From: SAR86 cluster bacterium SAR86E
GTDB taxonomy: Bacteria; Pseudomonadota; Gammaproteobacteria; Magnimaribacterales; D2472
NCBI GenBank assembly: GCA_000307935.1
Contig: AMWX01000001.1
Span: 1 to 64,000 of the forward strand
DNA length: 64,000 nucleotides
Reading direction: 5' to 3'
This document shows positions 1-64,000 of the stretch, in pieces. The notes beneath the pieces are model-generated. The model worked only from the letters and a program-made list of their open reading frames with translations. It searched no databases and was not told the origin of the DNA. Position numbers and translations under genes: made by a program. Each line of letters opens with the position of its first letter. Position 1 is the first letter of the stretch.

Positions 1-426
1 TTTGTTTTCCAGAACTTTCACTTGTTGGCGCGCAACTCAGCCTTAGATAATGTAATGTTGCCATTAAAATATGCAGGTGTAGAAAAACAAGTTCAAACAA
101 AAAGAGCAAAATCAGCATTGGAGCAAGTGGGTCTCGAAGAAAGAATGGAGCATCAACCATCAGAATTATCAGGAGGTCAACAGCAAAGAGTTGCCATAGC
201 AAGAGCTTTAGTAAATAACCCATCAATACTTTTTGCAGATGAACCAACTGGCAACCTGGACAGCCAGACAGGCCATGATGTAATGAAGCTTTTTCACAAT
301 CTTCATGAAGCTGGGCAAACTATCATTTTGATTACTCATGAAAATGAAGTTGCAGCTGAAGCCGAAAGAACTATTTTTATAAAAGATGGATTAATCGAAT
401 CAGATATAATTAAGGAAGCAGTATGA
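1..426 (+). CDS. ABC transporter ATP-binding protein, MacB/LolD type (5' partial)
   Basis: ATPase of a MacAB/LolCDE-like exporter that would power the permease two genes downstream. The frame is open from base 1, so the N-terminus with Walker A lies outside the window. Visible are the Q-loop (FVFQNF, first residues), the ABC signature LSGGQQQR near visible residue 56, Walker [13 protein letters not shown] near 76-87, and the switch His in ILITHE near 113. The ADEPTGNLD form is typical of the MacB/LolD/FtsE group. The stop overlaps the next start (ATGA), so the three genes look like one operon. The substrate cannot be read from sequence. Confidence 0.93.
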
Positions 427-1619
427 AATTTTACTTTAAAAAAATATTTACATTAAGTTTGATTCTGGGTCTTACCTCAGCATGTGGAGGAGGTAAAGAA
501 GAAGAAGAGTTTAAATTTTATGCCTTAAAGGAAGCTGGGTCTCAGCAACTTGAGCTGACCGTTGAGGCATCAGGAACAGTAGAGGCAATTTCTTCAATTG
601 AAATTAAATCAAAGGCATCAGGTCAAATACTCTATCTTGGAGCTGAGATAGGTGACTATATTGAAGAGGGAGTGGTCCTTGCGAGAATTGATCAGAGAAC
701 ACCTACTAATACTCTTGCACAAGCAAATGCTGATTTAGAGGTAGCCAAAGTCAGATTGATGAATGCACAAAATCAATTTGAACGCTCTGAAAGGCTCCAC
801 AATGAGGGAAACATTTCAGATAAATCTTTCGAAGATGCCCAAGAATCCTTTTCATCTGCAAGAGCTCAGCTAGTGCGTGCTGAAGTTTTCCTTGAGAATG
901 CAAAAATAGCTCTTGATGATACAAGTGTAAGATCCCCTATTGCTGGGACAGTGATTAGCAGGCCTGCTGAGGTAGGGCAAGTGATCACATCACCAACTAG
1001 CGCTGTAGGCGGCGGAACTCTTTTAATGGAGATGGCAGACCTTAACAATGTTCGAGTGAGAGCATTAATTGATGAAATTGATATTGGTAAAATTACCATT
1101 GGTCAAGAAGTAACCCTTAAAGTATCAGCTTACAGAGATAAAAAATTTGTTGGAGTTGTTTCAAAAATAGAGCCCATGTCAAAAATCGATCAAAATGTTA
1201 CTACTTTCCCTGTGCTAATTGACATTGAAAACAAAGATAATCTTCTATTAATAGGTATGAATACAGATGTTGAAATTGAGATCTTAAACGAATCAGTTGA
1301 TCTTGCTTTGCCGGCTGGCTCATTAAGAACAAGGAAAGATGTTGTTTCTGTTGCTCCGCTATTAGGTATTCAAGAGAGTGATCTAAATAATTTTCTTTCC
1401 GAAAAAGTGGCTGGAGAAAACTTTGATAGGTACATAGTTCTTAAAAAAACAAAGAAGGGGGCTGTGCCGGTCTGGGTCAAGGTTGGAAAAACAGATCTTA
1501 ATTATGTTGAAGTAAAAGAAGGAATAATAAAAGAGGAGGAAGTGTATGTTCTTCCAAGCGAAGGGTTGATTAAGTACCAACAAAAATTCTCTGAAAGGGT
1601 AAAAGGTAGATTTGGTTAG
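423..1619 (+). CDS. MacA/HlyD-type periplasmic adaptor lipoprotein
   Basis: Membrane-fusion (adaptor) subunit linking the inner-membrane ABC permease to an outer-membrane channel. It has a lipoprotein signal with lipobox LTSAC (Cys21) followed by a Gly/Glu-rich linker. Next come a lipoyl-like barrel half (about 45-90), a helical hairpin rich in Ala, Gln and Glu (about 90-160), the returning lipoyl half with RSPIAGTV (about 170), and a beta-barrel domain. Length (398 aa) fits MacA. Most MacA proteins are anchored by a TM helix; a lipid anchor is a known variant of the family. It overlaps the ATPase gene by 4 nt. Confidence 0.9.
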
Positions 1620-1622
1620 AGT

Positions 1623-2828
1623 ATGATACTGCAAGAATCAGTTTCAACAGCTGTAGATGCTATTAGAGCAAATCTGCTTAGGTCATTGCTTACAACTATT
1701 GCTATTGTTATTGGAACAGCCTCTGTGATTGCGATGGTTGGAATCGGCTCAAGTGCTCAACGAGCGATTGATGATTCAATTACTAACCTTTCAGCAAGAA
1801 CGCTATCAGTTTATCCATCAAGAGGAAGAGGCTCTCAGAAGGTTAATGCTTCCCCTTTAGTTATCAAGGATGCAGATGCCTTGATTAAAGATAAAGAAAT
1901 TAATTGGAGAGTATCTCCAGAGATAAGAGGCAGCAAATCTCTTAAATATGGAAATGAGAGCATCAGCATTTCAGTAATTGGGGCTAGAGATAATTATCTG
2001 AGTATCCAAGGCTATGAAATAGAACAAGGTAATTTTTTTGTCGAAAGAGATGATCTTGCAAGAAAAAGAGTTGCAGTTATTGGTTCCAGTGTGGGCTCAG
2101 AGCTTAAAACTTCTTCCAGAGCGCTTGTGGGAAAATCTGTCGACCTAGGCGGGGTTACATTTAAAATTATAGGAGTTATCAAGTCTGAGGGTTCCTCTGG
2201 TTGGTCAAACCCTGATGAACAGATTTATATCCCACTTTTTACAGCTTCAGATAGAGTATTTGGTCGGGATAGAGTGGACTCAATCCGTGTTGAAGTTCCA
2301 AACACCTATTCTCCTGAAGAAGCTATGATCTCTATTGAGAGGGTATTAAGAAGGGAGCATGATATTGGTCCCGGTGAAGAAAATAATTTTCGTATCAATG
2401 ACTGGTCTCAGTTTACTGACTTACAGAAACAAGCCACTGCTATTTTTTCATCATTGATTATAGGAATAGCAGGTATCAGTCTTTTGGTTGGCGGAATAGG
2501 CGTTATGAATATCATGCTTGTATCAGTCACAGAGAGAACTCGAGAAATTGGCTTAAGAAAAGCCTTAGGAGCAACTCATCAGGCTATTTTGCTTCAATTT
2601 ATTATTGAGGCAGTAACCCTTTGTATTATAGGAGGAATAGCGGGAGTGCTTTTTGGCTCCTTTTTATATTTGCTAGTTACACTTTGGCAAGACTGGGTTT
2701 TTACATTGCCCTTTACCGCAATTATCGGATCAGTCACATTTTCAGCTTGTGTGGGGTTATTTTTTGGAATTTGGCCCGCAAGAAAAGCTGCGCAGCTTGA
2801 GCCAGCCGTTGCTCTACGTTACGAGTAA
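1623..2828 (+). CDS. MacB/FtsX-type ABC permease
   Basis: Inner-membrane permease of the same exporter. The layout is that of MacB permeases whose ATPase is a separate protein: TM1 at about 20-42, a large periplasmic MacB core domain (about 45-265), then three TM helices near the C-terminus within the FtsX domain. The conserved ERTREIGLRKALGAT stretch just after TM2 is diagnostic of the FtsX/MacB family and contacts the ATPase. The gene begins 3 nt after the adaptor stop. Which compound is exported (macrolide-like molecule, lipopeptide, lipoprotein) is not shown. Confidence 0.92.
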   Translation: MILQESVSTAVDAIRANLLRSLLTTIAIVIGTASVIAMVGIGSSAQRAIDDSITNLSARTLSVYPSRGRGSQKVNASPLVIKDADALIKDKEINWRVSPEIRGSKSLKYGNESISISVIGARDNYLSIQGYEIEQGNFFVERDDLARKRVAVIGSSVGSELKTSSRALVGKSVDLGGVTFKIIGVIKSEGSSGWSNPDEQIYIPLFTASDRVFGRDRVDSIRVEVPNTYSPEEAMISIERVLRREHDIGPGEENNFRINDWSQFTDLQKQATAIFSSLIIGIAGISLLVGGIGVMNIMLVSVTERTREIGLRKALGATHQAILLQFIIEAVTLCIIGGIAGVLFGSFLYLLVTLWQDWVFTLPFTAIIGSVTFSACVGLFFGIWPARKAAQLEPAVALRYE

Positions 2829-2833
2829 TTAAA

Positions 2834-3922
2834 ATGAGGATACTTCAGCTGCTCCCTGAACTGAAAATAGGTGGAGTTGAGAGGGGTACAGTTGATCTCT
2901 CAGAATATCTTGTTAAAAATGGGCACGTTTCATGCGTAGTATCTGCTGGAGGTTTTTTAGTAAATGCCCTCGAGGAGCATGGAGCAAAGCACTATCAACT
3001 TCCCATTGCCAAGAAAAATTTTACAGCATTAAGACAGGTAAAAAATCTGCAATCAATTTATTCTGAATTTAAACCAGATATTATTCATATCAGATCAAGG
3101 TTTCCTGCCTGGATAAATTTCTTTGCTTTGAAAAAGCTAAAAAATATCACACCTAAAATTATTACAACTTTCCATGGGTTATACAGCAAACCTTTTTATA
3201 GTAAATCCATGTCTTATGCTGATGAAATTATTACTATTTCCCAAACAGTTACTGATTATGTAAAAAAAAATTATGAAGTTAAAGAAAGTAAGATTCACTT
3301 AATATACCGAGGTTGTGATCTAGATGAGTTTAATAATTCTCCAGTTCCAAGTAAGTGGGCAGACCAATGGTATAAAGAGTTTCCTCATACAAAAAATAAA
3401 ATACTTTTAACATTGCCCGGAAGAATTACCGGATGGAAAGGAATTGAATTTTTTATAGATTTAATTGATCAGCTGCCAAATAGCGATTTACATGGCTTAA
3501 TACCTGGTCCAGTGAGCGCAAATAAAAATCGCTATTATCAATCTCTTCTGCAAGAAATTAATAAAAGAAATCTTAGTGATCAAATTACATTTTGTGGAGC
3601 TAGAAACGATATAGCTAATATTTATAAGATTTCAGATATTGTTTTGAACTTATCCTCAAAACCAGAGCCTTTTGGTAGAACAATTATTGAAGCAGCTGCA
3701 TGCGGCACTCGTGTTATGGGTTGGGATAGGGGAGGAGTCAAAGAATCAATCGGCGCTATTAATTCCCAAGGTCTTGTTTCTTATGGTGATATTGCTCAGT
3801 TCGTTAATAAAATACCTATTATGCTCAATGAACAAGCACCTGTTTCAATTCCAAATATTTTCACTAAAGAAAATTTAGCGCTAGAAACATTACGCGTATA
3901 TGAAAAAACATTACTGAATTAA
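2834..3922 (+). CDS. Glycosyltransferase family 4 (GT-B fold)
   Basis: Retaining glycosyltransferase, probably acting on lipopolysaccharide or another envelope glycan at the inner membrane. The N-terminal start MRILQLLPELKIGGVERG carries the GT4 acceptor-side pattern (GG-x-E). The C-terminal donor-binding half has LPGRITGWKG (about 195) and EPFGRTIIEAAACG (about 275-290), the E-x7-E-type motif of GT4 enzymes. Length 362 aa is normal. It follows the exporter genes by 5 nt and ends 1 nt from a convergent gene. Sugar donor and acceptor are unknown. Confidence 0.9.
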   Translation: MRILQLLPELKIGGVERGTVDLSEYLVKNGHVSCVVSAGGFLVNALEEHGAKHYQLPIAKKNFTALRQVKNLQSIYSEFKPDIIHIRSRFPAWINFFALKKLKNITPKIITTFHGLYSKPFYSKSMSYADEIITISQTVTDYVKKNYEVKESKIHLIYRGCDLDEFNNSPVPSKWADQWYKEFPHTKNKILLTLPGRITGWKGIEFFIDLIDQLPNSDLHGLIPGPVSANKNRYYQSLLQEINKRNLSDQITFCGARNDIANIYKISDIVLNLSSKPEPFGRTIIEAAACGTRVMGWDRGGVKESIGAINSQGLVSYGDIAQFVNKIPIMLNEQAPVSIPNIFTKENLALETLRVYEKTLLN

Positions 3923-3923
3923 T

Positions 3924-4409
3924 TTATGTTTTCAGTGATTGCTTGATTGCTTGAAGATTGAGCTGTGGCAGCAAGGGAATCATCTCCTCAAGAAGCGCTC
4001 CTAATTCTCGCACACTTCCAGCCTCACATAAAAACTCTCTAGGTATTAATTTGGATATTTCTGGTAATTGAGTTCCCAAAATTGGGACCTCATTTTTTAT
4101 TGCTTCCTGAAGCAAGGAAGCATTTTCTTTTTCCAGGCTAGGGACTATTAGGCCTTTCGCCACTCTTAGCTTTTCTGCAATGAGCTTATCTGATGGAATA
4201 GAATTAATATAAACAAGACTTTCTAATTCCAAAGACTTGATTAGTTCATTTAAAATTTTTTCTTGCGATCCGGACCCAATAATCTCTATGGGCTCATTCA
4301 CCCCGACCCAAGAATGAATTAGTAGATCAAACCCACTTTCTTTTTCTAGGCTTCCAATGGCAAGTATGTCTCCGCTCTTAGATATTTTTGATAGGTCGGA
4401 TTCACTCAT
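3924..4409 (-). CDS. Half-size glycosyltransferase-like protein (GT-B C-terminal domain only)
   Basis: This 161-aa protein resembles only the donor-binding half of a GT4 enzyme: GSLEKESGFDLLIHSW matches the position of the usual 'GRL...KG-x-D' start, and VPSLEKENASLLQEAIKN matches 'PS..E..g....EA' with the donor-contact Glu. There is no acceptor-side domain. The ATG overlaps the upstream ELM1-family stop by 4 nt, so the two are translated together and may form a split two-domain enzyme; that is inference. A decayed gene is possible, but the frame is intact and codon use looks normal. Confidence 0.6.
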   Translation of the reverse strand: MSESDLSKISKSGDILAIGSLEKESGFDLLIHSWVGVNEPIEIIGSGSQEKILNELIKSLELESLVYINSIPSDKLIAEKLRVAKGLIVPSLEKENASLLQEAIKNEVPILGTQLPEISKLIPREFLCEAGSVRELGALLEEMIPLLPQLNLQAIKQSLKT

Positions 4410-5353
4410 AATTGATTTTTAATTCGATTTAAAATTTTGAATGATAATTTTTCTGCTTCAGCCAATGGTTCAAGTCCTTCTTTAGGCGATTGAATTTGTA
4501 TTACTTTCACACCTCCATTTTTCTTAAACGTGCTCACTGTTCCAACATTTTTATTAGAAACTAAGTTATTCATTACATTTCTTATTTTTTTACTTCCAAA
4601 AATTCTTTTATATTGAGGATCTTCTATCTGCATCAAGTATGTCTTGCCTTTAGATGACAGTGACTCAAAAACTAAATTAGAGCTATCAGGAGTTACAAAT
4701 TTAATATCTGCAGTCTGAAGGGTGGGTTTAAAATCTTTCGATTTGTAATCCTCTACATCTATAAAAATAACATTATCTAGGCCGATCACAGCGCCTTTAA
4801 GAGCCTGAGAAAGTGAAACCGGAGTTCTTCTTGAATTAAAGATTTTAAATTTATATTTAGGATGTATATCTAGAATGTAGACAATCTCATTTATTAAAGT
4901 TTTCTCATCTAATTTGTAATGATTGCTTGAACCACCTATAGCAATAATTCCTGTGTTAGTTTGGGTTTCTAAAAGTGAAGTTTCACAAATTGAACCCTGA
5001 AAAGTCAGCACATTAGATGCTGGCTTGAAGAAATTAAAATCATGAGCAGGAGCACAAATAAGATCAAATTTTTTTAATTTATATGATGGCTTGAGTATGG
5101 CTATAGCAAATGTCTTAAAGTTTCTTGAAAGTGTTTTTTTCAATGCCAATATCTTTGAGTATGTTTTACTGCCAGCGCCTATCAATAAAATAAGTTGATC
5201 TTGATTAAAGCTTGTTAGCAGAGATGCTGATATTTCTTGATCCAATCTAACAACATGCACCTCAAATTCGATATCCAGGATCATTGAATCAAGCAATGAT
5301 TTTACTTGATTAATATGACCAACTTTAGAATCTTGAAACCACAATACTTGCAT
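4406..5353 (-). CDS. ELM1-family (mitochondrial fission ELM1-like) protein
   Basis: The start MQVLWFQDSKVGHINQV matches the opening of the ELM1/DUF1022 family (W-x-x-D-x-K-x-GH-x-NQ), common in proteobacteria and often near lipid A or LPS genes. The fold is thought to be GT-B-like. Later motifs fit the family: LIGAGSKTY (about 78), an internal GGSSNHYKLD (about 145), and VTPDSSNLVFESLSSKG (about 225), which resembles a donor-site loop. Biochemical function is not established for bacterial members. It sits directly upstream of, and overlaps, the half glycosyltransferase. Confidence 0.78.
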   Translation of the reverse strand: MQVLWFQDSKVGHINQVKSLLDSMILDIEFEVHVVRLDQEISASLLTSFNQDQLILLIGAGSKTYSKILALKKTLSRNFKTFAIAILKPSYKLKKFDLICAPAHDFNFFKPASNVLTFQGSICETSLLETQTNTGIIAIGGSSNHYKLDEKTLINEIVYILDIHPKYKFKIFNSRRTPVSLSQALKGAVIGLDNVIFIDVEDYKSKDFKPTLQTADIKFVTPDSSNLVFESLSSKGKTYLMQIEDPQYKRIFGSKKIRNVMNNLVSNKNVGTVSTFKKNGGVKVIQIQSPKEGLEPLAEAEKLSFKILNRIKNQL

Positions 5354-5438
5354 TTATTTATTTACCTAAATTTTTGATACTATTAAACCATTATTTCATT
5401 GAATTGATGGTAAACCGGTCTCCAATAATTTTATCCTT

Positions 5439-5618
5439 ATGAATTCTGTTGAACAAATAGCACAAGATTTAATTTCTCAGTATGGTGATGATGCTCAAGC
5501 CATAGCAATGCTCAGAGCAGCAGAATTTGCTGCAAGCATGAATACTGAGGAATGGAAGATTTGGGAAGCTGTTTTAATTCAAATAGAACAAATAAATGCT
5601 AACCCATCAATCAATTGA
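5439..5618 (+). CDS. Conserved-looking 59-aa small protein
   Basis: A 59-codon ORF (MNSVEQIAQDLI...) in an otherwise gene-free stretch. Composition is acidic and helical: after QYGDDAQAIAMLRAAEFAAS comes an EEWKIWEAVLIQI helix. The DDA-x-x-I-A-x-LRAAE pattern reminds me of short conserved proteins in alphaproteobacteria, but I cannot name a family. No signal peptide or TM segment is seen. A 6-bp hairpin lies 10 nt past the stop. The regular helix pattern and following hairpin argue for a real gene. Confidence 0.6.
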   Translation: MNSVEQIAQDLISQYGDDAQAIAMLRAAEFAASMNTEEWKIWEAVLIQIEQINANPSIN

Positions 5619-5627
5619 GTAAAATCA

Positions 5628-5647
5628 AGCGGGCATGGCAACCCGCT
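5628..5647 (+). terminator. Possible terminator after the 59-aa ORF
   Basis: AGCGGG (5628-5633) pairs exactly with CCCGCT (5642-5647) around an 8-nt loop. The following sequence (CTAGTTGGTTTTA) is only moderately T-rich, so this is a weak intrinsic terminator candidate. It is one of the few GC-rich hairpins in the region. From 5648 to 5742 I see nothing else. Confidence 0.4.
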
Positions 5648-5742
5648 CTAGTTGGTTTTAGGGAAATTTAGAGGAAAATTTTTACCAACATGTTTCTTTG
5701 ACTCACTCATTGATTAAAAGTTCCCAAGAAAGTTAATAATTT

Positions 5743-6498
5743 TCAATGGTATTTAATCCAAGCAAACATGTTTAAATAAAAAATTGAAGCCATACCAATG
5801 CCAAAACCAAGAGGCAGTTTTGTTTCTGTTTTTATTTTTAAGATATGCAAGGCTAATGTAAGAGATGAGCCCATTAAAAGAATGGGGCCCAGGGAAGATG
5901 CACCAAAAACAGATCCAATTCCACCTAAAAGAAGAAAATCTCCTGAACCAATTCCGTCTTGAGATCGAATTATTCGATACAATAAATTTATACTAAACAA
6001 TATTCCGTAGCCAAGTATCAGTCCAAGCAGCGCATCAAGAGATATTGTAAAAATTTCCCATTTAAAATTTATTATTATTCCAATAATAATAAGTAGGAAG
6101 CTTAGAGGAGTCGACAGCAATAGCTTTTGAAAATCTATAACTGACTGAATATATAAAATAAATACTATTGCAAGCATTGCAGCACTTATAAAGTAGCTAG
6201 AAAACGTTATGTGAGTAAAATACAAGACTAAAAAAGCCATCAGGCACTCATTCACAAAATACATAATATTAATTTTCTGGTGACAGTTTTTACATTGGCC
6301 TCGTGCCATGATGAAGCTTACAAAAGGTAAAAGCTGCCATATAGAAAGCTGTTCTTTGCAATTCGGACAAAATGATCTTGGTTTAATAATTGAAACTTCT
6401 TTTTCAGACAATGGAAGTCGATAAATAAGCATTGAAGCAAAGCTACCAAGCGAGCCACCCAAAAGGATCAGTGTAATATTAAAAAGGAAAAACTCCAT
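5743..6498 (-). CDS. gspO: Prepilin peptidase / N-methyltransferase (A24 family)
   Basis: Inner-membrane aspartic peptidase that cleaves type IV prepilin-like leaders and N-methylates the new first residue. The N-terminal methyltransferase part has the paired CPNC (44-47) and CKNC (69-72) zinc-type motifs. Catalytic Asp candidates are D122 (VIDF) and D187 in GSGDF. About seven to eight TM helices fit the 251-aa length. No pilin peptidase lies in the gsp operon at 20-29 kb, so this is the likely processor of GspG-K. It may serve type IV pili too; none are in view. Confidence 0.92.
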   Translation of the reverse strand: MEFFLFNITLILLGGSLGSFASMLIYRLPLSEKEVSIIKPRSFCPNCKEQLSIWQLLPFVSFIMARGQCKNCHQKINIMYFVNECLMAFLVLYFTHITFSSYFISAAMLAIVFILYIQSVIDFQKLLLSTPLSFLLIIIGIIINFKWEIFTISLDALLGLILGYGILFSINLLYRIIRSQDGIGSGDFLLLGGIGSVFGASSLGPILLMGSSLTLALHILKIKTETKLPLGFGIGMASIFYLNMFAWIKYH

Positions 6499-6507
6499 AG
6501 AAGAAAA

Positions 6508-6597
6508 TTATTTTTTCTTCGCTATCCAAAAACATACAAGCAGCAAACCAATAGTTGGGATTGCATACAATGAAATTATGAAAAGCTTGTCAATCAT
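6508..6597 (-). CDS. Putative 29-aa single-TM small protein
   Basis: A 29-codon ORF (MIDKLFIISLYAIPTIGLLL..., ending in IAKKK) fills the gap between ggt and gspO exactly. It starts 1 nt after the ggt stop and ends 9 nt before the prepilin peptidase start. One hydrophobic helix with a basic tail fits a small membrane protein. There is no family match that I know, so it rests on position and composition only. Confidence 0.38.
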   Translation of the reverse strand: MIDKLFIISLYAIPTIGLLLVCFWIAKKK

Positions 6598-6598
6598 T

Positions 6599-8290
6599 TT
6601 AATGTCCCATTGCTTTTGAATCAGGCCTTCTTGTGTCGCCAAACCCATAGTAAAGATTATTTTTTATTTCAATGCTTTCTAGCGAGGTCCCTGGGCCAGA
6701 AAAATAAATTTTTTGACCAAGAGCCTCAATATCATTCGCATGGTGAATATCAAAACCAGTTTCAAGCATCAAGATATCTGGTTTCCATTGATGATGTATT
6801 CGAGGGGCAACTGTAGCATCTGAGATTTCCATTTTAAAATCAAGCGTGTTAATTAAAAATTGCAAAACAGTGGTAATAATTCTTGAGCCACCTGGCGAGC
6901 CAGTAGCATATATAGGTCTACCATCCTGAAGAATTAATGTAGGGGTCATAGAGCTTAGTGGTCTTTTGAAGGGCTCTATTTTATTAGCCTCATCACCAAC
7001 AAGGCCAAATTGATTTGGAACACCCGGAGCTGATACAAAATCATCCATCTCATTATTCATTAGGATGCCAGTATCATTAATAATGATCCCAGAGCCATAA
7101 CCAGAGTTAAGTGTGTAAGTGTTAGAAATAACATTTCCATGTTTATCTGCAACTGAAAAGTGAGTCGTATCCAGGCTTTCATTTTGCATGGCAGCTCCAG
7201 GGAGAATTTTATCTGAAGCAGTTATAACGTTTAACTTAATCCTTTTGCTTATTTCTGTTGCATAAGCTTTACTAATTAAGGTTTCAACCGGAACATCAAA
7301 GAAATCTGGATCACCCAAGTATTTCGATCTATCAGCATATGCATATTTCATAACTTCTGTTAAGAGTGCTGCGTATGTCGATGAATTATGCCCCAAAGAT
7401 ACTAAATCATGCTTTTCTAGAATATTTAACATCTGTATTATGTGGATGCCTCCAGAAGAGGGAGGGCCCATGGTTACGATCTCGTAATCATCATAGTTTC
7501 CTTTTACAACCTCTCGCCAAATCGGTCTATAATTTTTGAGATCTTTTTTAGTTATTAATCCGCCATTCTCTGACATGTGCTTATCAATTTTTTCTGCTAT
7601 CTCTCCCTCATAAAAGCCTTTAGCTCCATTGGCAGCTATTATTTCTAAAGTTTTCGCAAGCTCTGGTTGTTTTAAAAGTTGATCCATTTTGATTGGATAG
7701 TTAGGATAAAAGATCCGATGAAAATTTTTGTATTGACTCAATTTTTGATATCTTTTGTTGAGCGCATCAGCCATAAATGGCGATACTACAAATCCGTCCT
7801 TAGCTAGCTTGATTGCTGGGTTCAACAATTCACTCCAAGCCATGCTGCCAAATCTTTTGTGAACCTCCCACATTCCATAAACTGTTCCAGGAACACCGAT
7901 TGATAAAATCCCTTGAGTGGCTCTTTTTCTATCCACCGATCCATCTTGTTGCAGGAACATATCTTTCGTTGCTAAAGCTGGAGCAGTTTCTCTGTAGTCA
8001 ATACTTAGAGTTTCATTTGTCTTACCGTCAAACATCACCATAAAACCACCGCCACCAATATTGCCAGCCCTTGGCAAGACAACAGCTAATGCAAAGGCAA
8101 CAGCAATTGAAGCATCATATGCATTTCCGCCCGCAGCAAGAATTGAATGACCAGCTTCTGTTGCAAGATAGTGTTGCGAAACCACCATTCCATTTGCCCC
8201 AATCTCAGGATGAACAATAGCCTTAGAATTAAAAAAAGAGGATTCTATATTAATTGGTATGAGCAACAATAATTTAAAAAAAAGTTTCAT
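6599..8290 (-). CDS. ggt: Gamma-glutamyltransferase (glutathione hydrolase)
   Basis: Secreted Ntn-hydrolase that removes or transfers the gamma-glutamyl group of glutathione and similar peptides in the periplasm. It begins with a hydrophobic signal-like segment. The large subunit carries GGNAYDASIAVAFAL and GGGGFMV; autocleavage is expected before the Thr in DTTHFS (about residue 375), giving the small subunit with the family's SSMTPTL and GSPGGSRI motifs. Length 563 aa is normal. I prefer the ATG at 8290 to a GTG one codon upstream that overlaps the SDR stop. It lies in a minus-strand run with SDR/CoA genes but has no obvious pathway link to them. Confidence 0.95.
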   Translation of the reverse strand: MKLFFKLLLLIPINIESSFFNSKAIVHPEIGANGMVVSQHYLATEAGHSILAAGGNAYDASIAVAFALAVVLPRAGNIGGGGFMVMFDGKTNETLSIDYRETAPALATKDMFLQQDGSVDRKRATQGILSIGVPGTVYGMWEVHKRFGSMAWSELLNPAIKLAKDGFVVSPFMADALNKRYQKLSQYKNFHRIFYPNYPIKMDQLLKQPELAKTLEIIAANGAKGFYEGEIAEKIDKHMSENGGLITKKDLKNYRPIWREVVKGNYDDYEIVTMGPPSSGGIHIIQMLNILEKHDLVSLGHNSSTYAALLTEVMKYAYADRSKYLGDPDFFDVPVETLISKAYATEISKRIKLNVITASDKILPGAAMQNESLDTTHFSVADKHGNVISNTYTLNSGYGSGIIINDTGILMNNEMDDFVSAPGVPNQFGLVGDEANKIEPFKRPLSSMTPTLILQDGRPIYATGSPGGSRIITTVLQFLINTLDFKMEISDATVAPRIHHQWKPDILMLETGFDIHHANDIEALGQKIYFSGPGTSLESIEIKNNLYYGFGDTRRPDSKAMGH

Positions 8291-8292
8291 CA

Positions 8293-9039
8293 CTATGTTA
8301 GTAATCCTCCATCAACTCGCAAATCAATGCCGTTAATATGTATCGCATCCTCTGAGGCCAGGAAAGCAATTGTGCTAGCTATATCATCCGGTGATCTATT
8401 GATGCCATCAACTGGCATAATTTTTTTAAGCAACCTAGTATCAATATCCTTGGGCAGGTTAGGGCTTGTAGACATTGGAGTTTCAATGGAAGCAGGGCAC
8501 ACACAATTTACATTAAGTCCGCGCAAACCATATTCGACTGCTAAGGTCTTGGAAAAGGCGCTAATACCTCCCTTGGAAGCGCTATAGGCTGCTGTCCAAG
8601 CATGAGAACCTAATGCGGCTGTTGAAGATACATTTACAATTGATCCTTGAGATTCTAGCAACATTGGTATGGCCAAATTACACATAAAAAATGTTCCAGT
8701 TAAATTAATATTAATAATTTTATTCCAATTTTCTAACTCAACCTCATGAGAGTTATCAAAGCGCAAAACTCCAGCAACATTTATGAGGCAATCAAGTTTC
8801 TTGAAATCTTCTTTAATCTCATTAAAGCAAATTTTTGAATTATCATATGATGAAATATCTAAAACTTTTGTTTTAGAGTAAGAATTTGAAAGCATATTTT
8901 TTGTTTCAAGAAGCTGTTCCTCATTTATATCTACCAAGATTGAGGTTGCACCTTCCTCATCGAATCTCACCGCTGTCGATCTTCCAATCCCAGATCCCGC
9001 CCCCGTGATAAGCACAATCTTATTTTTAAATCTCTTCAT
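8293..9039 (-). CDS. Short-chain dehydrogenase/reductase (FabG-like)
   Basis: NAD(P)H-dependent oxidoreductase of the classical SDR family, 248 aa. It has the cofactor motif TGAGSGIG (about 12-19), NVAG (about 88), the catalytic Ser in NVSSTA and YSASKGG (Tyr/Lys pair, about 152-156), and an ASIET... post-catalytic loop. Asp at the end of beta-2 (LVDINEE) suggests NAD preference. Its neighbours, an acyl-CoA synthetase and a KstD-like flavoprotein, suggest oxidation of a hydroxy group on a CoA- or ring-linked substrate rather than fatty acid synthesis. Substrate unknown. Confidence 0.9.
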   Translation of the reverse strand: MKRFKNKIVLITGAGSGIGRSTAVRFDEEGATSILVDINEEQLLETKNMLSNSYSKTKVLDISSYDNSKICFNEIKEDFKKLDCLINVAGVLRFDNSHEVELENWNKIININLTGTFFMCNLAIPMLLESQGSIVNVSSTAALGSHAWTAAYSASKGGISAFSKTLAVEYGLRGLNVNCVCPASIETPMSTSPNLPKDIDTRLLKKIMPVDGINRSPDDIASTIAFLASEDAIHINGIDLRVDGGLLT

Positions 9040-9061
9040 AGTTTTATAGAGTTATGTATTT

Positions 9062-10690
9062 TTACGCAAGCTGCTCTTCTGCAAATACTTTAGCCCATTT
9101 GTAGTTAGCTTTACCATTTGGTGCCCTCTGAACCTCTGGCGCAAATATAATAGTTTTTGGGAGCTTATATCCGGCAAGACGATCTCTAGCATTGTTTATA
9201 AGACTAGCTTCACTAATTTCTTTATTATCAACGGTTGAAACAACGGCAACTATTTTTTGTCCAAATCTTTCGTCAGGTAGACCCACAACCAAGCAATCAA
9301 ACACATCTTTATCTTTCTTGAGAGCTTCTTCTACCTCTTCTGGATAGATTTTTTCGCCAGCAGAATTTATGCAGTTACTTCCTCTTCCCAGTAAAATAAT
9401 TGATCCATCTTTTTCTATTTTTGCATAGTCTCCGGGAAAGCTATATCTAGTTCCTTTATATTCTCTAAAAGTTTCAGCTGATTTTTTTTCATCTTTGTAA
9501 TATCCAATGGGGATCATTGAAATATCTCCGCTAATACCAAGTAAACCCATATCATCAGACCCTGGTACCACAAGATCACCATCATCCTTTAAAACTATCA
9601 TTCCAGGGTTTAAAGTAAACTTTGCTGTATCTGGTGTGCTTTCTCTTGTGCTAATCGATGCGCCCATACCACCTTCAGTTGAACCCATAGTATCCATCAA
9701 AGTCATGTCATGGTGTTCAAGCAAACCTGCTTTGACTTCTGCGCTCCACATTACACCGCTAGATGTAATTTGTTTTAGAGAGCCCAAGTCATAAGTTTGA
9801 CCCTCATCTTTCGCTTGATTTAAGGCATCTAACATTGGTCTAGCAAATGCGTCACCAACAATGATGATATTAGTAACATTGGCTCTAGAGCATTCAGTCC
9901 AAATTTTGTGAGGATCAAAACCCAGTCCTGGGATGGTCACCACTGTCCCGCCAAGATTATGAGGTAGAAAACAGCCAAGCCACATTCCAGTTCCATGCAT
10001 TAAAGGACATCCCACTAGATTTACAGGCAACTCATTTTTTTTGTGCAAATCTTTTACATATTCAGTGAGATTGTTCATGTCATCTGGCACTAAATAACCC
10101 ATCGCTTTTACAGTTTTAAACATGCCTGAGATAAATTCAGCTTGATTGTACATAACCCCCTTGGGCATACCAGTTGTTCCACCTGTATACAGCATGTATA
10201 CAATATCTTCAGGTCTATCCCATCGTTCCATAGGCTCGTTCTGATTCAAGATGTTGCTATAACTTAGACTTTCAGAAACCAATGAATCGGCCCCATCCTC
10301 TACTTCTATCCAGGCCTTTATGTTGGGTAAAGAATCTTTAATAAGATTAATTTGATCACCATAACAGGCTTGATAGAACAGAGCCTCACAATCTGAATTA
10401 TCTAATAAATAGAGCAACTCATCAGCTTTATACCTGTAATTAACATTTATGGGAGTGCCGCCAATTTTAAAAATAGCAAATTGGGCTTCAAGGTATTCAT
10501 TTGAATTATGAAGATATAGCCCTGCTTTAGAATGAGCTTTAAGTCCTGCTGTAGTTAACGTAGAAGCTAATTTTGCAGCCGTTAACTCATATTGCTTCCA
10601 TGTTTTCTGCTGATCACCGCAGATAATTGCAGTTTGATCAGGAATAATTTCAGAGATATTCTCCCAAATGCTTGCAAAATTTAAATTCAT
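9062..10690 (-). CDS. Acyl-CoA synthetase (AMP-forming, class I adenylate enzyme)
   Basis: Activates a carboxylic acid with ATP and CoA. The P-loop-like YTGGTTGMPKGV (about 167-178), the GSTEGG A5 region (about 335), GDYAKIEKDGS (A7, about 417) and the C-terminal hinge GRGSNCINSAGEKIYPEEVE (about 432-451) are all present; the lysine-bearing end (APNGKANYKW) completes the active site. The GSTEGGMG and RGSNCINSAGEKI forms resemble FadD17/FadD19-type synthetases of actinobacterial steroid side-chain degradation, which is a family impression only. It is followed closely by its flanking genes (4 nt and 22 nt), one operon. Confidence 0.92.
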   Translation of the reverse strand: MNLNFASIWENISEIIPDQTAIICGDQQKTWKQYELTAAKLASTLTTAGLKAHSKAGLYLHNSNEYLEAQFAIFKIGGTPINVNYRYKADELLYLLDNSDCEALFYQACYGDQINLIKDSLPNIKAWIEVEDGADSLVSESLSYSNILNQNEPMERWDRPEDIVYMLYTGGTTGMPKGVMYNQAEFISGMFKTVKAMGYLVPDDMNNLTEYVKDLHKKNELPVNLVGCPLMHGTGMWLGCFLPHNLGGTVVTIPGLGFDPHKIWTECSRANVTNIIIVGDAFARPMLDALNQAKDEGQTYDLGSLKQITSSGVMWSAEVKAGLLEHHDMTLMDTMGSTEGGMGASISTRESTPDTAKFTLNPGMIVLKDDGDLVVPGSDDMGLLGISGDISMIPIGYYKDEKKSAETFREYKGTRYSFPGDYAKIEKDGSIILLGRGSNCINSAGEKIYPEEVEEALKKDKDVFDCLVVGLPDERFGQKIVAVVSTVDNKEISEASLINNARDRLAGYKLPKTIIFAPEVQRAPNGKANYKWAKVFAEEQLA

Positions 10691-10693
10691 AAA

Positions 10694-12400
10694 TTAACCC
10701 CCTGTAGTTGTAATATGCTGGCCCACTCGTCTTCCAGAGAATATGCAATCAGCAATTGAAAGACCGGAAACATATATATTTGAACAAACTCCAACAGCAG
10801 TTCTTCCTGCCGCATAAAGTCCTTTAATTTCATTCCCCTTCAGATTTAATACCTCTCCCGAGCTTTCGTTTACCATTAAACCACCTAAGGTAAGGGTTGT
10901 TAGCGGAGCCAGTTTTGAATCAATTGAAATATCCATAATATAGAAAGGACCATGAAGTTCTTTTACGTCATTGGCTCCTTTTCCAAACCTGCATGGGCTC
11001 AAGTCTCGGGCAGATTGATTATAGTTTTCTATCTCTGCAATGAGGTTTGAGGAATTGATATCATATATTTTAGCAATTTCCTCAAGAGTATTTTTCTTTC
11101 TTGCATTAAAATACATGAGCATTCTTGCCATATCTCTTTGAAAGGGCAGAGCTTCCGCAGCTTGTTCTTTAGCTATCTGAAATAATTTTGCATCTAAAAT
11201 TAGATAGGCTTTACCTTGATTATGCTCACACATTGCATCTCCAAGCGTTGCACCATAAACCATTTCATTGCAAAACCTTTGCCCATTTTTGTTAACAACC
11301 ACACCATGAGCAAAGGCTAATGGTGGATTTAAAAATCTCCATGCTGTTACTCTATTCATATGATTTGTTTTTCCTCCAACGCTCTGACCAAGCCTGATGC
11401 CTGACCCCTGATCGTTTGACGTGCCTAGAGGCATCCCATCATAATATTTAGGAGCATACTCTTTGACCATCTCTCGATTAAAGATAAAGCCTCCTGTTGA
11501 TAGGCAAACTCCCTTTTTAGCTCTAATGTATTTTACTTCTCGGAAGTTCTTTTCAATCTTTTGGGCCCTTGAGATATAAAACCCTCCTAAAATTTGTAGA
11601 AACTTTGAGCCAGGATATGAAGGTGGAAGCAGCATTTGAAATAGCTCCCCTTTATTAATTAGTTTTTTATGTTTCTCAGCAAGTTTTCCAGAGGGCAACA
11701 TTAAAACTTTGATGCCTACGACTTTTCCTTCAGCTGTCATTAGCAAAGACCTTGCTTCTGTTTGAGGGTAAAGCTTTAAACCTTTCGAAATAGCAGATTT
11801 TTTAAGAGGGTAAAAAATTGTTCCACCAACACCAATTGGACGAAAAGGACCTTCTTCAAAGCCCCTGTGGCCTCTTGGTGCTGGAATTGCATTTTCCATA
11901 TAACTTGGCACCAATGAATTATCTGAATGATAAAGAAAATAACCTGCACCTGGATAGCTAGTTTTTATCTCATAATAGGATGGATCAAATTGAACGCCAT
12001 TATCCATAAGCCACTGAGTATTTTCAGGTGATGTATCACAAAATCTCTTTAATGTTTCCTTTGAAACAATATCACCCGTTTCTTGGATGAGATAATTAAA
12101 CATGTTTTCTGGGGAATCCTCTACGCCTGCTGCATTCTGAATGGGAGTACCACCTCCTGCATAAAAAACTCCGCCACTTTTTGCTGTCGCACCTCCACCA
12201 GATGTTTTATCAATAGCTATGACGCTTAAATGATTATCAAGGGCTTCATTGGCTGCTGCAACGCCAGCTCCACCCAAGCCAGCAACCACTAGATCAGCTT
12301 CATCATCCCAAGAAAATAAATTAGGATCATTAATAATTTGTGGCGACTCAACCTCAGATAGCCAAAGGTCGTTATTGGGATTAATTTCAGTTTCCAGCAT
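10694..12400 (-). CDS. FAD-dependent dehydrogenase, 3-ketosteroid delta-1-dehydrogenase / fumarate-reductase-like
   Basis: Flavoprotein of the succinate dehydrogenase/fumarate reductase and KstD superfamily. The FAD-binding Rossmann motif is VVAGLGGAGVAAA (about 36-48) with the downstream GGGATAKSGG substrate-domain entry. The C-terminus has TLGGLMV and the FAD-closing GLYAAGR...YVSGLSIADC-x-FSGR region. The overall plan (568 aa) fits KstD-type 3-ketosteroid dehydrogenases and related ring desaturases. No heme-binding CxxCH is present, so it is not a flavocytochrome c. It overlaps the upstream SDR gene by 14 nt. KstD activity itself is not provable here. Confidence 0.82.
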   Translation of the reverse strand: MLETEINPNNDLWLSEVESPQIINDPNLFSWDDEADLVVAGLGGAGVAAANEALDNHLSVIAIDKTSGGGATAKSGGVFYAGGGTPIQNAAGVEDSPENMFNYLIQETGDIVSKETLKRFCDTSPENTQWLMDNGVQFDPSYYEIKTSYPGAGYFLYHSDNSLVPSYMENAIPAPRGHRGFEEGPFRPIGVGGTIFYPLKKSAISKGLKLYPQTEARSLLMTAEGKVVGIKVLMLPSGKLAEKHKKLINKGELFQMLLPPSYPGSKFLQILGGFYISRAQKIEKNFREVKYIRAKKGVCLSTGGFIFNREMVKEYAPKYYDGMPLGTSNDQGSGIRLGQSVGGKTNHMNRVTAWRFLNPPLAFAHGVVVNKNGQRFCNEMVYGATLGDAMCEHNQGKAYLILDAKLFQIAKEQAAEALPFQRDMARMLMYFNARKKNTLEEIAKIYDINSSNLIAEIENYNQSARDLSPCRFGKGANDVKELHGPFYIMDISIDSKLAPLTTLTLGGLMVNESSGEVLNLKGNEIKGLYAAGRTAVGVCSNIYVSGLSIADCIFSGRRVGQHITTTGG

Positions 12401-13154
12401 TTAAATCTGCCGTTTTTCCGCCATCTACTACTAAGCTTGAGCCTGTAATGAATGAGGCATCCGAGCTTAATAAAAAAATAATTGGTTGAGCGAGTTCATT
12501 TGGCTCAGCAATCCTTTTTAAAGGAATTGAATCTATGGTCGCTTGCATCATTGCTTCGTCAGGAATTGCTCTTTCAGTAGCCGGGGTTAATACTGCGCCA
12601 GGAATAACGCAGTTAACTCTAACAAAGGGAGCTGCTTCAATCGCTGAAGCTCTGCTAAAGTTAATAAGTCCAGCTTTAGCAGCTCCATATGCAGACATAT
12701 AAGCGACCCCCTTCAAACCAACAACAGAGGCAATATTAACTATTGACCCTTTCTTTGCTTCTTTCATTAAAGGCAACACTGTTTTAGTAGTTAGAAAAAC
12801 AGCATCCAAATTGGCTTTAAAATTAGTTTTCCATGCAGCGAGATCCATATCAACAATCCTGCCAGTATGAATGGATGGAGCATTATTCACCAACCCATCA
12901 ATTCTCCCAAATTTTCTATGAACTTCCTCAAGCGAGCTTACAATTTCAGACTCGTTACTTACATCTAAATTATGAGATAAAACTTTATTTGAAACTTTTT
13001 TTAATTCGTTTTCTGCAGCATCTAATTTCGCTTTATCTCGCCCAGTAATTACAACTGTTGCTCCATTTTTTAAGGACTCTTGAGCAGTAGTAAAGCCTAT
13101 ACCTGCACTAGCTCCAGTTATATAGATAACCTCATCATTAAATTTCTTTTCCAT
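12387..13154 (-). CDS. Short-chain dehydrogenase/reductase
   Basis: Classical SDR of 255 aa: TGASAGIG (about 14-21), NNAP (about 90), NIASVVG with the catalytic Ser, and YGAAKAG (Tyr/Lys). The second beta strand ends VVITGRD, whose Arg suggests NADP(H). The C-terminal SSLVVDGGKTADLNAG is typical of FabG-like members. First gene of the four-gene minus operon (SDR, flavoprotein, acyl-CoA synthetase, SDR). The role is probably carbonyl/hydroxyl interconversion on the same substrate that the flavoprotein desaturates; this is inference. Confidence 0.9.
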   Translation of the reverse strand: MEKKFNDEVIYITGASAGIGFTTAQESLKNGATVVITGRDKAKLDAAENELKKVSNKVLSHNLDVSNESEIVSSLEEVHRKFGRIDGLVNNAPSIHTGRIVDMDLAAWKTNFKANLDAVFLTTKTVLPLMKEAKKGSIVNIASVVGLKGVAYMSAYGAAKAGLINFSRASAIEAAPFVRVNCVIPGAVLTPATERAIPDEAMMQATIDSIPLKRIAEPNELAQPIIFLLSSDASFITGSSLVVDGGKTADLNAGN

Positions 13155-13174
13155 GCTCCCCCAATGAAAAAATT

Positions 13175-15664
13175 TTATATTTCTATTTTAAATCCGAGCG
13201 ATAAGTACCAATAGTCATCCATGTTTTTCATGTGATATGGATCTGATTTGTATCCAAGAGCAACCCCATATCCGAGTTGTTTATAGGATGAACCATACTC
13301 AACCTTGGTATTAATCTCTCTGCCGCTAGGTTTTAGATTAAGATTAAGAGAATTAAATAAGACTTCTTTTTCTTTTGTTCTGTAATACGGAACATCGATA
13401 GCAATATTTCCTGATTCAATTCTAATTGGCTGGTTAACTGTAAAGGTAATTTGATCATTTAATCCAAAGATTGATTGTCTAAAAAAGCCTATGCCAAATG
13501 AAGAAGATCGCAATTTTGTAATGGATTGAATCATTCCACTGCCATTAAGTGAATCTTCAGCCTGCCCTAAGTACATAGAGCTAAAAAATTTACCACCAAA
13601 AATTCTTGCGCTTCCAGTCAAGCCAATAAATCTAGTTAGTTGGTTATCTGATCCGTTCAGCGCACCCGAGCCACTAAGACCGTTACTTGAATCATTTTCT
13701 TTAAGAAGACCCATTTGCAAGGACGGAAGAGCTCTTTTAGGCTGCAGCTCAATTAGGGCAACAGTGCTTGAGTTCCTTTCACCAAAGATTTCATTTGATT
13801 GAAATTTATTTCGGCCGTTTGAAAGAGCAAATGCCATGTCAAAACTACTATTCAATTCTTTTATTGAACCAAAGGATGTTCCTGACGCAGTAAAATTTAA
13901 CCAGGGATTATTAAACTTAGGGCGAAGTTGATTTTTGTTTCTTAGCTCATGATCTTGAAAAATACCCAATGTCCAAGCAGCATTTATACCTTGGCTCATA
14001 AAAGTATTTTTATCATGGTTAAAATAGGCAAAATATTCTTTGTTTTCAGTCTTGGTTTTTAGTAAATGATCAGGAACAACTAATTCATTGCTGTGATTGC
14101 TGAAATTTGCAAAGCCGACTTCAAAAAATGTGTCATTAGTAGTATGAGTTTGTGATGAGAGAGCAAGCATTTCATCAAACCCATGCAGGTTACGCACTTG
14201 ATTTCTGTAGTCTGAAACAAGCCCGTTTAGTGAGTGCCTGAAGGGTGCATGCAACTCATCGAAGAATATAACTGTCTGATTGCCAATGCTCCTTGAAAGA
14301 GCATCTCCAAAGGCAGGATTTGTTAAATTAATGGTTGTTGATTCTGCAGATGTCATTGGGCCATATAAGTTCTGGCTTAACATAGCACTCATCTGACCAA
14401 CGGGTGCTGTGGCTGCATCTAAATCCATCAAGCCCTGGCCATATATATCTTTATCTGCGTAGACCCCATCTTTGTTAGCAGTGGCAAAAAGCCTAGATAC
14501 AATTTCGGTATTACCCAATTGGCCTTCAAAATGACCTGCAATAACTGCAAGACCTCCTGAAACAAACGGAGCAGCGAAGGAGGTGCCACCAGCTGCAGCG
14601 TAGCAAGAATTATCTACGATGCAGTCATTGTAGTCAGGGTCATTTACATCATTTGTGTAGATCCCTGCATCTTCTGCAGATGTTGGATAGGCAACATTAA
14701 CGCTCCCTCCAGGCGCTGCTATACAGTAGTCTTGAGCAACTCCGCACCTGCTAGAAAAATCACTGATTTCTCCATCATCGTCAATAGAAACCACTGCGAT
14801 TGAGTGACCTTGAATTTCCGGGATGAAGTGAGCCATACCTGGTAATAATTCAGGACTGGAATAATCTACACCTTGATCCGCATACCCGCCTGCATTTCCG
14901 GCAGCCCAAACATAAATAGTTTTGTCTGCATCGGCTGTTCCCACTTGAGACATTTCAGCAATGGTTAGAGGAAAAGCATTCCTTACTTGAGTTTCGGTAT
15001 AGTCAATGATATTTCCTGAAAACCCATAGCTGTTATTCACAATGTCAACATCATAAAAATTATAAAAGTTGAAGAGTTGACTAAAGAAACTATCAATGCC
15101 GGTGAAATCCTGTTCAGGAGTAACATTTCCATCTCCATCAGTTCCTCCAAGATCAACAGGATCATAATCATCATCAGGTTCGGCTAGTTGAATGGCAACA
15201 AATAATACATCTGCATCAAATGCAACTCCATGCATTGGCGATTTTGCAGATTTATCTAAACCACCAGCTGCGATAGAAGTCACCATTGTCCCATGTCTCT
15301 TTTGGCGGGTATTTGGCTTGTAGTTATCGTATTCAAGATCACTGTTTGGAGAAAGCCTAGTTTCTTCAATTTCTAAATGAGTTGGGTCAAGACCAGAGTC
15401 AGTTATGCCAATGGTAATGCCTGAACCAGTGGCTCCTCTTGCATGAGCACCGGATGAGTTAATCAACTCTAAACCCCAATGACTTCGGTACTCATAGTAA
15501 CTCTCGAAGTCAGCTTTAAGTTCCTGAAAGGAAGGCTCTGCAGGGGGAGTTGGAGGAGTTGGATCAACAGACACTGTGGGTGTTGGTGAAGAGCCTCCAC
15601 CACCACCACCTCCACATGCTCCAATTAAAAATAATATAACTATTAAAGTTCTGTTTTTAAGCAT
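13175..15664 (-). CDS. Surface lipoprotein subtilase with C-terminal barrel-like domain (autotransporter-type)
   Basis: An S8 serine protease likely displayed on the cell surface. A lipobox ending at Cys17 is followed by a run of eight glycines and a Pro/Thr linker. The catalytic triad is visible: D89 (GITDSGLD), H124 (RHGTMV), S361 (GGTSFAAP), with oxyanion Asn in AAGNAGG (about 256). Beyond about residue 420 the sequence becomes a long beta-rich stretch ending in aromatic-alternating strands and LSLGFKIEI, as in NalP/SphB1-type autotransporter lipoprotein proteases. Paired Cys near 306/313 and 347/353 suggest disulfides. Barrel assignment is by pattern only. Confidence 0.85.
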   Translation of the reverse strand: MLKNRTLIVILFLIGACGGGGGGGSSPTPTVSVDPTPPTPPAEPSFQELKADFESYYEYRSHWGLELINSSGAHARGATGSGITIGITDSGLDPTHLEIEETRLSPNSDLEYDNYKPNTRQKRHGTMVTSIAAGGLDKSAKSPMHGVAFDADVLFVAIQLAEPDDDYDPVDLGGTDGDGNVTPEQDFTGIDSFFSQLFNFYNFYDVDIVNNSYGFSGNIIDYTETQVRNAFPLTIAEMSQVGTADADKTIYVWAAGNAGGYADQGVDYSSPELLPGMAHFIPEIQGHSIAVVSIDDDGEISDFSSRCGVAQDYCIAAPGGSVNVAYPTSAEDAGIYTNDVNDPDYNDCIVDNSCYAAAGGTSFAAPFVSGGLAVIAGHFEGQLGNTEIVSRLFATANKDGVYADKDIYGQGLMDLDAATAPVGQMSAMLSQNLYGPMTSAESTTINLTNPAFGDALSRSIGNQTVIFFDELHAPFRHSLNGLVSDYRNQVRNLHGFDEMLALSSQTHTTNDTFFEVGFANFSNHSNELVVPDHLLKTKTENKEYFAYFNHDKNTFMSQGINAAWTLGIFQDHELRNKNQLRPKFNNPWLNFTASGTSFGSIKELNSSFDMAFALSNGRNKFQSNEIFGERNSSTVALIELQPKRALPSLQMGLLKENDSSNGLSGSGALNGSDNQLTRFIGLTGSARIFGGKFFSSMYLGQAEDSLNGSGMIQSITKLRSSSFGIGFFRQSIFGLNDQITFTVNQPIRIESGNIAIDVPYYRTKEKEVLFNSLNLNLKPSGREINTKVEYGSSYKQLGYGVALGYKSDPYHMKNMDDYWYLSLGFKIEI

Positions 15665-15703
15665 AATGGTTTAGGATTATTTAAGTTTTTTTAAGATATC
15701 ATT

Positions 15704-17419
15704 ATGACAGATAAATACAATCAAATCCTAGAGTCCTTGACTGCTCCTGATCAGGTTTTTGCCTATGCAGAAGAACAGCATTTATCGGGAGTAACATACA
15801 GAGAGTTTATTAACGCACCTCACACACTGGCAGCTTTTTTTGAGTTTGGATTAATGTTTCCTGAGTGGGAATTCATTGTTTTTCAAGATGAAAGATACTC
15901 ATATCAAGATATTCACACTAAAGCAGCACAAATGTCTAATGCTCTTAAGGAAGCAGGCATTCAAAAAGGTGATCGAGTGGCGATATGCATGGCGAACAAT
16001 CCTGAATACATAATTTCTTTTATGGCCATTACCTCAATGGGCGCAGTATGCGTGCTATTAAATTCATGGTGGGTTCCAGATGAGGTTAGCTATGGCTTAG
16101 ATAATTCTCAAGCTAAAATTTTAATTGCTGATCAAAAAAGACTGAGAGGCTTAGAAAGGTTTACTGATCTCAAAAAAATAATTGTTAGACCTGAAAATAA
16201 TCAGGATGAGTTTGAGGACTTTAATAGTTTTATTAACCTTCATGCAAAATCATTTTCCGAGGACACTTTAGACAGGCATGACAACGCTACTATTTTTTAT
16301 ACCTCTGGATCAACAGGCTATCCAAAAGGAGTCCTTTCTACTCATAGAAATATTTTAGCCACTCTTTTTAGCTGGGCTCTAGTCACCACGCTTAAGAGAG
16401 AGGTGGAAGCTGGTGAAGGTGAAAAACCAGCAGATAGCGATGCTGCTCCTGCAAATCAATCTGCAATCTTGCATTGCGTGCCTTTATTTCATGTTACAGG
16501 CAGTCACTCAGGTTTTTTAATGAGTATTATTGCTGGTAGAAAAATGGTCATGATGCCTAAATGGGATGCTGGTGCTGCATTAAAATTAATTCAAGATGAA
16601 AAAATTGGGGCAATAACTGGTGTTCCAACCCAAACCTGGGATTTGCTCACGCATCCAGATAAAGATAAATATGATCTTTCAACTTTTAAAGAGCTCAGTG
16701 GTGGCGGAGCTCCAAGACCTCCTGAGCATGTTAAAAAGCTTAAAGATGGCTTCAAAGATAGCGAACCATCAATCGGTTATGGTCTTACAGAAACGAACGC
16801 TGCTGGAACATTAAATTTAGGAAAAGATTATCTGTTGCATCCTGGTAGCTGTGGTCGAGCAATTCCCCCGGTTACTGATGTTGCAATAATTGATAAAAAT
16901 TGGAACTTTCTAGTCGAACCAAAAGAAGTCGGTGAAATTGTTATCAAGAGCCCAGCAAATATGGTTGGTTATTGGAATAATGAAAAAGCCACAAAAGAAG
17001 TATTCAATGACGATGGTTGGTTTAAATCAGGAGATCTTGGGTATATAGATGATGGCTTTGTTTACATTGTAGATAGAGTCAAAGATATGGTAATTAGGGG
17101 TGGAGAGAATATTTCCTGTATTGAGGTTGAAACTGCAATTTATAAGCATCCATCTATTAAAGAAGCAGCTGTTTTTGGAATTCCAGAAGAAAGACTCGGA
17201 GAAAATCTTTGTGTTTCTATCTGCCTGAAACCTGGTTCAAGCCTGAGGGAAGATGAGTTAAAGGAGTTTCTTGAGGACAAGCTAGCATCATTCAAAATAC
17301 CATCACTAGTTACAATTTCACATGAGGAGCTCCCGAGAGTTGCCTCAGGTAAATTTTCAAAAAATGAATTGCGTGACATCTTTGTTTCAAATATGAAAAA
17401 TGCAAGTAAAGATTCTTAA
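15704..17419 (+). CDS. Acyl-CoA synthetase (AMP-forming)
   Basis: A second class I adenylate-forming ligase, 571 aa. It has YTSGSTGYPKGV (about 203-214), GYGLTETNAAG (A5, about 357), GDLGYIDDGF (A7, about 446), the hinge DRVKDMVIRGGENI (about 458-471) and a catalytic Lys in VASGKFSKNE. It reads like the FadD/long- or medium-chain acyl-CoA synthetase group. It stands alone on the plus strand, divergent from the surface protease with 39 nt between, so a compact divergent promoter is expected. Chain length or ring preference is not evident. Confidence 0.92.
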   Translation: MTDKYNQILESLTAPDQVFAYAEEQHLSGVTYREFINAPHTLAAFFEFGLMFPEWEFIVFQDERYSYQDIHTKAAQMSNALKEAGIQKGDRVAICMANNPEYIISFMAITSMGAVCVLLNSWWVPDEVSYGLDNSQAKILIADQKRLRGLERFTDLKKIIVRPENNQDEFEDFNSFINLHAKSFSEDTLDRHDNATIFYTSGSTGYPKGVLSTHRNILATLFSWALVTTLKREVEAGEGEKPADSDAAPANQSAILHCVPLFHVTGSHSGFLMSIIAGRKMVMMPKWDAGAALKLIQDEKIGAITGVPTQTWDLLTHPDKDKYDLSTFKELSGGGAPRPPEHVKKLKDGFKDSEPSIGYGLTETNAAGTLNLGKDYLLHPGSCGRAIPPVTDVAIIDKNWNFLVEPKEVGEIVIKSPANMVGYWNNEKATKEVFNDDGWFKSGDLGYIDDGFVYIVDRVKDMVIRGGENISCIEVETAIYKHPSIKEAAVFGIPEERLGENLCVSICLKPGSSLREDELKEFLEDKLASFKIPSLVTISHEELPRVASGKFSKNELRDIFVSNMKNASKDS

Positions 17420-17471
17420 TCTTGCATTACTAAGACTTTATAAACTGAGAATAATTCATTAAAGTCTGTAT

Positions 17472-18167
17472 ATGTCAGCAACAATTCTAATAATTGAAGA
17501 CGAACCAGATATTCGCAAAACCATTGAATACAATTTAAAAAAAGAGTCTTACAAAGTTTTGCAATCAGCATCAATTGCTGATGGTGAGAATCTAATCAAT
17601 CAACACAAGATCGATGCAATAATACTTGACCTGATGTTACCTGACGGTTCAGGCTTAACACTGTGTAGAGATATTAAGTCAGAACCTAAGACCAAAAACA
17701 TTCCTGTTATTATCTTAACCGCTAAGACCGAGGAAGTTGATCGTGTAGTAGGTTTTGAGTTGGGAGCAGATGATTACGTTACAAAACCCTTTAGCGTAAG
17801 AGAGTTGATTCTGCGAGTTAAGGCAATTTTAAAAAGAGGCGATAAAGGTGTCACTAGCGACCAATCTGATACCTGCTCATTTGGAAGTCTTGATTTAAAT
17901 ATAGAGGCTCATCAAATCTTTGTAAATGGTAATGAGGTTCCGTTAACTGCTCTTGAGTTTAAACTGTTAAAGCACTTAGCTGATCGTCGAGGTAGAGTTC
18001 AGACCCGCGACCAGCTGCTTGAAGATGTTTGGGGCTATAGTTCTCAGGTTACAACAAGAACAGTTGATACTCATATTAAACGATTGCGAGAAAAGCTTGG
18101 TGAAGTTGGAAACTATATTCAAACTATTCGTGGTGTTGGTTATAGATTTTCTAGAAACCCTGACTAG
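17472..18167 (+). CDS. phoB: Phosphate regulon response regulator PhoB
   Basis: OmpR/PhoB-class regulator, 231 aa. The receiver domain has the acidic pocket (IEDEPD), phospho-acceptor D53 (ILDLMLPDG), LTAK and K105 (TKPFSVREL). The C-terminal winged helix keeps ALEFKLLKHL, SRDQLLEDVWG-like (RDQLLEDVWG) and the VDTHIKRLREKLG recognition helix with GVGYRF hairpin. High similarity to PhoB and the adjacent PhoR-type kinase support the name; PHO-box-like repeats at 32.4-32.6 kb give it nearby targets. No clear Pho box was found in front of phoB itself. Confidence 0.93.
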   Translation: MSATILIIEDEPDIRKTIEYNLKKESYKVLQSASIADGENLINQHKIDAIILDLMLPDGSGLTLCRDIKSEPKTKNIPVIILTAKTEEVDRVVGFELGADDYVTKPFSVRELILRVKAILKRGDKGVTSDQSDTCSFGSLDLNIEAHQIFVNGNEVPLTALEFKLLKHLADRRGRVQTRDQLLEDVWGYSSQVTTRTVDTHIKRLREKLGEVGNYIQTIRGVGYRFSRNPD

Positions 18168-18173
18168 CTAAAC

Positions 18174-19934
18174 ATGGGAATTCGAACCCGAATATTTTTT
18201 ATCACTCTTTCATGTTTGTTTGCGGGCATAACCTTGTCCTTTATTGTCGCTGAAAGAGATCTATCTATTAAGCTTCAAGAACAAATAGAAACAGAGCTCT
18301 CAAGACAAGCAAAAATCTTAAGAAAATCAATATCTGACTCATCCTTAAAAAATAGCCTCATCTCTTTAAAACAGCTTATCGATGAATATGCTTTTGCATC
18401 TGATTCAAGAATAACGATCATTAAAAAAAATGGCATAGTTACTGTTGATTCTGATGTTGATTTAGAAAGTATTCCTGCTTTAGAAAATCATAAAAATAGA
18501 CCTGAAATCATTGAAGCTTTTGAATCCGGTATGGGCTCAAGTAAACGATTTAGTTCAACCGTTCAAAAAGAAATGTTTTATTTTGCTTTGCGGGATGACT
18601 CTAATAATGAAAGTCAGGTGATCAGGATATCTGTACCCTATGAAAATCTCGATCAGGTTATAACTTCACTAGGAAACTCTATATCGTTAATTGTGGTTGT
18701 GGGGTTAATTGTTGCGATTCTCGCAAGTATCTTGGCTGGTGACTACATAAGATCAAGTTTTGTGGAGCTAGAGAGGGCTGCGTCTGAGATATCTGCTGGA
18801 AGTTACAAGAAAAAAAACTTTGCATCCTTGCCGACAAAACGCTCAGATGAAATCGGCTCGATGGCGCGAAATATATCTACAATTTCCTTAAACCTAAAAG
18901 ATCAAATCTCTCTAATTGCAAAGCAACGCGATCAGTTTGGGTTAGTCCTTGATGGACTGGGTGAGGGAATTATGGTCTTGAAGGAAGATGGTGAAATCAC
19001 TTATAGAAATGATCAAATCCTTCAAATATTTGATCTTGATGAAATACTCAATAAATCAATCCATGATCTTAATATTCAGCCACTAAGTCATATGTTTAAA
19101 AAAGCTCTAAAAAAAGGAAAATATGATTCCGAGTTTGAAATAGACACAGAGGAAGATTCAACTAGGTGGATCTTAGCTCATATGAATAAAGCAAAAGCTA
19201 CAAAAGAATTAATTCTTGTTGTGCACGAAACCACTCAACTTAGAGAGATGGACTCTATGAGAAGAGACTTTGTTTCCAATCTATCTCACGAACTTAGAAC
19301 ACCTGTGAGTGTTATTAAAGCAAATTCAGAAACTTTGCTTGATGGCGCTTTGGAAAATCCAAAGGACGCAAAAACTTTCTCAAAAGCAATTTTGCATAAT
19401 GCTGATCGTTTAAGTGAAATGGTCACATCTTTAATAGACTTATCTAGAATTGAATACGGCGATTTAAAATTTGTTATTGAAAGTCTTGTATTGAATCAAA
19501 TAATTGAAACCGTTATTTCTTCGTATTCAACAATGGCTAAAAGAAAAAATATTCAACTTTTATTTAATAGGCAAACAGATATTGAGGTCACGGGAGACTC
19601 TAAGGCAATAGAGAGGGTGCTAAATAATTTAATAGATAATGCTTTTAAATATAGCCCTGAGGATTCTGTGATCGAGGTTCAAGCCAGGAAACAGGGAGAT
19701 TTTGTAAAAGTATCTGTTATGGATGCTGGCATTGGCGTACCTGATGAAGAAAAAAGATTTGTGTTTCAACGATTTTATAGAACAGCTAAAGCTAGAGCCA
19801 ATGAAAAGCAAGGAAGTGGTCTTGGTTTAGCCATAGTAAGAAACCTGGTAAATAATCTTAAGGGCGAAGTGGGGGTTGAAAGCAGAAGAGATGGTGGCTC
19901 TGAATTTTGGTTTACGGTTCCTGTTTCTGAATAG
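18174..19934 (+). CDS. phoR: Phosphate regulon sensor histidine kinase PhoR
   Basis: Membrane histidine kinase, 586 aa, longer than E. coli PhoR (431). Order: TM1 (about 7-27), an extracytoplasmic domain of about 140 residues, TM2 (about 168-188), HAMP (about 190-243), PAS (about 255-345), HisKA with H372 (SNLSHELRTP), and HATPase with NLIDNAFKYSPED, GVPDEEKRFVF and GSGLGLAI. The layout is closer to Bacillus PhoR/PnpS-type kinases with a sensory outer domain than to short enteric PhoR. It starts 6 nt after phoB. No pstSCAB-phoU is in view, so its partner sensor complex, if any, is elsewhere. Confidence 0.9.
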   Translation: MGIRTRIFFITLSCLFAGITLSFIVAERDLSIKLQEQIETELSRQAKILRKSISDSSLKNSLISLKQLIDEYAFASDSRITIIKKNGIVTVDSDVDLESIPALENHKNRPEIIEAFESGMGSSKRFSSTVQKEMFYFALRDDSNNESQVIRISVPYENLDQVITSLGNSISLIVVVGLIVAILASILAGDYIRSSFVELERAASEISAGSYKKKNFASLPTKRSDEIGSMARNISTISLNLKDQISLIAKQRDQFGLVLDGLGEGIMVLKEDGEITYRNDQILQIFDLDEILNKSIHDLNIQPLSHMFKKALKKGKYDSEFEIDTEEDSTRWILAHMNKAKATKELILVVHETTQLREMDSMRRDFVSNLSHELRTPVSVIKANSETLLDGALENPKDAKTFSKAILHNADRLSEMVTSLIDLSRIEYGDLKFVIESLVLNQIIETVISSYSTMAKRKNIQLLFNRQTDIEVTGDSKAIERVLNNLIDNAFKYSPEDSVIEVQARKQGDFVKVSVMDAGIGVPDEEKRFVFQRFYRTAKARANEKQGSGLGLAIVRNLVNNLKGEVGVESRRDGGSEFWFTVPVSE

Positions 19935-20050
19935 TAATTAATAAAAATTAGTCATTGCTGACTCTATCTAACTCAAAACTTGCATAGTTTTTGTTGCCTT
20001 AAATCAATCTTAAAAGTGAGCTACACTATTAGGCTGACTTTAAAGAATTC

Positions 20051-20455
20051 ATGAAGATAAATTATATTTACATAAAATACTTTTTTATAGCTGTGCTATC
20101 TCTTTATGCTGTTTATCAATTAATTATTTTAATAATGATGCTTTCTGCAAGACCTAATGTTCCAGAGCTAACATTTCAAGAAATCGATGAGACCATTGTT
20201 ACAACTTCAATAAGCACAGATTTACCTAAGCCTATTAGCGAAGCAACGGACTTTGATTTCAAGGTTGTGGGATATCGCGCAGGTCAAACAAGATCATCTG
20301 TAATAGTCCAGAAAAAAAATAAATCTTTTGTGGTTCAACAGGGTGAATTGCTAGAAAATAAGTATAAATTAATAAAGGTTGATAATGAATTTGCTATTTT
20401 TGAGTATTCGGGTCAGTCTTACCAACTTAAAACAAATTTATTAAATGAAAATTAA
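20051..20455 (+). CDS. gspC: Type II secretion protein GspC, short form
   Basis: Inner-membrane clamp that couples the T2SS platform to the secretin. There is one N-terminal TM helix (about 9-30), then a homology-region domain ending near residue 130 (VVGYRAGQ...QGELLENKYKLIKV...YSGQSYQL). Typical GspC proteins are about 270-300 aa with a C-terminal PDZ or coiled coil; this one is 134 aa and lacks it, like some other short GspC/PulC-N-only proteins. First gene of an eleven-gene operon; it overlaps gspD by 11 nt. The assignment rests on position as well as sequence. Confidence 0.82.
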   Translation: MKINYIYIKYFFIAVLSLYAVYQLIILIMMLSARPNVPELTFQEIDETIVTTSISTDLPKPISEATDFDFKVVGYRAGQTRSSVIVQKKNKSFVVQQGELLENKYKLIKVDNEFAIFEYSGQSYQLKTNLLNEN

Positions 20456-22295
20456 ACAGAAAATTATTAATTCTTTTGCATTATTTTTTTTAATCGCATC
20501 TATTTCTGATGCAAAAGCTCAAGAAACTTTTACATTGAATTACTCAAATGCAGATTTAGCTGTTGTAACACAAGACATTGCTAAGTTTGCAAATAAAACT
20601 CTTATATTAGACCCAAGAGTGAAAGGTCGAGTCACAATCTTTTCAGATTCAATTCTTACATCAGATCAGGTATGGAGTGTGTATCTCAGAACAATTCAGG
20701 CTCAGGGTTTTACATCTATTGCAGATGGAAACATTATTAGAATTGTTCCTGAGAATGAAGCTACCAGAGATCAGAATCAAGTCAGAAATAGTGCTGATAT
20801 GACCACCAAAATCTTAACTTTAAAGAATCGATCAGCTGGAGAAATAATTACGCAACTAAAACCAATTACAGGTAGGCAATCTCATCTCTCAAGTATTCCA
20901 TCAATAAACTCAATTTTACTTGTTGATAAGAAATCAAATGTTGATCGAATAGAAAAGCTTGTTCAAACCTTGGATCAAACAAATTCTGCTGAAATAGAAA
21001 TTATCAAGCTTAAAAATTTATCAGCTATTGAAGCGGTTAGGATTTTAGAGAAATTGAGAGCGCAGAACAATCCAACCTTAAATAACTTTGTAGCAGTTCC
21101 ATTTACTCCCTCAAATTCTGTAATTCTCTCAGCTGACTCAGCAGTAACTAAGAATATTTTAAATACTCTTCAGGCTCTTGATCAAGATGCTCTTTCGGGA
21201 GGTTCGATTAATGTAATTTATTTGAAGTATGCAAAAGCAGATGATGTAGCAGCAATTATAAATTCTGTTTCATCAAGATTTTCTAGTGAGGATTCTAGCA
21301 AACCTATTATCACCTCTCATAGGGAAACAAATTCATTGGTAATCTCGGCAGAAGAATCCACATTAGATGTTATAAGAAATTTGGTAGCTAAGTTAGATAT
21401 TAGACGTGCTCAAGTTCTAGTTGAGGCAATCATTGTAGAGTTATCAGAAACAGCCGCAAGAACTCTTGGAGTTGAAACAATTTTTACTGGTGAAAAAGGC
21501 GGCGATATTCCTGTTGGCTTAACACGATTTTCTGATGGAGGACCTGATTTGTTGGCTATTGCTGGCTCACAAATAGAGACTTCTAATGCTTCGCTTAGTT
21601 CTAATGCAACAGCCTCATTACTCAATACACAAGGTCTCATTGCGGGATTGGGGGATCCAGGTGGCAGCGATAATTTTGTTGGTATTATTCGAGCAATTGC
21701 TGAGGATCAAAATTCTAATATTCTATCAACCCCATCTATCATTGCGATGGATAATGAACCTGCTAGCCTAGTTATTGGCCAAGAGATACCCATCACAACA
21801 GGTGAAAGTTTGGGCTCCAGTAATGCTAACCCATTTCGAACCACCTCTAGACAAGAGGTTGGAATAAAGCTTTCAGTTACTCCGCAAATTGATGAGGGTG
21901 ATTCTGTTATATTGGAGATTAAGCAAGAAGTTTCAGCGGTTGCTGGACCTTTAACTGGGACCACTGACCTAATTACCAACAAAAGAAGCATAGAAACTAC
22001 TGTCTTGGTAGACAATAATCAAATCATTGTCTTGGGCGGTCTTATAGATGATGATTTGCAAGAAGATGTCTCCAAAGTTCCATTGCTTGGTTCTATTCCT
22101 GTTTTGGGTAAGCTATTTAGCTCCTCAGCAAAATCAAGAGTACAAAGAAATTTAATGGTTTTTTTACGACCCACAATCCTTACCGAATCGACAGATATCT
22201 CATCATTATCAAATGAAAAATATAATTTTATTAAGGCAGAAAAACTACTGAAAGATCCAGATAGCAAACCTTTAATTGATCTTACCGTCGAATAA
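20445..22295 (+). CDS. gspD: Type II secretion secretin GspD
   Basis: Outer-membrane channel of the T2SS. Signal peptide to about residue 26 (SDAKAQ), N0 domain starting FTLNYSNADLAVVTQDIAKF, repeated KH-like N1-N3 modules (for example INVIYLKYAKADDVAAIIN), then the secretin core with VEAIIVELSE, LSTPSIIAMDNEPA, VGQEIPITTGES and the closing VPLLGSIPVLGKLFSS. Length 616 aa is a little short of the usual 650-700. Only about 40 residues follow the core, so there is little room for a pilotin-binding S-domain, and no gspS gene is near. The start ATG overlaps gspC. Confidence 0.95.
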   Translation: MKIKQKIINSFALFFLIASISDAKAQETFTLNYSNADLAVVTQDIAKFANKTLILDPRVKGRVTIFSDSILTSDQVWSVYLRTIQAQGFTSIADGNIIRIVPENEATRDQNQVRNSADMTTKILTLKNRSAGEIITQLKPITGRQSHLSSIPSINSILLVDKKSNVDRIEKLVQTLDQTNSAEIEIIKLKNLSAIEAVRILEKLRAQNNPTLNNFVAVPFTPSNSVILSADSAVTKNILNTLQALDQDALSGGSINVIYLKYAKADDVAAIINSVSSRFSSEDSSKPIITSHRETNSLVISAEESTLDVIRNLVAKLDIRRAQVLVEAIIVELSETAARTLGVETIFTGEKGGDIPVGLTRFSDGGPDLLAIAGSQIETSNASLSSNATASLLNTQGLIAGLGDPGGSDNFVGIIRAIAEDQNSNILSTPSIIAMDNEPASLVIGQEIPITTGESLGSSNANPFRTTSRQEVGIKLSVTPQIDEGDSVILEIKQEVSAVAGPLTGTTDLITNKRSIETTVLVDNNQIIVLGGLIDDDLQEDVSKVPLLGSIPVLGKLFSSSAKSRVQRNLMVFLRPTILTESTDISSLSNEKYNFIKAEKLLKDPDSKPLIDLTVE

Positions 22296-23783
22296 ATGAT
22301 TGAGAAATCAATGGAATCGATCCCCATATCTTTACCATATGAATTTGCAAAAAGTATGCGAGTTCTTTTATTGCAAAAGGAAAATAAATCTCATATTTAT
22401 TCAGAAAAAAATCTTTCTAAATTTTTATATCAAGAAATAGCAAGGTTTCTATTAGATGATTTTAAAGTTCATCTTTGTTCTGTTGGAGAATTTGATCAAT
22501 TGCTTACAAAGCATTATTCATTATCTGAGGATGACTCTGAAATAAGTACAGAATTATCTGAAAATTTTGATTTGCAGTCATTTGCTAGCGCTCTAGCCCC
22601 TACAGAAGATTTATTAAGTGGTGCTAATGATGCACCGATCATCAAACTTATTAATGGCGTTATTAGCCAAGCTATTAAATCGAGAGCATCCGATATACAT
22701 TTCGAACCCTACGAAGCTAATTTCATTGTTCGTTATAGAATTGATGGAATCCTCAAAGAGGTTTTAACGCAAGATGCTCGTCTTTCAGCTCCAATAATTT
22801 CACGCCTTAAAATTATTGCCAGGCTTGATATTGCTGAAAGAAGGAAACCTCAAGATGGGCGCGTATCATTGTCACTGGGTTCTAAAAAAGTTGATGTAAG
22901 AGTCTCGACACTCCCTTCATCATATGGAGAGAGGGTGGTGCTAAGACTTCTTGATAAACAATCTTCAAAAATAGAAATTGAAGATTTGGGATTGCCTGAT
23001 CCAATACTATCTACATATAAACGATCTTTGAAGTATCCCGAAGGAATTATTTTAGTTACTGGTCCCACAGGCTCAGGTAAGACCACTACTCTATATTCAG
23101 GGTTGCAGCACATCAGCGATACATCTCAGAATATTTTGACTGTTGAAGATCCAATTGAATATACATTACCAGGAATAGGTCAAACCCAAGTGAACACCAA
23201 GGCTGGGTATGATTTTGCATCAGGTCTCAGATCCATTCTTCGTCAAGATCCTGATATTGTGATGGTAGGTGAAATTAGAGACATTGAGACTGCTAAGATT
23301 GCAATACAAGCATCTCTTACGGGACATCTTGTTCTGTCTACAGTTCATACCAATAGTGCAATAGGTGCTATTGCTAGGTTACGGGATATGGGTATTGAAT
23401 CTTATTTGCTAGCCTCTAGTCTGCGCCTTGTTATGTCGCAAAGATTGGTACGAAGACTTTGTGAAAAATGCAAAGAAGCCATCCCAGTCCCAACTATTGC
23501 TGAGGAAACCTTCCAAACCTTAAAGGGAACTGAAATTTATTCGAGCAATGGCTGCTCAGACTGCAATCATACTGGATTCAAGGGTCGTGTTGCACTGTCC
23601 GAGGCCATAACAATAACTCCTGAATTAAAAAAACTTATTCACGATGATGCATCTGAGGCTGATTTGGCATCAGCAGCATTTCATAATACTGATTCAATAC
23701 AATCTTCCTCTTTAGATCTTTTAGTCAATGGAGTGACAAGCTACGATGAATTGATGAGGTTACAAAGCGATGTCAACATATAA
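22296..23783 (+). CDS. gspE: Type II secretion ATPase GspE
   Basis: Cytoplasmic hexameric motor. Visible elements are the N2 domain (about 100-215, including SDIHFEPYE), Walker A GPTGSGKTTTLYSGL (about 255), the Asp box VEDPIEYTLPG, Walker B (DPDIVMVGEIRD, about 325) and the His box GHLVLSTVHTN. A tetracysteine zinc module is present as CEKC (about 389) and CSDCNHTGF (about 418), as expected for GspE. ATG directly abuts the gspD stop, and the gene overlaps gspF by 14 nt. At 495 aa it is of normal length. Confidence 0.96.
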   Translation: MIEKSMESIPISLPYEFAKSMRVLLLQKENKSHIYSEKNLSKFLYQEIARFLLDDFKVHLCSVGEFDQLLTKHYSLSEDDSEISTELSENFDLQSFASALAPTEDLLSGANDAPIIKLINGVISQAIKSRASDIHFEPYEANFIVRYRIDGILKEVLTQDARLSAPIISRLKIIARLDIAERRKPQDGRVSLSLGSKKVDVRVSTLPSSYGERVVLRLLDKQSSKIEIEDLGLPDPILSTYKRSLKYPEGIILVTGPTGSGKTTTLYSGLQHISDTSQNILTVEDPIEYTLPGIGQTQVNTKAGYDFASGLRSILRQDPDIVMVGEIRDIETAKIAIQASLTGHLVLSTVHTNSAIGAIARLRDMGIESYLLASSLRLVMSQRLVRRLCEKCKEAIPVPTIAEETFQTLKGTEIYSSNGCSDCNHTGFKGRVALSEAITITPELKKLIHDDASEADLASAAFHNTDSIQSSSLDLLVNGVTSYDELMRLQSDVNI

Positions 23784-24966
23784 GTATTCTGCGCTCGATG
23801 AATCTGGAAAAAAAACCTCAGGTTTTATAACTGCACATAGCGAAAGAGAAGCCAGGCAAGTTGTTAAATCTATGAATTTAACCCCGTTGAATGTCTTATC
23901 TGTAAACAAAAGATTTTCACGAAAATCAAAAGTTCCTCAAAAAGATTTACTTTTTGCTACAAGGCAGATATCTACATTGCTCGATTCGGGTGTTCCACTA
24001 GATGAAACCCTTCAATCAATATCTAAAGAAGTTGAAAATAAAAATCTTTCCTCTGCACTTCAAAGTATAAGAGATGAAATTCTGCAGGGAAAAAGAATTG
24101 ATATTGCGCTTGGAGGATTTCCTTCAATTTTTAATCAAACATATTGCTCATTAATAGGTGCTGGTGATACCTCTGGAAATCTCAGTTCAGCATTTAACAA
24201 TTTAGCCAATTACCAAGAGGAATCTGCCCAAATAAGGCAACAAGTAATATCTGCCATGACATATCCTGCTATTCTTCTTCTCTTTTCAATAGGCGTCGTT
24301 TTTGGGTTATTGACATTCGTCATGCCTCAAATTGTGGATCAATTTGTTAGAGCGGGTGCCACCTTACCATTTTTAACTGAATTTTTGATGTCAGTCGCGA
24401 AATATTCACCTTTCATACTTTTAATGTTATTTATATTAAGCATCATGATTCTACTGGGTTATAGAAAGCTGATGGACGACGATTTAACAGCAATAAAAAT
24501 TCATAAAAAATTTTTAAAAATTCCTATTTTAGGCAGCTTTTTCTTGAATGCTGAGGTAGAAAAGTTTTCTAGCATTATGCATTTAATGATGAAGTCTGGT
24601 TTAAATCTAGATCTTGCTATGGAGCAAGCCAGCTCTGTAATTTCAAATAAATATATTGCAAGTACTATCAAGCAATCAAGAGAAGATTTAATTGAAGGCA
24701 AAGACTTTATTTTATCATTACGAAAAGCAAAAATATTTCCTTCTTTATTTATTCAATTGCTATCAAGTGGTTACAAGTCTGGCAACTTAATATTTATGTT
24801 TGAAAAAGTTACTCAGTACATGAAGCAAGAGATTGAAAACAAAAGATCAGCCGTGCTTTCATTGCTTGAGCCTCTTATCATTATTTTAATGGGCGGCGTT
24901 ATTTTACTAATTGTTTTAGCAATTTTAATACCTATAATGGAGATGAATACAATCTCTCTAGGGTGA
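23770..24966 (+). CDS. gspF: Type II secretion platform protein GspF
   Basis: Polytopic inner-membrane platform protein. It opens with STYKYSALDESGKKTSGFI, a GspF/PilC signature, and has two T2SSF repeats: the first with QISTLLDSGVPLDETL (about 65), the second with KFSSIMHLMMKSGLNLDLA (about 262). Hydrophobic helices lie near 170-195, 215-235 and at the C-terminus (about 365-390). Length 398 aa is typical. It overlaps gspE, and its stop TGA overlaps possible gspG starts. Confidence 0.95.
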   Translation: MSTYKYSALDESGKKTSGFITAHSEREARQVVKSMNLTPLNVLSVNKRFSRKSKVPQKDLLFATRQISTLLDSGVPLDETLQSISKEVENKNLSSALQSIRDEILQGKRIDIALGGFPSIFNQTYCSLIGAGDTSGNLSSAFNNLANYQEESAQIRQQVISAMTYPAILLLFSIGVVFGLLTFVMPQIVDQFVRAGATLPFLTEFLMSVAKYSPFILLMLFILSIMILLGYRKLMDDDLTAIKIHKKFLKIPILGSFFLNAEVEKFSSIMHLMMKSGLNLDLAMEQASSVISNKYIASTIKQSREDLIEGKDFILSLRKAKIFPSLFIQLLSSGYKSGNLIFMFEKVTQYMKQEIENKRSAVLSLLEPLIIILMGGVILLIVLAILIPIMEMNTISLG

Positions 24967-24971
24967 TGATT

Positions 24972-25406
24972 ATGAAAAATAATAATCCAGGCTTTACACT
25001 AATTGAACTTATGGCAGTGATAGTAATCATGGGTATTTTAGTGACCATTGTAGCTGTAAATGTCTCACCATTTTTACAAAGAGCAAATCTTGAAAAGACT
25101 AGGGCAGATATTGCACAAATTGAAAAAGCACTGGAGCTATATAAGTTTAATGAGATGTCTTATCCGTCTACAGATCAAGGGCTTGAGGCTCTGGTATCGC
25201 CTCCAAATGATCTTAAAAGACCTTTTCTTTATCCACAAGGAGGTTACTTAAACTCGCTACCTCAAGATCCTTGGGCGCGTGAATATCTATATCTTCAACC
25301 AGGCCTTAAATCTAAAAAGTTTGATATTTACTCATATGGAGCAGATGGTGTTGAAGGAGGTGTAGGTGAAAATGCTGATATAGGTAATTGGTTGACAGAA
25401 CTTTGA
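24972..25406 (+). CDS. gspG: Major pseudopilin GspG
   Basis: Main subunit of the T2SS pseudopilus. The prepilin leader KNNNPG|FTLIELMAVIVIMGIL has Gly-1, Phe+1 and Glu+5, followed by the hydrophobic N-helix. The globular part has the GspG features YPSTDQGLEALV, GGYLNSLPQDPWAREY and SYGADGVEGG (calcium-site region). I place the start at the ATG at 24972 because AGGG at 24960-24963 lies 8 nt upstream. An ATG at 24966 and a GTG at 24963 are alternatives giving two or three extra leader residues. Confidence 0.95.
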   Translation: MKNNNPGFTLIELMAVIVIMGILVTIVAVNVSPFLQRANLEKTRADIAQIEKALELYKFNEMSYPSTDQGLEALVSPPNDLKRPFLYPQGGYLNSLPQDPWAREYLYLQPGLKSKKFDIYSYGADGVEGGVGENADIGNWLTEL

Positions 25407-25873
25407 ATAATTCTCCAGGCTTTACATTGCTTGAGTTATTAGTAGTCATCACACTTATAGCCCTGGCATCAACCATCGTTTTAATGAATACAGATATTTT
25501 AGATGACTTTGAAACTAATGAAATTTCAAGTTATGAGAGCTTCATTACTTTTCTAGGTGAAGAAAGCGCGTTAAAGAAAAAAAAATTAGCTTGGTTTGTT
25601 GGTAATAATTCTCAATCTGTCATGTATCTTAAAGAAGGGAGCTGGGTTGATTTAGAACTTCAAAAAAAATTATTTCCAGAGATCAATTCTAGCGTTACAT
25701 TTAAGGATTCTGAGGGCCAAGTTTTTTCTTTTATTGAGAACAGATCTTTACCTTTTATGATTTTTAACCCAATAGGGCATTCATCAGGGGGGATTATTGA
25801 GTTTTACGATGACGCTTCTCCTGTCAACTTGGTGATTAATCAATCCCTTCAATTTTCATATATTCTAAATTGA
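25403..25873 (+). CDS. gspH: Minor pseudopilin GspH
   Basis: Minor pseudopilin with leader NNSPG|FTLLELLVVITLIAL, including Glu+5. The globular part is weakly conserved, as usual for GspH, and ends FEYDDASPVNLVIN-like (FYDDASPVNLVIN). I favour the TTG at 25403, which overlaps the gspG stop (TTGA) and gives a 6-residue leader; a TTG at 25388 would give 11. No ATG is available before the leader, so a non-ATG start is required either way. The GspH name follows from gene order. Confidence 0.85.
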   Translation: MNNSPGFTLLELLVVITLIALASTIVLMNTDILDDFETNEISSYESFITFLGEESALKKKKLAWFVGNNSQSVMYLKEGSWVDLELQKKLFPEINSSVTFKDSEGQVFSFIENRSLPFMIFNPIGHSSGGIIEFYDDASPVNLVINQSLQFSYILN

Positions 25874-26229
25874 ATAAGCAAGGATTCAGCCTTCTAGAAG
25901 TTGGCGTGGCCTTGATTATACTCAGCATGTCTGTCATGGCAGTATTTCAATTTATAAGCTCAACAACATATTCAGTTTATTCATTAGAAAATAGAACATT
26001 TGCTAGAGAGCTAGCAAATAACAGACTATCTCTAACTCAAACAATTGAACCTCTTAATGGTTCTATGCAACCTTCAAGAAGAGGCGAAGCAGAATTTGGT
26101 GGCAAAAAATTTTATTGGACAGAGGAATTAAACGATACCTCTGAAGATTTTTCTGAGTTAACCATTAGAGTTGGTCTAGATGAAAACCAAACTATATATC
26201 AGCTCCAAACCTTTATAGAAAAAAAATAA
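25870..26229 (+). CDS. gspI: Minor pseudopilin GspI
   Basis: Minor pseudopilin of 119 aa, normal for GspI. Leader MNKQG|FSLLEVGVALIILSM with Glu+5, then a family-like ANNRLSLTQ segment and a short beta domain. The start is TTG at 25870, overlapping the gspH TGA, the second TTGA junction in the operon; no ATG or GTG precedes the leader. The next gene starts within the TAATG at its end. Confidence 0.88.
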   Translation: MNKQGFSLLEVGVALIILSMSVMAVFQFISSTTYSVYSLENRTFARELANNRLSLTQTIEPLNGSMQPSRRGEAEFGGKKFYWTEELNDTSEDFSELTIRVGLDENQTIYQLQTFIEKK

Positions 26230-26825
26230 TGCTCAATAGAGGATTTACATTGTTAGAGGTTTTAATATCAATAGTAATACTCAGTATTATTACAATCGTT
26301 ACCTCGTCCTTTCTGCAGTCTTCAATCCAATCTCGTGAGGATATCGCCATTAAATCCAATCAAATACAGAAAATTAATTTCATCTCTACAACTCTGCGAT
26401 CTGACATTATGAATGCAGTAAATATAGATATAACTGATTTTCGAGGCTTGAGTCTTAAGGCTAAATTTAAAGGTGAAATTGGTTCAAATGGTTTCATTTT
26501 TATAACAGAATTAGAATCAGTTAATGAAATGGGGAATTCTCTTGCTAGGGTTGAATACATGTTTCTTGATAATGTATTTCTTAGGAGGCAATATTTTTCT
26601 CCTTCGCCTGCTGATCCTAATGAGTACATTGAAACTATTTTGTTTGAAAATATTGATTTTGCTCAACTTGAATTTTCTGATGGCAAGAACTGGTTTCTCA
26701 GTTGGCCGCATAATGAAGTCACATCAAGGGAACTGCCAAAGCTTGTTAAAGTATATTTAGAAAAAGAAACAAGCGAAAGTTATACCTGGATCATTCCTAA
26801 TTATCTTTCTAGGACATATGAATAA
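26229..26825 (+). CDS. gspJ: Minor pseudopilin GspJ
   Basis: Minor pseudopilin, 198 aa, matching GspJ length. Leader MLNRG|FTLLEVLISIVILSI with Glu+5. A central VEYMFLDNVFLRRQYFSP segment and the C-terminal ELPKLVKVYLE strand fit the GspJ domain, which contacts GspI and GspK at the pseudopilus tip. It overlaps gspI by 1 nt and gspK by 8 nt. Confidence 0.9.
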   Translation: MLNRGFTLLEVLISIVILSIITIVTSSFLQSSIQSREDIAIKSNQIQKINFISTTLRSDIMNAVNIDITDFRGLSLKAKFKGEIGSNGFIFITELESVNEMGNSLARVEYMFLDNVFLRRQYFSPSPADPNEYIETILFENIDFAQLEFSDGKNWFLSWPHNEVTSRELPKLVKVYLEKETSESYTWIIPNYLSRTYE

Positions 26826-27774
26826 ATCTGGCGTTGTTTTAATAACTACCTTGCTTATTGTGATGATCATGTCAGTAATTAGCATGCAAATCAGCAAAAG
26901 CTTTATGCTCTCACTTCAGCGAGAAGCATATATGGATCTTTCAAATATAAGCTTTCAACTACTTTTGAGTGCTGAGAAAAAGGCAGTTAAGGATCTTAAG
27001 GAGCAGTTAAGTCGCTACCAAACAACACTATTATCATCAGATCCAATTTTACAAAATAGCTTATATTATGAAATTGATAATTCGGTTCTTGAGGTAAGCT
27101 TTAGAGATGCATCCAACTGTTTTAATCTCAACAGTATTTTTAATCCCAGGCAAGGGAAGTATGAGATTAATAAAGCAAATTATGATTGGCTTAAGAGATT
27201 TACAAGAAACAAAGGAGTCGATGAAAATGATATTGAATCATTTGTTGATCAATTAATTGATTGGGTTGATCAGGACAATCAACCCAGAAATTTTGGGGCA
27301 GAGGATTACTTTTATACCGGCCCTTCGAGCCAGGTTAAACAATATACTGCAAAAAGATTTTTGAATAGCTTATCAGAAATAACAGCATTTCCTGTGATGA
27401 GTAGATTAAATTTCCTTCAGTTAACCGAAGGTTTGTGTGTTTTGCCGTTTACAAATAAACAATGGATAAACATCAATACTTTGAATATTGAAGATACCTT
27501 GTTGCTTGCTGCATTTATGAAAGAAAATAATTTTGAATATGTTAAGAGCATTATCATAGATATGCCCGAGGAAGGCTATTCGAATACTGAAAGTTTTCTT
27601 GATAGATTTCAGGAAAATGAAAATTTACCACCAAAAATTTTAAGCTTAGATTCTCATCTTTTTGAGATAAGATTGACACTTATGGAGGAAAATCTATTCG
27701 CTGAAATGAAAACCCTTGTTATATTAGATGACTCTAACAAGGCGCGAGTATTAAGAAGAAACTTTAATTTATAA
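26818..27774 (+). CDS. gspK: Minor pseudopilin GspK (pseudopilus tip)
   Basis: Large tip pseudopilin, 318 aa. The leader is MNKSG|VVLITTLLIVMIMSV; position +5 is Thr rather than Glu, which is the known hallmark of GspK. The inserted alpha domain shows FNLNSIF, VDQLIDWVDQDNQPRNFGAED (helix-hairpin type) and YTGPSSQVKQ. The N-LQLTEGLCVLP region follows the family layout of a TEI-rich second helical repeat. It starts inside gspJ and is followed by gspL after 3 nt. Confidence 0.9.
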   Translation: MNKSGVVLITTLLIVMIMSVISMQISKSFMLSLQREAYMDLSNISFQLLLSAEKKAVKDLKEQLSRYQTTLLSSDPILQNSLYYEIDNSVLEVSFRDASNCFNLNSIFNPRQGKYEINKANYDWLKRFTRNKGVDENDIESFVDQLIDWVDQDNQPRNFGAEDYFYTGPSSQVKQYTAKRFLNSLSEITAFPVMSRLNFLQLTEGLCVLPFTNKQWININTLNIEDTLLLAAFMKENNFEYVKSIIIDMPEEGYSNTESFLDRFQENENLPPKILSLDSHLFEIRLTLMEENLFAEMKTLVILDDSNKARVLRRNFNL

Positions 27775-27777
27775 CTA

Positions 27778-28941
27778 ATGAAAAAATCATTTATTCATTT
27801 TGATCATTACGACTTATTTGAAATAAGCCTTTATCAATACGAGAATGATGAATTAAAATTCTATTCTACAAACCTTGATGAACTCAATAGCTACCTTAAC
27901 GGAGACGCTGAAACAATAATCTTTATACCTTCTCATTTTTTTGGTTTTAAGCATTTTGTTAATTCATTGAATCTTAAAAAAGATATTTTAAAAGCAAATG
28001 TTTTAAATGATATCGAGGACAATATTGTAAGTGATATTTCAAAACTTAAATTTGTCTATGATGATGTCAATGATTTGAGCGCTTGGATTGATATAACAAT
28101 CATTAATCGGCTCAATCAAAAATTAAATCTTATGGCTGGAAATTTTATTATTTTGCCTGAGCATTTATTGCATTATGATGGCTCGATTTCTTTCCTTGTA
28201 ATAGCTGAAAGATTCTCAGCAAGTTTTAATGATTTTTCTGGCTTCTCTGGAGCTCTGGATTCATTCGATCAATATGCTTCTATCTTGCATCAGAGTGAAT
28301 ATGATCCATCAAATTTTAATATATATACCACTGAACCCACTGAAATCCTTCCGAAATCTATTCAGGAAAAAGCAGAGTCTGTTGAGATTCGTAAACTGCA
28401 TCTTAATTTTAATAAAGAAAAATTTATAAATATAAATTTGTTTGAACGCTCAGTTTCATTTCAATATTTAAAATCAAAAATGGAATTAAGTCATTTTGAT
28501 CATGGTTTAGTTTTGTCATCTCTCTTAATAATTTTTACTCTTCCCATTCTGACTTTAAGTGTCCAAAAATCAATTATTGACTCATATAAAGACAATACAG
28601 TTAAAATCTTTAAAGAGCTTAATCCAAACTTTGTTAGGCTGGTTAATCCAAGGGCTCAAATTGATGATTTAACAAAGAATGTACCATTTGCAACTCAACC
28701 TCCATCAGAAAACTTAGAATTTTTACCATATGTAGAAAAGTTAACCGATAGCTCAATTAAAAAAATTAAGATTAATTTAAGCAAAAAAACTATTAATGTT
28801 TCCTTGGAGAATTTATCTTCCTTAAAAATGAGGGCATTAACTGAATTAATGACCCAATTTTCTATCACCATTGATAGCACTAACTTGGTTGAGGAGAGTA
28901 ATTCACTCTCCGGCACATTGATCATCAATTATGATATATAA
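27778..28941 (+). CDS. gspL: Type II secretion protein GspL
   Basis: Inner-membrane protein that recruits GspE. The cytoplasmic part (about 1-235) is an actin-like fold judging by family and position, though sequence conservation is low. A TM helix lies at about 240-262 (VLSSLLIIFTLPILTL), then a small periplasmic ferredoxin-like domain (about 285-387). It follows gspK and overlaps gspM by 11 nt. Assignment depends mainly on gene order, topology and length (387 aa; typical about 400). Confidence 0.82.
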   Translation: MKKSFIHFDHYDLFEISLYQYENDELKFYSTNLDELNSYLNGDAETIIFIPSHFFGFKHFVNSLNLKKDILKANVLNDIEDNIVSDISKLKFVYDDVNDLSAWIDITIINRLNQKLNLMAGNFIILPEHLLHYDGSISFLVIAERFSASFNDFSGFSGALDSFDQYASILHQSEYDPSNFNIYTTEPTEILPKSIQEKAESVEIRKLHLNFNKEKFININLFERSVSFQYLKSKMELSHFDHGLVLSSLLIIFTLPILTLSVQKSIIDSYKDNTVKIFKELNPNFVRLVNPRAQIDDLTKNVPFATQPPSENLEFLPYVEKLTDSSIKKIKINLSKKTINVSLENLSSLKMRALTELMTQFSITIDSTNLVEESNSLSGTLIINYDI

Positions 28942-29404
28942 ACAAATACATACTTTTTGGTCAGATCTTGCCTCTAGAGAACAAAAGCTCCTTGTGTTGC
29001 TCATAGCAGTGATTATCTTAGGACTTTCATTTTCCTGGTTACTTGCCAATTCAAGCAATATCTCAACTAACAGCAAATTGATTAAGCAAGAAAAAGCTAA
29101 TTTTGAATATGTTCTTGGCAAAGCTACTAATTATTCAACTTTTTTAACTCAACAACAGCTTGAAGTTAATTTCCCAGATCTACCAAGTTATTTGGAAACA
29201 ACTTTTTCTAAACTCAAGATATCTAATTTTAATCTTGAGATTGCAACGGAAAAAAACATATTAACTTTTACAGATCCATCACTAATGAAAATTACTCAAT
29301 TTTTAGATGAAATTTCAAGTCATCCAAGTCTAAGAATTGAGGTTATTGATATTAGTACGTCTGCAGAAATTTACTCTGTTCGCATTGAATATACTGAAAT
29401 TTAA
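28931..29404 (+). CDS. gspM: Type II secretion protein GspM
   Basis: Last T2SS gene, 157 aa. A short cytoplasmic N-terminus with FWSDLASREQKLL, one TM helix (about 20-40), a coiled segment, and a periplasmic domain with FLDEISSHPSLRIEVIDIS. WxxLxxREQ before the TM is characteristic of GspM. No gspN or gspS follows; GspN is absent from many systems. Confidence 0.87.
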   Translation: MIYKQIHTFWSDLASREQKLLVLLIAVIILGLSFSWLLANSSNISTNSKLIKQEKANFEYVLGKATNYSTFLTQQQLEVNFPDLPSYLETTFSKLKISNFNLEIATEKNILTFTDPSLMKITQFLDEISSHPSLRIEVIDISTSAEIYSVRIEYTEI

Positions 29405-29421
29405 CTTTCCGTAAAATTTTT

Positions 29422-30276
29422 TTAGGTAATGCTTACCTTGTTTGAATATATTTCATGGAATAGCTTTACGGCCATTGAATCGGAAACACCCCATTTTGAT
29501 GAGGTGATTGATTCAATTTGGAGATTTGCTGTTATTACTTGAAAGATTTCAAGGGCACAATCAATGACATCAGCGCGATCAGGAGAAAAACTATACTTTT
29601 TTATTTTTTCACCGGTACTGAGCAATGAAATTTCATGAACTTTTTTATTAAATTCTTTAATGGTCATTTCTTTTTTCTTGCTAGCTTGCAAGAAGGATTT
29701 AATATTGCCACCTATACCAATTAATTTTTTTTTAGGTTTTACTGACTGCAACCATTCTTCCATTCTTTTCCACTCTGATTGTTGATCTTTTTGAAGCATA
29801 TTCCTAACTGCACCGAGCTGAAATGATCTAATTTCTATTTCATGATCTGTTCTTATAAAAAACTCTGTACTACCTCCGCCAAGATCAACAAAAATTTTTT
29901 TATTACCGGTATTACTTTTAGGATGAAATCTAATTAATTTAGCCTCCTCAAGTCCAGAAATAATTCGCAATGGATGATGTATTGCCGTTTCAAGATATCT
30001 TCTTGCATCCTCCGAATTAGCTGTATCTCTAAATGCTGAAGTTGCAACAATTTCATATCGCTCTATTTTGTTCCTTTTAAAAATTTCTTCGTATTCCTTG
30101 ATTGTTTGAATGACTAGGTCAAGTTTTTCATTGCTAAGTTTTCCATCTCTAAAAACCTCATCTCCGAGCCTAATTGGTGATCTAATACCTTCAAGAAACT
30201 CAATTGAGGTCGGAGTTGTTTTAAAAATTTTAGATTTAATAGCATTAGTTCCAATATCAATTGATGCGATTTTCAT
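29422..30276 (-). CDS. ppx: Ppx/GppA-family phosphatase, short form
   Basis: Exopolyphosphatase/guanosine pentaphosphatase family member. The ASKHA fold shows the phosphate-1 loop IDIGTNAIKSKIF (about 5-17), ATSAFRD (about 83), the phosphate-2 loop DLGGGSTEFFI (about 137) and the Glu-bearing SGLEEAKLI. At 284 aa it has only the two actin-like domains and lacks the C-terminal HD-like domain of E. coli Ppx (513 aa), like Ppx1/MTB-type short members. It abuts ppk2 (1-nt spacing, same strand), which supports a polyphosphate role. Confidence 0.86.
   Translation of the reverse strand: MKIASIDIGTNAIKSKIFKTTPTSIEFLEGIRSPIRLGDEVFRDGKLSNEKLDLVIQTIKEYEEIFKRNKIERYEIVATSAFRDTANSEDARRYLETAIHHPLRIISGLEEAKLIRFHPKSNTGNKKIFVDLGGGSTEFFIRTDHEIEIRSFQLGAVRNMLQKDQQSEWKRMEEWLQSVKPKKKLIGIGGNIKSFLQASKKKEMTIKEFNKKVHEISLLSTGEKIKKYSFSPDRADVIDCALEIFQVITANLQIESITSSKWGVSDSMAVKLFHEIYSNKVSIT
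29424..29438 (+). terminator. Hairpin at the gspM/ppx convergent end
   Basis: AGGTAA (29424-29429) and TTACCT (29433-29438) form a 6-bp stem with a 3-nt loop, at the end of the convergent gsp and ppx genes. On the minus strand the hairpin would be followed by seven A rather than U, and on the plus strand by TGTTTG, so it is a weak terminator at best. It overlaps the last codons of ppx. Confidence 0.28.
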
Positions 30277-31113
30277 TTACTCATCATCCATGTATTTGCT
30301 TAAAACCTTGTATTGCTCATAGTCCAAATTGTTGAACTCAACGCCCTCTAATAAGACTTTATAGTTATTAATGTTTTTAGACCAAGTTAGAGGTTTTAGA
30401 AGTTTTTTCTCCTCGTAATCTGTTTGGTTCAGCAAGAATCTTAATGCAGTTAAGCGCGCAATCATTTTATTATTTGCATTGATTGCAATCCATGGAGATA
30501 AATCAGGAGAGGTCTTTTCAAACATTTGTTCTTTATAAAGTGTAAAAGCATCCCATTTAGTCACGATGCGCTCATCATTAGGAGAGAGCTTCCAATACTT
30601 GAGTTCAGAGTGCTTGCGAGCCTTCATTCGTCTTTTTTGTTGATCTTGCGATAGTGAGAAATAAAATTTAATTATCTCAACACCATCATCAATAAGGTTT
30701 TGCTCCCATGGGATTACACGATTCATGAAATCTCTGTATTGCTTCTCACTGCAATAGCCCATAACTGGCTCTGTTAAAGCTCGGGTATACCAAGATCTAT
30801 CTAAAAAGGCGATTTCACCTTTTTTGGGAATTACTTTTTTCCAACGTTGAAACCAATGTGAGGATTCCCATTTTGTTGGGATGCCAAGATTTACATACTT
30901 AAAGTTTTTTGGAATTAAGTATTGAGTAAAAAATTTATAGGCAGAGCTTTTACCTGCAGTATCTCTTCCTTCTAAAACTATGCAAATTCTTCGTTTATTT
31001 TTAATCACATCTTCTTGGAGTTTAAGCAGTTCAATTTGCAATCTTCTTTTCTCAAGTTGATAGGACTTATCATTGAGTTTTTGATATTCCTTTTGATCAA
31101 ATGAAACAAGCAT
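30277..31113 (-). CDS. ppk2: Polyphosphate kinase 2 family protein
   Basis: Transfers phosphate between polyphosphate and nucleotides (typically polyP + NDP to NTP, reversible). Walker A LEGRDTAGKSS (about 47-57), the lid-type DRSWYTRALTEPVMGYC (about 105-121) and the ARKHSELKYWKLSPND region (about 172-187) match the PPK2 core. Length 278 aa fits a one-domain PPK2. The WKLSP motif points to class I-like enzymes. ppk2 leads a two-gene unit with ppx. No Pho box was seen in its 125-bp upstream gap. Confidence 0.93.
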   Translation of the reverse strand: MLVSFDQKEYQKLNDKSYQLEKRRLQIELLKLQEDVIKNKRRICIVLEGRDTAGKSSAYKFFTQYLIPKNFKYVNLGIPTKWESSHWFQRWKKVIPKKGEIAFLDRSWYTRALTEPVMGYCSEKQYRDFMNRVIPWEQNLIDDGVEIIKFYFSLSQDQQKRRMKARKHSELKYWKLSPNDERIVTKWDAFTLYKEQMFEKTSPDLSPWIAINANNKMIARLTALRFLLNQTDYEEKKLLKPLTWSKNINNYKVLLEGVEFNNLDYEQYKVLSKYMDDE

Positions 31114-31238
31114 AAAATTTATTAGAGACCCTATCCCTTAAAGAATGTATAAATGTCCATTGTATCTTGAGATTGTATTGATAAACCTATGAATAATAAA
31201 AATTTATAATAAGCTCATAAAAGTATTAATATATTCCA

Positions 31239-31721
31239 ATGCGTAATGATTTAGAAAAACGTGTTCAAGAGCTAGAGGATATTTTAGCTATCCAACATTT
31301 GAAACATGCTTATCTTAATGCATGTGATGCAAAAGATGTGCCGGCTATGATTGAAACCTTTGTGATCTCTGATTGCAAGATTGATTATGGCCCAGTTGGC
31401 TCTTTTACAAATAGAGATGATCTAGCAAAAGTTTTTCAAGAGATCGCATGCCATGACTACATGCTTGAATCTCATCATGCTCATAATCCAATTATTAAAA
31501 TTATTGATGCCAACCATGCAACTGGTCATTGGTCCCTTGCTTATAATTTAATTAATACTGAAAATTCATCAATCACAACCTTACAGGGTGAGTATCATGA
31601 CGTGTATCAAAAAATTGATAATCAGTGGCTGATTAAAGAAACAACATTTTCTGGTCGTTCATCTTTGAATTTGCAAATAGATGAAGAATTACTAAAGGTA
31701 ATTTTTGCAGGCAGCCCTTAA
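31239..31721 (+). CDS. SnoaL-like / NTF2-fold protein
   Basis: A 160-aa cone-fold protein of the SnoaL/NTF2 superfamily: an N-terminal helix (LEKRVQELEDILAIQHLKHAYLNACDAKD), a ligand-pocket segment with FVISDCKIDYGPVG, and strands with HATGHWSL and GEYHDVYQKIDNQWLIKETTF. Related domains include bile-acid 7-alpha-dehydratase BaiE and ketosteroid isomerase, but many have no known substrate. It converges on a TetR gene with 4-nt overlap and is similar in outline to the protein at 45117. Confidence 0.8.
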   Translation: MRNDLEKRVQELEDILAIQHLKHAYLNACDAKDVPAMIETFVISDCKIDYGPVGSFTNRDDLAKVFQEIACHDYMLESHHAHNPIIKIIDANHATGHWSLAYNLINTENSSITTLQGEYHDVYQKIDNQWLIKETTFSGRSSLNLQIDEELLKVIFAGSP

Positions 31722-32311
31722 GCGGGTGTTGCAATGCAGCTTAAAAGATACGCATTAGCGGCGCGGACTGCTTCATTCAGACCTACATCCGTAAGTCCCG
31801 AATTTTCTTTAGTGTTCAATGAGAGGATAGAGATAATAATTTGAGTCACCACCAAAAAGACTCCCGATTTATTAAACATATTGGGTAGGCCTACAGATTT
31901 TTCTATGTGTTGCAAAATTGTTTCTGCTATCTCATGCAGATCTGAGCTCAAGATAGGAGGGGAGACAGTGTTTTCAAGGATTAGTTTTTGTGCGCCTGAA
32001 TGACTTTGAAAGAATTCAATAATCGAGATAACACATTCTTTCAAACACCCTAAATAATCACCCTCTGAATTTTTGGTTAGATTTTTTTTAAGATGGGAAT
32101 TGCAATCCTGAATATATCTCTTAATTAGGGCTTGCTTGATTTCATCTGGAGTTTCAAAGAATTTATAAGTAGAGGTGCGTTTTAAATCTGCAAATTCAGA
32201 AATTTTTGCAATTGTTAGAGATTCAACGCCTCCTTCGCTCAATAGATCATTGGACGCATCTAATATCTTATTAATACGCTCTATGCTTCTTTGTTGCTTG
32301 GGTTTTTGCAT
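31718..32311 (-). CDS. TetR-family transcriptional regulator
   Basis: A 197-aa repressor. The N-terminal helix-turn-helix runs KILDASNDLLSEGGVESLTIAKISEFADLKRTSTYKFF in the positions typical of TetR (about residues 13-50), and the C-terminal ligand domain is divergent. It points away from the Pho-box region and shares a 398-bp intergenic stretch with pit. An inverted repeat 18 nt upstream of its start could be its operator. Ligand unknown. Confidence 0.9.
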   Translation of the reverse strand: MQKPKQQRSIERINKILDASNDLLSEGGVESLTIAKISEFADLKRTSTYKFFETPDEIKQALIKRYIQDCNSHLKKNLTKNSEGDYLGCLKECVISIIEFFQSHSGAQKLILENTVSPPILSSDLHEIAETILQHIEKSVGLPNMFNKSGVFLVVTQIIISILSLNTKENSGLTDVGLNEAVRAANAYLLSCIATPA

Positions 32312-32328
32312 GATTTCTTATTATCGAC

Positions 32329-32350
32329 ATTTGTTGTGAAAAAAACAAAT
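32329..32350. promoter_or_regulatory. Inverted repeat, possible TetR operator
   Basis: ATTTGTT (32329-32335) and AACAAAT (32344-32350) are perfect inverted arms around 8 nt, 18 nt before the TetR ATG. Position and symmetry suit autoregulation; sequence alone does not prove it. Confidence 0.35.
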
Positions 32351-32382
32351 AAATGTAGCACTTATCAATAAAATGGTGTATT

Positions 32383-32411
32383 GTGTCATTTGTGTGACAT
32401 TAATGTGTCGC
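32383..32411 (+). promoter_or_regulatory. Triple Pho-box-like direct repeat
   Basis: Three heptamers occur with exact 11-bp period: GTGTCAT (32383), GTGACAT (32394), GTGTCGC (32405). The PhoB box is two CTGTCAT-like heptamers at the same period, so this looks like one and a half boxes. A -10-like TAGAAT (32421-32426) follows 9 nt later, a spacing close to that of known Pho promoters. From that -10, transcription would start near 32433, inside the small ORF that begins at 32428. Confidence 0.72.
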
Positions 32412-32427
32412 ACAGGAAACTAGAATT

Positions 32428-32553
32428 ATGAATACAAAAAAAGTACTTAAGCAGCAGGGCTTGCTACCAAAAACATCCAAATTTAATGAAATGCAAATGT
32501 TTGGATTTCTATCTATGTGGGTTGTTTTATCCGCTGTTATATTTTTCTCTTAA
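32428..32553 (+). CDS. Putative 41-aa small membrane protein behind the Pho box
   Basis: A 41-codon ORF with a basic N-terminus (MNTKKVLKQQGLLPKTSKFN) and one hydrophobic helix (FLSMWVVLSAVIFF). AGGAAA at about 32414-32419 is a plausible ribosome-binding site. It lies 17 nt after the triple Pho-box repeat. A caution: the best -10 (TAGAAT, 32421) would put the transcript start just past this ATG. Either another promoter is used or the transcript is a leader/sRNA and the ORF is fortuitous. I know no family for it. It ends 156 nt before pit. Confidence 0.45.
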   Translation: MNTKKVLKQQGLLPKTSKFNEMQMFGFLSMWVVLSAVIFFS

Positions 32554-32600
32554 AAAAATATTCCTTTTAAATTAGTGCCAATCATTGTGATGGGCTAATG

Positions 32601-32618
32601 GTGTCATTTTGACGTCAT
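32601..32618 (+). promoter_or_regulatory. Pho-box-like repeat upstream of pit
   Basis: GTGTCAT (32601-32607) and ACGTCAT (32612-32618) sit 11 bp apart, matching the two-heptamer PhoB box with an AT-rich 4-nt spacer. Weaker heptamers continue the period (TTCATTG at 32623, GTCACAT at 32634). TGAAAT at 32628-32633 could serve as -10 at the same 9-nt spacing seen in the upstream box, and TATAAA at 32660-32665 is another candidate. It lies about 90-110 bp before the pit ATG. Confidence 0.68.
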
Positions 32619-32709
32619 TTGGTTCATTGAAATGTCACATAAATGAAATTTAGTTTCCATATAAACCTAGTTTAATTAACACCATATTTAATTACTTAAT
32701 CTATTTAAT

Positions 32710-33960
32710 ATGGAAACCTTATTTTTAGAACCTTACACAATATTACTTATAGCTGGTTTCATCGGCTTTTTTATGGCTTTTGGCATTGGAGCAAATGATG
32801 TTGCTAATTCCATGGGTACTTCAGTTGGGAGTAAAGCAATCACAATTAAGCAAGCAATTATCATTGCAGCAATATTTGAGTTTTTAGGTGCTTTTCTTGC
32901 TGGTGGCGAAGTAACATCAACAATTAGGAAGGGTATTGTAGATCCTCAATTATATGTTGATGAAACGAATATTTTTGTCATTGGAATGTTATCTGCGCTC
33001 CTGGCAGGAGGCACATGGTTATATGTTGCTAGCTTGAGAGGATGGCCTGTTTCAACCACCCATACTATTGTTGGTTCAATCATTGGTTTTGTTTTAATCA
33101 CTAAAGGTGTTGATGCCGTTTCATGGTCGAAAGTAGGCAATATAGCTATGAGCTGGGTAACTTCTCCATTATTTTCTGCAACATTGGCATTTGGTCTATA
33201 TATTTCTGCTAAAAAACTTATTTTAGATAGATCAAACCCTGGTGAAGCAGCAATCAAATACATACCTTTTTATAGCTTTCTTGTTGCAGCAGTAATTTCC
33301 TTGGTCACAGCAAGGAAGGGTTTGAAGCATGTGGGAATAGAGTTTAGCGATAATGAAGTATATTTCTTTATTGCTATATTCAGCACGCTAGTTGGACTGG
33401 CAACAGCTTTTTTCTTAAGAAATAATAAAGAACAAATTATGAGAGAAGGCGGCATTGAATTTGCATTTGGATTGCTAATGATTGTATCTGCAAGCGCCAT
33501 GGCATTTGCTCATGGTTCCAATGATGTTGCCAATGCAATTGGTCCATTGGCTGCTATTGTTAGTGTTGTTGATACTGGCGAAATTGGTTCTAAAGCAGCA
33601 ATCAGTCCCTGGGTTTTATTTGTTGGTGCTATTGGTATAGTTTTCGGTTTGGCTACCCTTGGATCAAGAGTTATCAAAACTGTAGGCAGGAAAATTACTG
33701 CATTAACACCCAGCCTTGGATTTTCAGCAGAAATGGCAACGGCATCAACAGTGGTAGCTGCATCTTATTTAGGCTTCCCAATCTCAACAACCCACACTTT
33801 AGTTGGTGGAGTTATAGGTGTTGGTTTAGCTAAAGGAGCGGAACATCTTGATTTTGCATCAATCAAAAGAATTATAGCCTCATGGCTTGTAACAATCCCT
33901 GCAGGAGCTGCCTTTACTGTTTTATTCTACGTACTACTAAGGATTATTTTTGGAGTTTAA
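32710..33960 (+). CDS. pit: Inorganic phosphate transporter, Pit family
   Basis: Inner-membrane Pi (metal-phosphate) symporter, 416 aa, with about ten TM helices. Two inverted repeats carry the PHO4/Pit signature: GIGANDVANSMGTSVGSKAIT (about 27-46, shown in part) and AHGSNDVANAIGPLAA (about 268-283), each followed by a PVSTTHT or PISTTHT motif. First gene of pit - porin - phytase, with the downstream porin 3 nt away. Enteric Pit is constitutive, but the Pho-box-like repeat upstream suggests starvation control here. Confidence 0.94.
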   Translation: METLFLEPYTILLIAGFIGFFMAFGIGANDVANSMGTSVGSKAITIKQAIIIAAIFEFLGAFLAGGEVTSTIRKGIVDPQLYVDETNIFVIGMLSALLAGGTWLYVASLRGWPVSTTHTIVGSIIGFVLITKGVDAVSWSKVGNIAMSWVTSPLFSATLAFGLYISAKKLILDRSNPGEAAIKYIPFYSFLVAAVISLVTARKGLKHVGIEFSDNEVYFFIAIFSTLVGLATAFFLRNNKEQIMREGGIEFAFGLLMIVSASAMAFAHGSNDVANAIGPLAAIVSVVDTGEIGSKAAISPWVLFVGAIGIVFGLATLGSRVIKTVGRKITALTPSLGFSAEMATASTVVAASYLGFPISTTHTLVGGVIGVGLAKGAEHLDFASIKRIIASWLVTIPAGAAFTVLFYVLLRIIFGV

Positions 33961-33963
33961 AGA

Positions 33964-34893
33964 ATGGCTCTTAGGTCTATTTATGTTGCAGTTTTTATAA
34001 TATTTGGAATTAACAATCAGCTTTACGCATCACATGATTGGTATGGCAAAGTATTTGTTGATTATCAATCTACTTCAAATGACATAAATGGTAATAAAAC
34101 CGATGTAAATAATAATGCTTCAAGATTTGGAATCAAAGGCAGCTTCTTATTATCAGATAACTCTAAACTTAAGTTAGTTTATCAAGCAGAGTATCAATTT
34201 GATCCTGTTGATGGAAAAGCAAGAGGCGAGGATGGCACCTTAAAACAGCGTAATACCTTTATTGGCATTCAAACAAATCTAGGCATGCTTTTTGCTGGCA
34301 ATCATGATTCAGCCTTTAAAAAATCTCAATTAAAAATAGACTTATTCAATGACCTGGCTCCAGACATTAAGAATATCTTGCATGGTGAAAATCGTCTAAA
34401 GGATTTTGTTGGTTATACCACGCCAAAGTACATGGGTAAGGTTTCTGCAACATTTAATAGCTTCAAGAATCCATCATTCTCAGGTAAAAAGTACAGATCT
34501 TACTCAGTCAATTTTTCTGGAGATCTCTTTCAAGCAGCCATTGGGATTGATGACTCAATGAGGGGATATGATTCCACAAGACTTAGTATTTTAATTCCAT
34601 TAGATAATTCAAAAATCGGATTATTAAATCAAAAGACTAAAAATCTCTCATCAGGCAATACAAACAATGGCTATGTTATAAGTTTCTCAAGAAAAATTGG
34701 CCCAAAGGGAAGATTCAAAATTCAGCACGCCTCATCAAGTATGAAAATTGATTCAGGCAGGCACACAACCATCGGATATGATTATCAGCTGAGGAAATCT
34801 TCCAAGATTTTTACGTTCTATTCACAGCAGGAGTCCTCAAACAAAAGAAAGGCTAAGGATATTCTTTCAATTGGCATAGAGCACAAATTTTAA
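33964..34893 (+). CDS. Outer-membrane porin, likely for phosphate or organic phosphate
   Basis: A 309-aa Gram-negative general porin. It starts with a signal peptide (cleavage near QLYA-S, about residue 22) and DWYGKVFVDYQ, continues with alternating strands and loops such as ASRFGIKG, QRNTFIGIQTNLG and FVGYTTPKYMG, and ends LSIGIEHKF with the terminal Phe expected for barrel insertion. It lies between pit and phytase in one operon, so it probably lets phosphate or phytate-derived product through the outer membrane. Basic residues are numerous, consistent with anion preference, but selectivity is inference. Confidence 0.88.
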   Translation: MALRSIYVAVFIIFGINNQLYASHDWYGKVFVDYQSTSNDINGNKTDVNNNASRFGIKGSFLLSDNSKLKLVYQAEYQFDPVDGKARGEDGTLKQRNTFIGIQTNLGMLFAGNHDSAFKKSQLKIDLFNDLAPDIKNILHGENRLKDFVGYTTPKYMGKVSATFNSFKNPSFSGKKYRSYSVNFSGDLFQAAIGIDDSMRGYDSTRLSILIPLDNSKIGLLNQKTKNLSSGNTNNGYVISFSRKIGPKGRFKIQHASSSMKIDSGRHTTIGYDYQLRKSSKIFTFYSQQESSNKRKAKDILSIGIEHKF

Positions 34894-34931
34894 AAATTTA
34901 AATACTACAGCGTTGGAGTTACAATGCCAAT

Positions 34932-35978
34932 ATGTCTAAATTTATAAAACTATCCTTAATACTAAATATTTTCTTCTTCGTGGGGTGTTCCGATAATAGC
35001 TCTATCATTGCGATAGCAGAGACGGAGCCAGTTACAACAAGTGGCGATGCTGCAGATGACCCGGCAATAGTTATTAATTATAACAACCCACAGCAGTCAA
35101 TAATTCTTGGAACTGATAAACGAGCAGGGGTCTATGCATATGATCTTTCTGGAAAAAAAATATCATATGCTGCACTGGGTGAAATAAATAATATAGATGT
35201 AAGACAGGTTGATAATAAAATTTATGTGGCTGCATCAAATAGAACAGCTAAATCAATTGAGTTTTGGGAATTTAATCAACAAGAATTTTTTAATAATCTT
35301 CCGCAATCAGACAATCTTTTCGATATTGCTGCTAGGTCAATGACCATTCCAACAAATATAGATGTTTATGGTATTTGCGCCGGCTTGATTGATGAAGTGC
35401 CAATCGTTTTTATTACTGAAGATAAAGGTCCGCGCGTTGAATTCTGGGTACCTCAAACTCGAACACTCATAGGTACTTTCAGCAATGGGGGCGAATCAGA
35501 AGGCTGCGTGTTTGATGATGAAAATAAGACAGTATTCATTTCAGAGGAAGAGGTGAATGGGGTTTTAAAAGCTTATAACTTAAATAATGAATTTCCATTT
35601 GAAATTCCTTTTATTGTAGATTCTCGAGAGGGAAATATTGGCGGTGATCCAGAGGGACTAACAATCTATAAAACTTCTGAAAAAGAGGGTTATATCTTAC
35701 TTTCATCCCAAGGAGATAATAAATACAACGTTTATAATCGAACTTATCCTCACGAATTTATCACAAGTTTTACCATTGACGATGATCCAAAAGGTATTGA
35801 TGGCACGTCAGAAACCGACGGCATTGATGTTACAAACTATAATCTAAGAGGAAAATTTTCTAAGGGTTTAATGGTCGCTCAGGACGGTTACAACTATGAT
35901 GGGGAAGAGATGAAGAATCAAAACTTTAAAATCGTTTCTTTTAAGCCCATTCTTAAATCTATAAATAAAAGTAAGTAG
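34932..35978 (+). CDS. Beta-propeller phytase (3-phytase-like) lipoprotein
   Basis: Hydrolyses phytate (inositol hexakisphosphate) to release Pi. Lipobox FFVGC (Cys19) with Ser at +2 suggests outer-membrane localisation. Family hallmarks run in order: GDAADDPAIVI (about 38-49), GTDKRAGVYAYDLSG, INNIDVR, the EGCVFDDE and EEEVNGVLKAY Ca-site strands, GGDPEGLTIY, LLSSQGDNKYNVYNR, DGTSETDGIDVTN and MVAQDGYNYDG. These are the conserved blades and calcium-binding Asp/Glu of BPP. Length (348 aa) is normal. Third gene of the Pho-box-linked operon, so expression should rise in Pi starvation. Confidence 0.93.
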   Translation: MSKFIKLSLILNIFFFVGCSDNSSIIAIAETEPVTTSGDAADDPAIVINYNNPQQSIILGTDKRAGVYAYDLSGKKISYAALGEINNIDVRQVDNKIYVAASNRTAKSIEFWEFNQQEFFNNLPQSDNLFDIAARSMTIPTNIDVYGICAGLIDEVPIVFITEDKGPRVEFWVPQTRTLIGTFSNGGESEGCVFDDENKTVFISEEEVNGVLKAYNLNNEFPFEIPFIVDSREGNIGGDPEGLTIYKTSEKEGYILLSSQGDNKYNVYNRTYPHEFITSFTIDDDPKGIDGTSETDGIDVTNYNLRGKFSKGLMVAQDGYNYDGEEMKNQNFKIVSFKPILKSINKSK

Positions 35979-35981
35979 TTT

Positions 35982-36818
35982 TTATTCTTTGGTTGACGAT
36001 TCAATAAGTTCCGTTGAGTAGCCTGAATAAACCTCTATAAATTCTGGATGAGTCAAAATCCAAAATTCATTGTTTTCAATTTTCTTAAAAACAATGGTAG
36101 CTAAGTCTTCTGGAGTCATGCCTTCTTTAACGCCATCGGCAAGCCATTGAGCATTGTTCTTGGCGCTTTCGTGTTGATCAATAGAGGATTTATCAAGATC
36201 TAAGCCAAGGTGATCTCTTTCGATGATGTTGGTTTGAACCAACCCAGGGCAAAGCACAGATACTCCCACTTTGTCATTGTCTGCTAGGTCCTCGTGTAAG
36301 GTTCGGGTTAAGCCGACAACTGCATGCTTAGTGGTTGTATAGGGTGCCAGAGCAGGGCCAACGATGATACCTGCCATGGATGATGTATTGATAATATGAC
36401 AACGCTCTTGGCTGGCAATCATCTCGTCAACAAAGAGATTTAAGCCATAAATTACACTCATTAGATTTACATCAATAATTCGTTGCCAGTTTTTTTGATC
36501 AGCTTTCCACGCTCGACCCTCTAAAAAGATTCCTGCGTTATTAAATAGGAAATGAACTTTACCAAACTCACCCTCAATTTTTTCTTTCGCTTTTGCAAAG
36601 TCTTCTAAGTTAGATACATCACACTGAATGGTCATGGAGGGACACTCTGCCATAAGGCTATGGGTCTCACTTAAACCATCTTCGTTAAGGTCCATTAAGA
36701 CAACATTCATTTGAAGTTTTGCAGCATGCAATGCTAGGCCTCTGCCAATTCCACTGGCAGCACCAGTGATCAAAGCAGTTTTATTTGTAAAAATATCAGC
36801 TTGCAAGATACCCACCAT
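35982..36818 (-). CDS. Short-chain dehydrogenase/reductase
   Basis: Classical SDR of 278 aa: TGAASGIGRGLALHA near 20, LMDLNE at the end of beta-2 (Asp, NAD type), NNAG (about 91), NTSSMAG and YTTTKHA with the Tyr/Lys pair. The C-terminal extension (about 30 residues with FWILTHPEF) is typical of the SDR group sometimes annotated with sterol or 3-oxoacyl substrates. I start at ATG 36818 rather than the TTG one codon upstream. It overlaps the next upstream SDR by 23 nt, and the two are presumably co-translated. Confidence 0.88.
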   Translation of the reverse strand: MVGILQADIFTNKTALITGAASGIGRGLALHAAKLQMNVVLMDLNEDGLSETHSLMAECPSMTIQCDVSNLEDFAKAKEKIEGEFGKVHFLFNNAGIFLEGRAWKADQKNWQRIIDVNLMSVIYGLNLFVDEMIASQERCHIINTSSMAGIIVGPALAPYTTTKHAVVGLTRTLHEDLADNDKVGVSVLCPGLVQTNIIERDHLGLDLDKSSIDQHESAKNNAQWLADGVKEGMTPEDLATIVFKKIENNEFWILTHPEFIEVYSGYSTELIESSTKE

Positions 36819-37560
36819 CAATAGGGTAGTAGGATCCAGTAATATAAGATGCCTCGGATGATGCTAAGAAATAAATTAAGTTGGCTACTTCGTCTGAAGT
36901 TGCAACTCGATTCATGGGAATACGTTGCAGCATGTATTGCATGATGTTTTCATCTTTCATGAGTTCGGTATTCATGGGTGTATCTATGACACCTGGACCA
37001 ATGGCATTTGCTCTGATGTTCATGGTGGCATAGTCTTGTGCAATTGACTTGGTCAAACCCACCACTGCATGCTTCGATGCTGCATAGGGTGCCTGGGCTG
37101 CACTCGCTCTTACTCCCATGATCGAGGCAACATTCACAATTGCTCCTGCATCTATCTTTTGCGCGGTTGCCAGTTTTAAGAACTCTCGACAGGCATAAAA
37201 AGTACCATGCAAATTAATATCGATGGTTCTGTGCCATTCCTCAACTGAATATTGATGTAAAGGGTTTAAGGCCGGGCTAATACCAGCGCAATTAACTAGC
37301 ACATGAGCCGGACGATTATTAGCCTGTAAGTCGGCAAAAACCGTATCTATTTGGGCATGGTTAGTAATATCACAATGTGCAAAATTAACATTGCAAGTAT
37401 CTGATTTTAGGTTATTTACTAATTGATCTCCTGCATCTTTATTGGCATCTAGTATCAGCACTTCATAGCCTTCATATAAAAATCGCTTCACTGCACTCAA
37501 GCCAATGCCTGAGGCACCACCTGTGATTACAGCTAATGGTTGTGTGTTTTTATCTGCCAT
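36796..37560 (-). CDS. Short-chain dehydrogenase/reductase (FabG/HSD-like)
   Basis: Classical SDR of 254 aa: TGGASGIGLSAV (about 12-23), LILDANKD (Asp, NAD), NCAG (about 90), NVASIMG and YAASKHAVVGLTKS with the catalytic Tyr/Lys, and a GPGVIDTPM post-catalytic loop. It ends in the GSYYPIDGGY form typical of FabG-like enzymes. First gene of a two-SDR unit divergent from the acyl-CoA synthetase at 37725, with a 164-bp shared promoter region in which I did not find a firm sigma-70 site. Substrate unknown. Confidence 0.9.
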   Translation of the reverse strand: MADKNTQPLAVITGGASGIGLSAVKRFLYEGYEVLILDANKDAGDQLVNNLKSDTCNVNFAHCDITNHAQIDTVFADLQANNRPAHVLVNCAGISPALNPLHQYSVEEWHRTIDINLHGTFYACREFLKLATAQKIDAGAIVNVASIMGVRASAAQAPYAASKHAVVGLTKSIAQDYATMNIRANAIGPGVIDTPMNTELMKDENIMQYMLQRIPMNRVATSDEVANLIYFLASSEASYITGSYYPIDGGYLAS

Positions 37561-37724
37561 GATCTTTCTATATAAAATTAAGTTATTCCATTGTATCTAA
37601 CCAACTATAACGAATCAGGGGTTTACGAACAATGTTGGAATATTTATCAGAATCATTGACAAAAAAAAACCAGTTGATACTCGTTGATTGATGAATGTAT
37701 TTGTAAGATAGTAAAATCTCAATC

Positions 37725-39386
37725 ATGCATTCTGATAAATACATACAAGCTCTGGTAGACAGCCAATCTTTTTTTGAAATTCATCAAGAAAATGTTCTTG
37801 GTGTAGAAATGGATGTTTTTAAAAATCGACCTAGATCATTGGTTGATTTTATTGAGCTGTCTGCAAGTCATGGCGAAAAACCTTATTTGATCTATCAAGA
37901 TAAAGTTATCAGCTTTACCCAGCATCTAACATTGGTAAAAAAAGCAGCTCATATTTTGCAATCACAACATAATGTTAAGCCTGGAGACAGAGTTGCTATT
38001 TATGCTGCAAATTGCCCTGAATGGATTATATTTTTCTGGGCTACTGTGAGCATTGGTGCGATAGCTTGCGGTTTGAATGGGTGGTGGAAAGGTTCTGAAG
38101 CTATCAAGGCCATCGATGCTGCCGATCCAAATATTATTGTTTGTGATCAAAAACGGTTTGATAGGATTGCTGATCAAGTAAAGCATCCAACCCTCATTTT
38201 TGAAGATTTAGATTTATCTTCATGCGCCGAAGAACTTCAGTCTTTCACCCGCATTGACGAAGATGAGTGTGCTTGTCTTTTATATACCTCAGGTACAACA
38301 GGAACACCGAAGGGTGTGATGACCTCGCATCGATCCATGATTGCTAACTCAACATTGCAAATGCTGCAAGGTGCTGCTGTTTCTCAGCATTCATCAAGCT
38401 ATGGGATTGATTGGTCTAAGAATACACCAACCAGCTTGCTCACATCTCCTTTATTTCATGTTTCAGGTTTATCTGCGGGAGCTGTAACCAGCTTATTTGC
38501 AGGCTCTACAACCCTGGTTTATGACGGAAGATTTCTAGCAGATAAGGTAATTAAATTAATACAAAAATTTAGCGTTACTTCTTGGGGTGGAGCTGTTCCT
38601 ACAGCGCTTAAGAGATTGTTGGATGAGGCTGAAGCAAAAAACTTAACTCTTGAGAGTGTATTGGTTGTTGGTGGCGGAGGAGCTCCCATGCCTCCTGAAC
38701 TAATCGAAAGAACAAAAGGAGTTTTTCCCAATTCTGAGTATAGTTTTGGTTACGGTTATGGGCTTACTGAATCAGGTGCTATTACTATTATTAATTGGGG
38801 TGAAGCACTCAAAGCAGAACCTGCTTCACCAGGCCAACCAATGCCAAGCATTAAAATTGAATTAAGGGATGAAGAGGGTAAGTTAATTACGGCGAATTCC
38901 GTAGAAGGTGAAATACACATTCAGAGTCCATCGGTAATGCTGGGCTATTACAACAACCCAGAAGCATCTGCTGCTGCTCTGACCAATGATCGATGGTTGC
39001 GAACAGGAGACTGGGGCTACAAGAAAGGTTCGCTGTACTTCATCTCATCAAGACGGACAGATCTGATTTTAAGAGGTGCTGAGAATGTTTACCCTCAAGA
39101 AATTGAATTAATTTTAGATTCTCACAAGGATATTGAGGAATCAGCTGTGATAGGTATACCTCATGATGATTTGGGCCAAGAAGTGATGGCGATAGTATCG
39201 ACTAAAAATTCTCAGTTGAGCGATTCTCAATTATCAGCATGGGTTGGTAAAGATCTAGCAGATTTTAAAGTGCCTTCAAAATGGAAAATGATTAATACAC
39301 CTTTGCCTAGAAATGCTTCCGGAAAATTAATGAAACATGTTTTAATAGATACATCTAAAAATACAATGGTTGAAGAAGATGAGTGA
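37725..39386 (+). CDS. Acyl-CoA synthetase (AMP-forming)
   Basis: Third class I adenylate-forming ligase of the window, 553 aa. Motifs: YTSGTTGTPKGVMTS (about 189-203), GYGYGLTESGA (about 343), GDWGYKKGSLYFI (A7), RRTDLILRGAENVYPQEIE (hinge) and a terminal NASGKLMKH Lys. It is first in a tight plus-strand operon (8-nt overlap with the next gene) that continues through DUF35, thiolase-fold and crotonase genes, so it probably activates the acid that this module degrades. Confidence 0.93.
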   Translation: MHSDKYIQALVDSQSFFEIHQENVLGVEMDVFKNRPRSLVDFIELSASHGEKPYLIYQDKVISFTQHLTLVKKAAHILQSQHNVKPGDRVAIYAANCPEWIIFFWATVSIGAIACGLNGWWKGSEAIKAIDAADPNIIVCDQKRFDRIADQVKHPTLIFEDLDLSSCAEELQSFTRIDEDECACLLYTSGTTGTPKGVMTSHRSMIANSTLQMLQGAAVSQHSSSYGIDWSKNTPTSLLTSPLFHVSGLSAGAVTSLFAGSTTLVYDGRFLADKVIKLIQKFSVTSWGGAVPTALKRLLDEAEAKNLTLESVLVVGGGGAPMPPELIERTKGVFPNSEYSFGYGYGLTESGAITIINWGEALKAEPASPGQPMPSIKIELRDEEGKLITANSVEGEIHIQSPSVMLGYYNNPEASAAALTNDRWLRTGDWGYKKGSLYFISSRRTDLILRGAENVYPQEIELILDSHKDIEESAVIGIPHDDLGQEVMAIVSTKNSQLSDSQLSAWVGKDLADFKVPSKWKMINTPLPRNASGKLMKHVLIDTSKNTMVEEDE

Positions 39387-39825
39387 TTCAAAAGATTTGC
39401 TAAGAGCTCCCTTTGAGCTTGCGTATAACTATAAGCGCTCAAATGGGCCTGTAATGTCTAAGTTTTTTGAGGCTCTAGGAGAGCAAAAAATTTTAGGAAC
39501 AAAAAGTAGTACTGGGAAAGTTTTTTCGCCCGCTGCTGAATTTGACCCTGATACTCATGAGTCTTTAAATGATATGGTTGAAGTTGGTCCCGGAGGATCA
39601 GTTGAATCGTTTAGTTGGATTGAAGCCCCACAAAATCATCATTTAATCAAAGAGCCATTTGCCTTTGCTTTAATAAAACTTGATGGAGCTGACTCCTCTA
39701 TGCTGCACATGATTACGGATTGTAATGAAGCAGATTTGAGTATCGGTACAAGAGTGACAGCTGCATGGTCTGAAACTACAACAAAAAGAATTACAGATAT
39801 AAAATTTTTTACTTTAGAAAAATGA
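39379..39825 (+). CDS. DUF35 OB-fold protein with degenerate zinc ribbon
   Basis: A 148-aa protein of the DUF35/OB-fold family found beside thiolase-superfamily enzymes. The OB-fold part is recognisable (VESFSWIEAP, PFAFALIKLDGADSSMLHMI, GTRVTAAWSE), but the N-terminal rubredoxin-like segment has GTKSSTGKVFSPAAEF where CPKC...C..C is expected; the Cys residues are gone. It starts at ATG 39379 within the synthetase gene and overlaps the second DUF35 gene by 4 nt. It likely partners one of the two thiolase-fold proteins downstream. Confidence 0.82.
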   Translation: MSDSKDLLRAPFELAYNYKRSNGPVMSKFFEALGEQKILGTKSSTGKVFSPAAEFDPDTHESLNDMVEVGPGGSVESFSWIEAPQNHHLIKEPFAFALIKLDGADSSMLHMITDCNEADLSIGTRVTAAWSETTTKRITDIKFFTLEK

Positions 39826-40322
39826 GCACAGAAGATACACCAAAAGATTATTCGGAATCACCCATTAATTTAGAATATTTCTATACAGCTGGTTCAGCCA
39901 CGACCAGGTTTTTAAATCAGGTTAAAGAAGGCAATATTGTTGGCCAGGGTTGTCCAAAATGTAAAGCAGTTTACGTTCCCCCAAGAGGGAGTTGTCCAAG
40001 ATGTGGAGTTGCAACCGACATAGAGGTTCCACTGACTGATAAAGGCTGCATAGAATCATTTACTGTAGTGCACATTCCTATTCCAGGAAATCCTATCGTG
40101 CCTCCTTATGTTTGCGCGATGATTAGATTGGACGGAGCGAACATATCATTTTTACATCTTATTCAAGATGTTGATATTGAGAACATAAGAATAGGCATGC
40201 GCATTCAGGCTGTTTGGAAGCCTAAAGAAGAGTGGACTCATTCTTTAGAGAATATTAAATGGTTTGCTCCTATCGATGAACCAGATGTAGATGTTGCAAC
40301 ATTGAGGTTCCAAGAATCATGA
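39822..40322 (+). CDS. DUF35 zinc-ribbon/OB-fold protein
   Basis: Second DUF35 protein, 166 aa, with an intact zinc ribbon: GCPKCKAVYVPPRGSCPRCG (about 45-64), then the OB-fold strands (IESFTVVHIPIPG, YVCAMIRLDGANISFLHLI, GMRIQAVWKPKEEW). In characterised steroid-degrading systems such proteins or domains (ChsH2 C-domain, the Ltp2 partner) bind thiolase-fold aldolases or act as CoA-ester scaffolds. The order synthetase - DUF35 - DUF35 - thiolase - thiolase, with 4-nt overlaps throughout, suggests stoichiometric complexes. Confidence 0.9.
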   Translation: MSTEDTPKDYSESPINLEYFYTAGSATTRFLNQVKEGNIVGQGCPKCKAVYVPPRGSCPRCGVATDIEVPLTDKGCIESFTVVHIPIPGNPIVPPYVCAMIRLDGANISFLHLIQDVDIENIRIGMRIQAVWKPKEEWTHSLENIKWFAPIDEPDVDVATLRFQES

Positions 40323-41374
40323 AAAGAGTTGCCATCGTTGGGTATGCTCAACATCCAATATTAAAAAATGCGGGAGCGTTGAATGAGGTTGAGCTCATCA
40401 TGCCGGTGGTGCATCAGCTATTTAATGATTTGGGTATCAGCCAAAAGGATATTGATTTTACCTGTTCTGGTAGTTGTGACTATCTTCAAGGTGCGGCTTT
40501 TGCCTTTGTGGAGGGTTTATCTGCTATTCAAACCAATCCACCAATTAAAGAATCTCATGTAGAAATGGATGCAGCATGGGCCATGTATGAATCAATGCTA
40601 AAAATTCAAATGGGTGATGCTGAGACAGCCCTGATATATGGGTTTGGTAAATCATCTCCGGGAGATTTGGATGCAATTATTTCTTTACAAATGGATCCTT
40701 ATTATATTTCTCCTCTATGGCCTGACCGAGTTAGTTTAGCGGCTCTTCAAGCCAGAGTTCTGCTTGACCAAAATGTCATTACCTCAGAGCAAATGCTCGC
40801 TTCAGTTATTGAAGCAAGAGCTAACTCAAAAAATAATAAGAATGCCTTAATCACTGACTTAATTGATGAGGCAGATTATTTAAAGAATGAAATGGTATCC
40901 TCTCCATTAAATAAGTTAGATTGCCCACCAATTTCAGACGGTTCCTCTGCGATGATTATTGCATCAGAAGAAAAAGCTTATGAATTTACAGATCATCCTA
41001 TTTGGATAGAGGGCATTGATCATAGAATTGAATCATCAAACCTAGGCTCTAGGAATCTTGCTACTTCTGACACTTTGCAAGCTTCAATGAACCAATTAAA
41101 TTTAAAAAATATAAAGTTTGATGTTGCTGAATTGCATACCCAGTTTAGTCATGAACTACCTTTTTTAAAATCTTTATTAAATCTTCAAGATGTTCCAACC
41201 AATCTTTCAGGCGGTCCATTGGTTGGAAATGTAATGATGTGCGCAGGGCTTGATGCAATCGGCAAGACTTATGAGTCACTTAAAGACAATCAATTTACTC
41301 ATGGCTTGGCTCACGCAACTTCTGGACCTTGTCTCCAACACAACATGTTAGTTCATTTGGAGACACAGAAATGA
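40319..41374 (+). CDS. Thiolase-fold protein lacking the nucleophilic Cys (lipid-transfer/Ltp-like)
   Basis: Thiolase superfamily, 351 aa. The N-terminal MKRVAIVGYAQHP and the C-terminal NLSGGPLVGNVMMCAGLDAIGK and HATSGPCLQHN stretches (each quoted in part of a longer match) are family features. At the place of the reactive Cys the sequence reads SHVEMDAAWAMYE, with no Cys. That argues against ordinary thiolysis and for an Ltp2-like retro-aldolase or non-thiolytic partner. The overlap with both neighbours is 4 nt. It resembles proteins encoded next to DUF35 genes in actinobacterial cholesterol regulons. Confidence 0.85.
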   Translation: MKRVAIVGYAQHPILKNAGALNEVELIMPVVHQLFNDLGISQKDIDFTCSGSCDYLQGAAFAFVEGLSAIQTNPPIKESHVEMDAAWAMYESMLKIQMGDAETALIYGFGKSSPGDLDAIISLQMDPYYISPLWPDRVSLAALQARVLLDQNVITSEQMLASVIEARANSKNNKNALITDLIDEADYLKNEMVSSPLNKLDCPPISDGSSAMIIASEEKAYEFTDHPIWIEGIDHRIESSNLGSRNLATSDTLQASMNQLNLKNIKFDVAELHTQFSHELPFLKSLLNLQDVPTNLSGGPLVGNVMMCAGLDAIGKTYESLKDNQFTHGLAHATSGPCLQHNMLVHLETQK

Positions 41375-42519
41375 TTCAAGCTGGCGTCATAGGAGTTGGG
41401 CAGACAAAATACGATGCTAAGAGACGTGATGTTTCCATGGCTGGATTAGTTAGAGAAGCCATAGACAATGCAATGTTAGCAGCCAATCTCGAATGGGATG
41501 CTATTGATGCTGTGATCTTAGGTAAAGCTCCAGATATGTTTGAAGGCGTCATCATGCCAGAATTATATTTAGCTGATGCAATTGGAGCTGTGGGCAAGCC
41601 TGTATTGCGAGTTCATACCGCTGGCAGTGTTGGGGGAAGCACCGCAGTGATTGCTGCATCGCATGTTTGTTCTGGTCAGTTTAAGACAGTGCTGACAGTA
41701 ACTTTTGAAAAACAATCTGAATCCAATGCTACATGGGCCTTATCACCTAGATATCCATACTCTCCGCATATTAATGCTGGAGCCGGTGGTTACTTTGCTC
41801 CTTTCATCAGGGAATACATTCGTAGATATGAGGCACCTGAGCATATTGGTTGGAAAGTTGCAGCCAAGGATCGCCAAAATGCACTAAAAAACCCATTAGC
41901 TCATCTCCACATTCCTGGTATCGATGAAAAAATGGTAAGTGACACCCCCATGCTCTGGGAGCCTTTGCGCTATCTTGAAAGCTGCCCATCTTCCGATGGT
42001 GCATGTGCGATGGTCATTACCGCACAAGATCAAGTTGGCTCAAGAAACGTTGCATGGATTAAAGGTATGGCCGTCAGATCAGAAGGCACTTTGTCAGCCG
42101 GTAGAGATGAAGTAAATCCTCAAGCTGGAATTGATTGCGCAAAAGATATTTACAATCAAGCAGGTATTCAAAACCCATTTAATGATATTGATTGTGCTGA
42201 GATCTATGTCCCATTTTCCTGGTATGAGCCAATGTGGTTAGAGAACCTAGGATTTTGTGATTTAGGAGAAGGTTGGAAGCTAACAGATAAAGATGCAACT
42301 GCAATTGATGGTGAGCTTCCATTTAATATGTCTGGTGGAGTTTTATCCTCTAATCCAATTGGTGCATCTGGGATGATTAGATTTGGTGAGGCTGCACTTC
42401 AAGTCATGGGATTGGCAGAGGATCATCAAGTTGAAGATGCTAAAGTTGCAATGGGTCATGCATATGGCGGTGCCGCACAATTTTTTGCTATGTGGATTGT
42501 TTCATCAACACTTGACTAG
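41371..42519 (+). CDS. Thiolase-fold protein, SCP-x/Ltp-like, second of pair
   Basis: Thiolase superfamily, 382 aa from the ATG at 41371 (ATGA junction with its neighbour). Start IQAGVIGVGQTKY and a C-terminal NMSGGVLSSNPIGASGMIR block plus GHAYGGAAQFFAMWI fit SCP-x/Ltp-type thiolases. The nucleophile position reads HTAGSVGGSTAVIAA, with Ser in place of Cys. With its neighbour it forms a tandem pair like ltp3/ltp4 of mycobacteria. The likely role is C-C cleavage of a CoA-linked intermediate together with the DUF35 proteins, by family analogy. Confidence 0.87.
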   Translation: MIQAGVIGVGQTKYDAKRRDVSMAGLVREAIDNAMLAANLEWDAIDAVILGKAPDMFEGVIMPELYLADAIGAVGKPVLRVHTAGSVGGSTAVIAASHVCSGQFKTVLTVTFEKQSESNATWALSPRYPYSPHINAGAGGYFAPFIREYIRRYEAPEHIGWKVAAKDRQNALKNPLAHLHIPGIDEKMVSDTPMLWEPLRYLESCPSSDGACAMVITAQDQVGSRNVAWIKGMAVRSEGTLSAGRDEVNPQAGIDCAKDIYNQAGIQNPFNDIDCAEIYVPFSWYEPMWLENLGFCDLGEGWKLTDKDATAIDGELPFNMSGGVLSSNPIGASGMIRFGEAALQVMGLAEDHQVEDAKVAMGHAYGGAAQFFAMWIVSSTLD

Positions 42520-42532
42520 TTAGGAGAATCTT

Positions 42533-43330
42533 ATGAATACAGATCACGCAATAGTAGAAGAAAAAGGTCATATTATGGTGATCACACTTAATCGACCTGA
42601 AAAGCGGAATGCATTGAGCCCTGGGATGCTTGTAACTATTTATGAAGCTTGGAGAAAGCTTGATGAAGATCCTAATTTACGTTGTGCAGTTTTAACCGGA
42701 GCTGGTGGAACCTTTTGCTCTGGGGCTGATCTAAGCGCCATGAAAGATGGAAATGAAGATTCTGACATGATGGAGAGGCTTAAAGAGATTCCTGATTTAC
42801 ATTGGCAATCCTTGCTTAGACATAACAGACCAACTAAACCAATCATTGCTGCCGTTGAAGGCTTTGCTCTTGCTGGCGGGACAGAAATTTTACAAGGAAC
42901 TGATATAAGAGTTGCTGGCAAAAGCGCAGTATTTGGTTTATCTGAACCACTCAGAGGCCTTTTCCCATTAGGTGGTTCTACTGTAAGACTGAGACGACAA
43001 ATTCCATACACTCTTGCAGCGGAGGCTTTGTTAACAGGCAGGCGAATTTCGTCCGATGAAGCCTTAAGATTTGGCTTGATTGGTCACGTTGTAGAGGACG
43101 GAAGCGCATTAGAAAAAGCTATGGAGATTGCTGAAACTGTAAGTGAAAATGCTCCTTTGTCTATTCAGGCTATTGTTAAATCACTTCGTGAGATTGATGA
43201 AAGCTATACAGAGGCTGAGGCTTTAGAAAAAGAACTTGAAATAGGCCAACCAATTTTTTCTACAGAAGACATGATGGAAGGATTGACCGCATTTGCTGAG
43301 AAAAGAAAACCAAATTTTAAAGGCAAGTGA
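42533..43330 (+). CDS. Enoyl-CoA hydratase (crotonase family)
   Basis: Crotonase-fold hydratase, 265 aa. It has LNRPEKRNALS, the oxyanion loop GTFCSGADLSAM (about 59-70), and both catalytic Glu positions: GGTEI (about 119) and FGLSEPLRGLFP (about 139). These match the Glu pair of hydratases, so hydratase activity is plausible. A good RBS (TAGGAG, 5-9 nt upstream) precedes the ATG, and there is a 13-nt gap to the thiolase gene. It overlaps the next gene (GTGA). Confidence 0.9.
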   Translation: MNTDHAIVEEKGHIMVITLNRPEKRNALSPGMLVTIYEAWRKLDEDPNLRCAVLTGAGGTFCSGADLSAMKDGNEDSDMMERLKEIPDLHWQSLLRHNRPTKPIIAAVEGFALAGGTEILQGTDIRVAGKSAVFGLSEPLRGLFPLGGSTVRLRRQIPYTLAAEALLTGRRISSDEALRFGLIGHVVEDGSALEKAMEIAETVSENAPLSIQAIVKSLREIDESYTEAEALEKELEIGQPIFSTEDMMEGLTAFAEKRKPNFKGK

Positions 43331-44070
43331 GTAAACTTTTAGTAGAAACCAATGAGGGTGTTCGTACCCTTATATTCAATCGTCCTGAGACGAAAAATGC
43401 ATTTGATGCAGAATTATGGGGTCTTTTTAGAGACGCATTAAATTCTGCCAGTGATGATTCAGACATTTCTTCAGTAGTGGTCACAGGATCCTCGAATACT
43501 TTTTCATCCGGCGTTGATTTAAGCAGCATGATGGGAGATGGTGGCGCTGAATATGAAGAGCCCTTTGAAACCTGTATTGACGCATTGATTAATTTTAAAA
43601 AGCCGTTAATTGGAGCTGTTGAGGGCGCAGCTGTAGGAGGCGGCGCAACAATTCTTTTGCATTTTGATGCTGTTTTCATTTCTTCTAATGCAAAGATCAA
43701 ATATCCATTCTCTGATTTAGGATTGGCTCCTGAAGTGGGCAGTTCTTTTTTGCTTTTTCAATCTCTCGGATATCAACAAGCTGCACAACTACTATTTGAA
43801 TCTCAGCCAATAGATGGCAATAGATATCATGAGCTAGGTTTAGCTAAATATGTTGGTGAGGATTTTTTAGATAAAGCTTATAAATACGCTCATATGCTCA
43901 AAGAACAATCACTAAGTTCAATCATTGAAACTAAAGCTATATTGAAAGCATTCATGCAAGAAGATCTTGCTAAATCTAGATCCATGGAAACTGCTGCTAT
44001 GAAAAAGCTATTTGGCTCAGAGGACAATATAAAAGCAGTAGAAAAATTTTTTGCCAAAAATAAAAAATAA
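43327..44070 (+). CDS. Crotonase-family enoyl-CoA isomerase-like protein
   Basis: Second crotonase-fold protein, 247 aa, starting GTG at 43327. LIFNRPETKNAFD and NTFSSGVDLSSM are conserved, but the first hydratase Glu is Thr (GGGATI) and the second is Asp (FSDLG). Instead it has LAPEVGSSFLL, which matches the PE-x-x-SS catalytic Glu of delta3,delta2-enoyl-CoA isomerases (ECI/PECI). So double-bond shifting is more likely than hydration; this rests on motif reading. Confidence 0.82.
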   Translation: MSKLLVETNEGVRTLIFNRPETKNAFDAELWGLFRDALNSASDDSDISSVVVTGSSNTFSSGVDLSSMMGDGGAEYEEPFETCIDALINFKKPLIGAVEGAAVGGGATILLHFDAVFISSNAKIKYPFSDLGLAPEVGSSFLLFQSLGYQQAAQLLFESQPIDGNRYHELGLAKYVGEDFLDKAYKYAHMLKEQSLSSIIETKAILKAFMQEDLAKSRSMETAAMKKLFGSEDNIKAVEKFFAKNKK

Positions 44071-44072
44071 TT

Positions 44073-44579
44073 ATGTCATTTGAAAAAATCCAACTCTTTT
44101 TAGAAACTAACCCTGAGTATGGGTGGGTGCTTGTTTTCTTCTTTGGTTTTATGGAATCAATGATTATTACTGGAAGCTTTATGCCAAGCGCTGTTCTTTT
44201 TTCTTTATGCATTTACCTTTACAACATTGAATTGCTAACTCTGCCTTGGATCTGCGGTATTGCCTTGCTTGGTTCGCACGTGGGTGATGTATGCGGATTT
44301 TTAGTTGGAAAATCTATTGGTCCACGCCTTCTTAGCTCAAAGTTTATGCAAAAACGCCAAAAACCTATTAATAAAACCCAAGAATTTTTAGAACGTTTTG
44401 GTCCCTATACTGTCTTGGTTGGAAGATTTATCCCGGCAATACGTCCCTTAGTTCCTTTTTTACTAGGAATTACTGATTTAAGGTTAAAAAGATTTTATGT
44501 GGCTGATGTCATAGCTTGTACATTATGGGCCATTGCTCTAGCCTTGCTTGTGGTATCAGTAGGCTCTATATTTAAATAA
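44073..44579 (+). CDS. DedA family membrane protein
   Basis: Inner-membrane protein of the DedA/SNARE-associated family (proposed lipid-carrier flippases or envelope homeostasis factors), 168 aa. Visible motifs are FFGFMESM...PSAVLF (the E...P region), GDVCGFLVGKSIG (G-x-x-x-G-Y/F-x-x-G), and FGPYTVLVGRFIPAIRPLVPFLLG, the conserved Arg-rich stretch (about 109-133, shown in part). Four to five TM helices. It begins 2 nt after the isomerase gene but is functionally unrelated as far as can be seen. Confidence 0.9.
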   Translation: MSFEKIQLFLETNPEYGWVLVFFFGFMESMIITGSFMPSAVLFSLCIYLYNIELLTLPWICGIALLGSHVGDVCGFLVGKSIGPRLLSSKFMQKRQKPINKTQEFLERFGPYTVLVGRFIPAIRPLVPFLLGITDLRLKRFYVADVIACTLWAIALALLVVSVGSIFK

Positions 44580-44581
44580 TT

Positions 44582-44770
44582 ATGATTACATTAATAATAT
44601 TATTCTTATCCATTGTTGCGCTTTTATTTTTAGTACAACAACTATTAAAAAACTCTCCTCAAGGAAAATTTTTAAAATCCCTAAGAGACTTACTATTGAT
44701 TGTCTTGGCATTAGGCATCACTACTGGTGTATTTTATGTAGGTTTTAGATTGATTCGATTTCTTATTTAG
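44582..44770 (+). CDS. Small two-TM membrane protein
   Basis: A 62-aa protein with two hydrophobic helices (about 2-20 and 37-58) and a short basic link ([18 protein letters not shown]). It sits 2 nt after dedA and 4 nt before the HIT gene, so it is read in the same operon. I do not recognise a family. Confidence 0.6.
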
Positions 44771-44774
44771 ATTT

Positions 44775-45113
44775 ATGGAAACACTTTTTACTAAAATTAT
44801 TAACAAAGAAATTCCCGCAGATATTATTTTTGAGGATGATCTATCTCTTGTCTTTAAAGATATAAATCCGCAGGCCCCAACACATTTATTAATTATTCCT
44901 AAAAAACCAATACCTAAACTTTCAGATGCATCAGAGGAGGACAAAGAGCTTCTTGGTCATTTAATGTGGGTTGCAGGAGAGGTCGCTCGAGATCTTGGGT
45001 TAGATGAAACCTTTAGACTTGTTACAAATAATGGAGCTAAGGCTGGGCAAAGCGTTTTTCATCTTCATCTTCACCTGTTAAGCGGCAGACCTTTGCAGTG
45101 GCCTCCAGGATAA
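44775..45113 (+). CDS. hinT: HIT family protein (HinT-like)
   Basis: Purine nucleoside phosphoramidase/AMP-lysine hydrolase family, 112 aa. Opening [20 protein letters not shown] (quoted at 20) and the [20 protein letters not shown] strand lead to the C-terminal His triad motif [10 protein letters not shown] (about 96-105). Length and sequence match bacterial HinT (about 110-119 aa). It is probably a housekeeping gene in this operon. Confidence 0.94.
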
Positions 45114-45116
45114 ATA

Positions 45117-45731
45117 ATGAGCATTGAAGAAAGGTTAGATAGACTTGAGTCTTTGGATGAAATTAGGCAGCTTGCTGCCAAGTACTCTGTAACTTTAGAT
45201 ATGCGTGATTTAGATATGCACGTTAATTTATTTGTCCCCGATGTAAGAGTTGGAAAAGAGGGCGCTGGCAGGCAAGCATTAAAAGAATGGGCTGATGCAA
45301 CATTTAGGGATCAATTCACCGGCACCTCGCATCATATTGGAAATCACATCATCGATTTTGATTCCAATGATTCTGCCATTGGATTGGTCTACTCAAAGAA
45401 TGAGCATGAAACTGAGACTGAGTGGGTGATTATGCAAATGTTGTATTGGGATTCCTACAGTAGAGTTGATGGAAGATGGCTTTTCAAAAAAAGACTGCCA
45501 ATGTATTGGTATGCAACAGATTTAAACAAACCTCCTCTTGGTGATCAAAAAATGCGTTGGCCAGGTCAGGAAAATTATGAAGGATATTTTCATGACCTAT
45601 TTCCTTCCTGGAAAGAGTTTTGGAGCAGCGAGTATATTCGTGACAATGACGTAGCAAAACCCGTCGAGGCTAATTCGTTTCTTAAGGCTCTGCGTCGTGA
45701 CTCAAAGCCTGGAAAGTTAAGGGTTAAATAA
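45117..45731 (+). CDS. SnoaL-like (NTF2-fold) protein
   Basis: A 204-aa SnoaL-like protein with the N-terminal helix ERLDRLESLDEIRQLAAKY, then DMRDLDMHVNLFVPDVRVG, the pocket strand with HHIGNHIIDFD, and YWDSYSRVDGRWLFKKRL. C-terminal to the fold is an extra 60-residue tail rich in Trp and Pro. Similar proteins accompany steroid, terpene and bile-acid genes, often as hydratases, isomerases or dehydratases, but no catalytic residues can be assigned. It starts 3 nt after hinT and overlaps an opposing 33-codon ORF by 8 nt. Confidence 0.82.
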   Translation: MSIEERLDRLESLDEIRQLAAKYSVTLDMRDLDMHVNLFVPDVRVGKEGAGRQALKEWADATFRDQFTGTSHHIGNHIIDFDSNDSAIGLVYSKNEHETETEWVIMQMLYWDSYSRVDGRWLFKKRLPMYWYATDLNKPPLGDQKMRWPGQENYEGYFHDLFPSWKEFWSSEYIRDNDVAKPVEANSFLKALRRDSKPGKLRVK

Positions 45732-45825
45732 CTAAATAAGCTACAATGCCAAGTACAAAAACTAACCCACCTATGCCTAAAACAAATAGTCCTAAGCTTT
45801 TTATCGTTTGTGCATCATCATTCAT
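45724..45825 (-). CDS. Putative 33-aa single-TM small protein
   Basis: A 33-codon minus-strand ORF, MNDDAQTIKSLGLFVLGI... with one glycine-rich hydrophobic helix and the end VAYLVI. It fills the 132-bp gap before the beta-lactamase-fold gene and overlaps the end of the SnoaL gene by 8 nt. It is acidic, then helical: a typical small inner-membrane protein outline. No family recognised; support is position and composition only. Confidence 0.42.
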   Translation of the reverse strand: MNDDAQTIKSLGLFVLGIGGLVFVLGIVAYLVI

Positions 45826-45863
45826 TCACTCAGTATAACCACCAAATATTTCTATAATCAATA

Positions 45864-46889
45864 ATGAATTCAGAAACTAGATTAACTTTTCCATTGGATG
45901 TTGTTCCAAAGTCTGGAACGCTGCACGCAATCAATGAGCATGTTCGTTGGATTAGAATGCCTTTGCCAATGTCTTTAAATCACATAAATCTCTGGGGGCT
46001 AGGTACTCAAGATAACCTAACTTTGGTTGATACTGGTATGCATCTTGATGACACTAAAAAAGCTTGGGTTGATTTAATAGATCAAGAAAAACTATCCATA
46101 AAAGATGTTGTGGTCACACACATGCATCCTGATCATATTGGTATGGCCGGTTGGTTTGTAAAAAAATTTAACACCACATTCAGCATGAGCAGAACTGATT
46201 ATCTTCAGTGCCGCATGCTGTCGGCAGACACTGGTGATAATGTCCCGCATGAAGCTATAGATTTTTATACTCAAGCCGGAATGACAGAGGAGCAGATTAA
46301 ATCCTTTACTGAGAGATTTGGTTTTTTTGGTTCAATCATTCATCCCTTGCCTCAATCATATAATCGACTCAAAGAGGATGATGTTATTTGTGTTAATGGT
46401 ATTGATTGGGTAGCCATAGAGGGGCGCGGGCATACAATGGAACACTTATGTTTCTTTTCCAAGGAATTAAACATGTTTATAAGCGGTGATCAATTGCTAC
46501 CAACTATCAGCTCACACGTTGGCACTTTTCCTACAGAGCCTGCTGCCAACCCAGTGGAGGATTGGATCTCTTCTTGTCATAAACTGATTGAAAAATTACC
46601 CGAAGATGTGTTGGTTTTACCTGCTCATGGAAGACCTTTTATTGGCGCGCATAAAAGATTGAATGCGTTAATCAATCATCATGAGCAATCATTAAATAAA
46701 CTTCATGCTGTTCTCAAAACTCCAAAGAGAGCAGTTGATGTTTTTGAAGTTCTTTTTAAAAGAGAGATAGATGATTCTAATTTAATCATGGCAACAGGTG
46801 AGTCCTTGGGGCATTTAAATTGTTTGCTATACAGAGGCTTGATTAAAAAATCTTTTGAAAATAATCAATGTTGGTATGAGCAAAGCTAA
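45864..46889 (+). CDS. Metallo-beta-lactamase-fold hydrolase
   Basis: A 341-aa MBL-fold enzyme. The binuclear metal site is visible: THMHPDHIGMAGWF (HxHxDH, about 85-98), the later His in GRGHTMEHL (about 192), the bridging Asp in ISGDQLLPTI, and LPAHGRPF (final His). Substrates in the family range from thioesters and lactones to glutathione conjugates. Near CoA-ester genes a thioesterase or ring-opening lactonase is conceivable; nothing in the sequence decides. It overlaps the transporter gene by 14 nt. Confidence 0.88.
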   Translation: MNSETRLTFPLDVVPKSGTLHAINEHVRWIRMPLPMSLNHINLWGLGTQDNLTLVDTGMHLDDTKKAWVDLIDQEKLSIKDVVVTHMHPDHIGMAGWFVKKFNTTFSMSRTDYLQCRMLSADTGDNVPHEAIDFYTQAGMTEEQIKSFTERFGFFGSIIHPLPQSYNRLKEDDVICVNGIDWVAIEGRGHTMEHLCFFSKELNMFISGDQLLPTISSHVGTFPTEPAANPVEDWISSCHKLIEKLPEDVLVLPAHGRPFIGAHKRLNALINHHEQSLNKLHAVLKTPKRAVDVFEVLFKREIDDSNLIMATGESLGHLNCLLYRGLIKKSFENNQCWYEQS

Positions 46890-48132
46890 ACTCTCTGCAG
46901 AAGCCAAAGCATGGATTCTTTATGATGGAGGGAACTCGGCATTTGCAACTACTGTTATTGCTGCTTTTTTCCCAATATTTTTTAATGACTTCTGGGCTTC
47001 TGGGCTTGAGGCTGAGATCAAAACTGCATACCTCGGTTGGGGCCTTACGATATCTAATCTCGTTCTATTATTTACATCGCCATTTATTGGTGCGCTTACA
47101 GATGTTTCCAGAACAACAAAACTCCTTTTCACTGGGTTTGGCGCTATATCAATTATTTCTGTTGCTGTGTTGTACTTTATTCCAGCAGGATCTTGGCTTC
47201 AGGCTTTAATATTTTTTGGTATTGCTAATTACTGCTTTGCAGCAGGCAATACTTTATACGATAAGATGCTTGTGCAAGTTTCAGATGAAAGCAATATTGC
47301 CAGGATTTCTAGTTATGGTTTTGCATTTGGTTATCTTGGCGGTGGCCTGCTTTTCCTTGTCAATGCAGCTATGACAATCAAACCAGAGTTTTTTGGATTA
47401 TCCAGTGTCGCCGATGCTGTAAGGTGGTCTTTTTTAAGCGTCTCTGTTTGGTGGACTTTATTTTTGATTCCTATTTTATTGAAAATTCAGGATAAAGGGG
47501 TCAATTTGCCCGGATCTCATTTCAAGCTTGCTTATTCAAAGGTGTTCAATACCTTAAAAACGGTCTCAGCAAAGAAAAATGTGTTTATATTTTTATTAGC
47601 TTTCTTTCTATACATTGATGGCGTTCATACAATTATGGCAATGGCAGCTGATTTTGCTTTGAATCTAGGCTTGCCTAGCAGCGATGTAATCATTGCGCTA
47701 ATCTTGGTGCAATTTGTAGCTTTTCCAACAACTTTGCTATGGTCCAAGTTTGCTTATAAATTTGGTGATAAAAATACTTTGCTCTTTACAATTTCTCTTT
47801 ATCTAATTGTGATTGGATACTCTGCATTTCTTTCAAATGCTATCGAGTTTTATATTCTAGCTTCAATGGTTGGAGCCATTCAAGGCGGCATTCAATCAAT
47901 CTCAAGAAGTTATTATGCGACCCTAATACCGCAAGATGAATCTGGGGAATATTTTGGATTCTATAATATGTTTGGGCGTGCTGGCGCATTTATGGGGCCA
48001 GCCCTGGTTGCAATTTTTGTTACTTTTTTTCAAGACACAAGATATGGCTTGATACCTATAGCTGCACTGTTTATCATGGGCGCCATAATTCTTTTAAAGG
48101 TTAAAAGTACTAATGAATCTCTTCAGTCGTAA
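46876..48132 (+). CDS. MFS transporter, UMF1/Atg22 family
   Basis: A 418-aa permease with about twelve TM helices. WILYDGGNSAFATTVIAAFFP (quoted in part) near the start and IGALTDVSRTTK between TM2 and TM3 are characteristic of the UMF1 family, whose bacterial substrates are largely unknown. IQSISRSYYATLIPQDESGEYFG (quoted in part) is the other conserved block, about 345-365. I use the ATG at 46876; a TTG seven codons upstream is less likely. Operon-linked to the MBL-fold gene. Confidence 0.88.
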   Translation: MSKAKLSAEAKAWILYDGGNSAFATTVIAAFFPIFFNDFWASGLEAEIKTAYLGWGLTISNLVLLFTSPFIGALTDVSRTTKLLFTGFGAISIISVAVLYFIPAGSWLQALIFFGIANYCFAAGNTLYDKMLVQVSDESNIARISSYGFAFGYLGGGLLFLVNAAMTIKPEFFGLSSVADAVRWSFLSVSVWWTLFLIPILLKIQDKGVNLPGSHFKLAYSKVFNTLKTVSAKKNVFIFLLAFFLYIDGVHTIMAMAADFALNLGLPSSDVIIALILVQFVAFPTTLLWSKFAYKFGDKNTLLFTISLYLIVIGYSAFLSNAIEFYILASMVGAIQGGIQSISRSYYATLIPQDESGEYFGFYNMFGRAGAFMGPALVAIFVTFFQDTRYGLIPIAALFIMGAIILLKVKSTNESLQS

Positions 48133-48301
48133 CTCCATTATTCTCTATAGTTTATTGGGTTTGGTTAGTTTATTTTTAGCAGGCTTTATTCGAAATCTTT
48201 TACAATTTAATACTTGGCTAGAGGTCTTTATCACCTCATGCATCATCATCCCCATGTACATGTTCGCAAGAAAGATTTTTTCAAAATTTCTTCAAAATTG
48301 A
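48113..48301 (+). CDS. Small two-TM membrane protein
   Basis: A 62-aa ORF starting inside the transporter gene (20-nt overlap), with helices at about 9-25 and 36-51 and basic ends (RNSI, ARKIFSKFLQN). Its TGA overlaps the next ATG (TGATG), a coupling signal that favours real translation. No family recognised. Confidence 0.52.
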   Translation: MNLFSRNSIILYSLLGLVSLFLAGFIRNLLQFNTWLEVFITSCIIIPMYMFARKIFSKFLQN

Positions 48302-48540
48302 TGGAAGATTTATCTGAAGTCATTAAAAAACACTTACCTAAAATAAGAGATCAAAAAGAGGGTGAAACTACTCCTGAGTATCTTAATCACATTAATGTAG
48401 AAGTTGATAAGGCTCATGAGGATCTAATACAACTTAGTCCTTTTTATAAAATATCTAAAATTTTAAAAACTTCAAAGCCTCTTTCTTTAAAAGATATAAA
48501 AGAGATTTTTAATGAAGTAAAGAAGCATCAATCCGCTTAA
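48301..48540 (+). CDS. Hypothetical charged 79-aa protein
   Basis: A 79-aa, lysine- and glutamate-rich, helical protein (EDLSEVIKKHLPKIRDQKEG..., ending SLKDIKEIFNEVKKHQSA) without a signal or TM segment. The frame is open further upstream to 48214, but the ATG at 48301 forms a TGATG junction with the previous gene, and the upstream part looks like a shadow (His-rich MHHHPHVHV). Function unknown. Confidence 0.55.
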   Translation: MEDLSEVIKKHLPKIRDQKEGETTPEYLNHINVEVDKAHEDLIQLSPFYKISKILKTSKPLSLKDIKEIFNEVKKHQSA

Positions 48541-48584
48541 CTAAATAAAATTTACTTTCTAGGCCAGATTAATTCATTAGGTGT

Positions 48585-49616
48585 ATGATTTATTTTATGA
48601 ACTGGTACAGAATTAAAACATCTTTCATTGGCATCAAAAGATTGATAACCCTATCAAAGGAGGATAAGCAAGCCTGCATTGATGCATATAAATTTTTTCA
48701 GAGCATGCAGAATGGAGCAAAAACAAAAACAGAGGATGAAACTAAAGCTGTTGCTGCCTACTATAAAGTTTTAAATAATATGCTTTCAGTTTTTGATTTA
48801 GAGAAACTATATATTCCTCCTCAGCTTGACGACTCTTTAGGGCTTTATGGCAATCAGTTGCTTTGCGAGCAAGCTCTCTTAGCAGAATTAAACTTAAGTA
48901 ACCCAGATGCATCTCACTTATTAGATATGGGTTGTGGAAGAGGCAGAATCTCTCACTATTTTGCCTCACTCACTGGTGGCCAAGTATCAGGATATAACAT
49001 TGATCCAAATCAGATAGAAAATGCAGATGATTGGGCTAAAGAAACTAACATGAGTGATCGATTGCATTTTAAGGTTGGAGATCATCATAAGCCTTTAGAA
49101 TATGACTCAGAAAGCTTTGATGGGTGCTTTTCATTTCAGGCAGTATGGCCTTTTTTTAAAGAAGAAGAGTTAGATAGTTGTGCCCAAGAAATGTTTAGAG
49201 TGTTAAAGCCAGGCTCAAGGTACGCTTGCTCAGAATACTTACTTTCACCATATTTTGATTGGTCTAACGAGGAGCATGCCAACTTACACAAGAAATATCT
49301 TCCAACCCTTGCTGCTACTCAGTCCATGTATCCTGCAGATGTATGCAAGGCACTAGAAAGAGCTGGTTTTAAAGTAATTTTATCAGCGCCCTCTAAGAGT
49401 CCTGCATGGCCGATATGCGAGCAAAAGCGAGATTTAATCCTAAGGGTTAGGAAAGTGATTAGATTTTTTCAACGAATAAAATTAATTCCTGCTTGGGTGG
49501 AGGAGTCTTTGGATTTATTACAAACCGGCGGGCAATCATGGACAGATGCAGAAAAAGCTAAGATTGCTGATTTAAACTGGAGAATTGTTGCCGAAAAGCC
49601 CGTTACTAATTTTTAG
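48585..49616 (+). CDS. SAM-dependent methyltransferase, sterol C-24-methyltransferase-like
   Basis: Class I methyltransferase, 343 aa. The SAM site is LLDMGCGRGRISHYFAS (about 112-128), the acidic loop GYNIDPNQIENA (about 138), and motif II GCFSFQAVWPFF. What follows (CAQEMFRVLKPGSRYACSEY, then FDWSNEEHANLHKK) parallels the Erg6/SMT pattern of 'EI-x-RVLKPGG...YEW...YD-x-NN-x-EH'. The N-terminal YYKVLNNMLSVF resembles the region in Erg6 before the substrate pocket. A sterol or terpenoid substrate is an inference; small-molecule methyltransferases of other kinds share the fold. Confidence 0.8.
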   Translation: MIYFMNWYRIKTSFIGIKRLITLSKEDKQACIDAYKFFQSMQNGAKTKTEDETKAVAAYYKVLNNMLSVFDLEKLYIPPQLDDSLGLYGNQLLCEQALLAELNLSNPDASHLLDMGCGRGRISHYFASLTGGQVSGYNIDPNQIENADDWAKETNMSDRLHFKVGDHHKPLEYDSESFDGCFSFQAVWPFFKEEELDSCAQEMFRVLKPGSRYACSEYLLSPYFDWSNEEHANLHKKYLPTLAATQSMYPADVCKALERAGFKVILSAPSKSPAWPICEQKRDLILRVRKVIRFFQRIKLIPAWVEESLDLLQTGGQSWTDAEKAKIADLNWRIVAEKPVTNF

Positions 49617-50346
49617 ACAAAATTTCATTTAAAACTTTTGGCCTATCAGTAATAATTCCATCCACGCCAAGGTCAATTAATTTTCTCATTGTATTTTCAT
49701 CATTAATAGTCCAAACATGAATTTTCAGACCAATGTTTTGGACATACTTTACAAATCTTTTAGTTACCAGTTTGATGCCATAGTGATATATAGGAACTTG
49801 CAAACAGTCCCCAGGAACTTTTTGATTGTATAGGCCAAAACTGGCTAATAAAAGTTTTAAAATCTCTTTAGGGCCCATGGAGAGACATGCTTCAGGAAAA
49901 TCATTTCTAACTTTTTCAAGTCTATTGCTGCTAAAACTAGCTATGCAAATTCTATCAAAGGCATTTAAGTTTTTTATAACCATCATTGCTGGAAGGGCAA
50001 CCTCATCTGTTTTTAGATCAATTTGAAATAGCGCATTTGGGAATTGGGTAAGTGCTGTCTCCAATTTTGGGATTTGATAGGATTCAAATAGTTTTAATTG
50101 CTCGATTTCATTGCTATGAAGAGAATTGAAGGCCACATCCATGCCCAAGAGTCTGATGAGATCATCATCATGGAAGATATATGGTATTCCATCGGCAGAT
50201 AGCTGAACATCTGTTTCAATGTAAGAAGAACCAAGATCTAGAGCATATTTAAATGATTCTAATGTATTTTCAGGGGCTTCTTCGCTCCCGCCTCTATGAG
50301 CCGAAATTGAAACGCCGGATTGATTTAAATAAGGGTGAATTGTCAT
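49606..50346 (-). CDS. ugpQ: Glycerophosphodiester phosphodiesterase
   Basis: Hydrolyses glycerophosphodiesters to glycerol-3-phosphate plus alcohol. SAHRGGSEEAPENTLESF (about 15-32) and ETDVQLSADGIPYIFHDD (about 46-63) carry the GDPD catalytic His pair and metal ligands; the late HVWTINDENTMRKLIDLGVD GIITDRP region (quoted in part) closes the TIM barrel. No signal peptide, so probably cytoplasmic. I choose ATG 50346 (MTIHPYLN) over an ATG 14 codons upstream, since family members begin close to the AHRG motif. It converges on the methyltransferase gene with 11-nt overlap. Confidence 0.92.
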   Translation of the reverse strand: MTIHPYLNQSGVSISAHRGGSEEAPENTLESFKYALDLGSSYIETDVQLSADGIPYIFHDDDLIRLLGMDVAFNSLHSNEIEQLKLFESYQIPKLETALTQFPNALFQIDLKTDEVALPAMMVIKNLNAFDRICIASFSSNRLEKVRNDFPEACLSMGPKEILKLLLASFGLYNQKVPGDCLQVPIYHYGIKLVTKRFVKYVQNIGLKIHVWTINDENTMRKLIDLGVDGIITDRPKVLNEILSKN

Positions 50347-50420
50347 TTTATTATTGTACTTAGATTGGTGTAAAATCACTAAGTTCAATTCAAATGTTTG
50401 AATTATAAATATTGATAAAT

Positions 50421-50657
50421 ATGATCGAGCAAAATATTCTAATACAAGAGGGCATTAACTTGCTTTTAACTGGCATGGTTATTGTTTTTACTTTTTTAGT
50501 ATTATTAATTATTTCAGTCAATTTATTGAGGCTATTATTCTCATCATCAACACAGGACAATGAGCTAAGTCATAATGCTAGGAACTCATTAGTTCAGGTA
50601 AATAATGAAACTCATCACAAGATCATCAAAGAGGTTCTCGGAGGCATTCGATCATGA
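50421..50657 (+). CDS. oadG: Oxaloacetate decarboxylase gamma subunit (OadG)
   Basis: Small inner-membrane subunit that joins the alpha and beta subunits of the Na+ pump, 78 aa. One TM helix (about 10-32, MVIVFTFLVLLIISVNLL) after IQEGINLLLTGM, the usual OadG start, and a polar tail ending [10 protein letters not shown] use the ATG at 50421; a TTG three codons earlier is an alternative. It overlaps oadA (ATGA). Confidence 0.88.
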   Translation: MIEQNILIQEGINLLLTGMVIVFTFLVLLIISVNLLRLLFSSSTQDNELSHNARNSLVQVNNETHHKIIKEVLGGIRS

Positions 50658-52408
50658 CTGAATCAAAAAAAATTGGTGTCACAGAAGTTGTTTTAAGGGA
50701 CGCTCATCAATCCTTGCTTGCGACTAGATTTAGATACCATGATATGGAAGCTGCTTTAAAGAATTTAGATGATGTTGGTTTCTGGTCTGTTGAATCATGG
50801 GGCGGTGCTATTTTTGATTCATGCATTAGATACCTTGGCGAGGATCCATGGGAGAGAATTCGAAAAATTAAATCCATAATGCCTAATACTCCTCAGCAGA
50901 TGCTGCTAAGAGGCCAAAATTTATTAGGTTATAAACATTATTCAGATGATGTAGTTAATAAATTTGTAGAGTGCTCAAAAAAGAATGGCGTTGATGTTTT
51001 TAGAGTATTCGATGCCTTGAATGACACTAGGAATATGCATCAGGCTCTGCAAGCTGTTATTGCTGTTGAAGGCCATGCTCAAGGCACAATCTCATATACA
51101 ACTAGCCCTGTTCATACGATTGACTTGTGGGTTGATCTTGCAAAAAATATTCAAGATATGGGAGCTCACTCTCTCGCGATAAAAGATATGGCAGGTTTAT
51201 TAAAGCCATATATTGCATTTGAGTTGGTTTCAAGGCTCAAAGAAGAACTTGAAATACCTATCCACCTTCATTGTCATGCAACTACTGGCTTTTCAGTTGC
51301 AACAGGCGTAAAAGCCATTGAAGCTGGTCTAGATAATATTGATACATCAATTTCTTCAATGAGTATGACATATGGGCATACTCCCACTGAAACAATGATC
51401 AGTATCCTTGATGGAACAAATAGAGAAACTGAATTAGATCTTGATAAGTTGATACCTATTGCTGAGCACTTTCAGGCTGTTAGAAAGAAGTATAAAAATT
51501 TTGAAGGCTCTCTTAGAGGTGTGGATGCTCGAATCATTGCTTCGCAGGTTCCGGGCGGGATGTTAACGAATCTTGAAAATCAACTTAAAGCCCAGGATTC
51601 AATTGATAAGTTTGATGAAGTTATTCAAGAAATTCCTAAAGTGAGAGAGGATTTAGGCTTTATACCTCTGGTCACTCCAACATCGCAGATAGTGGGCACA
51701 CAATCAGTTATAAATGTATTATCTGGTTCTAGGTATTCAACGATTACAAATGAGGTTAAGTCTCTACTCAAGGGAGAGTATGGTGCAACGCCTGCACCAG
51801 TAAATAAAGACTTGCAGCAACAAGCCATTGGAGAAAGTGCTGTAATTACATGCAGACCGGCAGATCTGCTAAATGAAGATTTCCAATCATCTGCAGAAGA
51901 TTTTAAAACAGCGATTGCTGATAAATCAATTTTAGCTGAAGCCTCTGATGAAAATATACTTATCTATGTGATGTTTCCAGAAATTGGACTCAATTATTTG
52001 CAGAACGTAGATAATTTAGATTACTTCGAATCTGAGCCGCTGGAGATCACGCAGCTAAATGATGCTTCATATTTGGTTAGAGTTGACGACCATGAATATT
52101 CCGTAACTTTGAAGGTAGATAATTCAGTAACAATTAATGATGGCTCAGCGCCGAAAGCTTCAACGCCTTCTCCAGCTGCTCCCACTGGTGCTGGAACCAT
52201 AATTGAGGCCCCATTGGGTGGAAACATTTTTAGATTAATAGTCTCAGAGGGAGAATCTGTTCCTGTTGATTCAACAGTGCTCATTTTAGAAGCGATGAAA
52301 ATGGAAACAGAAATAAAAGCTCCGACTGCTGGGGTTATAGGAAAGATTTTTGTTCAGCCAGGCGATACAGTTAAACCTGGAACTCCTTTATTTGAAATTA
52401 TTAACTAA
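50654..52408 (+). CDS. oadA: Oxaloacetate decarboxylase alpha subunit (biotin-dependent)
   Basis: Carboxyltransferase plus biotin carrier, 584 aa. [16 protein letters not shown] (about 13-28) and [10 protein letters not shown] (about 202-211) supply metal ligands of the DRE-TIM-like barrel. A Pro/Ala-rich linker (about 495-510) precedes the biotinyl domain with [12 protein letters not shown]; the Lys of AMKM is the biotin site. Decarboxylates oxaloacetate to pyruvate, passing CO2 to biotin for the beta subunit. Pyruvate carboxylase subunit B has the same plan, but neighbours oadG and oadB decide. Confidence 0.94.
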
Positions 52409-53697
52409 TGAATTTTGAAGCTATATTTTCAAGTTTAGGCATCTTTAGTCTAAGTCTTGGGCAATCAATTATGCTTATAGTGGGTCTTTTGATTTTATAT
52501 TTAGCAATTAGTAAAAAATTTGAACCTCTTTTACTTTTGCCCATCGGATTTGGAGCAATACTTACAAACATTCCGGAAATTGGACTAGCGCTTAGCCCGA
52601 TAGAGAAATTAATTTACTTTTCAAATTCAGAGGAATTAGCTGGGGCATTGACTTTAGTTGTTCTTGGTGATGCCGAATCATTATCTGCTTTTCTTAAAAC
52701 AGCTTCTCATTCCCAGTTATGGCTGTTGAATGAATATGCTGCTGAGCTTGGATACAAGCCAGGAATTTTAAATACTTTTTACTCAGTAGCAATTGGCTCA
52801 GGAGTCGCACCATTGGTAATTTTTATGGGCGTAGGAGCCATGACGGATTTTGGTCCGATGCTAGCAAATCCTAAAACTTTAATATTAGGTGCTGCGGCGC
52901 AATTTGGTATTTTTGCAACTGTTATAGGTGCCTTGCTCTTAAACGAGTTAGGAATAGTTTCATTCACCTTAAAGCAAGCTGCGGCAACTGGAATTATTGG
53001 CGGAGCAGATGGCCCAACTGCAATTTATGTTTCTTCAATATTAGCTCCGGAACTTTTAGGTGCAATTGCTGTTGCAGCATACTCATACATGGCTTTAGTA
53101 CCTTTAATTCAGCCTCCGATAATGAGATTCTTGACCACAAAAAATGAAAGGACTATCAAAATGGTTCAATTAAGAGAAGTTTCTCAAAAAGAAAAAATTA
53201 TTTTTCCTATCATTTTAGTTTTTCTTGTTGGCATGATGTTGCCCAGTGCAGCACCGCTAATTGGGATGTTCTGCTTTGGAAATTTGATGAGGGAATCGCT
53301 GGTTGTTGAAAGATTAAGCGAGGTTGTTCAAAATTCACTCATTAACATAGTAACTATTTTTTTGGGTTTGGCCGTTGGATCAAAACTAGCAGCCGATCAG
53401 TTCCTTACCCCTGAAACTCTTGGAATTCTATCGCTAGGTATAATAGCTTTTTCAATCGGAACAGCCTCGGGTGTTTTAATGGCAAAACTAATGAATATTT
53501 TGAGTTCAAATAAAATTAATCCATTGATTGGTGCTGCTGGCGTCTCAGCAGTTCCAATGGCTGCAAGAGTTGTAAATAAAGTAGGCTTAGAAAATGATTC
53601 TCAAAACTTTTTACTCATGCATGCCATGGGTCCAAACGTAGCTGGAGTAATTGGTTCTGCTGTTGCCGCAGGAGTCATGATTCAACTTCTAGCTTAA
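52408..53697 (+). CDS. oadB: Oxaloacetate decarboxylase beta subunit, Na+ pump
   Basis: Integral membrane subunit that decarboxylates carboxybiotin and exports Na+, 429 aa with about nine TM helices. Family marks are [35 protein letters not shown] (about 130-150, residues key to Na+ transport), [13 protein letters not shown] and [17 protein letters not shown] junction with oadA. The set conserves energy from oxaloacetate breakdown as a sodium gradient, which is useful in sea water. Confidence 0.94.
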
Positions 53698-53701
53698 TGC
53701 A

Positions 53702-54832
53702 ATGGACCCCTTTAAAAACATTAGACCGTATACTGATGCTGAAGTAGCTGGAGTTCTTAAGTCTCTTGTAAATAATCCATCAGTTTTAAAAGCTTTAATA
53801 GGATTTCAGTTTCCTGGAATTCTTGCAAAAGCTCCTTTTGTAAAATTTATTGTTAAACAAAAACTTATTTCTCAAATAAAAACTATCTACACAATTGATG
53901 ACTATCAAATGATTTTTAAAGATTTGATGGAGAAAGTTGTTAAAGAGTCTATTGCATCTTTTGAAGTAAACGGTCTAGAGAAATTAAATAAAAACGAAAA
54001 TTACCTATACATTTCAAACCATAGAGACATTTCCTTGGATGCAGCTTTACTTGCGTTGCATTTGCATAAATCTGGTTTTAGGACATTTAACATAGCAGTG
54101 GGCAATAATCTCATGGAGGAATCTTGGGCCTCAGATCTCTTTCGATTAAATAAAAGTTTTATAATTCAAAGGTCTGGCGTAACTAAAAAAGAAATATATT
54201 CAGGTTTGTCACTTGCTTCACAATTTATTTATCAGAGCATCTTTCGGGATAATACCTCTGTATGGATTGCTCAAAAACAGGGAAGAGCAAAAGATGGAGT
54301 TGATGCAACAGATCCAGCTATGCTTAAAATGATCCACCTTACTGAAAGAAAATTACAATCTGAGGCTAGTTATTTTAATTCTCTAAAAGTTGTATCAGTT
54401 TCAATTTCTTATGAATACGATCCAAATGATAAATTAAAAGCCAAGGAATTAGATTTATCGCAATCAAATAGCGAGTATGTAAAAGAAAAGGATGAGGATC
54501 TTAAAAGTATTGCCAATGGCATTATTGGCATCAAAGGCAATGTGAGTATAAATTTATCTGAACCGATGAAATTTGCTGAGGCTGATGATTATCAGATGAT
54601 TTCAAATAAAATAACTCAGTCGATAATCTCATCATATAAGCTGCATGCATCTAACTATGCAGCTTGTAATTTGTTAGGTATAGATTTTACACAAGACTCA
54701 TACAGCTCCGAGGAAATTGCTGAGGCAGAAAAAGAGCTTAATCAAAGAGTTAAATCTTTGGAGATAGGCGCTCGATCTAAGTTATTAGAACAATACGCCA
54801 ATCCCGTTATTAGAAAGATACAATCAACTTAG
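53702..54832 (+). CDS. Acyltransferase (PlsC/LPLAT superfamily)
   Basis: A 376-aa glycerolipid-type acyltransferase. Catalytic block ISNHRDISLDAALLA (about 104-118) with the His/Asp pair spaced one residue wider than the usual NHX4D, then an RSGVTKKEIYSG substrate loop (about 157) and WIAQKQGRAKDG (about 197). The C-terminal 140 residues are not recognised. No TM helix is obvious. It starts 4 nt after oadB but probably serves lipid metabolism. It converges on amtB with a 4-nt overlap. Confidence 0.8.
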   Translation: MDPFKNIRPYTDAEVAGVLKSLVNNPSVLKALIGFQFPGILAKAPFVKFIVKQKLISQIKTIYTIDDYQMIFKDLMEKVVKESIASFEVNGLEKLNKNENYLYISNHRDISLDAALLALHLHKSGFRTFNIAVGNNLMEESWASDLFRLNKSFIIQRSGVTKKEIYSGLSLASQFIYQSIFRDNTSVWIAQKQGRAKDGVDATDPAMLKMIHLTERKLQSEASYFNSLKVVSVSISYEYDPNDKLKAKELDLSQSNSEYVKEKDEDLKSIANGIIGIKGNVSINLSEPMKFAEADDYQMISNKITQSIISSYKLHASNYAACNLLGIDFTQDSYSSEEIAEAEKELNQRVKSLEIGARSKLLEQYANPVIRKIQST

Positions 54833-56115
54833 CCTGTATGATAAGCGCTTTCATTATGCTCGGTTAAGTCCAAGCCTTCATGCTCATTATCATGACTAAC
54901 CCTTAAATCAGCTATTAATGATGTAATCTTTAAAGCAATCCAAGAAAAGACCAGAGTCCAAATACATATAACCACAACACCTTGGAGTTGAATCATAAAT
55001 TGATCAAAGACAGATGGATCAAATCCTGCGGCTCCCGCTCCAAGAAAGCCATCTGGCTTTCCAATAAAAGCTAACATTAAAATGCCTAAAATTCCTCCAA
55101 CACCATGAACAGGGAAGACGTCGAGTGAATCATCGATCTTAAAGAAGCCCTTGATCATTTGTGTCGCGTAGAAGCATATAAGACCAGCCAATAGACCAAT
55201 GAGTAATGCTCCTTGAGGGCCAACTGTTCCAGATGCAGGTGTAATGGTTGCTAAACCTGCCACCATTCCAGTTGCTATACCTACAACTGTTGGTTTACCA
55301 GTTTTAATCCATTCAACTGTCATCCAAGTTAGAGCACCAACAGCTGCACTAATGTGGGTTACAAGAATGGCCATTGCAGCGTTTGAATCAGCAGCAACTG
55401 CACTTCCGCCGTTAAAGCCAAACCATCCTACCCAAAGCATTGCAGCACCCATTACTACCATGGGTCTGTTATGAGGAACCAATGAACCACCTGGAAAACC
55501 TTTCCTGGGCCCAAGCATCATGGCAGCAACCAAGGCACCAACACCACAGGTGGCATGAACCACCAGCCCACCTGCAAAATCAATTACTCCGATGCTTCCT
55601 AGATAGCCTCCACCCCATACCATATGACATGCAGGTAAATACACTAAAGTTACCCATAGAACGGTAAAAATACACATAGCACTAAATTTCATTCGCTCGG
55701 CGAATGCGCCCACCACTAAAGCAGGAGTGATCACTGCAAACGTCATTTGAAATACCACAAATAAGCTTTCAGGCAAAGTGCCTGATGCAGAATCTCTAGC
55801 TAGATTTGATAAGAAAAAAGCATCAGTTCCACCAATGATTGAACCACTTCCTGTAAAAGCTAAGCTGTACCCATAAATAACCCAAACCACCGAAACAATG
55901 CAACAAATTGCAAAACATTGCATCAGCACAGATAAGATATTTTGCGACCTAACCAGCCCACCATAGAATAGAGCCAATCCAGGAAGAGTCATAAACAAGA
56001 CCAAGGCAGTAGCAGTAAGTATCCAGGCAGTATCTCCAGGATTTACTTCAGAGGAGAGGGCAGCCGGAGAGAGAATAGTGGCAAGCGCAATAAGACAATA
56101 GTTAAATAATTTCAT
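54829..56115 (-). CDS. amtB: Ammonium transporter AmtB
   Basis: Trimeric NH4+/NH3 channel, 428 aa. It starts with a cleavable signal (SPAALSSEV) and VNPGDTAWILTATALVLFM, has FYGGLVRSQN, CHMVWGGG, the twin pore His in VVHATCG and VFPVHGVGG, and about eleven TM helices. AAGGAG 6-11 nt upstream fixes the start at 56115. It follows glnK by 13 nt; the pair is the classic P-II-gated unit. The sigma-54 site at 56502-56517 should drive it in nitrogen limitation. Confidence 0.94.
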   Translation of the reverse strand: MKLFNYCLIALATILSPAALSSEVNPGDTAWILTATALVLFMTLPGLALFYGGLVRSQNILSVLMQCFAICCIVSVVWVIYGYSLAFTGSGSIIGGTDAFFLSNLARDSASGTLPESLFVVFQMTFAVITPALVVGAFAERMKFSAMCIFTVLWVTLVYLPACHMVWGGGYLGSIGVIDFAGGLVVHATCGVGALVAAMMLGPRKGFPGGSLVPHNRPMVVMGAAMLWVGWFGFNGGSAVAADSNAAMAILVTHISAAVGALTWMTVEWIKTGKPTVVGIATGMVAGLATITPASGTVGPQGALLIGLLAGLICFYATQMIKGFFKIDDSLDVFPVHGVGGILGILMLAFIGKPDGFLGAGAAGFDPSVFDQFMIQLQGVVVICIWTLVFSWIALKITSLIADLRVSHDNEHEGLDLTEHNESAYHTG

Positions 56116-56128
56116 TTTTTTCTCCTTG

Positions 56129-56517
<389 letters not shown>

Positions 56518-56575
56518 ATTTATAAAGCTATATTTGATACTTTTGAGGGTGTTTGTAAAAGAGTTTTATTTAATT

Positions 56576-56592
56576 TGCACTCTTTTGATGCA
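56576..56592. promoter_or_regulatory. NtrC-like binding site
   Basis: TGCAC-N7-ATGCA is a 17-bp palindrome with the half-site spacing of the NtrC site (TGCACY-N5-RGTGCA). Its centre is about 93 bp before the predicted sigma-54 start of glnK, the usual enhancer position. Its 3' end touches the adjacent terminator hairpin. Confidence 0.6.
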
Positions 56593-56595
56593 AAA

Positions 56596-56625
56596 AATAA
56601 CCGCCAACATTTGTTGACGGTTATT
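56596..56625 (-). terminator. Intrinsic terminator of the torF-glnK-amtB operon
   Basis: A 13-bp stem (56596-56608 with 56613-56625, one G-U wobble) has an ATTT loop. On the minus strand it is followed by a run of T (the complement of 56592-56595 and on). It lies 13 bp after the amtB stop at 56638. It is the clearest intrinsic terminator in the window and separates the two N-regulated units. Confidence 0.85.
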
Positions 56626-56637
56626 ATTATGAGTTAT

Positions 56638-57918
56638 TTACTTAAACTCTGGGTAAGCTTCAACTCCGATTTCTGATGCGTCAAGTCCAAGAGCTTGCTC
56701 TTCATCAGTAGCTCTTATAGGTGTAACCATATTGATTAGGTAAACAGCTCCATAACTAGCTATGAAACCAAAACCAGCAATTGAAATAACACCTACCAGT
56801 TGAATCAAGAATGATGCTTCTGGATTAGTGAATGGGACAACCATAACACCAAAGATTCCAACAATCCCATGAGCAGAGATAGCCCCAACTGGATCGTCGA
56901 TCTTGAGTTTCGAATCAAAAAACAGGATTGATGCGTATACCAATAGGCCGCCTAGGAAACCAATAATTACTGATTCTCCTCCGCTTGGAGCGCTTGGGCC
57001 CGCAGTTATTGCAACTAAACCTGCAATAGCTCCATTTATCACCATAGTCACGTCACTTTTTCCAGTCATTACTAGACTTAATACCAATGCTCCTATGACT
57101 CCGCCAGCAGCTGCCATATTGGTATTTAAGAAGACTTGGCTTACGGCTATTGCACTTGCTTCATCACTGATCACCAGCTCAGAGCCACCATTGAAGCCAA
57201 ACCATCCCAACCAAAGAATCAATACTCCTAATGCTGCTAGGGGAATATTAGATCCAGGCATAGGGTTAATGGAACCATCAGTGCCATATTTTCCATTTCT
57301 TGCACCAAGCAATGTCACAACTCCAAGAGCTGCAGCAGCGCCAAGTAGGTGAACTGTTCCAGATCCAGCATAATCAGAATAACCAAGAACGCTTAAAAAG
57401 CCACCGCCCCAGTTCCAGTATCCTTGAACAGGATATATAAAGGCAGTTAGTATTACTGTGAAAATGAAGAAGGGTATCAATTTCATTCTTCCAGCAACAG
57501 CACCTGAGACGATTGACATAGCAGTGGCTACAAAAACAACCTGAAAAAAGAAGTCAGCTTGTTGGGAATAGTCCATTCCATATGCCATGCCTATTTCTTC
57601 AAGGGGCATGTCAGTGCTTAAACCCCAAGATGTAGCTATAGCTGGAAAAATTCCATATGAGATAGCTTCACCAGCTTCATCAAGCCCGCCAGCAATAGCG
57701 AATACAGCGTCCGCTGGATACATCAAAGCAAAGCCACATACGAGGTACATAACGCATGCAATTGAGAATAGGCCAAGATTTTTGGTAACGATTTCAGAAA
57801 CATCTTTCTTCTGGACTAACCCAGCTTCAAGCATGGTAAACCCAGCGGCCATCCACATGACCAATGCTCCCGACATAATTGCGTAAAAAGTATCTAATGC
57901 AAATTTCATTTCTTCCAT
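56638..57918 (-). CDS. Ammonium transporter, second Amt paralogue
   Basis: 426-aa Amt/MEP protein, clearly not a copy of the first: no cleavable signal, start KFALDTFYAIMSGALVMWMAAGF and LEAGLVQKKDVSE. Pore features remain: GYWNWGGGFL, the twin His in GTVHLLGAA and ISAHGIVGIFG, GWFGFNGGS. It follows its own P-II gene by 14 nt and is followed by the terminator. Two Amt types with different affinity or gating would suit fluctuating ammonium; that is inference. Confidence 0.93.
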   Translation of the reverse strand: MEEMKFALDTFYAIMSGALVMWMAAGFTMLEAGLVQKKDVSEIVTKNLGLFSIACVMYLVCGFALMYPADAVFAIAGGLDEAGEAISYGIFPAIATSWGLSTDMPLEEIGMAYGMDYSQQADFFFQVVFVATAMSIVSGAVAGRMKLIPFFIFTVILTAFIYPVQGYWNWGGGFLSVLGYSDYAGSGTVHLLGAAAALGVVTLLGARNGKYGTDGSINPMPGSNIPLAALGVLILWLGWFGFNGGSELVISDEASAIAVSQVFLNTNMAAAGGVIGALVLSLVMTGKSDVTMVINGAIAGLVAITAGPSAPSGGESVIIGFLGGLLVYASILFFDSKLKIDDPVGAISAHGIVGIFGVMVVPFTNPEASFLIQLVGVISIAGFGFIASYGAVYLINMVTPIRATDEEQALGLDASEIGVEAYPEFK

Positions 57919-57932
57919 ATTAATCTCCTTAA

Positions 57933-58274
<342 letters not shown>

Positions 58275-58865
58275 TTATAAACTTGCTGAAATTGAAAAGA
58301 AGATACCGTCCTCATCCGCACCGTATCCACCATCACTAAAGTCGTATGCAGTAATCCCGCAGTCAAATGACCCACATGTAAAACCATAGCTTACAGTTGT
58401 GTTATCACCGTAATCATCATATTCACCATAAGCAACTGAAACAGGGCCAAATGCATATGAAAATTCAGTGTAATCAGGGGCGCCATCTTGACCAGAAGCT
58501 AAAGTTACACCCAGATCTCCAAAACTTAAGCCTAGGTATATTTCTTCAAAATCAAGACCAGTTTGGTTTTCTGGATAATCAAAAGCAATATATCCAATAT
58601 CAACACCAACTTCACCAAGCGAGAATCCATAACCCGCGTAATAATCTAATTCGCTTCCAGCTCCATCGTTAAAATTAACATTGGATCCCCAAATACCAGC
58701 ATAAAAGCCAGACTCAGCTTCAAAGTCAAAACCGCCTTGAATCGCAGGCCCGTCACTTTGTGTCATTCCTCTCCAAACATAGTCTGAAGCGAAGGCAACA
58801 TTTGCACTTACTGCTGCAAAAGAGGGCATAGCAAGCATACCTACTAGTAAAAACAACTTTTTCAT
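58275..58865 (-). CDS. TorF-family putative porin
   Basis: 196-aa outer-membrane beta protein of the TorF/Gcw_chp family. Signal peptide to about residue 18 (MPSFA-A), then VSANVAFASDYVWRGMTQSD, the family hallmark at the first strand, GGFDFEAESGFYAGIWGSNV (20 shown), and alternating strands. It is very acidic outside the strands (many Asp and Glu), which fits cation (ammonium) passage. Members of this family frequently sit by glnK-amtB, as here. It is first in the sigma-54-driven operon. Confidence 0.87.
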   Translation of the reverse strand: MKKLFLLVGMLAMPSFAAVSANVAFASDYVWRGMTQSDGPAIQGGFDFEAESGFYAGIWGSNVNFNDGAGSELDYYAGYGFSLGEVGVDIGYIAFDYPENQTGLDFEEIYLGLSFGDLGVTLASGQDGAPDYTEFSYAFGPVSVAYGEYDDYGDNTTVSYGFTCGSFDCGITAYDFSDGGYGADEDGIFFSISASL

Positions 58866-58906
58866 AATTTCTCCTATAATTTTTTATGAAGTTATATTTT
58901 TGTTTA

Positions 58907-58922
58907 TGCAATTATCGTGCCA
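58907..58922 (-). promoter_or_regulatory. Sigma-54 (RpoN) promoter of torF-glnK-amtB
   Basis: The minus strand reads TGGCACGATAATTGCA, an exact match to TGGCACG-N4-TTGCA. Predicted start near 58896 leaves about 30 nt of leader to the torF ATG with an AGGAG-type RBS. The N4 and flanks (ATAATTGCAT) are identical to those of the other sigma-54 site, indicating shared control. No clear NtrC site is visible in the 78 bp before the divergent SDR. Confidence 0.88.
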
Positions 58923-59000
58923 ATTCTATTTTAAGCTTTTAAATATAATCATTTTTTTAAATAGCTAGGTATAATTCTTGTTCTATTTAGGAGATAAAAA

Positions 59001-59771
59001 ATGGAACTAAAAGATAAAGTTATAGCAATTACTGGTGGCGCATCGGGTTTGGGTGAAGCCTCGACAAGACACTTTGTATCTCAAGGTGCAAAAGTTATGA
59101 TTCTAGATATTAATGATGATAATGCAAAAACCATATGCGACGAACTGGGTGATGATCATGTTAAATATGTGAATACCAACATTATGGAAGAGCAGCCAGT
59201 CAAGGATGCTATGTCCAAAATTGAAAATGAATTTGGTAAATTACACGTTGCAATAAACTGTGCTGGGACTGGATATGGAGCAAGAATTATAGGCAAAGAT
59301 GCACCTCATCCGTTAGATCATTTTAAGTTTATTATTGATTTAAATTTAGTTGGAACATTTAACGTTATGCGTTTAGCTGCTGAGTTAATGGATAAAAATG
59401 AGCCAATGGAAGATGATGAGAAAGGAGTAATTATTAATACTGCTTCTATTGCTGGTTATGAAGGACAAATTGGGCAATCAGCATATAGCGCTTCTAAAGC
59501 TGGCGTTATCGGATTAACTTTAACTGCTGCAAGGGATCTTGCGAGACATGGTGTTAGAGTAAATACTATTGCTCCAGGTATATTTGATACTCCTCTGATG
59601 AAAATGGCGCCTGACAAGGTAAGGGATCCATTATTAGAATCAACTCAATTCCCTCATAGATTTGGCATACCTTCCGAGTTTGGAAAATTGGCTGCGCACA
59701 TTGTTAAAAACACATATTTAAACGGTGAAACAATTAGACTTGATTCTGCTATGCGAATGAAGCCAAGGTAA
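59001..59771 (+). CDS. SDR, 3-hydroxyacyl-CoA dehydrogenase type 2 (HSD10)-like
   Basis: 256 aa. The start KDKVIAITGGASGLGEAS, then ILDIND (NAD), NCAGTGYGARII and a long insert before NTASIAGYEGQIGQSAYSASK (quoted in part; catalytic Ser, Tyr, Lys), match human HSD17B10-like enzymes, which oxidise 3-hydroxyacyl-CoA and some hydroxysteroids. AGGAG lies 8-12 nt before ATG. TATAAT at 58970-58975 is a -10 candidate. It overlaps the reductase gene by 1 nt. Confidence 0.9.
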   Translation: MELKDKVIAITGGASGLGEASTRHFVSQGAKVMILDINDDNAKTICDELGDDHVKYVNTNIMEEQPVKDAMSKIENEFGKLHVAINCAGTGYGARIIGKDAPHPLDHFKFIIDLNLVGTFNVMRLAAELMDKNEPMEDDEKGVIINTASIAGYEGQIGQSAYSASKAGVIGLTLTAARDLARHGVRVNTIAPGIFDTPLMKMAPDKVRDPLLESTQFPHRFGIPSEFGKLAAHIVKNTYLNGETIRLDSAMRMKPR

Positions 59772-60754
59772 TGAAATACTCAGCGTATTATGTTGAGGAG
59801 AGTGCGGGTGCTTTTTCTACTTCCATATCTGAGCTAGAACTTGACAATCCACCAATAGGATTTGTCCAAATCAAGGTATCTCATTCATCCCTTAACTATA
59901 AAGATGCTTTATCAGCCTCAGGTAATAAAGGGGTCACGAGAAACTATCCGTTTGTTCCGGGAATTGATGCTGCAGGAACCATCACAGATGCTAATTCATC
60001 GCAATTTGGAGATGGGGATGAGGTTATAGTTACCGGTTATGATATGGGAATGAATACTCCTGGTGGGTTTGGTGAGTATATTAATGTGCCAGCTAATTGG
60101 GTCGTTAAAAAGCCAGAAAACTTGTCCAGTCTAGAGGCTATGTCCATAGGTACCGCTGGCTTAACAGCTGCAGCCAGCGCAATGAAAATTTATGAAACCT
60201 CACAAGCAATAGATCTTCCTGTATTGGTTTCAGGAGCTACCGGAGGAGTTGGTTCTATTGGAGTAATGCTGATGTCTAAATTAGGTAAAGAGGTTTCAGC
60301 ACTAACGGGTAAACCTTCATCAGTTAATTTTCTTAAATCTATTGGTGCTAGCAATATAATCATGCGTGATGAATATTTAGAGGCTTCTGCCAAAGCTATG
60401 GAGAGGCCACAATTCTCTTCTGCGATTGATACTGTTGGGGGAAATATTTTAAGTAGAATGCTTCCTCAAATTTCACCTCATGGTGTTGTTGCATGCTGCG
60501 GAAATGTAGCTGGCATAGATGTTAATACAACAGTGTTTCCATTTATCTTAAGAGGTATTACCCTTGCTGGTATTGACTCAGCAGAATCACCCATAGAATT
60601 TAAAACAGCTATTTGGAATAAATTTGCTGGTGAATGGAAGTTAGATTTATCATCAATGATAAAAATTGTTACTAAGGAAAATTTGCAACAAGAGGTTGAC
60701 CTTATTTTGCAAGGCGGCCAACAAGGAAGAATAGTCTTACAACATGGAGAATAA
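59771..60754 (+). CDS. acuI: Quinone oxidoreductase-like MDR, AcuI/YhdH family
   Basis: 327-aa medium-chain reductase without zinc. SSLNYKDALSASGNKGVTRN, FVPGIDAAGTI, GGFGEYINVPANWVV and GATGGVGSIGVMLMSK (NADPH loop, about 155) follow AcuI/YhdH from end to end. The family's established reaction is acryloyl-CoA to propionyl-CoA, which detoxifies a product of DMSP breakdown; related enoyl-CoAs are possible. TAATGA junction with an HSD10-like SDR suggests joint action on a CoA ester. Symbol given on family level. Confidence 0.85.
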   Translation: MKYSAYYVEESAGAFSTSISELELDNPPIGFVQIKVSHSSLNYKDALSASGNKGVTRNYPFVPGIDAAGTITDANSSQFGDGDEVIVTGYDMGMNTPGGFGEYINVPANWVVKKPENLSSLEAMSIGTAGLTAAASAMKIYETSQAIDLPVLVSGATGGVGSIGVMLMSKLGKEVSALTGKPSSVNFLKSIGASNIIMRDEYLEASAKAMERPQFSSAIDTVGGNILSRMLPQISPHGVVACCGNVAGIDVNTTVFPFILRGITLAGIDSAESPIEFKTAIWNKFAGEWKLDLSSMIKIVTKENLQQEVDLILQGGQQGRIVLQHGE

Positions 60755-60756
60755 TT

Positions 60757-60888
60757 ATGTCCGATAAATATGATGAATATTTTGACTCACAGGAAGCTAA
60801 TGAAGACAGCAAATCTGATTCAAGGGTCGCTCTAATACTGATCGCAGTTTTTGTTGTCGGTATGGTTTTTTGGGTTTCTGGTCAGTAA
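60757..60888 (+). CDS. Small 43-aa single-TM protein
   Basis: 43 codons: an acidic N-terminus (MSDKYDEYFDSQEANEDSKS) and one C-terminal TM helix (ALILIAVFVVGMVFWV). It starts 2 nt after the acuI-like gene with GGAG about 6 nt before the ATG, and ends exactly where convergent trxB ends. Good RBS, position and topology make it a credible gene. No family recognised. Confidence 0.6.
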   Translation: MSDKYDEYFDSQEANEDSKSDSRVALILIAVFVVGMVFWVSGQ

Positions 60889-61857
<969 letters not shown>

Positions 61858-61890
61858 TTATCTTTTATAACTAAAATTGTTATATCTCAA

Positions 61891-61896
61891 TATAAT
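61891..61896 (+). promoter_or_regulatory. Candidate -10 element for ftsK
   Basis: An exact TATAAT lies 20 bp before the presumed ftsK start. No convincing -35 is seen at 16-18 bp upstream (region 61868-61875), so this is tentative. The site is within the trxB/ftsK divergent gap. Confidence 0.35.
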
Positions 61897-61916
61897 ATAT
61901 TTAAACGGAGCCAATC

Positions 61917-64000
61917 ATCGTAAAAAAACTAGATCAATCAAACCCATCCGCTGGAACACTAAAGAATGTTCTTGCTTTTTTATGTTTGGGTACAGTGCTT
62001 TATATTTTTATCTCACTGGTATCATATTCGTCAGTTGATCCAAGTTTTTCAAGTCTTAGTTCACAAAATGGAACTGTAGAAAATTTAGGGGGTCCATTTG
62101 GAGCCTATTTATCAGATGCCTTATTTTCTGCTCTTGGTTTAGGCGCATATTTAATCTTGTTCATTGCATCTTATATAGCAGTGAGACTAATCTTTTTTTA
62201 TCAGACCTCATCAAGACTCAATAAGATTATTAAGCTAGCTTCAATTTTGGTTTTACTGTCTTCGTTCTCAGCTTTATGTGAGTATTATTACTCTGGTGAT
62301 TTATTTCCTCAATCCTCTTCAGGTGGGCTATTAGGTGCATTATTTTTTACAAGCCTTTCAGGGATATTTGGTATCGTTGGCTCATTAATTTTTATTATAA
62401 TTTTCTTTTTGGCATCCATATCACTAACATTTTCATTTTCTTGGCTGCTTGTTGTCGATGGTATTGGCTCAGGATCAGTTTTGATTGCAAGAACATTGGG
62501 TGCAAAACTTAATAGTCTTTTTCAATTAATCCTCAAATATCTCAAGGAAATTGATCTATCAAAGCTTCGAAATAAAGAAACTGCATCTAAATCAAATAAT
62601 CTTTTCAACGAAAAACCACGAGAACTTAATTTACCTAAACCATCGCAGGATGAACCAATTGTAAGCAAGCAAGAAAAGCCTATATCAGAGCCCAAACAAG
62701 AAACTATTAAGCCAGAGCCTGCCGCAAGCTCAACAGTCTATAAGGCTAAAGAAAAATCTGGATTAAGCGAGATGCCTTCAACAGATTTGTTGGATAGGGT
62801 TCTTGACGATGGATCTTCATTGAGTCAAGAGCAGCTTGAAGAGGTTGCAGATAAGTTAGAAATAAAGTTACTTGAATTTGGAGTTGAAGCAAAAGTTGTA
62901 TCCGTGATACCTGGACCGGTTGTGACTAGATTTGAAATTCAGCCAGCTCCAGGCACTAAAGCGAGTAAAATAACAAATATTGCTCAAGATATTGCTAGAT
63001 CTCTTGCTGTAATGAGCGTAAGGGTTGTAGAGGTTATTCCTGGAAAATCTGTAGTAGGGATTGAGATTCCCAATACAAACAGAAAAATGGTGCGCCTAAC
63101 CGAAATTCTATCATCAGAAAAGTTTACTAATTCCTCTTCTCCACTATCAATGGCTTTGGGTCATGATATTGCAGGGAAACCTATAGTTGTAGATTTAGCA
63201 AAAATGCCACATTTACTAGTAGCGGGTACAACTGGCTCAGGAAAGTCTGTTGGCATTAATGCAATGCTTTTGAGTTTGCTGTTTAAATCTGATCCTGAAG
63301 ATGTTCGTTTAATCATGATTGATCCAAAGATGCTTGAATTATCTGTTTATGAAGGAATTCCTCATTTATTAACACCAGTGATCACTGACATGACCGATGC
63401 ATCAAATGGTTTAAGGTGGTGCGTAGCAGAAATGGATAGAAGGTATAAGCTCATGTCAGAGATGGGCGTTCGAAATTTAGCAGGTTTTAATGCCAAGGTC
63501 GCAGAGGCCATTGCAGCAGGAGATCCTTTGATGGATCCTTTTAAGGAAGATGAAGAAATACATTTAGAAGAACTTCCTTCTATAGTGGTGGTTGTAGATG
63601 AGTTTGCAGACATGATGATGTTGGTTGGAAAAAAAGTTGAACATCTAATTGCAAGAATTGCTCAAAAAGCAAGAGCAGCTGGCATTCATTTAATATTAGC
63701 AACACAGAGACCTTCGGTAGATGTAATTACTGGCCTAATTAAGGCCAATGTCCCTACGAGAATAGCATTTCAAGTTTCATCAAAAATTGATTCAAGAACT
63801 ATTCTTGATCAGGGTGGTGCTGAGCAATTACTCGGAGCTGGAGATATGCTCTATCTTCCCGCAGGGCAAGGAGTCCCAGAAAGGGTTCATGGGGCATTTG
63901 TTGGAGATGACGAAGTGCATAGAGTGGTTGATAGCTGGAAACAAAAAGCTGAACCAAATTATTTAGATGAAATTACCTCTGAGCTTCAAGAAACTGGACC
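61917..64000 (+). CDS. ftsK: DNA translocase FtsK (3' partial), no canonical start codon
   Basis: Cell-division DNA pump. Membrane domain with several TM helices (about 15-190) including [13 protein letters not shown] and [13 protein letters not shown], a charged linker (about 215-290), then the motor: [19 protein letters not shown] (Walker A) and [14 protein letters not shown] (Walker B), plus [12 protein letters not shown]. The C-terminal end and gamma domain lie past the window. The frame has a stop at 61902-61904 and then no ATG, GTG or TTG until TTG 61986, which would cut TM1. GGAG (61907-61910) stands 6 nt before ATC at 61917, which I take as the start; a base error at an ATG is the alternative. 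Confidence 0.88.

Follow-up and report, generated by a model that had tools for sequence, protein, structure and literature searches.

Analysis of a 64-kb stretch of the SAR86 cluster bacterium SAR86E genome (the window, by which the whole of that stretch is meant) revealed a triple Pho-box-like repeat directly before a conserved gene for a 41-residue, single-helix membrane microprotein, which is followed by the gene for the transporter Pit. The microprotein gene is inherited with one clade of Pit proteins, and in sister genomes the same box heads a pstS operon. We put at about even the chance that the microprotein is a PhoB-controlled partner of Pit that adjusts its activity.

The repeat was as the initial annotation had described it. 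Re-reading of the positions placed three TGTCA-type heptamers, GTGTCAT (H1, 32383..32389), GTGACAT (H2, 32394..32400) and GTGTCGC (H3, 32405..32411), on the forward strand just 5' of the small open reading frame (ORF), their hexamers TGTCAT (32384-32389), TGACAT (32395-32400) and TGTCGC (32406-32411) being spaced by exactly 11 bp. The segment 32383-32411 has the make-up of a Pho box, that is, at least two direct 7-nt repeats with an 11-bp period. Column conservation among 14 representatives from two SAR86 families showed the GTGTC of H1 to be invariant (14/14), as were the GTGWCA of H2, which also resembles a -35 element (cf. TTGACA), and the TGTC of H3. A fourth, degenerate heptamer, GAAACTA (H4, 32416..32422, forward strand), follows in 11-bp phase; it reads GTTACTA in the other family, and its G 32416, A 32419 and C 32420 (G--AC) were present in all 14 representatives. 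The middle repeat contains TGACA, the reverse complement of TGTCA, and the mix of TGTCA and TGACA seen in relatives fits a direct repeat GTG(T/A)CA, for which the best in-phase frame was GTG(T/A)CAT at 32383, 32394 and 32405.

The box is not a chance occurrence. In its own genome (1.4 Mb, 88% complete) it was the sole site with zero or one mismatch to TGTCA-N6-TGWCA-N6-TGTCR, and with up to three mismatches there were 54 matches versus 35 for the reversed control, loose matches being near the control level. The strict TGTCA triple pattern had no match in this genome because the middle repeat is TGACA. The PhoB motif scan that the initial annotation had proposed, performed on the 64-kb window with a heptamer matrix, gave the box a score of 31.7, and five shuffled windows reached at most 14.8. 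A weaker Pho-like pair, GTGTCAT-N4-ACGTCAT, lies before pit (32601..32618, forward strand) and is variable in relatives. Another weak pair on the forward strand, GTGACAT-N4-GTTTCAA (17373..17390), is about 80 bp 5' of phoB, lying within the end of the preceding gene, and scored within the range of the shuffled windows; autoregulation of phoB through this pair is possible.

In E. coli the Pho box consists of direct 7-nt repeats with an 11-bp period before phosphate genes, with the motif CTGTCAT (PMC4415409). The SAR86 system resembles this regulon in its 7-nt direct repeats at 11 bp, in the presence of phoB and phoR, and in the occurrence of the motif before aquaporin-arsC-pstS in sister genomes. 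It differs in its motif, GTG(T/A)CAT, in having three to four repeats and in their distance of 16-18 nt from the ATG, and also in that no PhoU or PstS was found in this SAR86 genus.

The distribution of the box and the ORF was compared over 203 SAR86 genomes. The ORF was encoded in 37 of them, from two families, and the exact 17-base triple pattern was found in 33, with no occurrence of the reversed pattern. Both were present together in 30 of the 37 ORF genomes (Fisher p ~1e-25, uncorrected for relatedness). In the remaining seven ORF genomes, all of genus g15, the exact pattern was not found; two of their loci were inspected, and there the third repeat reads ATGTC. The initial annotation had held that its reading would fail if relatives kept neither the heptamers nor the reading frame, and relatives keep both. 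Among 369 sampled genomes of the class, only those of SAR86 had the ORF. As these genomes are partly incomplete, an absence from any one of them is weak, and it is the pattern across many genomes that counts.

The three genomes that have the pattern and not the ORF are sister genomes, also from g15, in which the same box stands before an aquaporin-arsC-pstS operon. A further four genomes from g15 have, at the same place before this operon, a box whose first repeat is GTGAC. The box therefore precedes known phosphate genes within one lineage, namely pit where the ORF is present and pstS operons in these three and four genomes. Both arrangements have homologous porins upstream (75% identity between loci L020 and L147), and therefore one locus appears to swap its cargo, either ORF and pit or the pstS operon, under a single Pho box. 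Loci L020 and L135 have the order box-ORF-pit, and loci L146-L148, L168 and L175 the order box-aquaporin-arsC-pstS, all of them beside a homologous porin. Judged from these comparisons, the either-cargo locus is the strongest evidence that the repeat is a true Pho box.

The window also encodes the likely regulators. A phoB response regulator gene (17472..18167, forward strand) was assigned by TIGR02154 and by its recognition helix, and is followed on the same strand by a gene for a PhoR/PnpS-like sensor kinase (18174..19934) with sCache-like, HAMP, PAS, HisKA and HATPase domains. The window PhoB is 40% identical to that of E. coli, and the recognition-helix regions match closely (RTVDTHIKRLR in the window, RTVDVHIRRLR in E. 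coli); its TIGR02154 match (1e-73) is below the curated cut-off, as are those of all relatives. Together with the identical box before aquaporin-arsC-pstS, these genes make Pho control of the box and ORF, as predicted from sequence, well supported. This part of the initial annotation held up, and the induction that it had assumed is, as a sign of control, something we infer from the evidence on transcription below.

The helpers that usually accompany such regulators were largely not detected. None of 60 SAR86 genomes searched, including the PstS genomes G040 and G058, had a match to PhoU (PF01895), and the control genomes did score. PstS (PF12849) was over the cut-off in 15 of the 203 SAR86 genomes, and none of the 203 had both PstS over the cut-off and the ORF; in the f3 genera g12, g15 and g19 there were 17 genomes with the ORF, nine with PstS and none with both. 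A search for PstS with TIGR00975 gave no match in 45 genomes, this model being too narrow. PitR/DUF47 (PF01865) was found in family f2 only, where it occupies the position directly upstream of pit, and never together with the ORF. The ORF product itself had no Pfam match, and so has neither a PF01865 nor a PF01895 domain.

These patterns bear on whether the microprotein might be a third type of sensing adaptor, which would couple Pit to the PhoR-like kinase and replace PhoU or PitR as the brake on the Pho system. In Staphylococcus aureus such a job is done by PitR, which is linked to Pit and restrains PhoR, and in many genomes that have no PitR, pitA adjoins the gene for SCO1846, a small membrane protein (PMC13170248); the distribution of PhoU and PitR in SAR86 is likewise in favor of an adaptor. 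However, the ORF follows Pit rather than PhoR, and most SAR86 genomes bearing PhoBR do not have it. In addition, the kinase may sense outside signals itself through its sCache-like periplasmic domain, which would fit the missing PhoU and may leave no need for an adaptor. We therefore regard this role as unlikely. Less likely again is the wider proposal that, following PhoU and PitR, the microprotein represents a further, new class of accessory regulator, coupled to Pit, which would report phosphate import to PhoR in cells without PhoU, PitR or Pst, combined with a PhoB-operated switch that would drop its start codon from the starvation pit transcript.

The microprotein resembles PitR/DUF47 (PF01865) in being encoded by an accessory gene directly upstream of pit (PMC13170248), but PitR is a soluble, PhoU-like protein of about 230 residues, and the microprotein has 41 residues and one helix. 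With SCO1846 it shares being a small membrane protein that adjoins pitA where PitR is absent; SCO1846, compared here by description only, is larger, at one third of PhoU. Another small protein linked to Pit is MgtS of E. coli, which has 31 residues and is thought to inhibit PitA (PMC10710835). Both are tiny single-helix membrane proteins, but no alignment between them was obtained at E<=100, the MgtS gene is not beside pitA, and the control for which MgtS is known concerns magnesium, not phosphate (PMC10710835).

The ORF (32428..32553, forward strand, ATG at 32428) is a genuine gene under purifying selection, as judged from its codon pattern. Against the three closest relatives, the changes at first, second and third codon positions were 0, 0 and 6; 0, 1 and 8; and 1, 0 and 11, and dN/dS among close relatives was about 0.02-0.2. 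The length is about 41 residues in all members, the protein is recognizable at 41-61% identity among relatives, and K4, L7, L12, P14, M22, G26 and L34 remain unchanged even where identity falls to 39-41%. The single transmembrane helix that had been predicted from the sequence was borne out by hydropathy, with a peak of 1.95 over residues 22-40, and by the AlphaFold model, in which residues 16-40 form a helix (mean pLDDT 81). With a net charge of +4 in its N-terminal half, the protein is predicted by the positive-inside rule to have its N terminus in the cytoplasm. A terminator-like hairpin at 32517-32534 lies inside the ORF and looks unconserved, and was rejected as functional.

The initial annotation had left two options, a small protein or an untranslated leader or sRNA. 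The conservation analysis that it had suggested, covering Ka/Ks and preservation of the frame, came out for the small protein, with selection and constant length across 37 genomes. A 5' leader or sRNA with a fortuitous ORF would account for a transcript start at TAGAAT falling inside the ORF, but as the sole reading it is refuted by the codon pattern (no more than one first- or second-position change against 6-11 at third positions in the closest relatives), and the constant length and the 41-61% identity of the protein also count against it; nor did any Rfam family match the box and ORF stretch. We give it almost no weight.

The microprotein could alternatively be a type I-like toxin, or a free-standing membrane peptide of another kind with no relation to Pit, since its size, single helix and positive N terminus are typical of such peptides. 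We consider this very improbable, because the gene is single-copy, is strictly tied to one Pit clade and is strongly constrained along its whole length, and because neither an antisense RNA family (Rfam) nor phage or PHROG relatives were found. The microprotein matched no family in Pfam, NCBIfam or PHROGs, a PDB profile search returned chance matches only, and searches of plasmid and phage collections gave no match. It represents a new microprotein family of narrow distribution, placed in a regulatory setting of a known type.

The tie to Pit is seen in gene order and in inheritance. The ORF is followed by pit, which encodes a PiT-family transporter (PF01384; 32710..33960, forward strand), at every locus that extends far enough, and downstream in the window on the same strand are a porin gene (PF13609; 33964..34893) and a phytase gene (PF02333; 34932..35978). 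Reverse-strand genes on the other side are a divergent TetR-like regulator (31718..32311), found only in this genus and absent at the loci of the other family, a polyphosphate kinase 2 (PF03976; 30277..31113) and a Ppx/GppA phosphatase (PF02541; 29422..30276). An imperfect inverted repeat, ACATTTGTT...AACAAATAAATGT (32327-32355), lies before the divergent TetR-like gene and is kept within this genus; it is a plausible autorepressor operator. The window Pit reaches the curated cut-off neither of PitA nor of a CysP sulfate-permease model, and phosphate as its substrate is suggested by the genomic context. No phosphate importer other than Pit was found in this genus.

In the Pit tree, the Pits of ORF genomes form one clade (22/22, against 0/18 from ORF-less genomes; support 99) that spans two SAR86 families, and an IQ-TREE Pit tree agrees once duplicate loci from the same genomes are counted. 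Pits from g12, g15 and g19, which are f3 genera, branch among the Pits of family f1, and the Pit of f3 genus g16 is distant. The one genus mate that has pit without the ORF (G018) carries a Pit of another branch. The simplest account of this tree would be that box, ORF and pit were transferred as a unit between SAR86 families. Synteny, the Pit clade and the AlphaFold helix together describe a single-helix protein genetically tied to Pit. Since the microprotein tracks Pit and not PhoR, its most likely role would be as a partner of Pit; this partnership is read from inheritance and neighborhood, which could alternatively reflect descent of all carriers from one linked ancestor.

The position of the transcription start is a puzzle that the initial annotation had raised and that stands. 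The hexamer TAGAAT (32421..32426, forward strand; candidate P2 -10) is exactly where it had been placed, 9 nt after H3, and is poorly conserved. It would direct a start at about 32433, 5 nt inside the ORF, and in most members a -10 at this spacing likewise gives a start within the ORF. An E. coli-type Pho promoter would start 5' of the ATG, from a -10 that follows the last heptamer by about 10 nt, an arrangement that this locus does not show: the ATG lies 16-18 nt after H3 in most members, and an E. coli-like Pho start would be about 22 nt after H3. One candidate reading of TAGAAT with E. coli spacing is a pit transcript that would start 5 nt inside the ORF. The distance from box start to ATG varies from 46 to 59 nt across relatives and the relation of ATG to TAGAAT is inconstant; exclusion of the ATG is therefore not a kept design. 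The pst-type promoters are spaced differently from the ORF locus, with their best -10, TATATT, 24 nt downstream of H3.

A leaderless start at the ATG (32428) is possible. In a 264-kb sample of this genome (ten stretches, 183 genes), 15 of the 183 genes had TANNNT beginning 12 nt upstream of the ATG, versus about six per position elsewhere, with clear cases of TATAAT-N6-ATG, and SD-like motifs preceded only about one quarter of the genes. Leaderless-type TANNNT motifs 12-13 nt before the ATG are seen, for example, at pit (32710) and phoB (17472). At the ORF, the -10 position required by a leaderless start coincides with the first six bases of H4, and the hexamer there, GAAACT or GTTACA, is a poor -10; the GTGACA of H2, 16 bp upstream, is a potential -35.

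A third candidate, P1, consists of a -35 at TAGCAC (32356..32361; TTGATA or TTGCAT in some relatives), a weak consensus match, and, 17 bp downstream, a -10 at TATTGT (32379..32384), which overlaps H1, both on the forward strand. TATTGT was present in 12 of the 14 representatives and reads TAATGT in the other two. Transcription from P1 would start at about 32391 and place the Pho heptamers at about -8 to +32, and a Pho box over the start implies repression. In such a promoter switch, phosphorylated PhoB in starved cells would silence the microprotein gene and may also initiate, at TAGAAT, a pit transcript that lacks the ORF start codon, so that the protein would be made only under ample phosphate, to restrain Pit. 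The conserved promoter columns favor P1: no -10-like hexamer other than TATTGT is conserved in both families, T32356 and G32358 are present in 14 of 14 representatives, and pst-type boxes are without TATTGT. In addition, because the upstream gene is divergent in this genus, the full ORF needs either a promoter within 32312-32427 or a start at the ATG itself. Downregulation of pit under phosphate stress is known from Sinorhizobium meliloti, where the Pst and Pho transporters take over (PMC8829014); that operon is similar in combining an accessory gene and pit under phosphate control, but no Pst was found in this SAR86 genus.

Against repression, P1 is a weak sigma-70 match, the consensus promoter scan found no promoter where 3.5 were expected, and the relation of ATG to TAGAAT on which the switch would depend is inconstant. 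The top sites of a sigma-70 matrix scan differed among relatives. The homologous box heads pstS, a class that is normally induced, and Pit is the sole importer found; together with prior knowledge of Pho boxes, these points favor activation. We judge activation of the ORF-pit unit to be probable, and repression of the ORF, with the switch built on it, to be possible but doubtful.

Based on these observations, we propose that four in-phase heptamers, three strong and one weak, form a PhoB operator at the head of a two-gene unit of microprotein and pit. When phosphate is scarce, phosphorylated PhoB would bind as tandem dimers and most likely switch the unit on, with RNA starting leaderless at the ATG or, for a pit transcript, a few nucleotides inside the ORF. 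The microprotein would then reside in the inner membrane, with its N terminus inside and its C-terminal helix in the membrane, where it would bind Pit and tune its activity or stability.

Few bacteria of the surface ocean are as abundant as SAR86, and much of this group depends on Pit rather than Pst for its phosphate (PMC11582366). A PhoBR system was detected, and PhoU and, in most genomes, PstS were not. The microprotein belongs to a family of a kind usually missed by annotation and, as a conserved protein linked to both PhoB and Pit, is a concrete candidate for the missing phosphate control.
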